A DNA stretch of 37,380 bases from positions 1 to 37,380 of the forward strand of contig NZ_POTY01000033.1 in the NCBI RefSeq assembly GCF_003236315.1, given 5' to 3'. The notes below the pieces were generated by a model, which made no database searches, was not told the origin of the DNA, and saw only the letters and a list, made by a program, of their open reading frames with translations. This stretch comes from Micromonospora craterilacus. GTDB taxonomy: Bacteria; Actinomycetota; Actinomycetes; Mycobacteriales; Micromonosporaceae. A program made the translations under genes and the position numbers. This document shows, piece by piece, positions 1 through 37,380 of this stretch (the first letter of the stretch is position 1; every line of letters begins with the position of its first letter).

Positions 1-798
1 GCCTGGGGCGCCGGGGCTGCCTGGGGCGCCGGGACTACCGGGCGGGCCAGACGGCCCAGGCGGCGCGGCGCACACGGGTGCGGTGATGACGTTGGTGTCG
101 AGGGTGATGGCGGCGGTTCGAGCCAGCGCGCGGCCTTGGAGAGTCGCGCCCGTGGCCATCGTGATCGACGCCTGGGCCATGATGGTGCCCACGAAGGTGG
201 TGCCCGTGCCGAGCGTCGCCGAACTGCCGATCTTCCAGAACACGTTGCAGGCCGAGGCGCCGTTGATGAGGACGACGCTGCTGTTCGACGCTGTGGTGAG
301 CGCGGAGTCGACCTGGAAGATGAACACGGCCTGGGGGTCGCCCTGGGCGTTGAGCGTCAACGGCCCGGTCAGCTGCGCGGCCCCGATTCGGTAGACCCCG
401 GGGTTGAGGGTGTTGCCGCCGAGTTCTGCGGGAAGGTTGGTGAACGGGGTCCGGCCGGCGGCGTCATTGAAGGCTGTGGTCAGGTCGTTCTGGGCTTGTA
501 GAGCGACTGCGTCGCCGAGGTGGATTTCGCCGCCGATGGTTGCCGTCTCGAAGCCCGACGCGGTGTTTCCTGGGTACCTTCCGAGGCTCTGGCCCAAGAA
601 GCTCGGGCCGGTGTTGGTGGGCTCGGCACCGGCCAGTATGGAGAAGTTGCCGGCCGTGCCCAGGCCCACCGGCGCGTCCTGCGCGTTGGCCGCGGTCGCG
701 TTGAGGAGCAGCAAGGTGGCGGCTACGGCGGCAACTGCGGAAGCCGCGAGCGTCGGCAGGGCCGCCCGCCGAAGGCGATGATTGGGTTTAACTGTCAC
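1..798 (-). CDS. Ice-binding-like (DUF3494) secreted protein with collagen-like tail, partial
   Basis: GTG start at 798 with GGAGG at 806-810; the frame stays open for 266 codons to the window edge, so the C-terminus is missing. Residues about 10-40 form an Ala/Leu-rich signal peptide ending near AANAQDAP. The next 200 residues match the ice-binding/DUF3494 beta-solenoid family: an LGTAGNFSILAG opening, a NTLNPGVYRI segment, and a VFIFQVDSALTT...VLINGASACNVFWKIGSSATLG...GTIMAQASITMATGA core. From about residue 247 the protein turns into perfect Gly-X-Y triplets (GPPGSPGAPG repeats), a collagen-like stalk. Family members are secreted or surface-attached; some bind ice, many have no proven ice activity. 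The stalk suggests display away from the cell surface. Function beyond the fold is inference. Confidence 0.88.
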   Translation of the reverse strand, partial: MTVKPNHRLRRAALPTLAASAVAAVAATLLLLNATAANAQDAPVGLGTAGNFSILAGAEPTNTGPSFLGQSLGRYPGNTASGFETATIGGEIHLGDAVALQAQNDLTTAFNDAAGRTPFTNLPAELGGNTLNPGVYRIGAAQLTGPLTLNAQGDPQAVFIFQVDSALTTASNSSVVLINGASACNVFWKIGSSATLGTGTTFVGTIMAQASITMATGATLQGRALARTAAITLDTNVITAPVCAAPPGPSGPPGSPGAPGSPGAPG

Positions 799-1255
799 AG
801 AACATCCTCCGTGGGTACTACTACTTGCAGGAGGCGTCCTCGCGAGTCGCGTCCTGCCCAAAGCGGCGTAGATGGGACATAGTGGTGCGCTTGACACCAG
901 ACCACATCAAACTTCGCAGAGTGGACAGAATGGAATAATTTGCAAGCATTCACGGTCGGAGCCGGACTGGGGAGCGCCACCACGCGTTGACGGGTCGTTG
1001 GAGGACCCGTCTCGGACGGCCACCCGGGCGGGACGGCCGTCCACCTCCTGTCGTACATCGTCGCCTGCGGGGTGTGTACGGGCCGATCTCGTCCGGTCAC
1101 GTGTCTCGGAGTGCTTGGCGAGCACGCGGCCCGGAAGCGGGCCGAGTTGGGCGACGAGGTAGCGGTGAAGCGGGAGATCATCCGCACCGTGGCCGACATC
1201 AAACTGTTGCGGCCGACAAGGGCGGCCGCCAGCCGTTCGGAGCGCATCGCCTGGA
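799..1255. other. Intergenic stretch without a supportable gene
   Basis: It holds the ribosome binding site and presumably the promoter of the minus-strand ice-binding-like gene, then about 400 bp where open frames on both strands read as Arg/Pro-rich shadows. One plus-strand stretch (about 1099-1200, reading GEHAARKRAELGDEVAVKREIIRTV in two parts) has protein-like composition and faintly recalls small actinomycete DUF6221 proteins, but it lacks a convincing start and runs out of frame. It is best read as decayed coding sequence next to the GNAT fragment. Confidence 0.4.
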
Positions 1256-1546
1256 GTGGACCCGGTAGCGCGATGGCTGGTGCCGGATCCGGTCGAGCGG
1301 CAGCACGTCTTTCACGGGCTGCTCGCGATGGAGGTCGACCACGCAGTGGAGTGGGGCCACGTCGACGTCGCGCTCGACATGACGGCCGTCGCCGTGTGGC
1401 ACCACCACCCGGTGGCGGAGGCGGCACCACTGTCCGACTACCACCTGAGCACCTTCACCGGCCCCGCCCTACCCCGGTTCCAGCAACGGCGAGCCAGCTC
1501 GCGCGTACGGTGGAACGGCAGACGTCGTGCAATACGCGCGAACTAG
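1256..1546 (+). pseudogene. Truncated GNAT-family N-acetyltransferase fragment
   Basis: From the GTG at 1256 the translation DPVARWLVPDP, then EVDHAVEWGHVDVALDMTAVAVW and DYHLSTFTGPALPRFQQ, follows the N-terminal half of a common actinomycete GNAT subfamily (in which DPVxRWLxPDP, an AVAVW strand and a GPxLxRF segment occur in this order). The expected first 20-30 residues before DPVARW are absent in every frame. After about 1486 the frame turns into unrelated Arg-rich sequence and stops at 1546, so the acetyl-CoA-binding motif is missing. Both ends gone indicates a relic and no enzyme. No partner copy is seen nearby. Confidence 0.6.
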
Positions 1547-1682
1547 AAGCGTTCCCGTGTCGATCGTTTGGCCGGCAGGTGCAATTCGAGATTAGCGAAA
1601 CTACGAGCTGACGTACGGGCGTTCGCGGACCGCGGGGAGCCCAGAACGGCCTTGCGAAGCGCCGGCCGGGGTGTCGCGGCGC

Positions 1683-2513
1683 TTAGGCCGCCACGTCCTG
1701 CTGGGAGACGGGATCGGCGGCACGGAAGGCGACGGCTGCGGCGACGCTTATGTCCTGCTCCGCCTTGAGGATCTTCACGAGGAGGGAGGCGCGGGCGTTG
1801 GACACCCCATGCCCGTTGTCGCGCATCGCGTCGGCCAGCGCATCCCGCGACAGCGACCGCCCGCTGCCGGCAAGCGTCGCGAGGGCGGATCGTGCTGCAG
1901 GAAGCAGGTGGGCCACGGTGCCCGCTTGAGCCGCCGCCGATTGCGAGGCCGGACCGGTGGACTGGTCGGCCCCGCCAGTCGTGGACGAGCCGGGGCGATC
2001 CGTCCGCTCGTCCGTTGCCGGCCCGGACGACGGTCCGCCGTCCGGGCCGGTCTGCGGGATCGTCCCCGAGTCGGGTGGACGATCAGTGGCCGTCCGCTGA
2101 TCGTCCCGGACCGTCCGCTGATCGTCTCCTCCGTGGTCGATCATGCTGAACAGGAGTTTGACCGAGACGAGCATGGACAGCGCTGGCCAGCCGGCGAGGG
2201 CCTTGCCGATCGGGTCGGCGCCGCCTACGGCGACGTTTGCGGCGAGGCTGGCCAGGGTGCCGACGACGAGCGCGACCCAGGGGATCCGGCCGGTCGGGCG
2301 TCCGGCGCGGCGTTGCGCGACGAGGTACAGGCTGGCAACGATCTCCAGCCCGTCGACGCTGACCGGGAAGGCGCATGCCTTCCATCCGGACTGGCCGTGC
2401 CGTTCGGCCAGCTCCATCATGTGGGCGAAGGAGATCGCGCCTGCGACGATCGCCAGAGCGCCCACGAACAGCGCGGTGAGAACCAGAAGCAGCGTGTCGG
2501 TACGGGTCTTCAT
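1683..2513 (-). CDS. DUF2637 membrane protein (conjugative-element cargo)
   Basis: 276 aa. The N-terminal ~105 residues contain the DUF2637 domain: hydrophobic helices at about 8-30, 50-67, 78-98 and 105-125, with the FAHMMELAERHGQSGWKACAFPVSVDGLE signature region between the first two (read here in two parts). Residues 125-200 are a polar Asp/Gly/Ser/Thr-rich linker with a repeated DDQRT. The C-terminus (about 215-265) is a small helical domain with GHGVSNARASLLVKIL, usual in these proteins. DUF2637 genes are carried mostly by actinomycete integrative conjugative elements and plasmids beside spd/tra/rep genes; here none of those follow, so this looks like a leftover piece. It overlaps the small gene upstream by ATGA. 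Biochemical role unknown. Confidence 0.85.
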   Translation of the reverse strand: MKTRTDTLLLVLTALFVGALAIVAGAISFAHMMELAERHGQSGWKACAFPVSVDGLEIVASLYLVAQRRAGRPTGRIPWVALVVGTLASLAANVAVGGADPIGKALAGWPALSMLVSVKLLFSMIDHGGDDQRTVRDDQRTATDRPPDSGTIPQTGPDGGPSSGPATDERTDRPGSSTTGGADQSTGPASQSAAAQAGTVAHLLPAARSALATLAGSGRSLSRDALADAMRDNGHGVSNARASLLVKILKAEQDISVAAAVAFRAADPVSQQDVAA

Positions 2514-2731
2514 CGGGTCACCTCCCGGGTTGGGGAGGCCGACGCGAGTAGTGCTGACAGGGCGTCGAGCACCTGCCGCGCGTCGTCGGTGGGGATGGAC
2601 AGGTGCGCGTCGCCCATCTGCACTCGCAGGAGGGGTTCACACGGCCACGGGGCACACGCCTCGGTCAGCCAGGCCGTGGCCTCCCATGCCGGCAGCCACA
2701 TGGCCGTAGTGAGCTTCAGTGGGACCGGCAT
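2510..2731 (-). CDS. Small protein co-transcribed with DUF2637 gene
   Basis: 73 aa from the ATG at 2731, ending in the ATGA that starts the DUF2637 gene, so the two are translationally coupled. The N-terminal half is Trp-rich (WLPAW, WLTEACAPWPC) and the C-terminal half is a helix with DDARQVLDALSALLAS. I recognise no domain. The coupling and conserved-looking composition support it as a real gene. No clear ribosome binding site is seen for the ATG, so an internal start is possible. Function unknown; the neighbour suggests conjugative-element cargo. Confidence 0.6.
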   Translation of the reverse strand: MPVPLKLTTAMWLPAWEATAWLTEACAPWPCEPLLRVQMGDAHLSIPTDDARQVLDALSALLASASPTREVTR

Positions 2732-2894
2732 CGACCGGTGTTCGCTGCCCGTGCCGGTCGGGCGGCCGTGAGGGGCGGCGGTGCATCGCGTGCGGTCACA
2801 TCAGGCGGGATGTGTTGTGGCGCAACGGTTTTCGGCGTTCGGCAGCGTTCCAGAATTTTCCTGGCTGCTTACGTTCACTGTCTACTGACGGTGG

Positions 2895-3764
2895 TCAGCC
2901 CTTCTCTACCGAGGTGCGGCCGAAGGAACGCCCGAGCCGGCCTACCTCGTCCTCCATCTGCTCGACCAACTCCGCGCCCCCGAACCGGGTGATCAAGGCG
3001 TCGGACATCCCGCTGAGCACCACCGGCCGCAGCGCCTGGACCAGGGCGATCGAGCGGGGCACGTAGACCTTGCGCCGGCGGCGCTCGATGCCGCGCAGCA
3101 GCGCGTCGGCGCACCGTTCGACGCTGACCACGGTGGACAGCGGCCAGGGCAGCTTGCGTTGCGCGTCCCGGAACGACGCCAGGTCGTCCCGGATGTCCCG
3201 GACCAGATCGGTGTCGATCCAGATCGGGTGGGCGGTGCCGACGGTCAACCCGCGCCGGCGGTTCTCCAGGCGCAGCACGTTGCCGAACTGCTCGACACCC
3301 GCCTTTGCCGCGCAGTACGCGGCCATGCCCGGCATGGCCGCGAAGGCCGCCGCCGACGAGACGATCAGGACGTGGCCCCGGGCGGCGACGACGTGCGGCA
3401 GCGTCGCGCTGACCGTACGGACCACCCCGGACAGGTTCACGTCGATGGTCCGCACCAGCGCGTCGACCGGCCCGGTCGCGACGGTGCCGAGGTTGGCGAC
3501 GCCGGCGTTGGCGACCACCACGTCGATGCCGCCGTACCGCTCGACGGTCGAGGCGACGGCGTCCGCCAGCCCGGCCTGGTCGGTGACGTCGCACTCGTAC
3601 CAGTGCCCGTTCAGTTCCTCGGCGACCTGCCGCAGCAGCGCGGGTTCCAGGCCGACCAGGGCGACGCGGGCGCCTCGGGCGGCGGCGGCCCGGGCCAGCT
3701 GGGCGCCGATGCCGCGGGCGGCGCCGGTGATCAGGATGGTCCGGCCGCGAAGGTCATACCGCAT
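2895..3764 (-). CDS. Short-chain dehydrogenase/reductase (SDR)
   Basis: 289 aa, classical-length SDR with a C-terminal extension. Visible motifs: cofactor glycine motif T13-G-A-A-R-G-I-G20, stabilising N86-A-G88, and the catalytic set S136/S137, Y150 and K154 (YCAAK). It should be an NAD(P)-dependent oxidoreductase of a small alcohol or ketone; substrate cannot be read from the sequence. No dedicated ribosome binding site lies directly before its ATG. Instead the stop codon of a 23-codon ORF overlaps it (see next entry), suggesting translational coupling. The C-terminal ~60 residues (ALITRFGGAELVEQMEDEVGR) are characteristic of the actinobacterial SDRs annotated with that extension. Confidence 0.92.
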   Translation of the reverse strand: MRYDLRGRTILITGAARGIGAQLARAAAARGARVALVGLEPALLRQVAEELNGHWYECDVTDQAGLADAVASTVERYGGIDVVVANAGVANLGTVATGPVDALVRTIDVNLSGVVRTVSATLPHVVAARGHVLIVSSAAAFAAMPGMAAYCAAKAGVEQFGNVLRLENRRRGLTVGTAHPIWIDTDLVRDIRDDLASFRDAQRKLPWPLSTVVSVERCADALLRGIERRRRKVYVPRSIALVQALRPVVLSGMSDALITRFGGAELVEQMEDEVGRLGRSFGRTSVEKG

Positions 3765-3825
3765 CGGCGTGCCCCAGGCTCCGGCGTCGGCCGTCGGCTC
3801 CGACCATGGTGGTGTCGATGTCCAT
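3754..3825 (-). CDS. Possible 23-aa coupling leader ORF upstream of SDR
   Basis: A GGAGG (3830-3834) sits four bases before an ATG at 3825 (a second ATG lies at 3828). The frame encodes 23 residues starting MDIDTTMVGADG and ends at a TGA that overlaps the SDR start by 11 bases. The SDR itself has no good ribosome binding site, so ribosomes loaded here could restart on the SDR. The peptide matches nothing I know. It may equally be the old 5' end of a longer gene. Coding is inferred only from the strong binding site and overlap. Confidence 0.35.
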   Translation of the reverse strand: MDIDTTMVGADGRRRSLGHADAV

Positions 3826-3866
3826 CATTCCTCCGCGTGTGCGGCTACGGCCCCCGTCCCCGAAGC

Positions 3867-3984
3867 CTAGGCCGGCAGCGACGCCCGGCGACGGGCGAGG
3901 CAGGCGCGCTCGGCGGCGTTGCCGGTGCGGACGATCGCCGCGTCGTACGTCCTCCGGCGCCACGGGTCAACCGGCAGTACTCGC
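3867..3984 (-). pseudogene. C-terminal remnant of an ECF sigma factor (DUF6596 / ECF42 type)
   Basis: Reading downstream of the TetR stop on the minus strand, one frame gives VDPWRRRTYDAAIVRTG followed by NAAERACLARRRASL and a TAG at 3867-3869. The pattern (Y-D-A-A, T-G-N-x-A-E-R-x-x-L-x-R-R) is the terminal helix pair of sigma factors that carry a C-terminal TPR-like extension. No start codon or sigma-2/sigma-4 domain is present, and the frame begins immediately after the TetR gene. I read it as the stump left by a deletion that removed the rest. Identification is by motif memory only. Confidence 0.45.
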
Positions 3985-3985
3985 G

Positions 3986-4618
3986 TTAAGGAGTGCAGAG
4001 CTGCGCTCGCAGCGTGTCGTAGGTCCATTGTTCCCATCGCTCGGGTGTCCAGCCGCGTTCGCGGACGAACAGCAGGTAGAGGGCGGTGCTCAGGAGTGCG
4101 AACAGGATGTCGGCCGCTGTCTCGGCGGTGATGTCGGTCCGTGCTCCTGGTTTCGTGACCAGAGCCTCGGCAGCGGCCAGGTGCACCTGGAGCCGTGGCT
4201 GTTCTCCGTTCGGCCAGAGCTGCGCGATTTCGGCGTCGGAGGCGGCGGCGGTGGCGACCATGTCGGTGATGGCCGCCGCCCGGTGCAGGATTTCACTGGT
4301 GCCTCGGACGTGTGCGCGTAGCAATGCGTCGGCGGTCTCGGCCGCTATGGCGTCGCGGAACCAGGGCCGGTTCATCGTGGCGATCGGTTCGTCGTCGCCG
4401 GCGATCGTCACGTCGACGAGTTCTTTGAGCAGCTTGCGCTTGTTGCCGAACACGAAGTAGATGGTCTGGATCGCGACCCCCGCGCGGTCGGCGACCTCCT
4501 GCAGGTTCGTCGCGCCGTACCCGTTGGCGACGAACAGATCGTGCGCGGCGTCGAGGATGCGTCGCCGTGTGTCCGCCGCCCGCTGGCTCCGCTTGGTCAT
4601 GTTCTTGACATCGGTCAC
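3986..4618 (-). CDS. TetR/AcrR-family transcriptional regulator
   Basis: 210 aa from the GTG at 4618; an internal ATG at 4600 (MTKRSQ) is an alternative. The N-terminal HTH is clear: RRRILDAAHDLFVANGYGATNL, then a recognition region with DRAGVAIQTIYFVFGNKRKLL. The remaining ~140 residues are an all-helical ligand-binding domain. No ribosome binding site precedes either start; a TATAG-like -10 lies only a few bases before the GTG, consistent with leaderless transcription. It diverges from the ABM/ABC exporter operon over an operator of three CTAGAG units, so it most likely represses that exporter and itself and is released by the exported compound (inference). Confidence 0.92.
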   Translation of the reverse strand: MTDVKNMTKRSQRAADTRRRILDAAHDLFVANGYGATNLQEVADRAGVAIQTIYFVFGNKRKLLKELVDVTIAGDDEPIATMNRPWFRDAIAAETADALLRAHVRGTSEILHRAAAITDMVATAAASDAEIAQLWPNGEQPRLQVHLAAAEALVTKPGARTDITAETAADILFALLSTALYLLFVRERGWTPERWEQWTYDTLRAQLCTP

Positions 4619-4631
4619 GGCTATAGCGTAC

Positions 4632-4666
4632 CTCTAGAGTCTCCCACTAGAGATGACTTCTAGAGA
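4632..4666. promoter_or_regulatory. Phased triple CTAGAG operator for the divergent TetR/exporter pair
   Basis: CTAGAG occurs at 4634, 4647 and 4660, exactly 13 bp apart. The first is inside the palindrome CTCTAGAG (4632-4639) and the third inside TCTAGAGA (4659-4666). The set fills the short gap between the TetR start (4618) and the ABM start (4678), so bound protein would block both promoters. It is the best candidate binding site of the adjacent TetR protein. Confidence 0.6.
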
Positions 4667-4677
4667 TTGGTTCTCAC

Positions 4678-4968
4678 GTGTCGGTGATCACCCTCACCCA
4701 GTTCACGATCGAACCCGGCGTCGCTGGCGCGCTACGGACCCGGCACACCGAGCTGGTTGCTGCCATCCGGTCAGCGACACCGGGCCTCGTCGAGGCACGA
4801 CTCGGAAGCGTCGACGAGCAGACCTGGGTCGGCATCTGGCGGTGGGACTGCGCCGAACACCTCCAGGCGGCCCGCCGAATCGCGCCGGACCTTCCGGAGA
4901 CCGCGGCGGCATTCTCGCTGGCCCGTGCGATCACCGCGGATGATGTGGCCGTCGTCGATGAGCACTGA
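4678..4968 (+). CDS. ABM-domain (antibiotic biosynthesis monooxygenase-like) small protein
   Basis: 96 aa from GTG at 4678. The sequence has the ferredoxin-like ABM pattern: an opening beta strand ([13 protein letters not shown]), a helix ([26 protein letters not shown]), then [12 protein letters not shown] and a second helix ([14 protein letters not shown]). Proteins of this fold are cofactor-free monooxygenases, haem-degrading enzymes or simply small binding dimers; the exact reaction is not visible. No ribosome binding site is evident and the start lies ~15 bases downstream of the operator, so the transcript may be leaderless. Its 3' end overlaps the ABC ATPase gene by 11 bases, marking it as first gene of the exporter operon. 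Confidence 0.75.
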
Positions 4969-5947
4969 CCCGGTGCACGGCGACCTCGCGATCGAAGCGA
5001 CCGGTCTGGTCAAGATCTTCGGTGCCCACCGCGCTGTCGACGGGCTGGATCTGACCGTTCCCGCTGGCGGCGTGTTCGGCTTCCTCGGTCCGAACGGGGC
5101 CGGCAAGACCACCACCGTCCGCGTCCTGGCCACCCTGTTGCAACCGGACGCCGGCACCGCCCAGGTGCTGGGTCACGACGTCGTGCGCGAGGCCGACCGC
5201 GTCCGCGACCGGATCAGCCTGACCGGCCAGTTCGCCACGATCGACGAGGAACTCACCGCGTTCGAGAACCTCACGATCCTCGCCCGACTCCTCGGTTTCA
5301 CCAGAGCCCACGCCCGGACCCGCGCCGAGGAACTACTCGACGGATTCGGGCTCACCGAGGCCGCCGGCACCACCGTCAAGACGCACTCGGGCGGCATGCG
5401 CCGCCGGCTCGACATCGCCGCCAGCATCATCGTCACCCCGGACCTGCTGTTCCTGGACGAGCCGACCACGGGCCTGGATCCGCGCAGCCGCAACCAGGTG
5501 TGGAGCATCGTGCGCGCCCTCGTCAGCGAGGGCACCACCGTGCTGCTCACCACGCAGTACCTCGACGAGGCCGACCGGCTCGCCGACCGGATCGCCGTCA
5601 TCGACCGCGGCCGGATCATCGCGGCGGGCACACCCGCACAGCTCAAGGCATCGGTGGGCGCCGGAACCGTCCAGGTCCAGGTCCTCGACCCGGACCGCCG
5701 AGCCGAGGCCGCGCGCCTGCTGACCGACGCTCTCGGCGTCGCGGTCCAGACCGGTGCCGACGACGGGCTGCTGTCGGCCCGCGTCGACGACCCCGCGCGT
5801 GCCTCGCTCGCGCTCACCGACCTGACCCGGGCCGGCATCGACCTCACCACGTTCGCGCTCGGCCAACCCAGCCTCGACGAGGCGTTCCTGACCCTCACCG
5901 GGCACCACACCCAGGCCAGCAGCGACGCCAGGAAGAAGGCGACATGA
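4958..5947 (+). CDS. ABC exporter ATP-binding protein, DrrA family
   Basis: 329 aa from the ATG at 4958 (MSTDPVHG), which overlaps the ABM gene; longer upstream frames are shadows. Walker A is GPNGAGKTT, the signature region is [10 protein letters not shown] and Walker B is [12 protein letters not shown], followed by the H-loop region with TQYLDEAD in place of a His switch, as in daunorubicin-resistance DrrA proteins. The C-terminal ~90 residues form the regulatory extension of this family, ending [16 protein letters not shown]. It powers export of a hydrophobic small molecule together with the permease that follows, with which it shares an ATGA overlap. The substrate is unknown; TetR control suggests it is toxic or inducing. 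Confidence 0.93.
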
Positions 5948-6780
5948 CCACGACATCGACGACGTCGCACGCGATCAATCGGGCTCTGCACGCCGCTGTG
6001 TCGACCCGGCCGCGGCCGCCGCGTGCCAGCCCGGTGTCGGCGTCCCTGGCGTTCGCGTGGCGCGCCCTGCTGAAGATCAAGCACGTACCGGAACAGCTCG
6101 CCGACGCGATCATGATCCCGGTGCTGTTCACCGTCATGTTCACATACCTGTTCGGCGGCGCCGTGGTCGGCTCGACCGGCGAGTACCTCCAGTTCCTCCT
6201 CCCGGGCACCATGGTCTTCGCGGTCCTGCTCATCACCGTCTACGCGGGCGTCAACCTCAAGACCGACATCACCACCGGCGTCGTCGACCGCTTCCGGTCC
6301 ATGCCGATCTGGCGGCCGGCCCTCATCGTCGGCGGCCTGATCAGCGACGCCGGCCGCAACCTCCTGGCGGCGGGACTCGTCCTCGCCCTCGGACTTGTCA
6401 TGGGCTTCCGACCCGAGGGCGGCGCATTCGGGGCCTTGCTGGCGGTCGCGCTCGTCCTCGCGTTCGCGTTCGGCCTGTCCTGGGTCTGGGCGACGCTCGG
6501 ACTGCTTCTTCGGACGCCGAGCGCCATCTCAGCGGTGAGCTTCCTCGTGCAGTTCCCGCTCACCTTCGCCAGCAACGTGTTCGTCGACCCGCAGACCATG
6601 CCCGGATGGCTGCGGACGGTCGTCGAGGCCAACCCGGTCAGCCTGCTCGTCGACGCCGTCAGAGGGCTGATGCACGGCACCGCCGAACCCGAACAGATCG
6701 GTGGCGTGCTCCTCGCCGCGGTCCTGCTCGTCGCGATCTTCGGCCCATTGACCATGCGCCTGTACCGCACTCGAACGTGA
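5944..6780 (+). CDS. ABC-2 type exporter permease, DrrB family
   Basis: 278 aa from the ATG at 5944 inside the ATGA shared with the ATPase gene. After a ~40-residue cytoplasmic N-terminus there are six hydrophobic segments, as expected for an ABC-2 permease. The family's conserved features are present: [18 protein letters not shown] in the first helix region, [18 protein letters not shown] between helices 2 and 3, and a [20 protein letters not shown] loop before the last helix, typical of DrrB-like proteins. It forms the membrane pore of the exporter. The final residues (MRLYRTRT) are a short basic tail, the usual ending. Confidence 0.93.
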
Positions 6781-6977
6781 CCCCCCACACCCGCCCGCCG
6801 CGACGGGCATTCGCAGTGATACTTCACCATCCAGACGGTCGAGGTGCTCGCCGCCGCGACCAGCCTCGCCCTGATGGCAGGCAACATCCGCGACGGCCTG
6901 CAACTCACCGCACGCCGCTGACCGCACCGCAACCACCGGGCCGCCCCACACCGCCCGTCCTCCTCGAAGGACAGACC

Positions 6978-7439
6978 ATGCACTTCGTCGTACAGCCGAT
7001 CGGCACCGTCCGCAACAGCCGCACAGACATCGCCGCCACCGATCACTGGGGAAGGGTGAGAAGCACCATCACCGTAGACCCGCGGTTCGGTGAAGACTGC
7101 CTGCTCGGCCTGGCCGACTTCTCACACGTCGACGTCTTCTTCGTCTTCGACCGAGCAACGGAACGGCCGAACTACCAGCCCCGCCCGCCACGCGGCCGCG
7201 CGGACCTGCCGCCGGTCGGCGTCTTCGCCGACCGCGGACCCCACCGCCCCAACCGCATGGGCATGACCACCTGCGCGATAACGTCGGTGAACGGCCGAGT
7301 ACTCGAAGTGCTCGGCCTCGACGCCGCGACCGGTACACCCGTCATCGACCTGAAACCGACGATGATCGAGTTTCAACCCACCAACGTCCGGCAACCGGAA
7401 TGGGTCACCCGCCTCATGGCCAAGTACTTCCTGCCATAA
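6978..7439 (+). CDS. TrmO/TsaA-like tRNA m6t6A37 methyltransferase family protein
   Basis: 153 aa from ATG at 6978, with GAAGGA a few bases upstream. It carries the UPF0066/TrmO fold signatures: [13 protein letters not shown] at the start, a long strand pair with [13 protein letters not shown], then the highly conserved [19 protein letters not shown] and [20 protein letters not shown]. In characterised members (TrmO) the protein methylates t6A at position 37 of tRNA using SAM. Here the N-terminus is shorter than the E. coli enzyme and there is no C-terminal extension, so it may be a divergent TrmO-like protein acting on another substrate. It follows the exporter by ~200 bp and its link to it is unclear. 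Confidence 0.88.
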
Positions 7440-7575
7440 CCGTGGCTCCAACACCCCTCCACCCGCTGCCCGAACGGCTCCCCGCCGAATCGACAACCCG
7501 CCCGTGCCACGTACCGCCCGGAGCGAAGATCGGGAAGGATCGACCCGACGACCACGACGACAGGGAGGACTCCGC

Positions 7576-9093
7576 ATGGCTGACTTCGTCGGCGCCGTGG
7601 ACCAGGGCACCACCAGCACCCGATTCATGATTTTCGACCACGGCGGTAACGAGGTCGGCCGCCACCAACTCGAACACCAGCAGATCCTGCCGCGGGCCGG
7701 CTGGGTGGAGCACAACCCGGTGGAGATCTGGGAGCGGACCCAGACCGTGGTGCGTACGGCGATGAACATGCACAGCCTGGCCGCGTCCGACCTGGCGGCG
7801 CTCGGCGTCACCAACCAGCGGGAGACCACCGTGGTCTGGGACCGGCGCACCGGCCGGCCGTACTACAACGCGATCGTCTGGCAGGACACCCGTACCGACC
7901 GCATCGCCTCGGCGCTGGAGCGCGACGGGCGGGGCGAGGTCATCCGGCGCAAGGCCGGCCTGCCGCCAGCGACCTACTTCTCCGGCGGCAAGATCCAGTG
8001 GATCCTGGAGAACGTCGAGGGGGTCCGTGAGGCGGCCGAACGCGGTGAAGCCGTCTTCGGCAACACCGACACCTGGCTGCTGTGGCATCTCACCGGCGGC
8101 ACCGACGGCGGGGTGCACGTCACCGACCCCACCAACGCCAGCCGCACCATGCTGATGAACCTGGAGACGCTGGACTGGGACGACGAGCTGCTGTCGTTCT
8201 TCGACATCCCCCGGGCCATGCTGCCGCGGATCATCCCGTCGTCCGACCCGCACGCCTACGGCAGCACCCTGTCGAACGGCCCGTTCGCCGGCCCGGTCCG
8301 GATCACCGGCGACCTGGGGGACCAGCAGGCCGCCACCGTCGGGCAGGTCTGCTTCGCGCCGGGCGAGGCGAAGAACACCTACGGTACGGGCAACTTCATG
8401 CTGCTCAACACCGGCCCGGACATCGTCCGGTCGAAGGCCGGGCTGCTCACCACGGTCTGCTACCAGTTCGCCGGCGCGGCACCGGTCTACGCGCTGGAAG
8501 GATCCATCGCCGTGACCGGCTCGGCGGTGCAGTGGCTACGCGACCAGCTGAAGATCATCAGCAGCGCGGCGCAGAGCGAGGACCTCGCCCGCCAGGTCCC
8601 CGACAGCGGCGGGGTCTACTTCGTGCCCGCCTTCTCCGGCCTGTTCGCCCCGTACTGGCGCTCCGACGCCCGGGGCGCCATCGTCGGCCTGTCCCGCTTC
8701 AACACCGACGCGCACATCGCCCGGGCCACCCTGGAGGCGATCTGCTACCAGAGCCGGGACGTGGCCGACGCCATGGCGCAGGACTCCGGCGTACCCCTGG
8801 AGAGCCTGAAGGTCGACGGCGGCGTCACCGTCAACGAGCTGTGCATGCAGTTGCAGGCCGACATCCTCGGCGTGCCGGTCAGCCGGCCGGTGGTCGCCGA
8901 GACCACCGCCCTCGGTGCGGCCTACGCGGCGGGGCTGGCGGTCGGCTTCTGGCAGGACACCGACGAACTGCGGGAGAACTGGAACGAGAGCCGGCGCTGG
9001 CAGCCGTCCTGGTCGCCGGAGCAGCGCGCGACCGGCTACGCCGGCTGGAAGAAGGCGGTGCAGCGCACCCTCGACTGGGTCGACGTCAGCTGA
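7576..9093 (+). CDS. glpK: Glycerol kinase
   Basis: 505 aa, the usual length, from ATG at 7576 preceded by GGGAGGAC. It transfers phosphate from ATP to glycerol to give sn-glycerol 3-phosphate in the cytoplasm. FGGY-kinase hallmarks are present: phosphate-binding DQGTTSTR at residues 9-16, the [17 protein letters not shown] block, [15 protein letters not shown], the GDLGDQQAA glycerol-site loop, KNTYGTGNF, and the C-terminal [20 protein letters not shown] signature. No glpF or glpD lies beside it, so it appears monocistronic; the 136 bp upstream should hold its promoter, but I see no clear one. Confidence 0.97.
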
Positions 9094-9196
9094 GATACGC
9101 GCTCGGTGTCGACCTGCCGGGGGATCCGCGGAAGCGACGCGTCGACCACCGTCAAAGCGCTGGTCAGGGCTCGCGGTTCCCCGGTCGGCCCGTGAC

Positions 9197-10117
9197 ATGA
9201 TGGCGCCCATGGGGAAACAGCAGGACGTCGGCGGGCCTAACCGTCACAGTGGGTCAGGTGCCGCCGCGGACGGTGTGACGGGTGGCAACGTCGATACGCG
9301 CCTCGCCCTCGCGGAGGACCCCACGACGTCGCAGATGGCCCTCATCGACCTGGCGTCCGACGCGTCGGCCGTGGTCCGTAAGGCGGTCGCGACCCGCACC
9401 GACGCGCCCGCGCAGGCACTGCGACCACTGACCCGGGACCATGATCGTCACGTCCGCGAGGCCGTGGCCAGAAACCCCTCAACCTCGGTCGCCAATCTCC
9501 TGCGACTCGTCAAGGACGCCGACCGGTGGGTCCGCTGGGGCGTCGCCGGCAACCCGGCCTGCGACGAGTCGATTCGCCGGGTGATGGCGGAGGCCCCCGA
9601 CAAGGAGCTTCGTGGTCTCCTCGCGGAGCGGCGCGAACTGGAGCCCGAGCTGGCCGCGCGGCTGGTCGACGACGCCTCACCAGAGGTACGGGAACGACTC
9701 GCCACCCACACCCACGACCCCGACGTGATCACCGCCCTGATGGCCGATCGCACCGCACGCGTTCGCAAGGGGCTCGCCCGCAACCCGCGGACCACCACCG
9801 CCCAGCGCAGCGCACTCGCCCAGGATCCCGTAGTGGACGTCCGCGCCGCGCTGGTGCTCGCGGTCGAGCTGACCGAGGCGGATCTGCGACGCCTGGTTGA
9901 CGACCGCTCGGTGCAGGTGCGGATGGCGATGGCGACGTCGGAGGTGGTTCCGCCGCACATCCGGCAGGCGCTCGGTCGCGATCCCGACGAGATGGTTGCC
10001 GGTGCGGCCCGGGACTTCCGCCCCGGGGCGGGCCGCTCCTCGGTGGTACGGGCTCCGCGCGTCGGTCAGCGGGCCTCCGGGGCCGGTCGAGGCCGACCGG
10101 GCGGCGCCCGGCGCTGA
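9197..10117 (+). CDS. Leucine-rich-variant / HEAT-like repeat protein
   Basis: 306 aa from ATG 9197; ATG codons at 9200 and 9209 are also possible and none has a clear ribosome binding site. After a ~35-residue low-complexity start the protein is built of about nine helical repeats of ~23 residues with the pattern L..D....VR..VA.NP..... (for example DRWVRWGVAGNPAC, ARVRKGLARNPRTT, SPEVRERLATHTHDP). This is the leucine-rich-repeat variant (LRV) pattern, giving a right-handed alpha solenoid probably used for protein binding. The C-terminus is Gly/Arg-rich (RGRPGGARR). It contains no catalytic motif I recognise, and partners are unknown. Confidence 0.75.
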   Translation: MMAPMGKQQDVGGPNRHSGSGAAADGVTGGNVDTRLALAEDPTTSQMALIDLASDASAVVRKAVATRTDAPAQALRPLTRDHDRHVREAVARNPSTSVANLLRLVKDADRWVRWGVAGNPACDESIRRVMAEAPDKELRGLLAERRELEPELAARLVDDASPEVRERLATHTHDPDVITALMADRTARVRKGLARNPRTTTAQRSALAQDPVVDVRAALVLAVELTEADLRRLVDDRSVQVRMAMATSEVVPPHIRQALGRDPDEMVAGAARDFRPGAGRSSVVRAPRVGQRASGAGRGRPGGARR

Positions 10118-10149
10118 GGCCAGCGGAGCCGCCGTCATCTGCCCGTAAT

Positions 10150-11970
10150 TCAGCCCGCGCCGTGCGTCTGTAGCCAGAGTTCGAGCAGGCCGAGCTGCCA
10201 CAGCTTGTTGCTGCCGGCCGCCGCCTCGGCCCGCTCGGGTTCGGCCAGCAGCTGCGCGACGTACCCGGGCCGGAACAGCCGCCGCTCACGGGCGGCCGGC
10301 GCGTGCAGCGCCTCGACCACCAGGTGCCGCAGCGGACCGTCGACGTTGCGCAGCGCCGGCACCGGGAAGTAGCCCTTGGGCCGGTCGACCACCTCGGCCG
10401 GCAGCACGTCCCGGGCGACCCGCTTGAGCACCCCCTTGCCGCCCTCGGCGACCTTGTGTCCGGGCGGGCACGCCGCGGCCAGCGCCACCAGGTCCTGGTC
10501 GAGGAAGGGGGTACGCACCTCCAGCCCCCAGGCCATGCTCATGTTGTCCACCCGCTTGACCGGGTCGTCGGGCAGCATCAGGTGGGTGTCCAGCCGCAGC
10601 ACCGCGTCCAGCGCGGTGTCCGCCCCGGGCCCGGCCAGGTGCGCGGTGAGCAGCTCGCGGCTGGCGTCGCGGTCGACGGCGTACGCCGGGTCGACCACCC
10701 GGGTCAGCTCGGCGTGGTCGCGGTCGAAGAACGCCTCGGCGAAGGTCGCCGCCGCCCCGGCACGGGGGGTCCGGCGCAGCGGCTGGTGGTAGCCGTAGCC
10801 GGCGAAGACCTCGTCGGCGCCCTGCCCGGACTGGGCGACCTTGACGTGCCGGGCCACCTGCTCGCAGAGCAGGTGGAAGGCGACCACGTCGTGGCTGCCC
10901 ATCGGCTCGGCCATGGCCGCGACGGCGCGGCGCACCGCCGGGCCCAGGTCGTCGTCGCCCAGCCGGATCCGCTGGTGGTCGGTGCCGTACGCCCGCGCCA
11001 CCAGGTCGGAGTAGTGGAACTCGTCGCCGGCCTCGCCGTCGCGGCTGTCGAAGCCGATGCTGAACGTGCGGAGCCGCTCCTGTCCCGCCTCGGCGAGCAG
11101 CGCGACGATCAGGCTGGAGTCGAGGCCGCCGGAGAGCAGCACGCCGACCGGCACGTCGGCGACCAGCCGCCGGCGCACCGCCGCGCGCAGTGCCGCGCCG
11201 ACCGCCTCCTGCCAGTCGCCGGCCTCCCAGCCGGTGTGTGCCGGGTCGCGGCGGTAGTCGGGTCGCCAGTAGACCCGTTCGCGGCTGCCTCCGTCGGCCT
11301 CCACCACCCGGACGGTCGCGGGCGGGAGCTTGCGTACGCCGCGCAGCACGGTGCGCGGCGCGGGGACGATGGAGTGCCAGGACAGGTAGTGGTGCAGCGC
11401 CACCGGGTCGACGCCGGTGTCCACGTCACCGCCGTGCAGCAGCGCCGGCAGGGTGGACGCGAAGCGCAGCCGGCCCGGCGACTCGGCGAGGTAGAGCGGC
11501 TTGATCCCGAGACGGTCGCGGGCCAGCAGCAGTCGGCGGCGGCGGCGGTCCACGACGGCCACCGCGAACATGCCGACCAGGTGGTCGACGAAGCTCTCAC
11601 CCCATTCGGCGTACGCCACCAGGACGACCTCGGTGTCGCTGGTGGAGTGGAAGGTGTGGCCCGCGGCCCGCAGCCGTTGGCGCAGCTCCGGGTAGTTGTA
11701 CACGCAGCCGTTGAAGACCAGGGCGAGCCCGAGGTCGTCGCGCACCATCGGCTGGGCGCCGGCTGCGGAGAGGTCGATGACGGTCAGCCGTCGGTGCCCC
11801 AGGGCCACCCAGTCCTCGTGCCAGAGCCCGTCGCCGTCGGGGCCGCGCGACCGCATCGCCTCGGTCATCCGGGCCACCGCGACGCCGTCCGGCCGGGCGC
11901 CGCCGAACCGTGCCTCACCGCCGATGCCGCACCCGGCACGGCTACCCGCCGCCCCGACCAGCAAACCCAC
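10150..11970 (-). CDS. N-acetylglutaminylglutamine (NAGGN) amidotransferase-like asparagine synthase
   Basis: 606 aa. Class II glutamine amidotransferase domain (about 14-220) with RSRGPDGDG, GHRRLTVIDLS, FNGCVYNYPELR and SDTEVVL, joined to an asparagine-synthase domain with PPi-loop motif SGGLDSS and QGADEVFAGYGYH. Segments such as ARDRLGIKPLYLAESPGRL and ALHHYLSWHSIVPAPRTVLRG mark it as the NAGGN-amidotransferase (AsnO) branch, which amidates an osmoprotectant dipeptide. The catalytic Cys, normally residue 2, is residue 14 here behind MGLLVGAAGSRAG; the codon before it is GGG, one base from GTG. Either a propeptide is removed or the start has mutated. No NAGGN synthetase gene is in the window. 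It reads minus, convergent with the repeat-protein gene. Confidence 0.85.
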   Translation of the reverse strand: MGLLVGAAGSRAGCGIGGEARFGGARPDGVAVARMTEAMRSRGPDGDGLWHEDWVALGHRRLTVIDLSAAGAQPMVRDDLGLALVFNGCVYNYPELRQRLRAAGHTFHSTSDTEVVLVAYAEWGESFVDHLVGMFAVAVVDRRRRRLLLARDRLGIKPLYLAESPGRLRFASTLPALLHGGDVDTGVDPVALHHYLSWHSIVPAPRTVLRGVRKLPPATVRVVEADGGSRERVYWRPDYRRDPAHTGWEAGDWQEAVGAALRAAVRRRLVADVPVGVLLSGGLDSSLIVALLAEAGQERLRTFSIGFDSRDGEAGDEFHYSDLVARAYGTDHQRIRLGDDDLGPAVRRAVAAMAEPMGSHDVVAFHLLCEQVARHVKVAQSGQGADEVFAGYGYHQPLRRTPRAGAAATFAEAFFDRDHAELTRVVDPAYAVDRDASRELLTAHLAGPGADTALDAVLRLDTHLMLPDDPVKRVDNMSMAWGLEVRTPFLDQDLVALAAACPPGHKVAEGGKGVLKRVARDVLPAEVVDRPKGYFPVPALRNVDGPLRHLVVEALHAPAARERRLFRPGYVAQLLAEPERAEAAAGSNKLWQLGLLELWLQTHGAG

Positions 11971-11993
11971 CGGGCCCGGGCTCCGTCTCGAAA

Positions 11994-12848
11994 TTATCCC
12001 GAAACAGTCTCGTTATTGGGGTTCTGATCGAGATGGCGGTAGACGGTCGCCCGGGACACCCCGAACGAGGCGGCGATCTCGTCGGCCGAGTGGGTACCCG
12101 TCAGGTGCATCCGGCGGGCGGCCTGCACCTGCTCCGGGCTCATCGACCGAGGGCGGCCCGGCCGCCGTCGTCCGACCCGGGCGGCGCCGGCGCGTTCGCC
12201 CTCGGAGGTCGGGGTGTCGCCCGCGGTCGCGGTGCCGTTGGCGCCCTGCTCGTCCGGCCCGGCGGCGGCGTGCCCGCCGACGGCGTGCGGGGCCTCGCCC
12301 GGCGGGCCGTCCACCAGCAGGCGGCGGACTCCGTCGAGCATGTCGGCCCGCAGCACCGGCGCGGGCACGTCCATCAGGAACACCACCGGATCACTGCACA
12401 TGGCAATGGCCTGGACGGCGCGGACCCGTTCGCGGCGTCCGGCGTCCGGGCCGGCGACGATCTCGTTGGCCCGCATGGCGATCCGCACCAGCCGGTGGTA
12501 CGTGCTGCCCCGCTCGACCAGCGCGAGGTCGTGGAAGAGCATGCCCAGCGGGCCGCGGTGGGCGAGCATGGTGTCCACCCAGTCCTCCAGCAGCACCCAC
12601 CTCGCCCGTTCCGCCGGCAACGTCTCGGCCTTCGCCAGCAACGTCTCCAGGTCGCGGAGGAAGGGCTCACCCAGGTCGGTGAGCAGGTGCGCCTTGCTGG
12701 GGAAGTGGTAGAGGATCGCGGCCTTGGTCAGTTGCAACCGCTCGGCGATCTGCCGCAGCGAGGTGCGCTGGTAGCCGTGCTCGGCGAACAGGTCGAGGGC
12801 GGCGCGCAGGATCCGGCTACGGGTGCCGTCGGCCTCCTCCCAGGTCAT
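11994..12848 (-). CDS. TetR-family regulator with extra C-terminal resolvase-like HTH
   Basis: 284 aa from ATG at 12848 (MTWEEADG). Residues ~8-55 form the TetR HTH ([22 protein letters not shown], then [17 protein letters not shown]), followed by a helical ligand domain to ~190. A ~45-residue Gly/Ala/Pro linker leads to a second HTH at ~233-280: [19 protein letters not shown], then [20 protein letters not shown], which matches the DNA-binding domain of Hin-type serine recombinases but with no catalytic recombinase domain. The protein therefore has two DNA-binding modules. It diverges from the ABC exporter at 12955 and presumably controls it. The 3' end abuts the asparagine-synthase gene, also minus, so the two could be cotranscribed. 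Confidence 0.9.
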
Positions 12849-12902
12849 GGCGCCCAGCGTAGCCGCTCCTGACCGCAGGACGGGGTTGCGGTGCCAACCC
12901 CT

Positions 12903-12930
12903 TACCATCGGTCAGTACAGTGGAGTGGTA
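12903..12930. promoter_or_regulatory. Candidate operator, TACCA...TGGTA inverted repeat
   Basis: TACCA at 12903-12907 and TGGTA at 12926-12930 flank a core with ATCGGTCAGTACAGTGG in the divergent gap between the TetR/resolvase-HTH regulator and the ABC exporter. Half-sites are short, so this is only a positional candidate for the regulator's binding site. Confidence 0.3.
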
Positions 12931-12954
12931 GGCACCGATACGGCGGGAGGCGCC

Positions 12955-13875
12955 ATGTCCGTGATCTCCATCGAGAGCCTGGTCAAGACCTTCGGCGGCG
13001 TACGCGCCCTCGACGGGCTCGACCTGAGGGTGGAGCCGGGGGAGGTGCACGGCTTCCTGGGACCCAACGGCTCCGGCAAGTCCACCACCATCCGGATCCT
13101 GCTCGGCCTGCTGCGCCGCGACTCCGGACAGGTGCGGGTCCTCGACGGCGACCCGTGGCGGGACGCGGTCGCGCTGCACCGGCGGTTGGCGTACGTGCCG
13201 GGCGACGTCAGCCTCTGGCCCAACCTCTCCGGCGGCGAGGCGATCGACCTGCTCGGCGCGCTGCGCGGCGGGCTGGACCAACGCCGCCGCGACGAGCTGC
13301 TGCAACGCTTCGACCTGGACCCGACGAAGAAGTGCCGCACCTACTCCAAGGGCAACCGGCAGAAGGTCGCCATCGTCGCCGCCCTCGCCTCCGACGTCGA
13401 GCTGTACGTCCTCGACGAACCCACCTCCGGGCTGGACCCGCTGATGGAGGCGGTGTTCCAGGAGGAGGTCCGCCAGCTCACCCAGGCCGGTGCCAGCGTG
13501 CTGCTCTCCAGCCACGTGCTGGCCGAGGTCGAGGCGCTCTGCGAGCGGGTCAGCATCATCCGCGAGGGCCGGGTGGTGGAGTCCGGCACGCTCTCCGAGC
13601 TGCGTCACCTGGCCCGCACCACGGTGACCGTCGAAACCGGACGCCCGGTGACCGGCCTGGAGGCCCTACCGGGGGTGCACGAGGTCCGGCCGGTCGACGG
13701 CCGCGTCCGGCTGGAGGTCGAGCCCGCCCACTTCGACGCCCTGCTCGGTCATTTGATCCGCTTCGAGGTCCGCGCACTGACCAGCGCACCGCCGACCCTG
13801 GAGGAGCTGTTCCTGCGCCACTACGGCGACAGCGCCAACGGCAGCCGGCCCGCCTCCGTCGGAGGCGACCGATGA
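12955..13875 (+). CDS. ABC exporter ATP-binding protein (tetronasin-type, antibiotic export)
   Basis: 306 aa from ATG at 12955 with GGGAGG ~6 bases upstream. Walker [10 protein letters not shown], Walker [14 protein letters not shown], and H-loop [12 protein letters not shown] are intact. The signature motif is YSKGNRQKV, not LSGGQ, as in a known actinomycete subgroup of antibiotic exporters that includes tetronasin-resistance TnrB-type systems. The C-terminal ~80 residues are the subgroup's extension. It overlaps the permease gene by ATGA. It probably drives efflux of a hydrophobic compound and is controlled by the divergent two-HTH regulator. Confidence 0.92.
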
Positions 13876-15497
13876 GCAGCTTCACCGGCACCGGCCGGCT
13901 CGCCCGGCTCGCCGTGCGCCGGGACCGGATCCGCCTGGCCGTCTGGGTGCTCGGCACGCCCCTGATCGGCTACGCCCTCGCCGAGAGCGTCGCCGGTTTC
14001 TACCCCGACGAGCAGACCCGTCTGGGGTACGCCGAGACCGCGGTCAGCAGCGTGGTCGCCCGCGCGTTCAACGGCCCGATCGCCGGCACCGAACTCGGCG
14101 CCGTGGTGGTCACCGAGACGTACCTCACGCTCGCCCTGCTCGCCGCCCTGCTCAGCACCTTCGCGGTGGTCCGGCACACCCGGCAGAACGAGGAGACCGG
14201 GCGCGCCGAACTGCTCGGTGCCTCCGCCGTCGGCCGGTACGCGCTGCTCACCGCCGCCCTGGTGGTCGTGGTCGGCGCCAACCTGCTCGCCGCCGCGCTG
14301 CTCGCGCTCGCCTTCGTCGGCACCGGGCTGCCGGTGGCCGGTTCGCTGGCCGCCGGCGCGGCGATCGCCGGGGTGGGGGTCGCCTTCACCGGCATCGCCG
14401 CCGTCGCCGCCCAGCTCTCGGTCACCTCCCGGGGCGCGAACGCGCTCGCCGCCGCCACGGTCGGTGTCGCCTTCCTGCTGCGGGCCGCCGGCGACGTGCT
14501 CGGCGAGCGCGGCGCCGACGGGGCGCGACTAATCAGCGCCTGGCCGACCTGGCTCTCGCCGCTGGGCTGGGGCACCCAGGTGCGCGCCTTCGCCGGGGAA
14601 CGCTGGTGGGTCCTCGCGCTGCCGGTCGCGCTGCTGGTCGCCGGCCTCGCCGTGGCCTTCCTGCTGGCCGAACGCCGCGACGTCGGCGCCGGCCTGCTCG
14701 CCGCCCGCCGGGGGCCGGCCCGGGCCGCGTCCGGGCTGCTCAGCCCGGCCGGACTGACCTGGCGGCTGCACCGGGGCGCGCTGGCCGGCTGGGCGGTCGC
14801 GGTGGCGGTGCTCGGCCTCTCCTTCGGCGTGGCCGGCCACGAGGTCGACGCGATGATCTCCGAGAACCCCGCGGCGGCCGAGGTGATCGCCCAGCTCGGC
14901 GGCGGGTCGAAGCTGGTCGAGGCGTACCTGGCCGCGATGCTCGGGCTGTTCGCGCTGACCATCGGGGCGTACGTGGTGCAGGCCCTGCTGCGTACCCGGG
15001 GCGACGAGACCGACGGCGTGCTGGAGGCGCTGCTCGCCACGGCCGTCAGCCGCACCCGATGGCTCGGCACGCAGGTGCTCGGCGCCGTCCTCGGCGCGCT
15101 GGCGCTGGTGCTGCTGGGCGGCGTCACCACCGGCCTCGGGTACGGCCTGGCCGCCGGTGACCCGATCGGCTGGACCGTCGAGCTGGGTGGGGCGGCGCTG
15201 CTGCGGTTGCCGGCCCTGCTGGTGGTCGCCGGGCTGGTGACCGCCCTGTTCGGGGCGCTGCCACGCTGGTCGGTCGCGCTGAGCTGGACGGTGCTGATCG
15301 CCTTCCTGCTGCTCTGGCAGCTGGGCGCGCTGCTCGACCTGCCGCAGGCGGTGCTGAACCTGTCGCCCTACACCCACGTGCCCTCGGCACCCGCCGCCCA
15401 TCCGACCGTGCTACCCCTGGTGGGACTGACCGTGGTGGCCGCCGCCCTCGTCGCCGTCGGCCTGGCCGCCTTTCGGCATCGCGACACCCCCGGCTGA
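13872..15497 (+). CDS. Large ABC exporter permease (polyketide antibiotic exporter type)
   Basis: 541 aa from the ATG in the ATGA overlap with the ATPase. About twelve hydrophobic segments are arranged as two six-helix halves, each beginning with a basic stretch ([14 protein letters not shown] at the start and [16 protein letters not shown] near residue 295), and each having the [11 protein letters not shown] / [19 protein letters not shown] loop (here [13 protein letters not shown] and [13 protein letters not shown]). This tandem layout is typical of the permease partners of YSKGN-type ATPases. It forms the membrane channel of the exporter. No other gene follows in the operon; the next gene starts 176 bp downstream. 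Confidence 0.9.
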
Positions 15498-15673
15498 CCG
15501 CCCTGGTCGTGGCCAGTCCGATGACTGACACGCTGCCCCCGGGCGCACGGCAGCCCCGCCGGTCCTTTTGCCGGTTGCTCTAAAGTCGGCGCAGTGGGGA
15601 CGAGGACGTTCAGGCCGCGTCCGCGAACGTGCCGACCGGCCGGCATGGCGCTGCGGTGTGACACTCTCCGGTC

Positions 15674-17848
15674 ATGACCGCCGACACGGGTGGTCCTGAC
15701 ATGCTCGATGTGCTGGTCCCGATCGAGGCGGCCATCCGCGACGGGCAGTACGACGAGGCCCTACGCCAACTCGCGGCCGTGCCGGCGGCCGTGCCGTTGC
15801 CGGCGGCACTGGCCTGGCGCCTCGGCGTACTGCTGCATCAACGAGGGCGGTTCGACGCCGCCGACTCGTGTTACCAACGCGCCGAACTCGACCTCGATGA
15901 CCAGCATCGGGCGTCGGCGGACCAGGCCCAGGTGCTCGCCGGCTGGGCCGCGACCCGCTGGGCGAAGGGTGACCAGGTGCGGACCCGGCACCTGGCGACG
16001 GAGGCGGTCCGCGTCGCCGAGCAGAGCGGGGACGACGCCGCGATGGCGGCGGCGTACCTGGCACAGGCGCTGGCGGCGTTCGGCGACGGCGACCGGGCCG
16101 GCAACGAACACGCGTACGCGCGGGCGCTGGCGGCGGCCGAACGCGCCGGTGACTTCGGCCAGCAACTCCGGATCCGGTGCAACGTCGGCTCACGGCTCGT
16201 GGAGGAGGGACGCTACCGGCCGGCCGTCGAGGAACTTGACGAGGCGGTCCGGCTCGGCGAGTTGCTCGGGCACCAGATGCTGCTCGCGTTGGCGCTGCAC
16301 AACCGGGCGGAAGCCTGGCTGGGGCTGGGTGACCTGCGCCGCGCGCGCAGCGACGCGGACGAGGCGCTGGCCCGATGGCAGCGGGCCGGATCGCCGCTGG
16401 CGGCCTTCGGGTTGACGCTGACCGCCCGGGTACACCGGGTCCGCGGCGCGACCCAGCAGGCGGTGGCCGCCTACCGGGCGGCGCTGGCGATGGGGGAGCC
16501 GGACGGCAACGCCCAGGTGTTGGTCGAGGCCTGCGCGGGGCTCGCGCGGATCAGCTACGCCGACGATCCGGTGGCGGCGGCCCGGCACGCCGAACGCGCC
16601 CTGTCGATGCCCAGCGCCGCCGGACCCACCGTCGCCGAACTGGCCGCCGGTTGGGTCGCCCTCTGTTCCGGTGATCCACAGACCGCACTCCGGTACGGCG
16701 AACGGGTCCGGTCGGAGGCCGGCCGCCGTCGGGACGCCGCCGGCCTGGCCGAGGCGATGGAACTCGTGACGCTCGCCGCCCACCGGACCAGCCCCGGGAC
16801 GAACTCCACCCGGGCCGTGCGTCGCCTGCTCGCCGACCTGGCGGAAGCAGCGACCATCTGGGCCGAACTCGGCAACGAGTTCGGCCTCGCCACCAACGCC
16901 CTGCTACAGGCGCGCCTGTCCGACGACCGGGTGGCCGAGGAAGTCGCCTACGAACGGCTGCGCCAGATCGGCGTACAGGAAGGCGGCTGGCATGTCGCCG
17001 GTCCGTTGGCGGCGATCGGGCCGACGCCCGTCCCCGAGGTGGAGGTGCAGACCCTGGGCCAGTTCACCGTCCGGCTGGCTGGGACGCCGGTGCCGGTGCG
17101 CAGTTGGCAGTCCCGCAAGGCGCGGGACCTGCTCAGCATGGTGGCCGGGCAGCTCGGGAAGCCGGTGGCCCGCGAGGCCCTGGCCACCGCGCTGTGGCCG
17201 CAGGCCCGAACCGAGGTGGCGCTGCGCCGCCTGTCGGTGCTGATCTCGACCGTTCGGGGCGTACTCGATCCGGACCGGCGACATCCGGCCGATCGCTACC
17301 TCGCCACCGACCCAGCCACCGTACGGATCGACCCCGCACACGTCGCGGTGGACGCGGTGCGTTTCTACGAAGCGGCCCGCGCGGCCATCGCGGCGGACAG
17401 CGCGAGCACGCCGAAGGCGCCGCCGAGCGGCAGCCCGGATCCGGCAGGTGCGACGGCCGCCGACGGCGACACCCGGCTGGTGAGCCGCCTGGAGGCGGTG
17501 GTGGCGATGTACACCGGCGATCTCTGCGACGACGGCGAGATCGTCGGGGACGCGGTGTGGCGACCCCGGGCCGTCCTGGCCGACCTGCATCGCGAGACGA
17601 TCCATCGGCTGGCGAGGCGGTGCCTGCGACTGGGGCGCGCCGAGGCGGCGATCGGTTGGTACCTGCGGCTGACCGCCGAGGACGGCTACGACGAGCCAGC
17701 GCATCTGGGGCTGGTCAGCGCCTTGTCGGCGGTCGGGCGGCACGGCGAGGCCAGCCGCCGCTACCAGGAGTACGCCGCGCGGATGCGCGAGATCGGCGTC
17801 GAACCTGCCACCTCCGCCCCTCCCGGGGCGGGCCCCCGTCGCGCCTGA
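15674..17848 (+). CDS. SARP-like regulator with N-terminal TPRs, OmpR-type DBD and BTAD
   Basis: 724 aa from ATG at 15674 without a strong ribosome binding site. Residues ~10-440 are tandem helical TPR-like repeats (for example ALHNRAEAWLGLGDLRRARSDADEAL in parts). Residues ~455-550 form an OmpR/SARP-type winged helix (LGQFTVRLAG, RSWQSRKARDLLSMVA, REALATALWP, LRRLSVLISTVRGVL). Residues ~560-715 are the BTAD (AVDAVRFYEAARAAI ... LVSRLEAVVAMYTGDL ... YLRLTAEDGYDEPAHLGLVSALSAVGRHGEASRRYQEY, cited in parts). The order, with TPRs first, is the reverse of classical large SARPs. It lies just upstream of two lipoprotein genes and of an 11-bp-phased direct repeat, so those genes are plausible targets. 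Confidence 0.88.
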   Translation: MTADTGGPDMLDVLVPIEAAIRDGQYDEALRQLAAVPAAVPLPAALAWRLGVLLHQRGRFDAADSCYQRAELDLDDQHRASADQAQVLAGWAATRWAKGDQVRTRHLATEAVRVAEQSGDDAAMAAAYLAQALAAFGDGDRAGNEHAYARALAAAERAGDFGQQLRIRCNVGSRLVEEGRYRPAVEELDEAVRLGELLGHQMLLALALHNRAEAWLGLGDLRRARSDADEALARWQRAGSPLAAFGLTLTARVHRVRGATQQAVAAYRAALAMGEPDGNAQVLVEACAGLARISYADDPVAAARHAERALSMPSAAGPTVAELAAGWVALCSGDPQTALRYGERVRSEAGRRRDAAGLAEAMELVTLAAHRTSPGTNSTRAVRRLLADLAEAATIWAELGNEFGLATNALLQARLSDDRVAEEVAYERLRQIGVQEGGWHVAGPLAAIGPTPVPEVEVQTLGQFTVRLAGTPVPVRSWQSRKARDLLSMVAGQLGKPVAREALATALWPQARTEVALRRLSVLISTVRGVLDPDRRHPADRYLATDPATVRIDPAHVAVDAVRFYEAARAAIAADSASTPKAPPSGSPDPAGATAADGDTRLVSRLEAVVAMYTGDLCDDGEIVGDAVWRPRAVLADLHRETIHRLARRCLRLGRAEAAIGWYLRLTAEDGYDEPAHLGLVSALSAVGRHGEASRRYQEYAARMREIGVEPATSAPPGAGPRRA

Positions 17849-17862
17849 ACAATTCCTGAACA
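17844..17862 (+). promoter_or_regulatory. 11-bp-phased CCTGAACA direct repeat, possible SARP operator
   Basis: CCTGAACA is found at 17844-17851 and 17855-17862, start-to-start 11 bp, about one helical turn. SARP proteins are known to bind short direct repeats with this phase next to a weak -10. The first copy overlaps the stop codon of the SARP-like gene and the pair lies ~140 bp before the lipoprotein operon. No good -10 follows at the classical distance, so the assignment is tentative. Confidence 0.4.
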
Positions 17863-18000
17863 GCCCCCGAAACCGGCCGATCAGACTGGTCACCTGGACG
17901 GACGCGCGCCGCGCCGCCGGCAACCGGGTTGCCGCCACCGGCGGTGGGGTTGGCGGACGCCGGCGAGGTGGTCAGCTTGCTCAGGTCGGAGGAGAGATCG

Positions 18001-18510
18001 ATGAGAAGGATTCGGGGGGTCCTTGCCGCGCTGGCGGTCGGGCTCCTGTTGACGAGCTGCGGTGGCGAGCCCAGCGTCTCGGCGCCGGCCGCGGGCGGCG
18101 ACACCCCGGCCGCGACGAGCCAGGTCGATGCCGGGAAGGCGACCGACCAGGCCAAGACGGGCAGCGGTGACACCTGGTGCGACGTGGTGAAGGCGTTCAA
18201 TGACTCGGTGGACCCGTTGTTCACGCCGGGCGGCAGTGACCGGAAGGCCGATGTGGATCAGGCACACGCCCGGCTGAGGGAGCTGGTGGCAGCGGCGCCG
18301 GCGGAGATCAAGACCCAGGCGGCGGCGCTCAGCGAGTTCTACGCCGCGGTCATCGACACCTCGGGCAAGAGCCTGGCCGACGACCCTTCGGGCTACGCCC
18401 GCCTCGCCGAGGCCGCCGAGAAACTCAAGACGGTGATGCCGCCGGTCTCGGAGTACACCATGCAGTACTGCCCGGAGCTCGACCAGCAGCTTCCGGTGGG
18501 GGAATGGTGA
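18001..18510 (+). CDS. Putative lipoprotein of unknown function
   Basis: 169 aa from ATG at 18001, with GGAGGAGAG just upstream. A lipoprotein signal peptide is clear: basic start (MRRIR), hydrophobic core, lipobox L-T-S-C20. After a disordered Ala/Thr/Gly-rich linker (21-55) there is a helical domain (about 57-165) with two Cys residues (WCDVVKAFNDS and MQYCPELDQ) that could form a disulfide outside the cell. I recognise no family. It shares a four-to-seven base overlap with the next lipoprotein gene and the two form an operon downstream of the SARP-like regulator. Confidence 0.8.
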   Translation: MRRIRGVLAALAVGLLLTSCGGEPSVSAPAAGGDTPAATSQVDAGKATDQAKTGSGDTWCDVVKAFNDSVDPLFTPGGSDRKADVDQAHARLRELVAAAPAEIKTQAAALSEFYAAVIDTSGKSLADDPSGYARLAEAAEKLKTVMPPVSEYTMQYCPELDQQLPVGEW

Positions 18511-19082
18511 CCGGACGAGCGGGTGTCGGCCGGTGGCTGATCGTGCTGCCGGCCGTGACGCTGCTGCTCGCCTCGTCTGCCTGCGGAGGGTCGGACGAGG
18601 CGCCCCGATCTCCCGGCGCTGACCGCGATCCCTCGGTGACGACTGCGGTGGATCCCTCGGCCTCCGCGGATCCGGTGGACGACGATGCCTCGGCCGCCCC
18701 ACCCGACAAGCCGGCACCGCAGGGTTGCGATCTGGTGACCGACCAGGAGGCGGCGGCGGTGGTCGGGGTCAAGCTCGGCCCCAAGACGGCCTCAGCACAG
18801 GGTTGTGTCTGGACGGCGCCGCCCACCGGGCCGACCGGCCAGCTGGAGGTGTACGTCGGCGACGGTGCGAAGAAGACGCTCGACATCGCGCGGACGCTCA
18901 AGCACGAACTGGAGGAGCTGCCCGAGGTCGGTGACGAGGCGTACCTCGACGGGACGTCGAACGATGTCTTCGTCCGCAAGGGAGACATCTGGGTCGTGAT
19001 CCATCTGGTCCGGCTCAACGACCCGAAGGAGAACCGTGAGCCGATGGTGAAGCTGGGCCGGGTGGTGGCCGACCGGATGTGA
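18504..19082 (+). CDS. DUF3558-like lipoprotein
   Basis: 192 aa from ATG at 18504; a GTG at 18507, in the GTGA overlap with the upstream stop, is the other likely start. Signal peptide with hydrophobic core (WLIVLPAVTLLLASSAC) and lipidated Cys27. After a Pro/Asp/Ala-rich linker (30-72) comes a compact domain: GCDLVTDQEAAAVVG, a second Cys in QGCVWTAP, and GDEAYLDG with RKGDIWVVIHLV. The Cys-LVT-xE-A ... CxW pattern is the DUF3558 theme of actinomycete surface lipoproteins, whose roles are mostly unknown. It ends directly before a strong terminator hairpin. Confidence 0.8.
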   Translation: MVTGRAGVGRWLIVLPAVTLLLASSACGGSDEAPRSPGADRDPSVTTAVDPSASADPVDDDASAAPPDKPAPQGCDLVTDQEAAAVVGVKLGPKTASAQGCVWTAPPTGPTGQLEVYVGDGAKKTLDIARTLKHELEELPEVGDEAYLDGTSNDVFVRKGDIWVVIHLVRLNDPKENREPMVKLGRVVADRM

Positions 19083-19088
19083 GCCGCG

Positions 19089-19124
19089 GCGACGGTCGGG
19101 AACCCGCGAGTTCCCGACCGTCGC
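19089..19124. terminator. Bidirectional terminator hairpin between convergent operons
   Basis: A perfect 15-bp stem (19089-19103 with 19110-19124) closes a six-base CCGCGA loop. It fills the gap between the lipoprotein gene stop (19082) and the minus-strand ATPase stop (19125), so it can end transcripts from both sides. There is no T-tract on either side, as is common in actinomycetes. Confidence 0.8.
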
Positions 19125-19856
19125 TCAAAGCACCTGGGAGAGGAAGCGGCGCAGGCGTGGGTGCCGGGCCGCCTCGAAGACCGCCCCCGGCTCGCCGGCC
19201 TCCAGCACCACGCCGGCGTCCATGAAGGCGACCTGGTCGGCGACCTCCCGGGCGAAGCCCATCTCGTGAGTCACCACCACCATGGTCATGCCCTGCGCGG
19301 ACAGGTCCGCCAGCACCGCCAGCACGCCCTTGACCAGTTCCGGGTCCAGCGCCGAGGTCGCCTCGTCGAAGAGCATCACCTGCGGCTGCATGGCCAGCGC
19401 CCGGGCGATGGCCACCCGCTGCTGCTGCCCGCCGGACAGGTGCGCCGGCCGGGCGTCGGCCTTCGCGGCCAGCCCGACCCGGTCCAGGTGGGTACGGGCC
19501 ACCGCCACCGCCTCGTCCTCACCCAGCTTGCGGATCCGGCGCAGGGCGAGGGTGATGTTGCGCAGCACGCTCATGTGCGGGAAGAGGTTGAACTGCTGGA
19601 ACACCATGCCGACCCGCTGCCGCAGGGCGTCCGGGTCGTCGCCCAGCACGCTGCGTCCGTCCAGCAGCACGTCGCCGCGATCCGGTTCCAGGAGCCGGTT
19701 GACGGTGCGCAGCAGGGTCGACTTCCCGGAGCCGGAGGGGCCGATCACACAGGCGGTGGCGCCCCGGGCCACGTCCAGGTCGACGCCGCGCAGCACCTGG
19801 TTGCGCCCGAAGGCCAGGTGCACGTCGCGCAGGCTCAGACTGACCGAGGTGCTCAT
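19125..19856 (-). CDS. Polar amino-acid ABC importer, ATP-binding protein
   Basis: 243 aa from ATG at 19856, overlapping the permease stop by ATGA. Motifs: Walker [11 protein letters not shown]-loop FQQFNLFPH, signature LSGGQQQRV, Walker [15 protein letters not shown] and H-loop VVTHEMGFA. This is the GlnQ/HisP/TcyN class that energises uptake of amino acids such as glutamine, histidine or cystine. Because the operon leader carries SAM- and cysteine-type control elements, a sulfur amino acid is more likely than glutamine (inference). It is the last gene of the three-gene operon. Confidence 0.95.
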
Positions 19857-20635
19857 CGTTGGTTTCCTCCCGCGGCGCCGGGCAGCGCCAGGTCGAGGTC
19901 GTCGGGATCGTCGCCGGCCGGTCCGGTGGCCGGCCGCCCGTGCCGCAGCCGCCGGTCGATCCAGTTGACGACGTGTGTCAGCGGCACGGTCAGCGCCAGG
20001 TAGAACAGCCCGGCCAGCAGCAGCGCCGACTGGTTGCCGGTGTTGGCCGCGTAGTCCTGCCCGATCCGGAACAGCTCCCGCTGGCTGGCCAGCAGGCCGA
20101 GGAAGTAGACCAGGCTGGAGTCCTTGATCAGGGCGATCAACTGGTTCACCCAGGCCGGCAGGATCCGGCGGATGCCCTGCGGGATGATCACCATCCGCAT
20201 CGCCTCGCCCCAGGAGAAGCCCAGCGCGCGGGCCGCCTCCAACTGGGTGGCCTCCACCGACTGGATGCCGGAGCGGAAGATCTCACCGATGTACGCCGAC
20301 GCGATCAGCGACAGCGCCAGGATCCCCAGCGGGTACGGGTTGGGCCCCCACACCTGCATGCCCAGCGGCGCCAGGCCGACCCCGATCAGCAGGATCGTCG
20401 CCGCCGCCGGCAGGCCCCGGAACACGTCGGTGTAGACCCGCGCCGGCCAGCGCAACCAGCGGGTACGCGAGATGCCCGCCACGGCCAGCAGGATGCCCAG
20501 CGCCGAGCCGAGCAGGGCGGCGGTGACCGCCAGGATCAGCGTGTTCGGCAACCCGACGGTGAGCATGTCGGGTAGCGCCTCGCGCATGGACTCCCAGTCG
20601 AAGAACGTCTCCCACAGGGTGCGCAACGGATCCAC
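19853..20635 (-). CDS. Polar amino-acid ABC importer, permease
   Basis: 260 aa from GTG at 20635: GGAGG lies six bases before it, while the TTG at 20641 directly abuts the GGAGG and is less suitable. Five hydrophobic segments follow a short N-terminus. HisM/GlnP-type signatures are present: [28 protein letters not shown], and the EAA loop [28 protein letters not shown] (in parts). The C-terminal 35 residues are a polar tail ([16 protein letters not shown]). It forms the channel, probably as a homodimer, with the ATPase downstream and the binding lipoprotein upstream. Confidence 0.94.
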
Positions 20636-20669
20636 GGTCAACCTCCGCCCGGCTCGCTCGTCGTCCTAC

Positions 20670-21524
20670 TCAGGAAGCGGCCGACGCCGACGGCGCCACC
20701 ACGTTGCCGCTGCCGGGGCTGAAGTCGGCCGGGATCGGGCGGCCCGGGTAGTACTGCTCCTGCAGCCGGGTCCAGGTGCCGTCGGCGATCACCTCGTCGA
20801 GGGCCTTGTCCAACGCCTCCCGCAGCGCGTCGTTGCCCTTGGCGAAGGCGTACGCGGTCGGGGCCGGGCTGAGCAGCTTCGCCGCTACCGTGATCTTGCC
20901 GCCGCTGTCCGCTGCGGACTTGTCGCCGATCTCGGCGGGAGCGATCCAGGCGTCCGCAGTGCCGGCCTTGAGCTGGTTGAGCGCACCGTTGTAGTCGGGC
21001 ACCCGGACCGGGTCGAGTCCCTTGCCGGTGGCGTAGTCGTCCTGGACGGTGCCCTGCACGACCACCACCCGCTTGCCGGGCAACTCGTCGAAGCTGGTCA
21101 GCGACGAGCCGGCGGGCACGTCGAGGCCGAAGTAGCCGAAGTCGTACCCGTTGCCGAAGTCGACGGTCTTCTTCCGCGCCTCGGTGATGGTGATCGACGA
21201 GCTGCCGATGTCGAACTTGCGGTTGCCCACCTGGGCGAGCAGCGCGGAGAAGTCGGTGCCGACGAACTCCACCTTCAGCCCGATCTTGTCGGCGGCGGCG
21301 ACCAGCAGATCGTTGTCGAACCCGGTGAACTTGCCGTCCTTGAGGTACACGTTCGGCGGCGCGTCGCTGAGCGTGCCGGCCCGCAGCACCCCGGGCTGGA
21401 GCAGGCGGTACGGGTTGTCGGTGCCGCCGGCGGAGTCCGAGCCGCAGGCGGTGAGGGCGGTGGCACCGAGGATGGCGGCGACGCCGACGGCGGCGGCTCG
21501 GGTCAGGGCAGGAAGGAATCGCAC
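20670..21524 (-). CDS. Amino-acid ABC importer, substrate-binding lipoprotein
   Basis: 284 aa from GTG at 21524, preceded by AGGAGA; a longer frame starting at 21584 adds residues with no signal-peptide character. The signal peptide (VRFLPALTRAAAVGVAAILG) ends in a lipobox LTAC with Cys at about residue 27. The mature part is a SBP_bac_3 two-lobed binding protein: GFDNDLLVAAADKIG, FDIGSSSITITEARKKTVDF and GTVQDDYATGKGLDP are typical. It captures the substrate outside the membrane. The riboswitch and leader peptide upstream of this gene suggest methionine, cystine or a related sulfur compound. Confidence 0.94.
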   Translation of the reverse strand: MRFLPALTRAAAVGVAAILGATALTACGSDSAGGTDNPYRLLQPGVLRAGTLSDAPPNVYLKDGKFTGFDNDLLVAAADKIGLKVEFVGTDFSALLAQVGNRKFDIGSSSITITEARKKTVDFGNGYDFGYFGLDVPAGSSLTSFDELPGKRVVVVQGTVQDDYATGKGLDPVRVPDYNGALNQLKAGTADAWIAPAEIGDKSAADSGGKITVAAKLLSPAPTAYAFAKGNDALREALDKALDEVIADGTWTRLQEQYYPGRPIPADFSPGSGNVVAPSASAAS

Positions 21525-21572
21525 AGGTGTCTCCTGGTTGAGCGGCGGCGGGCACGGGCGTGCCGCACCGAC

Positions 21573-21650
21573 GGTCCGCCGCACGGCGGACCGCTGGGAT
21601 GGGTCGGTCAGGAAGAAGGGGCGGCGGTCAGCCGAGCCGGGTCGGCTCGG
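21573..21650 (-). promoter_or_regulatory. Two hairpins between leader peptide and binding-protein gene
   Basis: An 8-bp perfect stem GGTCCGCC/GGCGGACC (21573-21592, four-base loop) and a 7-bp stem CCGAGCC/GGCTCGG (21632-21650) lie in the 143 bp between the leader-peptide stop and the importer genes. They are positioned like attenuator structures whose folding could depend on ribosome progress through the leader peptide. Neither has a U-tract, so termination would have to be Rho-dependent or the hairpins may act at translation. Confidence 0.4.
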
Positions 21651-21667
21651 TGACCGGAGCGGCGCGG

Positions 21668-21769
21668 TCAGCTACACGCGGCGCTGCAGACCCGCATCAT
21701 GTCGACGTGCCGGCGCCGGGTCAGGCCCGGGCAGGCCACGGCGGGAGCGGGTCGACTGCGGTACGGCAT
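21668..21769 (-). CDS. Short leader peptide (LTRRRHVD...CSAAC type)
   Basis: 33 aa from ATG at 21769, with GAGGGAGAA just upstream. The C-terminal half LTRRRHVDMMRVCSAACS belongs to the recurring actinomycete 'putative leader peptide' pattern (RRHVD-L-x-RV-x-S-A-x-C) found before sulfur-assimilation and sulfur amino-acid transport operons. Two Cys codons near the stop could make ribosome stalling depend on cysteinyl-tRNA supply. It lies between the SAM-IV riboswitch and the importer genes. The family resemblance is from memory; attenuation is inference. Confidence 0.8.
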   Translation of the reverse strand: MPYRSRPAPAVACPGLTRRRHVDMMRVCSAACS

Positions 21770-21794
21770 GGTTCTCCCTCTAGGTCGTGATGAC

Positions 21795-21917
21795 CTGGGA
21801 ACCAGGCCACGCTTGCATCGGAGGTTGCTCCGATGCCTGGTCTTCACCCGGGGCACCCCTGCGCGGACGAGGGTTGCCGGCCAGCGAGCCGGGGCTTGAC
21901 GCTGGCGCTCATGACCT
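21795..21917 (-). promoter_or_regulatory. SAM-IV riboswitch
   Basis: Read on the minus strand from 21917, the RNA contains GGTCATGAGCGCCAGCGTC, AAGCCCCGGCTCGCTGGCC, GGCAACCCTC, GGGGTGCCCCGGGTGAAGACC in order, which is the conserved core of the SAM-IV riboswitch class described in actinomycetes. It is followed by a perfect 9-bp hairpin (21815-21836) and a CCTGG/CCAGG hairpin (21795-21807). SAM binding is expected to lower expression of the downstream importer operon. A TAGCCT -10-like hexamer lies just upstream (about 21923-21928). Confidence 0.88.
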
Positions 21918-22234
21918 GCCGCCGAGGCTAGCAGCCGGTCACGGGGCGGCGTCCACCCGTTATGACAACCCTCACGCAGGGCGTCGGCGTACCGCGCGCC
22001 GAGTGGGTGTTGCCCGTTGCCCGCGTGATCCCTTACGGTCTGCTCAGCGGTGGGCGGTGCGGTCCGCATCCGAGTAGACACCGCCGGTGGTCCGCGACGC
22101 GGGCCGGGATGGTGGAATCCCGGGCCCCTCGATCGTGGCGGATGTGCCGGCGGGCGAACCCCAAGCTGCGGGTGGCGCGTCGAGGCGCCGGGCCGGCGGC
22201 GTACGGGGGCGCGGACACCCACCGGGAGTTCCCC

Positions 22235-22537
22235 TTGCATCTCACCCCCCATGAGCAGGACCGCCTGCTCGTCCACCTGGCGGCCGACGTCGCCCGGCGC
22301 CGCCGCGACCGCGGCCTGCGCCTCAACTACCCGGAATCCGTCGCGGTGATCACCGCCTTCCTCCTCGAAGGGGCGCGCGACGGGGAGTCCGTGGTCGACC
22401 TGATGGCCGCCGGCCGCACCGTCCTGACCCGGGACGACGTGCAGGACGGCATCCCCGAGCTGCTGAGGGAGGTGCAGGTGGAGGCGACGTTCCCGGACGG
22501 CACCAAGCTGGTGACGGTGCACCACCCGATCCCGTGA
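22235..22537 (+). CDS. ureA: Urease gamma subunit
   Basis: 100 aa from TTG at 22235 with GGGAG six bases before it; this gives exactly the family's length and the usual [33 protein letters not shown] opening (cited as [11 protein letters not shown] and RGLRLNYPE). The C-terminal [32 protein letters not shown] is also standard in parts. Together with UreB and UreC it forms the nickel enzyme that hydrolyses urea to ammonia and carbamate in the cytoplasm. It is first gene of the ureABCFGD operon and overlaps ureB by GTGA. Upstream ~300 bp contain the divergent SAM-IV leader; I could not identify a clear promoter. Confidence 0.97.
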
Positions 22538-22884
22538 TCCCCGGCGAGATCCTGCCGGCCGCCGGGCCGGTGGAGATCAATTCCGGTCGGCCGGTGACCA
22601 CGCTGCTGGTGGTCAACACCGGCGACCGGCCGGTGCAGGTCGGCTCGCACTACCACTTCGCCGAGGCGAACCCGGCGTTGGACTTCGACCGGGACGCCGC
22701 CTGGGGGCAGCGGCTCGCCGTGCCGGCCGGTACGTCGGTGCGCTTCGAACCGGGCGTGAGCCGCCCGGTCGACCTGGTGCCGCTCGGCGGCGCGCGGATC
22801 GTGCCCGGCCTGCGCGGCGAATGCGGCGGGCACCTGGACCTGGGGCCGGCGGCGGTGGCCGGCGCGGACGGCGGGCCGGCATGA
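22534..22884 (+). CDS. ureB: Urease beta subunit
   Basis: 116 aa from GTG at 22534 within the GTGA overlap with ureA. The family opening [15 protein letters not shown] is followed by [28 protein letters not shown] (in parts) and [21 protein letters not shown], the standard UreB core. It is a structural subunit of the urease trimer that caps the alpha subunit. The last ~12 residues are a Gly/Ala-rich tail. It overlaps ureC by ATGA. Confidence 0.97.
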
Positions 22885-24584
22885 GCATCGTGGAGCGGAA
22901 CCGCTACGTCGCCCTGTACGGGCCGACCACCGGCGACCGGATCCGGCTGGCCGACACGAACCTGCTCATCGAGGTCGAACACGACCACTGTGCCGGCGGC
23001 GACGAGGCGGTCTTCGGCGGCGGAAAGGTGATCCGCGAATCGATGGGCCAGTCCCGGGCCACCCGCGCCGACGGTGCCCTGGACACCGTCATCACCGGCG
23101 CGGTGGTCCTCGACCACTGGGGCGTGGTCAAGGCCGACGTGGGACTGCGCGACGGCCGGATCGTCGCGCTGGGCCGGGCCGGCAACCCGGACACCATGGA
23201 CGGTGTCCATCCGGACCTGGTGATCGGCCCGGCGACCGAGGTGATCGCCGGCAACGGCCGGATCCTCACCGCCGGTGGGGTCGACACCCACGTGCACTTC
23301 ATCTGCCCGCAGATCGTCACCGAGGCGCTGGCCGGCGGGGTCACCACTCTGGTCGGTGGCGGCACCGGGCCGGCCGAGGGCACCCGCGCCACCACCGTCA
23401 CCCCCAACGCCTGGCACCTGGCCCGGATGCACGAGGCCCTCGACGCGTTCCCGGTCAACGTGCTGTTGCTGGGCAAGGGCAACACGGTGTCCACCGAGGC
23501 GCTGTGGGAGCAGTTGCGGGCCGGGGCCGGCGGATTCAAACTGCACGAGGACTGGGGCACCACCCCGGCGGCGATCGACGCCTGCCTGCGGGTCGCGGAC
23601 GCCTCCGGCGTGCAGGTCTCCATCCACACCGACACCCTCAACGAGGCCGGGTTCGTCGCCGACACCCTGCGCGCGATCGGCGGCCGGGCGATCCACTCGT
23701 ACCACACCGAGGGCGCCGGAGGCGGGCACGCGCCGGACATCATCACCGTGGCCGGGGAGCCGAACGTGCTGCCCTCGTCGACCAACCCGACCCGCCCGTA
23801 CACCCGCAACACCCTCGCCGAGCACCTCGACATGCTGATGGTCTGCCACCACCTCAACCCGGCCGTGCCGGAGGACCTGGCCTTCGCCGAGAGCCGGATC
23901 CGGCCGTCCACCATGGCCGCCGAGGATCTGCTGCACGACCTCGGGGCCATCTCCATCATCGGTTCCGACTCGCAGGCGATGGGCCGGGTCGGGGAGATCG
24001 TGCTGCGTACCTGGCAGAGCGCGCACGTGATGAAGGCCCGGGTGGGCGCGCTGCCCGGCGACGGCGCCGCCGACAACCACCGGGCCCGCCGGTACGTGGC
24101 GAAGTACACCATCTGTGCCGCCATGGCAAACGGCCTCGACCACGAGATCGGGTCGGTGGAGCCGGGCAAGCTCGCCGACCTGGTGCTGTGGGAGCCAGCC
24201 TTCTTCGGCGTACGCCCGCACCTGGTGATCAAGGGCGGCATGATCGCGTACGCCCAGATGGGTGATGCGAACGCCTCCATCCCGACCCCGCAGCCGATGC
24301 TGCCCCGGCCGATGTTCGGTGCGTACGGAGGCGCTGCCGCCGCCACCAGCCTGGCTTTCGTCGCCCCCGCGGCGCTCGACGCGGGGCTGCGCCTGGACGT
24401 GCGCCGGCGGGTGGTGCCGGTGGCCGACGTACGGTCCCGGAGCAAGACGGACCTGCCGGAGAACGGCGCGCTGCCGCGCATCGAGGTCGACCCGGACACC
24501 TTCACCGTCCGGGTCGACGGGGTGGTGGTCGAACCGGATCCGGTGACCGAGCTGCCCATGGCCCAGCGGTACTTCCTCTTCTGA
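22881..24584 (+). CDS. ureC: Urease alpha (catalytic) subunit
   Basis: 567 aa, full length, from ATG at 22881. All nickel-centre residues are visible: H137 and H139 (VDTHVHF), the carbamylated bridging K220 ([10 protein letters not shown]), H249 (SIHTDTLNE), H275 ([15 protein letters not shown]) and D363 (GSDSQAMGR), together with the mobile-flap C322-H323-H324 (MVCHHLNP). It should therefore be active once loaded with nickel by UreFGD. It overlaps ureB by ATGA and ureF by TGATG, indicating one tightly coupled transcript. Confidence 0.98.
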
Positions 24585-25267
24585 TGGCCGCCCCGACCAT
24601 GCTGCTGCTCCTCGCCGACGGGCGGTTCCCCGCCGGGGCGCACGCCCATTCGGCCGGTCTGGAGGCCGCCGTCGCCGCCGGACGGGTCACCGACCTGGCC
24701 ACGCTGGGCGGGTACCTGCGCGGCCGGCTGGCCACCGCGGGCCTGGTCGCGGCGGCCTTCGCGGCGGCGGCCCGCCGGGCGGCCTGGTCGTCCGGGCGAC
24801 GGGCCACGCTCGCCCGGCTCGACGCCGAACTGGACGCCCGTACCGCCTCGCCGGCCCAAAGGGCGGTGTCCCGCCGGCAGGGCCGCGCGTTGCTGCGGGC
24901 GGGCCGCCAGATCTGGCCGGCGGCCACCTTCGACGACCTGCCCGTCACACCGGGCGGCCCGCACCAGCCGCTCACGCTCGGGCTGGTCGGCGCCGCCGCC
25001 GGACTCGACCCGGCGCAGGTCGCCACGGTCGCCGCCCACGCCACGGTGACCGGCTCGGCCAGTGCCGCCGTACGCCTGCTGGGCCTCGACCCGTACCAGG
25101 TGCAGGCCCTGCTGGTCCGGCTCGCCGGCGCCTGCGACGCCACCGCGGCGCGGGCGGCCCGGGCCGCCGAAGAACCACCGGAGCGGCTGCCCGCCGCCGC
25201 CGCGCCGCTCGCCGACATTCACGCCGAAGCTCACGCCACCTGGGAGGTGCGTCTCTTTGCGTCCTGA
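24584..25267 (+). CDS. ureF: Urease accessory protein UreF
   Basis: 227 aa from ATG at 24584 (TGATG overlap with ureC). All-helical UreF pattern: [21 protein letters not shown] at the start (here the conserved SDxxFPxGxxxxSxGLE is varied to [17 protein letters not shown]), then [12 protein letters not shown] and the [19 protein letters not shown] region. UreF works with UreD and UreG to direct nickel and CO2 to the apo-urease. The protein is Ala-rich with several alanine stretches. Its 3' end contains the ribosome binding site of ureG. Confidence 0.93.
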
Positions 25268-26102
25268 AATCCTGCGCCCCGAGATCGAGCACGACGAGTC
25301 CGTTCCGCACACCCACCCCGAACCGGGCGTCGACCCGCACGCCCCGCTGCCCGCCGCCACCCGGGCGCTGCGGGTCGGCATCGGCGGCCCGGTCGGCTCC
25401 GGCAAGACCGCACTGGTCGCCGCGCTGTGCCGGGCGTTCGCCGGCGAGCTGCGGCTGGGCGTGGTGACCAACGACATCTACACCACCGAGGACGCCGACT
25501 TCCTCAAACGGGCCGGGGTGCTCGATCCGGCCCGGATCCGCGCGGTGGAAACCGGCTGCTGCCCGCACACCGCGATCCGCGATGACATCGGCGCCAACCT
25601 CGACGCGGTCGACGAACTGGCCGAGGCATTGGGTCCGCTGGACCTGGTGCTGGTGGAGAGTGGTGGGGACAACCTGACCGCCACCTTCAGCCGGGGCCTG
25701 GTCGACCGGCAGATCTTCGTGGTCGACGTGGCCGGCGGGGACAAGGTGCCGCGCAAGGGCGGGCCCGGGGTGACCGCCGCCGACCTGCTGGTGATCAACA
25801 AGACCGACCTGGCGCCCATGGTCGGCGCCGACCTGTCCGTAATGGACCGCGACGCCCGCGCCCGACGCGGCGCCCTGCCGACGGTCTTCCAGTCCATAAC
25901 GGAGGATCCCCTGGCGAGCCAGGTCGCCGACTGGATCCGCCACGAACTGGCCCACCGGAGCACGGTGACCGTGCCACCCGACGCCGCCGGTGCCGCTTCG
26001 CCCGGCGCTGCGTCGGCCGGTGTCGGCTCGGCCGAGCCCGCTCCAAGGGCCGTCGCGGGCCAGGCCGCGCCGGTCGCCGCTCTTCCCGTCGGGCGCGCCT
26101 GA
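25257..26102 (+). CDS. ureG: Urease accessory GTPase UreG, with long C-terminal tail
   Basis: 281 aa from TTG at 25257, with GGGAGG nine bases upstream; no ATG or GTG in frame is better placed. A His/Asp/Glu-rich N-terminus ([22 protein letters not shown]) may bind nickel. The SIMIBI GTPase core has P-loop [24 protein letters not shown], the metal-site [14 protein letters not shown] (Cys-Pro-His), [11 protein letters not shown] and NKTDLAP. Typical UreG ends near WIRHEL; here ~50 Ala/Pro/Gly-rich residues follow and run to the ureD start, so this tail is unusual. No ureE is present and the N-terminal His segment may partly replace it (inference). Confidence 0.95.
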
Positions 26103-26103
26103 A

Positions 26104-26901
26104 TTGCGGGCCACCGCCCGGCTGGTGGCCCGCGCGGACGGACACGGTCGCACCGTCCTGCCGGAACTGCGGGGGGAGAGCCCGCTGCTGCTGCGCCAGG
26201 TGCCGGCCGGCGACGGTGGGGTCACGGTGTACGTGGTCGGCGGCGCGGCCGGGCCGCTCGCCGGCGACGAGCTACGGCTGGACGTCGAGGTGGGTCCTGG
26301 TGCGGTGGTACGGGTGCACACGGTGGCCGCCTCGATCGCGTTGCCCGGCCGTCCCGGCCCGGTATCCCGGATGCTGGTCCGGGCGACCGTGGCCGCGGGT
26401 GCCACCCTGCGCTGGCTGCCCGAGCAGTTGGTCGCGGCGGCCGGCTGCGCGCACGTCGGCGACGCCCAGGTGGACGTCGCGGAGGGCGGCACCCTGCACT
26501 GGCGTGACGAGCTGATCTGCGGCCGGCACGGCGAGCAGCCCGGCCACGCCGAGGTGAACACCTGGGTCGACCTGGCCGGCCGGCCGCTGCTGCGGCAGTC
26601 CCTCACGGTCGGGCCGGACGTCCCCGGCTGGGCCGGCCCGGCCGTGCTCGGCGGCGCGGCGGCGACCGGTTCGCTACTGGTGGTCGACCCGGCCCGACCC
26701 GCCGAGCCCCCGGCCGTCGCGGGCACGGTGGCCCGGCTGCCACTGGCCGGCGGCCTGGCCACCCTGTGGACCGCCACCGCTGCGGACGCGCACACCCTCC
26801 GTGCCTACCTCGAACCTCCGACCGAGAACCGATCTTGGTGCGGTGGTGCCCCGCCAGAGCCCGTTTCGGACCAGCATTCCCTGGCCGGGATGGGCGGGTG
26901 A
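26104..26901 (+). CDS. ureD: Urease accessory protein UreD (UreH)
   Basis: 265 aa from TTG at 26104, which directly follows the ureG stop and gives the expected opening LRATARLVARADGHGRTVLPELRGES (cited in parts); in-frame GTG codons at 25990 and 26020 inside ureG are longer alternatives, and none has a good ribosome binding site. The core has PLLLRQVPAGDGGVTVYVVG, GPLAGDELRLDVEVGPGAVV, TVAASIALPG and LRWLPEQLVAAAGC, all UreD-like. UreD is the platform that holds UreF-UreG on apo-urease. The last ~25 residues (after LRAYLEP) are atypical and may result from a lost stop codon. Confidence 0.92.
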   Translation: MRATARLVARADGHGRTVLPELRGESPLLLRQVPAGDGGVTVYVVGGAAGPLAGDELRLDVEVGPGAVVRVHTVAASIALPGRPGPVSRMLVRATVAAGATLRWLPEQLVAAAGCAHVGDAQVDVAEGGTLHWRDELICGRHGEQPGHAEVNTWVDLAGRPLLRQSLTVGPDVPGWAGPAVLGGAAATGSLLVVDPARPAEPPAVAGTVARLPLAGGLATLWTATAADAHTLRAYLEPPTENRSWCGGAPPEPVSDQHSLAGMGG

Positions 26902-27031
26902 CGGTGGTGGCGGCCAGCGGCGCCTCGGTTGTCCTCTGTGGGCGGTGGGTGCGCGCTGTTGAGCTGGTATGGCAGGGTGTGTCCGGGTGCCGGCGTCCGC
27001 CGGTTGCCCTTCTGACCCAGGGGGAGTGGTC

Positions 27032-28072
27032 ATGGTCAAGCACCTCAGTCGTCGGGCCGCGATCGGGATCGGAGCGGCTGCGGCAGCGCTGGCGGCGGCA
27101 CCGGGCAGCGCCGCCGCAGCCGGTGCGCCGCCGGTCGGCGCCCTGCCATCCGGTGCCGGCCGGCCCGGCCCGGTCGGCGGTCAGGAGTTGATCCGGCGTA
27201 CGTATCGGCAGCAGAAGGCTCAGGCGGGCGGTGTGTGGCACTCGCACATCGCGATGGTCGACGCCACCGGGGTGCCGCGAGCCCTGGTGGAGGACGACGC
27301 CGACCGCGTGACGCATGGGTACAGCGTGCAGAAGCTCGCGGTCGCGGTGGCGGTCATGGACAAGATCGACCGCGGCGAGCTGCGGCTCGACCAGCGCCTC
27401 GATCTGACCGCCGACATCATCCTCGGCGGCAGCGGCATCTACTTCCTGCAGACCGTCTGGGGTGACGAGGTCACGGTGGCGAACTTCCTCACCGCGCTGC
27501 TGCTCGTCTCCGACAACACGGCGGTGCGGATGTGCGGCCGGGTGGTGCCGGCGTTGGAGATCAACCAGATCCTCGCGGCCAAGGGCTTCACGCACACCCG
27601 GGTCGAGCCGGTCGCCAACCCGAACCGGTTCTTCCTCGGCGTGACCACCCCGCGGGAGACCCACGACCTGCTCTGGCGGCTGGCCAACAAGACCCTGCTG
27701 TCGGCCCGGTCGAGCGACTTCCTGCTCGGCATCCTGCGCTGGATCAACGGCTACCACGACGGGATCCGCCGCAACATGTCCTCGGCGGAACGCAGCCGGG
27801 TCGCCACCAAGTACGGCGCCGACTTCGACACCGCCGGCGCGGCCCGGCACGAGGCCGGCATCATCTTCGACGCGACCGGGGCGCCGACGCTGACCTATGC
27901 GCTCTTCGCCGACTCGCTCGGCGACCTGGACAACTACGGGGCGACCCACCCGGCCGTGCAGGCCCACGCGATCCTGGGCCGGGTCATGTTCGACGCCGTC
28001 GGCCCGGTCACCAACCGCGCGGCCCGGGCGCGGCACTCCGTCCGGCAGTTCCGGCCGGTCAACGGCGGCTGA
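27032..28072 (+). CDS. Tat-exported serine hydrolase, class A beta-lactamase fold
   Basis: 346 aa from ATG at 27032 with GGGGGAG upstream. The N-terminus (KHLSRRAAIGIGAAAA) is a twin-arginine signal with an Ala-X-Ala-rich cleavage region near 28-31. The catalytic set of class A beta-lactamases is recognisable: S98-V-Q-K101, S160-D-N162 and an omega-loop-like E192-P-V-A-N196. The KTG box position reads K260-Y-G262, an unusual replacement of Thr. This subgroup of actinomycete exported proteins is annotated as serine hydrolases or beta-lactamases; true beta-lactam hydrolysis is unproven. It follows the urease operon by 130 bp with no evident functional link. Confidence 0.88.
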   Translation: MVKHLSRRAAIGIGAAAAALAAAPGSAAAAGAPPVGALPSGAGRPGPVGGQELIRRTYRQQKAQAGGVWHSHIAMVDATGVPRALVEDDADRVTHGYSVQKLAVAVAVMDKIDRGELRLDQRLDLTADIILGGSGIYFLQTVWGDEVTVANFLTALLLVSDNTAVRMCGRVVPALEINQILAAKGFTHTRVEPVANPNRFFLGVTTPRETHDLLWRLANKTLLSARSSDFLLGILRWINGYHDGIRRNMSSAERSRVATKYGADFDTAGAARHEAGIIFDATGAPTLTYALFADSLGDLDNYGATHPAVQAHAILGRVMFDAVGPVTNRAARARHSVRQFRPVNGG

Positions 28073-28139
28073 GGCCGGGCGGGCACGCCCCGGAAAACCG
28101 GTTGGCGGTTGCGGCGTGGGCAACTAGCGTCCCTCGACC

Positions 28140-28886
28140 ATGGACCTGCCCCGCAGTTTCGTCATCCGCGAGGGTGATCTCCGCATCCTCAACCCGATCG
28201 ACGCCGGCAAGCTGGCCACCCTGGGCCGGGTACTGAAGCTCCCGCCGGGCACCTCGATCCTCGACCTGTGCAGCGGCAAGGGCGAGCTGCTCTGCACCTG
28301 GGCCCGCGACCACGGGGTGGTCGGCACCGGCGTCGACATCAGCACCGCGTTCACCGCCGCCGCCCGCGAGCGGGCGGCCGAGCTGGGCGTTGCCGAGCAG
28401 GTCCGGTTCGTGCACGGCGACGCGGCGGCGTACGTGCCCGAGGAGCCGGTCGACGTGGCGGCCTGCGTCGGGGCCACCTGGATCGGCGGGGGTGTCGCCG
28501 GCACGCTGGAGATCCTGGCCCGGGGGCTGCGCCCGGGCGGGATCGCGCTGGTCGGCGAACCGTACTGGCGGATCGACCCGCCGGACCAGGCGACCGTCGA
28601 GGGCAGCCAGGCCGCCAGCCGGGAGGACTTCCAGGATCTGCCCGGCCTGGTCCGCCTCTTCGGTGACCAGGGGTGGGACCTGGTGGAGATGGTGCTGGCC
28701 GACCAGGACAGCTGGGACCGCTACGCGGCGGCGCACTGGCTCAACCTGCGCCGCTGGCTGGACGCTCACCCGCACGACCCGCTCGCCGGCGAGCTGCGGC
28801 AGGAACTGACCGAGGACCCGTTGCGCTACGTCCGATACCAGCGTGAGTACCTGGGCTGGGGCGTCTTCGCGCTAATCCGCCGCTGA
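28140..28886 (+). CDS. Class I SAM-dependent methyltransferase
   Basis: 248 aa from ATG at 28140. Rossmann-type SAM site: motif I SILDLCSGKGELLC (about 39-52), an acidic end of beta 2 in GTGVDIS, then FVHGDAAAYVPEEPVDVAACVGATW and GLRPGGIALVGEPYWR. The EPYW and C-terminal VRYQREYLGWGVFALIRR are typical of a small-molecule methyltransferase group found across actinomycetes. The substrate cannot be told. It is convergent with the MarR gene, 62 bp apart. Confidence 0.9.
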   Translation: MDLPRSFVIREGDLRILNPIDAGKLATLGRVLKLPPGTSILDLCSGKGELLCTWARDHGVVGTGVDISTAFTAAARERAAELGVAEQVRFVHGDAAAYVPEEPVDVAACVGATWIGGGVAGTLEILARGLRPGGIALVGEPYWRIDPPDQATVEGSQAASREDFQDLPGLVRLFGDQGWDLVEMVLADQDSWDRYAAAHWLNLRRWLDAHPHDPLAGELRQELTEDPLRYVRYQREYLGWGVFALIRR

Positions 28887-28927
28887 CCGGCGCGGGCGCG
28901 GCCGCTGGCCGGTGCCCGAATCCGGGC
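28886..28927. terminator. Possible weak terminator between convergent genes
   Basis: Two short stems, ACCGGC/GCCGGT (28886-28913) and GCCCG/CGGGC (28914-28927, four-base loop), lie between the convergent methyltransferase and MarR genes. Stems are short and lack T-tracts. Confidence 0.3.
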
Positions 28928-28947
28928 GAGCCGTGGCGGCGGTGTGA

Positions 28948-29403
28948 TCAGGCTGGGGCTGGGGCTGGGATGTGGTGGCGGTCCGGATCCAACCGGCCGA
29001 TCAGGTCGCCGAGCCGGGCGGCCAGGTCGGCGTCGCCCGGAGCAGCCAGCCCGGCCAGGTCGGCGCGGATCTGGGCGGACAGGCGCTCGTGTTCGCGTCG
29101 GCCGCGGGCCGTCAGGTAGGCGCGGATGCGGCGGCGGTCGGCCGGGTCGATCCGGCGGAAGACGAGGTTACGGTCGACGAGCTGGTCGACCAGCTTGGTC
29201 AGCGTGCCCGGGGGCAGGGACGCCTCGGTGGCGACCGCGCTCATCGGGTGGCCTCGACCGTCGGCGAGCAGGCAGAGCACCCGCCACGCCTCGATGCTGA
29301 GCGACTCGGCGGCGAGCACCCCACCGACCCGGCGCGAGAGCAGCCGCTCGGCGCGGGTGAGCAGGGGCAGCAGGTCGGCTGCGGAACCGGGAAGGTCTGA
29401 CAT
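28948..29403 (-). CDS. MarR-family transcriptional regulator
   Basis: 151 aa from ATG at 29403. The winged HTH is clear: SLSIEAWRVLCLLADG, HPMSAVATEASLPPGTLTKLVDQLVDRNLV (in parts) and the wing RRIDPADRRRIRAYLTARG, with dimerisation helices at both ends. MarR proteins are dimers that usually repress a divergent or own promoter and release on ligand binding. It diverges from the AmiC-like sensor gene with ~98 bp between, where a perfect GGTGGC/GCCACC palindrome is found. It may thus control entry into the urea-uptake locus (inference). Confidence 0.92.
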   Translation of the reverse strand: MSDLPGSAADLLPLLTRAERLLSRRVGGVLAAESLSIEAWRVLCLLADGRGHPMSAVATEASLPPGTLTKLVDQLVDRNLVFRRIDPADRRRIRAYLTARGRREHERLSAQIRADLAGLAAPGDADLAARLGDLIGRLDPDRHHIPAPAPA

Positions 29404-29479
29404 GGCACTCCCGCCTGGCGGTTGCCGTGCCATCGTACCGACGCGTCCCGCTGGCTGGGGAGCGCTGGTCATCACCTTC

Positions 29480-29492
29480 GGTGGCGGCCACC
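29480..29492. promoter_or_regulatory. GGTGGC-G-GCCACC palindrome before AmiC-like gene
   Basis: A perfect 6+6 bp palindrome with a one-base centre ends eight bases before the ATG at 29501. It could be an operator for the divergent MarR protein or, as RNA, limit translation start of the sensor gene, which has no clear ribosome binding site. Palindromes of this size are not rare in GC-rich DNA. Confidence 0.35.
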
Positions 29493-29500
29493 ATGTGTTC

Positions 29501-30628
29501 ATGTCCGTGCCGGCACCGGGGTCCGGGCGCCCGCAGGCGGCGGAGAGCATCACCGCCGGGGCGTCCTGGTTCACCGTCGACCGTGGCGTGGTCAGCGTCG
29601 CGCTGGTCTACCCGATGCGCGGGCCGGCCGGCATGTTCGGTCCGAGCTGCGAGTTGTGCGCCCAACTCGCGGTGGAGGAGGTCAATCAGCGCGGCGGGGT
29701 GCTCGGCCGGGAGTTGCGGCTGGTGCCGGTGGACGGCGGGGCGCCGCCGGTCGAGGTCGCGGCCGAGGTGGAGGCGTTGGTGTCGGTGGGCGCGGTGCAG
29801 GGCGTGACCGGCTGGCACATCTCCTCGGTACGCCAGGCGGTCGCCCCGCGGATCGCGCACCGCGTGCCGTACGTCTACACCGCGCTGTACGAGGGCGGTG
29901 AGCGTACCGAGGGCGTGTTCCTGACCAGCGAGACGCCGGACGCCCAGCTGTGGCCGGCGATGCGGCTGCTCGCCGGGGATCTGGGCGTGCGGCGCTGGTT
30001 CGTGGTGGGCAACGACTACGTCTGGCCACGTCGGACCACCCGGGCGGCCTACCGGTACGCGCTGCGCGGTGGGGGCCGGGTGGTCGGGCACCACTTCCTG
30101 CCCCTGGCGGCCCACGACTTCGCGGAGGTGCTGCGCCGGATCGAACGCAGCGACGCCGACGCGGTGCTGATGCTGCTGGTCGGGGCCGACGCGGTGCGGT
30201 TCAACCGGGCCTTCGCCCGGGCCGGGCTGGATCAGCGCTGCCTGCGGCTGAGCACCCTGATGGACGAGAACATGCTGCTGGCCAGCGGTGTTGCGAACAC
30301 TCGTCGGCTGTTCAGCACCGCCGGCTTCTTCGCCGGCCTGGTCACTCAGGAGAACCTGGACTTCCATGGCGCGTTCGCCCGTCGCTTCGGGCTGGAGGCG
30401 CCGCCGCTGGGCAGCCTGGGGGAGTCCTGCTACGAGGGCGTGATGCTGCTCGCGGCGCTGATCGCCGAGGCCGGCACGCTGGACGTACGGGCGGTGGAGG
30501 CGTCCGCCGACGTGGTGACGTACGGCGGACCCCGTGGTGAGCTGCGGTTGCGTCGCCGGCACGTCCGCCAGCGTATCTACCTCGCCGAGGCCGACGGCCT
30601 GGACTTCAGCGTCCTCGCCGAACTGTGA
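29501..30628 (+). CDS. AmiC/UrtA-family binding protein without signal peptide (probable cytoplasmic sensor)
   Basis: 375 aa from ATG at 29501. The whole protein is a type I periplasmic-binding fold of the UrtA/FmdD/AmiC group and parallels UrtA encoded downstream: VEEVNQRGGVLGRELRLVPVDGG vs UrtA's [26 protein letters not shown] vs [12 protein letters not shown], and an SDADAVLML strand (all cited in parts). Its N-terminus (MSVPAPGSGRPQAAESI) has no hydrophobic segment or lipobox, so it should stay in the cytoplasm. In Pseudomonas, AmiC is such a cytoplasmic amide sensor that holds the antiterminator AmiR. Here it sits directly before an RNA attenuator and the urt operon, suggesting a urea/amide sensor; no ANTAR partner is in the window. 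Confidence 0.85.
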   Translation: MSVPAPGSGRPQAAESITAGASWFTVDRGVVSVALVYPMRGPAGMFGPSCELCAQLAVEEVNQRGGVLGRELRLVPVDGGAPPVEVAAEVEALVSVGAVQGVTGWHISSVRQAVAPRIAHRVPYVYTALYEGGERTEGVFLTSETPDAQLWPAMRLLAGDLGVRRWFVVGNDYVWPRRTTRAAYRYALRGGGRVVGHHFLPLAAHDFAEVLRRIERSDADAVLMLLVGADAVRFNRAFARAGLDQRCLRLSTLMDENMLLASGVANTRRLFSTAGFFAGLVTQENLDFHGAFARRFGLEAPPLGSLGESCYEGVMLLAALIAEAGTLDVRAVEASADVVTYGGPRGELRLRRRHVRQRIYLAEADGLDFSVLAEL

Positions 30629-30638
30629 CCCGGGTGCC

Positions 30639-30669
30639 TTGACACGCCCGGCCGCCGGCCGCCTAAGAT
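30639..30669 (+). promoter_or_regulatory. Promoter of the urt leader (TTGACA / TAAGAT)
   Basis: A consensus -35 TTGACA at 30639-30644 and a -10 TAAGAT at 30664-30669 are separated by 19 bp, ten bases after the AmiC-like gene stop. Transcription should start near 30676, giving a ~400-base leader before urtA. The long spacer suggests that an activator may be needed. Confidence 0.6.
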
Positions 30670-30670
30670 G

Positions 30671-30769
30671 CTTCCTGTGTGAAGTATCCGGCCATCGCGC
30701 CGGATACCGACACCCGTCCGACAGTGGTCGATAAGCAACGTCCACTGCGGCTGATAATCGTATGCCGAT
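30671..30769 (+). promoter_or_regulatory. Structured 5' leader upstream of urtA (attenuator, sensor part)
   Basis: Three hairpins follow the promoter: CTTC/GAAG (30671-30684, six-base loop), a perfect 9-bp GTATCCGGC/GCCGGATAC stem with hexaloop CATCGC (30684-30707), and CAGTGG/CCACTG (30722-30747). Next, ATCG/CGAT (30757-30769) would pair with part of the terminator's 5' arm and so could act as an antiterminator. I recognise no known riboswitch class. ANTAR target RNAs have paired hexaloop stems with A1 and G4; this hexaloop has A2 and G5, so the match is incomplete. Confidence 0.6.
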
Positions 30770-30810
30770 GCCATTCCGTCGATTTTGCGGCGGGGGCATC
30801 GGCATTTTTT
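30763..30810 (+). terminator. Intrinsic terminator in the urt leader
   Basis: TGCCGATGCC (30763-30772) pairs perfectly with GGCATCGGCA (30795-30804) and six T residues follow (30805-30810). An inner CCG/CGG pairing sits in the loop. A U-tract terminator this clean is rare in GC-rich actinomycetes, and here it is placed ~90 bases after a promoter and ~260 bases before urtA, the position of an attenuator. Confidence 0.85.
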
Positions 30811-30843
30811 CGTGCCGTCTTGCCGCAGTGGCACCGGTCAACG

Positions 30844-30870
30844 GAAACAGTCTATTGAGGACCGGGAAAC
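30844..30870 (+). promoter_or_regulatory. GlnR-like half-sites upstream of urtA
   Basis: GAAAC occurs at 30844-30848 and 30866-30870, exactly 22 bp apart, the b-to-b spacing of the actinomycete nitrogen regulator GlnR box, with a weak a-site TTGAG in the right phase at 30855-30859. The outer a-site is not matched. GlnR control of urea uptake is known in Streptomyces; this site is a candidate only. Confidence 0.35.
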
Positions 30871-31071
30871 ATCCGCGCAACGAAGCGGATCGAAGCTTTC
30901 CCTGCCCGATATCCGATTCGCTGCCCGGCCGGCGTCCACCCGCCCCGCCGGGCAGCGCGAAATGTTCCGACGGACCGCACCGCAGGCACGCAGATCCGTA
31001 CTCCTCGACCCGGGGCCGGTGTTCGTTCCCGGGTACCGACTTTCGCCTCACCCGCGACGCAGGGAGAATTG

Positions 31072-32316
31072 ATGACACTGTTCCGGGGCCGCCGCATCCT
31101 GGCGGGTGCCATGACCCTGGTCGCCGCGGCCGCGCTGGCCGCGTGCGGCAGCAAGACCTCCGACTCCGGCATCGCCGCCGGCGTCAGCGCCGACGTTTCC
31201 GGCGACACCGTCAAGGTGGGCCTGCTCAACTCCCTCTCCGGCACCATGGCCATCAGCGAGGTGACCGTTCGCGACTCGATCATGCTGGCGATCGAGGAGA
31301 TCAACGCGGCCGGTGGTGTGCTCGGCAAGAAGATCCAACCCATCGGTGAGGACGGCGCCTCAGACTGGCCGACCTTCGCCGAGAAGGCCGAGAAACTGAT
31401 CCGCGAGGACCGTGTGGCGGCCGTCTTCGGCTGCTGGACCTCGGCCAGCCGAAAGGCCGTCAAGCCGGTGTTCGAGAAGAACAAGGCGTTGCTGTTCTAC
31501 CCCGTGCAGTACGAGGGCCTGGAACAGTCGCCGTACATCTTCTACACCGGTGCCACGACGAACCAGCAGATCGTTCCCGGGCTCGACTACCTCAAGGCGC
31601 AGGGCGCCAGGTCGCTCTACCTCGTCGGTTCCGACTACGTCTTCCCGCGGACCGCGAACAAAATCATCAAGGCGTACGCGGCGGCCAACGGAATGACGGT
31701 GCTGGGGGAGGACTACGCCCCGCTCGGTTCCACCGAGTTCGGCACGATCACCAACAAGGTGAAGTCGTCCGGCGCGGACGCGGTCTTCAACACCCTCAAC
31801 GGCGACAGCAACGTGGCGTTCTTCAAGGAGTACAAGTCCGCCGGATTGACCGCCGCCAGCATGCCGGTGGTGTCGGTGTCGATCGCCGAGGAGGAGGTCA
31901 AGAGCATCGGCACGCAGTACCTCGAGGGCCAGCTGACCGCCTGGAACTACTACCAGACCACCTCCGGCGCGGCGAACGAGAAGTTCGTCGCCGCGTACAA
32001 GGCCAAGTACGGGGCGGACAAGCCGACCAGCGATCCGATGGAGGCCGCGTACGTCTCGGTGCACCTGTGGAAGGCGATGGTGGAGAAGGCCGGCACCTTC
32101 GACGTGGAGAAGGTCCGGGAGGCATCCAGCGGCATCACCTTCGAGGCGCCGGAGGGGCTGGTCACCGTGGACGGCCCGACCCAGCACATCGCCAAGACGG
32201 CCCGCATCGGCAAGGTCGGCGCGGACGGCCTGATCACCGAGGTCTGGAACTCCGGTCAGCCGATCACGCCCGACCCGTACCTCAAGAGCTACCCGTGGGC
32301 CGGCGGCCTGAGCTGA
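31072..32316 (+). CDS. urtA: Urea ABC importer, substrate-binding lipoprotein
   Basis: 414 aa from ATG at 31072 with AGGGAG upstream (a TTG at 31069 is less likely). Signal peptide with lipobox LAAC ahead of GSKTSDSG, so it is anchored outside the membrane. The mature protein is a UrtA-type binding protein: [74 protein letters not shown] and [13 protein letters not shown] are characteristic. It captures urea (or short-chain amides) and passes it to UrtBC. It is first in urtABCDE, behind a 443-bp regulated leader, and is followed by a strong hairpin before urtB. Confidence 0.96.
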
Positions 32317-32328
32317 CCCGGACAACCC

Positions 32329-32361
32329 GGTCCGGGCGGGACGACAGGTCCCGCCCGGACC
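32329..32361 (+). terminator. Strong intercistronic hairpin between urtA and urtB
   Basis: A perfect 14-bp GC-rich stem (32329-32342 with 32348-32361) closes a five-base GACAG loop in the 77 bp between urtA and urtB. No T-tract follows, so it is more likely a partial terminator or an RNA stabiliser that raises the amount of binding protein over the membrane subunits, as is common in ABC importer operons. Confidence 0.7.
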
Positions 32362-32393
32362 CGCTCCCCACCAGCCAGTTCGGAGTACGCAAC

Positions 32394-33281
32394 GTGACAG
32401 TTCTCATCGGCCAGCTCTTCACCGGCGTCAGCATCGGGGCGGTGCTGCTGCTCATCGCGCTCGGCCTGGCCCTCACCTTCGGCCAGATGAACGTGATCAA
32501 TATGGCGCACGGCGAGTTCATCATGGCCGGCGCCTACACCACCTACGTCCTCCAGCAGGTCATCACGGCGGCCGGCTGGTCGCTGCTGGTCGCCCTGCCG
32601 GTCGCCTTCGTGGTGGCCGGCGCGATGGGCGTACTGCTGGAGATCCTGCTGATCCGCCGCCTCTACGCCCGCCCGCTGGACACGCTGCTGGTCACCTGGG
32701 GGGTGTCACTGATCCTGCAACAGCTGGCCCGGGACGTCTTCGGCAGCCCGAACGTGCAGACCCGCGCCCCGGAACTGCTCACCGGCAACATCGCGCTGCC
32801 CGGCGGGATCACCGTCGCCAACAACCGGCTGTTCATCCTCGCCCTGGCCGGCAGCGCCGTCGTCGCGCTGACCGTCGCGTTGCGGGTCACCCCGCTGGGT
32901 CGCCGGATCCGGGCCGTGGTGCAGAACCGCGACCTGGCCGCCGTCTCCGGCATCGCCACCTCCCGGGTCGACCGGACGACCTTCTTCATCGGCTCCGGCC
33001 TGGCCGGCATCGCCGGGGTCGCGCTGACCCTGCTCGGGCCGATCGGTCCCACCATGGGCACCAACCTGATCATCGACGCCTTCCTGGTCGTCGTGGTCGG
33101 CGGGATCGGTCAGCTCAAGGGCACCGTGATCGTCGCCTTCGCGTTGGGCGTGCTCCAGGCCACCGGCGAGTACCTGACCACTCTCAGCGTCGCCAAGGTG
33201 ATGGTCTTCGTTGCCATCGTCGCGTTCCTCCAGTGGCGACCCCAGGGCCTGTTCACCCTGCGCACCAGGAGCCTCGCATGA
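32394..33281 (+). CDS. urtB: Urea ABC importer permease UrtB
   Basis: 295 aa from GTG at 32394 with GGAG ~8 bases upstream. It is a LivH-type branched-chain-like permease with about eight hydrophobic segments; ALGLALTFGQMNVINMAHGEFIMAGAY at the start (cited as FGQMNVINMAHGEF) and the EAA-like VVQNRDLAAVSGIAT loop are typical, and VVVGGIGQLKGTVIVAFALGV closes the channel domain. The shorter length than cyanobacterial or proteobacterial UrtB reflects lack of the N-terminal extension seen there. It pairs with UrtC to form the pore and overlaps urtC by ATGA. Confidence 0.94.
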   Translation: MTVLIGQLFTGVSIGAVLLLIALGLALTFGQMNVINMAHGEFIMAGAYTTYVLQQVITAAGWSLLVALPVAFVVAGAMGVLLEILLIRRLYARPLDTLLVTWGVSLILQQLARDVFGSPNVQTRAPELLTGNIALPGGITVANNRLFILALAGSAVVALTVALRVTPLGRRIRAVVQNRDLAAVSGIATSRVDRTTFFIGSGLAGIAGVALTLLGPIGPTMGTNLIIDAFLVVVVGGIGQLKGTVIVAFALGVLQATGEYLTTLSVAKVMVFVAIVAFLQWRPQGLFTLRTRSLA

Positions 33282-34441
33282 CCACCGTCGCCCGAGATCC
33301 CGTCACCGCCGCCGAACCCGCGCCGCCGCCACCGGGCGAACCCGCCGCCGGTCCGTCCCGGCACCGGTTCCGGGCCGCCGCCGGGTTCGCCTTCGGCGCC
33401 GCCCTGCTGTTCGCCGTCGCCCCGCTGATGCTGTCGGACTTCCGGCTGTCCCTGCTGGCCAAGTACCTCTGCGTGGCCATGGTCGCGGTCGGCATCGGCC
33501 TGGCCTGGGGGCGGGGCGGCATGCTCGCCCTCGGCCAGGGCGTCTTCTTCGGCCTCGGTGGCTACGCGATGGCCATGCACCTCAAGCTCGCCGACGCGGG
33601 CCCGGGCAACATGCCCGACTTCATGATGCTGTACGGGCAGCTCGACGAGCTGCCGCTGTGGTGGCGGCCGTTCGCCAGCCCGTGGTTCGCGTTGCCCGCC
33701 ACGGTGCTGCTGCCGATGGCGGTCGCCTTCGTGCTCGGCTCGCTGGTCTTCCGCCGCCGGGTCCGGGGCGCCTACTTCGCCATCCTCAGCCAGGCCCTCG
33801 CCGCCGCCATGGTGATCCTGCTGATCGGCCAGCAGGGCACCACCGGCGGCACCAACGGCCTCACCGACATCCAGGGCTTCTTCGGCTACGACCTGGACGA
33901 CCCGGTCAACCAGCGGATGGTCTACTTCATCATCGCCGGCACCCTGCTGGCGTTGCTGGCCCTGGCCCGGCACCTGATGCACAGCCGGTACGGCGAGCTG
34001 CTGGTGGCGGTGCGCGACGGGGAGGAACGGGTCCGGTTCCTCGGCTACGACCCGGCCGCCGTCAAGCTCGTCGCGTACGTGGTAGCCGCCGGCATGGCCG
34101 GGCTGGCCGGGGCGCTGTTCGTCCCCGCGGTCGGGATCATCTCCCCGGCGCTGATCGGGATCGTCCCGTCCATCGAGTTCGTCATCGGCGTCGCGGTCGG
34201 CGGGCGGGCCACGCTGCTCGGTCCGGTGCTCGGCGCGGTAGCGGTGGCCTGGGCGCGTACCGCCCTGTCGGAGCGGTTCCCGGGCACCTGGACGTACCTA
34301 CAGGGGCTGCTGTTCGTCGTGGTGGTGGCCTTCCTGCCCGGCGGCCTGGCATCGCTGGTCGGCCTGGCCCGCCGGCGCGGCGGTGAGCCGCGCGACGGGC
34401 TGCTCAGCCGGGTCCGCCGGCGGAGAGCGGGGACGGCATGA
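33278..34441 (+). CDS. urtC: Urea ABC importer permease UrtC
   Basis: 387 aa from ATG at 33278 in the ATGA overlap with urtB. A Pro/Ala-rich ~40-residue N-terminus precedes about nine hydrophobic segments of the LivM family. Typical parts are CVAMVAVGIGLAWGRGGMLALGQGVFFGLGGYAMAMHLK (in pieces), VRGAYFAILSQALAAAM, and the EAA loop VAVRDGEERVRFLGYDPAAVKL. The long GQLDELPLWWRPFASPWF insert after helix 2 is characteristic of UrtC as opposed to LivM. A basic C-terminus (RRRRAGTA) overlaps urtD by ATGA. Confidence 0.94.
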   Translation: MTTVARDPVTAAEPAPPPPGEPAAGPSRHRFRAAAGFAFGAALLFAVAPLMLSDFRLSLLAKYLCVAMVAVGIGLAWGRGGMLALGQGVFFGLGGYAMAMHLKLADAGPGNMPDFMMLYGQLDELPLWWRPFASPWFALPATVLLPMAVAFVLGSLVFRRRVRGAYFAILSQALAAAMVILLIGQQGTTGGTNGLTDIQGFFGYDLDDPVNQRMVYFIIAGTLLALLALARHLMHSRYGELLVAVRDGEERVRFLGYDPAAVKLVAYVVAAGMAGLAGALFVPAVGIISPALIGIVPSIEFVIGVAVGGRATLLGPVLGAVAVAWARTALSERFPGTWTYLQGLLFVVVVAFLPGGLASLVGLARRRGGEPRDGLLSRVRRRRAGTA

Positions 34442-35211
34442 GCGAGCAGTTGCACGGACTGTCCATCCGGGACCTGCGGGTGAGCTTCGACGGGTTCACC
34501 GCCGTCGACGGGGTCAGCCTCGACGTGGCCCCGGGCGACATCCGGTTCCTCATCGGACCCAACGGCGCGGGCAAGACCACCCTGGTCGACGCGGTCACCG
34601 GCCTGGTCCGGGCCACCGGCTCGGTACGCTTCGGTGACCGGGAACTGCTCGGCCGGCCCGTGCATCGGACCAGCCGCCTCGGCGTCGGCCGTACCTTCCA
34701 GACCTCGACGGTGTTCGAGGAGCTGACCGTGCTGCAGAACCTCGACATCGCGGCCGGGGCCCGGCGGAGCTGGGCGACACTGTTGCGCCGCCGGCACGGC
34801 GTACCCGCCGAGGTGGCCGAGGCCCTCGACGTGATCGGCCTGGCCGGCCGGGCCGACCAACTCGCCGGCACCCTCGCGCACGGGCAGAAGCAGTGGCTGG
34901 AGATCGGCATGCTGCTCGTCCAGGACGCCCGGCTGCTGCTGCTCGACGAGCCGGTGGCGGGGATGAGCCACGAGGAACGCGACGCCACCGGGCAGCTGCT
35001 GGAAACGGTCAGCCAGCACCGCACGGTGGTGGTGATCGAGCACGACATGGACTTCCTGCGCCGCTTCGCGCGTACGGTCACCGTGCTGCACGCCGGGCAG
35101 GTACTCAGCGAGGGCACCGTCGCGCAGGTGCAGGCCGACCCCCGCGTGCAGGAGGTCTACCTCGGTCACCCGGTCGACGCCGGGACGGCCCCGACGCCTA
35201 CGGAGGCATGA
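34438..35211 (+). CDS. urtD: Urea ABC importer ATPase UrtD
   Basis: 257 aa from ATG at 34438 (ATGA overlap with urtC). LivG-like ATPase: Walker [10 protein letters not shown], the GVGRTFQTSTVFEELTVLQNL region, signature LAHGQKQWLEI, Walker B LLLLDEPVAGMSHEE and H-loop VVIEHDMDFLRRFA. The PVAGMSHEE and GQKQWLE segments separate UrtD from LivG (which has GTAGLNP and GxQRRLE-like forms). It forms the ATPase heterodimer with UrtE. The 3' end contains the GGAGG that serves urtE. Confidence 0.95.
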   Translation: MSEQLHGLSIRDLRVSFDGFTAVDGVSLDVAPGDIRFLIGPNGAGKTTLVDAVTGLVRATGSVRFGDRELLGRPVHRTSRLGVGRTFQTSTVFEELTVLQNLDIAAGARRSWATLLRRRHGVPAEVAEALDVIGLAGRADQLAGTLAHGQKQWLEIGMLLVQDARLLLLDEPVAGMSHEERDATGQLLETVSQHRTVVVIEHDMDFLRRFARTVTVLHAGQVLSEGTVAQVQADPRVQEVYLGHPVDAGTAPTPTEA

Positions 35212-35903
35212 TGCTCACCATGCGTGGCGTGCACGCCGGCTACGGGCGCAGCCGGGTGCTGCACGGTGTCGACGTCGACGTGCCCGGCGACGGCGTCGCT
35301 GCGGTGCTCGGCCACAACGGCGCCGGCAAGTCCACCCTGCTGCGGGTCGCCGCCGGCCTGCTGCGACCCAGCGCCGGCCGGGTCGAGCTGGACGGCACGG
35401 ACATCACCCGGCTCGCGCCGCACGAGCGGGTCGCCTGCGGGATCGCGTACGTGCCGCAGGGGCAGCAGTGCTTCCCGCACCTGACCGCGGCGGAGAATCT
35501 GCGCCTGGTCGCCGACGGCCGGCGCGACGGGACGGCGGCCACCGCCGACGTGCTCGACCTGTTCCCGGCGCTGCGCCCGCTGCTGCGCCGCCGGGCCGGG
35601 CTGCTCTCCGGCGGCCAGCGCCAGCAGCTGGCCATCGCCCGGGCGCTGATCACCCGGCCCCGGCTGCTGATGCTCGACGAGCCGACCGAGGGCATCCAAC
35701 CGTCGGTGGTGACCGAGATCCAGGACCGGATCGTCGCGCTGATCGCGCAGACCGGCTTCAGCGTGCTCCTGGTCGAGCAGCACCTCGGGTTCGCCCTGCG
35801 GGTGGCCGACCGCTACCACGTGCTCCAGTCCGGGCGGGTCACCTCCGCCGGCGACGGCGGCAGCACCGCCGAACGCACCGTCCGCGAGGCCCTGGCCGTC
35901 TGA
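35211..35903 (+). CDS. urtE: Urea ABC importer ATPase UrtE
   Basis: 230 aa from ATG at 35211, four bases after GGAGG; an in-frame ATG at 35208 overlaps the urtD stop but sits only one base from GGAGG. LivF-like ATPase: Walker A GHNGAGKST, IAYVPQGQQCFPHLTAAENL, signature LSGGQRQQLAIA, Walker B LLMLDEPTEGIQPSVV and H-loop LLVEQHLGFA. The EPTEGIQPSVV motif is the UrtE hallmark. It completes the urea importer. The operon ends here, 115 bp before a cellulase gene. Confidence 0.95.
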   Translation: MLTMRGVHAGYGRSRVLHGVDVDVPGDGVAAVLGHNGAGKSTLLRVAAGLLRPSAGRVELDGTDITRLAPHERVACGIAYVPQGQQCFPHLTAAENLRLVADGRRDGTAATADVLDLFPALRPLLRRRAGLLSGGQRQQLAIARALITRPRLLMLDEPTEGIQPSVVTEIQDRIVALIAQTGFSVLLVEQHLGFALRVADRYHVLQSGRVTSAGDGGSTAERTVREALAV

Positions 35904-35943
35904 CCCGTCTTCCGTCGGCGGGTGGGACCGCATAGGGTGTCGA

Positions 35944-35957
35944 TGGAAGCGCTCCCA
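35944..35957. promoter_or_regulatory. CebR-like operator upstream of the cellulase gene
   Basis: TGGAAGCGCTCCCA differs by one base from TGGGAGCGCTCCCA, the palindrome bound by the cellobiose-responsive repressor CebR in Streptomyces. It lies 62 bp before the GH5 cellulase start, where a repressor site is expected. Cellulose-derived sugars should therefore induce the gene (inference from known CebR biology). Confidence 0.85.
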
Positions 35958-36018
35958 CGGCCTGCCGGGCAGGGCCGTCATTCGACGTTCCTCGTCACCC
36001 ACCATCAGAGGAAGTCGC

Positions 36019-37380
36019 ATGTCCGCACGTACGAAACTGCAGGCCGCCGCGACGGCGGCCATCGCCCTGCTCGGCCTGACGGCCGCCGCACCCGCCGCCA
36101 CGGCGGCTCCCACGGTCGGTGCCGCGGCGGTCGTCGCCGCCGCGCCCACCAGCGACTGGCTGCGTACCGACGGCAACAAGATCGTCGACGAGGCCGGAAA
36201 CCAGGTCTGGCTCACCGGAGCCAACTGGTTCGGCTTCAACGCCAGCGAACGGGTCTTCCACGGCCTGTGGTCGGCGAACATCGAGACGATCACCCGCCAG
36301 ATGGCCGAGCGGGGCATCAATATCGTCCGGGTACCCATCTCCACCCAGCTGCTGCTGGAGTGGAAGGCCGGCCAGACGGTCCGGCCGAACGTCAACACGT
36401 ACGTCAACCCGGAACTGAACGGCCTGAACAACCTCCAGGTCTTCGACTACTGGCTGGGGCTGTGCGAGAAGTACGGCCTCAAGGTCATGCTCGACGTGCA
36501 CAGCGCCGAGGCCGACAACTCCGGCCACGTCTATCCGGTGTGGTGGAAGGGCAGCGTCACCACTGAGCTGTTCTACCAGGGCTGGGAGTGGATCACGACC
36601 CGCTACCGGACCAACGACACCATCGTCGCGATGGACATCAAGAACGAGCCGCACGGCACCCCGAACGACCCGCAGCGGGCCAAGTGGGACTCCAGCACCG
36701 ACCAGGACAACTTCAAGTACGCCTGCGAGACGGCGGGCCGGCGGATCCTGGCCATCAACCCGAACGTGCTGATCCTGTGCGAGGGCATCGAGGTCTACCC
36801 GCGCCCCGGCGCGACCTGGAACTCGCCGAACACCAACCCCGACCGCAGCCCCAACTACTTCTACAACTGGTGGGGTGGCAACCTGCGCGGCGTCGCCCAG
36901 CACCCGGTCAACCTCGGCGCGCACCAGCGGCAGTTGGTCTACTCACCGCACGACTACGGCCCGCTCGTCTTCGAGCAGCCCTGGTTCGCCGGCAACTTCG
37001 ACAAGAACTCGCTGACCAACGACGTGTGGCGACCGAACTGGTTCTACATCCACGAGCAGAACATCGCGCCGCTGCTGGTCGGCGAGTGGGGAGGGCGGCT
37101 CGGCCAGGACGCCCGGCAGGACCGGTGGATGGCCGCGCTGCGCGACCTGATGGTCGAGAACGGCATCCACCACACCTTCTGGTGCCTCAACCCCAACTCC
37201 GGTGACACCGGCGGCCTGCTGCTCGACGACTGGACCAGGTGGGACGAGACGAAGTACAACCTGCTCAAGCCGGCGCTCTGGCAGCACAACGGCAAGTTCG
37301 TCGGCCTCGACCACCAGGTGCGCCTCGGCGGCACCAACTCCACCACCGGGATCAGCCTCGGCGAGCGGTACGCCGGCGGC
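36019..37380 (+). CDS. Secreted GH5 cellulase (endoglucanase), 3' end beyond the window
   Basis: 454 codons are present from ATG at 36019 (GAGGAAG upstream) to the window edge; the C-terminus is missing. A signal peptide (MSARTKLQAAATAAIALLGL, cleavage near ATAA) directs export. The catalytic domain resembles the Acidothermus E1-type GH5: GANWFGFNASE, RVPISTQLLLEW, LDVHSAEADNSGH, the acid/base in D-I-K-N209-E210-P, WWGGNLRGVAQHPVNL, VYSPHDYG, and the nucleophile E356 in LVGEWGG. It cleaves beta-1,4-glucan outside the cell. A carbohydrate-binding module probably follows the stretch after LDHQVRLGG, but it lies out of view. Confidence 0.94.
   Translation, partial: MSARTKLQAAATAAIALLGLTAAAPAATAAPTVGAAAVVAAAPTSDWLRTDGNKIVDEAGNQVWLTGANWFGFNASERVFHGLWSANIETITRQMAERGINIVRVPISTQLLLEWKAGQTVRPNVNTYVNPELNGLNNLQVFDYWLGLCEKYGLKVMLDVHSAEADNSGHVYPVWWKGSVTTELFYQGWEWITTRYRTNDTIVAMDIKNEPHGTPNDPQRAKWDSSTDQDNFKYACETAGRRILAINPNVLILCEGIEVYPRPGATWNSPNTNPDRSPNYFYNWWGGNLRGVAQHPVNLGAHQRQLVYSPHDYGPLVFEQPWFAGNFDKNSLTNDVWRPNWFYIHEQNIAPLLVGEWGGRLGQDARQDRWMAALRDLMVENGIHHTFWCLNPNSGDTGGLLLDDWTRWDETKYNLLKPALWQHNGKFVGLDHQVRLGGTNSTTGISLGERYAGG

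Follow-up and report, generated by a model that had tools for sequence, protein, structure and literature searches.

Palindromic operator-like element, two predicted promoters and an intrinsic terminator before the urea transporter operon of Micromonospora craterilacus

The urea transporter locus and the gap before urtA

The DNA analysed here (hereafter the window, meaning the whole stretch of 37,380 nucleotides) belongs to the genome of Micromonospora craterilacus, which comprises 7.3 Mb in 609 contigs. In the window, ureC, ureF, ureG and ureD lie upstream and are followed by a class A beta-lactamase-like gene, a methyltransferase gene, a MarR-family regulator gene, an AmiC-like gene and urtA. 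The MarR gene (28948-29403, minus strand) is divergent from the AmiC-like gene and scores 38.2 bits with Pfam MarR (cut-off 24.6) and 35.7 bits with MarR_2 (cut-off 27), and its DNA-binding region is well kept in an alignment of eight members. The AmiC-like gene (29501-30628, plus strand; an alternative longer ORF from 29126 overlaps the MarR gene) encodes a Peripla_BP_6 protein related to the solved AmiC (1pea/1qo0) and to urea-binding proteins, with an E value of 4.7e-21 for 1pea, which is outscored by 8tg1 and three urea-binding proteins. No hydrophobic N-terminus or signal peptide was seen in its translation by eye. The product is probably a cytoplasmic ligand-binding protein, and the combination of a Peripla_BP fold, kinship with AmiC and no signal peptide (by eye) is that of an AmiC-family sensor. 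The next gene, urtA (31072-32316, plus strand), is the first of the urt operon and encodes the substrate-binding protein of a urea ABC transporter (TIGR03407, 583.3 bits, cut-off 492.75). An earlier note on this DNA had placed an AmiC-like gene before urtA with a 443-bp gap between them, and both the gene and the gap (30629-31071) were found as described.

The gap contains several features in a row. TTGACA (30639-30644) and TAAGAT (30664-30669), 19 nt apart, form the predicted promoter P1 (30639-30669, plus strand); these promoter-like elements had been reported earlier and are present, while our promoter scan was limited to spacers of 16-18 nt and does not list P1. A palindromic, operator-like sequence, GATGCTTCCTGTGTGAAGTATC (30667-30688), lies over the -10 element and the start of P1. 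It is followed on the plus strand by hairpin 1 (30684-30707), by a second hairpin proposed in the earlier note (30722-30747) and by an intrinsic terminator (30762-30810). Further downstream are four GlnR-type half-boxes with an 11-bp period (30844-30881, plus strand), namely GAAAC, an imperfect TTGAG, GAAAC and GCAAC, and 10 nt after the last of them GAAGCT (30892-30897, plus strand), the predicted -10 element of a second promoter, P2, which is predicted to lie downstream of the terminator. The palindrome and the GlnR-type boxes are the most widely conserved parts of the leader, and both are absent from the earlier note.

Other features of the window were recorded as well. The class A beta-lactamase-like gene (Beta-lactamase2, 26969-28072), situated between the urease genes and the MarR/AmiC pair, occurs near MarR and AmiC genes also in several relatives. 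A SAM-IV riboswitch was found on the minus strand at 21804-21916 (105.9 bits, gathering score 38), and the minus-strand ORF downstream of it (20641-21555) has no NCBIfam match. The Rfam family 5_ureB_sRNA matches at 23036-23322 (minus strand, 65.9 bits), antisense to ureC, but this match may be due simply to the urease coding sequence, which is conserved and which the family overlaps.

For comparison, AmiC-like loci were taken as the best 80 of 309, from Micromonospora, Catellatospora, Phytohabitans, Nonomuraea, Streptomyces, Hamadaea and Actinoplanes. urtA is adjacent in 72 of these 80 loci (not in L055, L057-L060, L064, L065 and L067). The 72 loci, 13 further ones and the window give 86 leaders with 38 distinct operators. 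The 13 partly repeat genomes of the 72 (L005 and L020, for example, have the same covariance-model scores), and L004, which equals the window, was left out of the 86, while the listing of palindromes and terminators counts 87.

The palindrome over P1 and the GlnR-type boxes of P2

The constant element of the 86 leaders, which represent six genera, is a DNA palindrome, GATRCTTCC-N4-GGAAGTAWC, located over the start of P1. When about 700 nt around urtA are considered, 84 of the 86 leaders contain a site that deviates from the palindrome at no more than 3 of 16 positions, and the best sites of the other two deviate at 4; six palindrome positions never vary. Among the 38 distinct sequences, positions 4 and 19 pair in 25 and positions 9 and 14 in 21. 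Because the changes are non-compensatory, the palindrome is regarded as a DNA site and its reading as an RNA hairpin was rejected. The position of the predicted start argues in the same direction, as with TTGACA as the -35 element transcription would start inside the palindrome and only its second half would be transcribed. The asymmetric cores CTTCCTGCGTGAAG and CTTCCTGTGGGAAG were found in both orientations, that is, also as reverse complements, which is compatible with a symmetric protein-binding site. As in operators of the MarR family, a palindrome of about 16-22 bp overlaps a predicted promoter and a MarR gene is nearby, and it is predicted that the product of this gene binds here.

TTGACA precedes the palindrome by 17-18 or 21-23 nt in 80 of the 86 leaders, the exceptions being L077, L078, L085, L093, L094 and L095. 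TTGACA and palindrome taken together form a much more specific pattern than the palindrome alone, and this pattern was present in 4 of the 296 class genomes and in 5 of 101 Streptomyces genomes (reversed control 0). When the 7.3 Mb genome of the window was searched for the palindrome with at most 3 mismatches, two sites were obtained, that of the window with 1 mismatch and another with 3. These two matches per strand equal the two per strand of the reversed control, and the window site, the sole one in the genome with fewer than 3 mismatches, stands out by its single mismatch only.

The palindrome can be associated with the presence of the MarR and AmiC genes. In 77 of the 80 loci (the best of 309) a MarR relative accompanies the AmiC-like gene, including loci that have urt elsewhere, and some Streptomyces carry the MarR gene between AmiC and urtA. 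The three of these 80 loci without a MarR match are L063, which is truncated by the contig end, L064 and L093. The 101 Streptomyces genomes include 14 with urtA and 18 with an AmiC-like gene, and MarR was found in 18 of the 21 in which it was sought. At urtA the palindrome (at most 3 mismatches) is present in 12 of the 14, and ten of the twelve have both MarR and AmiC. The remaining two are G158, with MarR and no AmiC match, and G426, with AmiC and no MarR match in a genome listed as 78% complete. In G352 and G370 both genes and the palindrome at urtA are missing, and as these two look alike they may represent one event; in G361 the MarR/AmiC pair is on another contig.

A second set, the best 30 of 48 places, consisted of 27 urtA loci together with L108, L112 and L113. 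In this set the palindrome occurs with 1-2 mismatches at the five urtA loci that have a close AmiC (at least 73%) beside them and is missing from the other 22 of the 27, whose best sites have 4-8 mismatches (two of them 4). A distant AmiC (45-51%) elsewhere in the genome is found in G145, G188, G198, G216 and G345 without a palindrome at urtA, and the link of palindrome and AmiC therefore holds for close orthologues only. In L093 and in G426 (L114, L137) the AmiC-like gene adjoins urtA and the palindrome is kept, with near-perfect symmetry in L114, while MarR was undetected. Autoregulation of MarR through the same palindrome was considered and mostly not seen: the MarR-AmiC gaps inspected have no palindrome by eye, apart from that of one distant locus, L181.

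The GlnR half-box consensus is given as gTnAc-n6-GaAAc in the sources consulted (PMC10704036, PMC3087709). The window sequence GAAAC-n6-TTGAG-n6-GAAAC-n6-GCAAC, followed after 10 nt by GAAGCT, has the composition of a GlnR-dependent promoter, with one box imperfect. Downstream of the palindrome, 81 of the 86 leaders have [GCA]ANKCT at a distance of exactly 10 nt from a preceding GlnR-type half-box, whereas 13 other spacings between half-box and -10 element occur in 0-6 leaders and shuffled sequences give fewer than one. The Streptomyces leaders L109 and L110, which lack the palindrome, still have the half-boxes with the 10-nt spacing before urtA (by eye), and the GlnR boxes are therefore independent of the palindrome. 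The 11-bp periodicity resembles that of actinomycete GlnR-activated promoters as these sources describe them (PMC10704036, PMC3087709), but here a separate operator, a promoter and a terminator lie upstream of the boxes. GlnR up-regulates the urea transporter MSMEG2978-2982 of M. smegmatis, with a listed value of 583.8 for MSMEG2982 (PMC3662644).

Conservation of the palindrome, the fixed spacing of box and -10 element, the terminator and the MarR/AmiC/urt synteny are all observed. Judging from the sequence, we think it rather probable that the gap is a two-input DNA control region, and not a riboswitch, with MarR and an AmiC co-sensor acting at P1 and GlnR at P2. The neighbouring MarR-family protein is predicted to bind the palindrome and repress P1, and the AmiC-like sensor with a urea- or amide-like ligand would lift it from the palindrome, by analogy with the M. 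smegmatis acetamidase operon. The RNA made from P1 would be short, with about 130 nt here and some 45-75 nt in Actinoplanes and Streptomyces, and would mostly stop at the terminator. Read-through into urtA would be small at most and could add a GlnR-independent trickle of transporter, which is the least certain step, and in Micromonospora the P1 RNA might have a role of its own. GlnR would activate P2 under nitrogen limitation, and P2 would carry most of the urt transcription.

Another explanation is that the terminator ends read-through from amiC and insulates P2, and that the palindrome binds a factor other than MarR which acts on P2 from upstream. In its favour, L093, L114 and L151 have the palindrome near the GlnR boxes but no TTGACA and no terminator recognisable by eye, and G426 has palindrome and AmiC without a MarR match. 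However, TTGACA is kept in nearly all leaders (80 of 86), palindromes lie near MarR/AmiC genes also at other operons, and G158 combines MarR and palindrome without an AmiC match. We regard this explanation as unlikely. The same three loci indicate that simple repression of P1 by MarR, as proposed for the two-input region, is not the whole story, because their palindromes occur without TTGACA or terminator; the regulator of the palindrome may also act directly on P2.

The RNA between P1 and the terminator

Hairpin 1, GTATCCGGC-CATCGC-GCCGGATAC, stands at the predicted 5' end of the P1 RNA, and the perfect 9-bp stem with a hexaloop claimed for it was confirmed. The terminator, its predicted 3' end, has the six T that had been described (30805-30810), while its stem proved to have 11 perfect pairs (30762-30772 with 30795-30805) in place of the "perfect 10-bp" of the earlier note. 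The 22-nt loop holds an inner hairpin, and our terminator scan, limited to loops of 3-8, does not list the terminator. The sequence 30670-30820 folds with -69.8 kcal/mol compared to -50.7 (sd 4.1) for shuffled sequences (z -4.67; none of 200 shuffles reached this value). Between the AmiC-like gene and P1, L046, L053 and L054 have inverted repeats of the GGTGATCAAGAGGTTT... type, perhaps a small repeat element.

Covariation was detected in two groups of Micromonospora, in which hairpin 1 covaries and the terminator stem is kept with some covariation. In group A (12 sequences; alignment A1, with 12 of 14 loci after the divergent L028 and L040 were left out) 7 of 28 pairs have both bases changed and pairing preserved. 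The same holds for 11 of 35 pairs in group B (19 sequences; alignment A2, 19 loci), and in both groups this exceeds the shuffled and slid controls; further pair types, one of five covariation measures, were not above shuffles (91 and 68 of 500). L041, L046, L049, L050, L053 and L054 are in neither alignment. The earlier note had called for a covariation check of three stems. Among 12 close sequences, window included, compensatory changes preserve stems 1 and 3, and the second stem (30722-30747) is unconserved, with 65.3% of cells paired and no double change. The antiterminator candidate put forward in the note, ATCG/CGAT, has a length of only four nucleotides.

A covariance model of group A was searched against 34 chosen sources (the window and L020 being part of the model). 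With a threshold of E<=0.01 it detected the leader RNA in 12 of the 18 sources from Micromonospora and in none of the 16 from other genera. Of the other Micromonospora sources, L041 gave 0.019 and L049 0.26, and L050, L053, L054 and L068 gave nothing. From the predicted start to the U-run there are roughly 65-75 nt in Streptomyces and about 45 nt in Actinoplanes L086, little beyond a terminator. The terminator is also less constant than the palindrome, as a simple terminator search found matches in 62 of the 87 leaders, and in L071, L074, L080, L082 and L089 these lie beyond P2. In 7 of the 19 group-B leaders (L039, L042, L044, L045, L047, L048, L051) the hairpin is kept and the U-run is gone. 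A leader peptide in Streptomyces (ATGCCTCGGGCG...) was set aside, the frames ending at different places by eye.

It could be that the P1 product in Micromonospora is a small regulatory RNA, with its synthesis controlled at the palindrome and its end at the terminator, that acts on other mRNAs. A structured, covarying RNA with a 5' hairpin and a terminator in two Micromonospora groups is in line with this, but the RNA was not found (E<=0.01) in 6 of the 18 Micromonospora sources nor in the 16 others, and the loss of the U-run in group B also speaks against it. As the main explanation of the gap, we hold a small RNA to be improbable.

The earlier note proposed an attenuator. In such a model urt would be transcribed mainly from P1, and the choice between termination and read-through would be made by an RNA that responds to urea or amides or by a protein that binds RNA. 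Its anatomy is there, as an intrinsic terminator (11-bp stem and U6) stands behind a promoter-like sequence, the fold is strong and stems 1 and 3 covary in close relatives. As the main device it is not supported: among the sources searched the RNA is confined to part of Micromonospora, the leaders of L086 and of most Streptomyces leave no room for an aptamer, the U-run is absent from 7 of 19 group-B leaders and the second stem is unconserved. The note had also held that starts of urtA transcripts only downstream of 30810 would speak against it; P2 lies there, in predicted form. With the Rfam 15 covariance models, no family matched in 30600-31080 (best E 1.2, 15.8 bits against a gathering score of 39), in agreement with the statement that no described riboswitch class is recognisable, and a known riboswitch was rejected; in the window only SAM-IV and 5_ureB_sRNA match, elsewhere than in the gap. 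A new urea- or amide-responsive element is likewise not supported as the main device, the part conserved across genera being the DNA palindrome. An attenuator at this locus is therefore quite improbable.

Antitermination of the AmiR/NasT type, in which the AmiC-like protein would control an ANTAR protein that binds the leader, is the least probable of the alternatives and can hardly be upheld, and with it the suggestion that the gap is mainly the target of an antiterminator protein. In Pseudomonas the ANTAR protein AmiR does mediate the action of AmiC, and the genes with ANTAR-type RNA matches include urea transporters (both as described in PMC3369931); ANTAR targets are described as a pair of hairpins whose hexaloops have A1 and G4 and of which the second overlaps with the terminator (PMC8934654). 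The genome has three ANTAR genes, but they are on other contigs, with no AmiC, MarR or Urt match within the surrounding 2-3 kb. Two A1/G4 hexaloops were found in 0 of the 86 leaders (shuffles 1.9%) and one in 9 (10%, shuffles 19%), the window hexaloop is CATCGC, and the constant neighbour of AmiC is a MarR gene, with no AmiR partner beside it. An ANTAR target RNA was rejected on this hexaloop test.

MarR/AmiC pairs at other operons and the control of urea uptake

For the two-input control region that we favour, similar palindromes at other operons are of interest. A matrix made from the urt palindromes was used to scan 23 loci, with first-order resampling (200 times per locus) as the null. Twelve of the 23 reached p 0.05, of which L067 and L139 have the site inside the AmiC gene and L137 and L138 are urt leaders again. 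Nothing significant was found in the other 11, including both scanned Catellatospora loci and L182, in which ure, urt and the MarR/AmiC pair are within 19 kb. In L141-L145, Streptomyces loci with AmiC and/or MarR (MarR is missing from L142 and AmiC from L143) and no urt in the stretch, the sites score 14.9-22.5 against null maxima of 4.2-13.0. The genes flanking the site in L141 are SpoIIE-type and ATP-grasp, not amide genes. The translated neighbours in L143 and L145 resemble multi-spanning permeases by eye, with one weak cytosine-permease match far below the cut-off; these permease-like products (L143 1340-3004, L145 5569-7296), beside palindromes of the urt type, have a cysteine-rich C-terminus and no Pfam match.

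Sites were also detected at operons for amide and nitrile metabolism. L183 has an aliphatic amidase gene with a site between a TGTGACA-type -35 and a -10 element by eye (p 0.03), and L174 has a nitrile hydratase operon with a site (p 0.03). L181 has a site before urtA and a further one between MarR and AmiC, and its best site has p 0.005. L175 contains AmiC, MarR, an FmdB-like ORF (by eye), AmiS/UreI and FmdA (formamidase/acetamidase) in one stretch, in this order, with a site between TTGACA and TATATT that alone is not significant (p 0.34).

The pairing of AmiC-like and MarR-like regulators is known from acetamidase and nitrile hydratase clusters. L175, from a genome of the same taxonomic order, has the gene layout of the acetamidase operon of M. 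smegmatis, in which AmiA is presumably MarR-like and AmiC presumably AmiC-like in sequence. NhhC and NhhD of the nitrile hydratase cluster of Rhodococcus rhodochrous J1 are said to have been reported by Komeda in 1996 as positive regulators. The pair in L174 resembles NhhC and NhhD in that an AmiC-like and a MarR-like gene stand beside nitrile hydratase, but the target operon in the window differs. Similarly, L175 shares with the acetamidase operon the AmiC-like, MarR, FmdB-like, AmiS/UreI and FmdA genes and a palindrome inside a TTGACA promoter; in contrast, the target in the window is a urea ABC transporter, the site is at -10/+1, and a terminator and a GlnR-type promoter follow. For M. smegmatis, AmiA is described as a negative and AmiC and AmiD as positive regulators of the acetamidase operon (PMC12719403). 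With Pseudomonas aeruginosa AmiC-AmiR the locus shares the sensor of AmiC fold (1pea/1qo0 match), but AmiR is described as an ANTAR RNA-binding antiterminator (PMC3369931), whereas the constant neighbour here is a MarR-family gene.

AmiC-like sensors, MarR regulators, GlnR boxes and intrinsic terminators are each already known. The palindromic operator, its link with urt and the two-promoter layout, a variant of known elements, were not found in the literature searched. We call MarR/AmiC control of urt unreported solely because the search, which many subscription papers lay outside, found no paper on it. A promoter-terminator pair before an operon is not necessarily a riboswitch, and such pairs should be interpreted with caution.

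A wider interpretation is offered tentatively, as a possibility that we would not call probable. Actinobacterial AmiC may have swapped the RNA-binding AmiR for a MarR DNA-binding partner and become part of a general module for amides, nitriles and urea with the operator code nACTTYC-N4-GRAAGTn. At urt, the promoter of the module would usually yield only a short terminated RNA, in part of Micromonospora now a structured small RNA, while GlnR would drive the operon from the second promoter. The analysis provides a predicted operator code and a predicted partner for the AmiC-like sensors of actinobacteria. It also links amide and nitrile control to urea uptake, and predicts that urea transport would be controlled jointly by a substrate signal and by nitrogen status.
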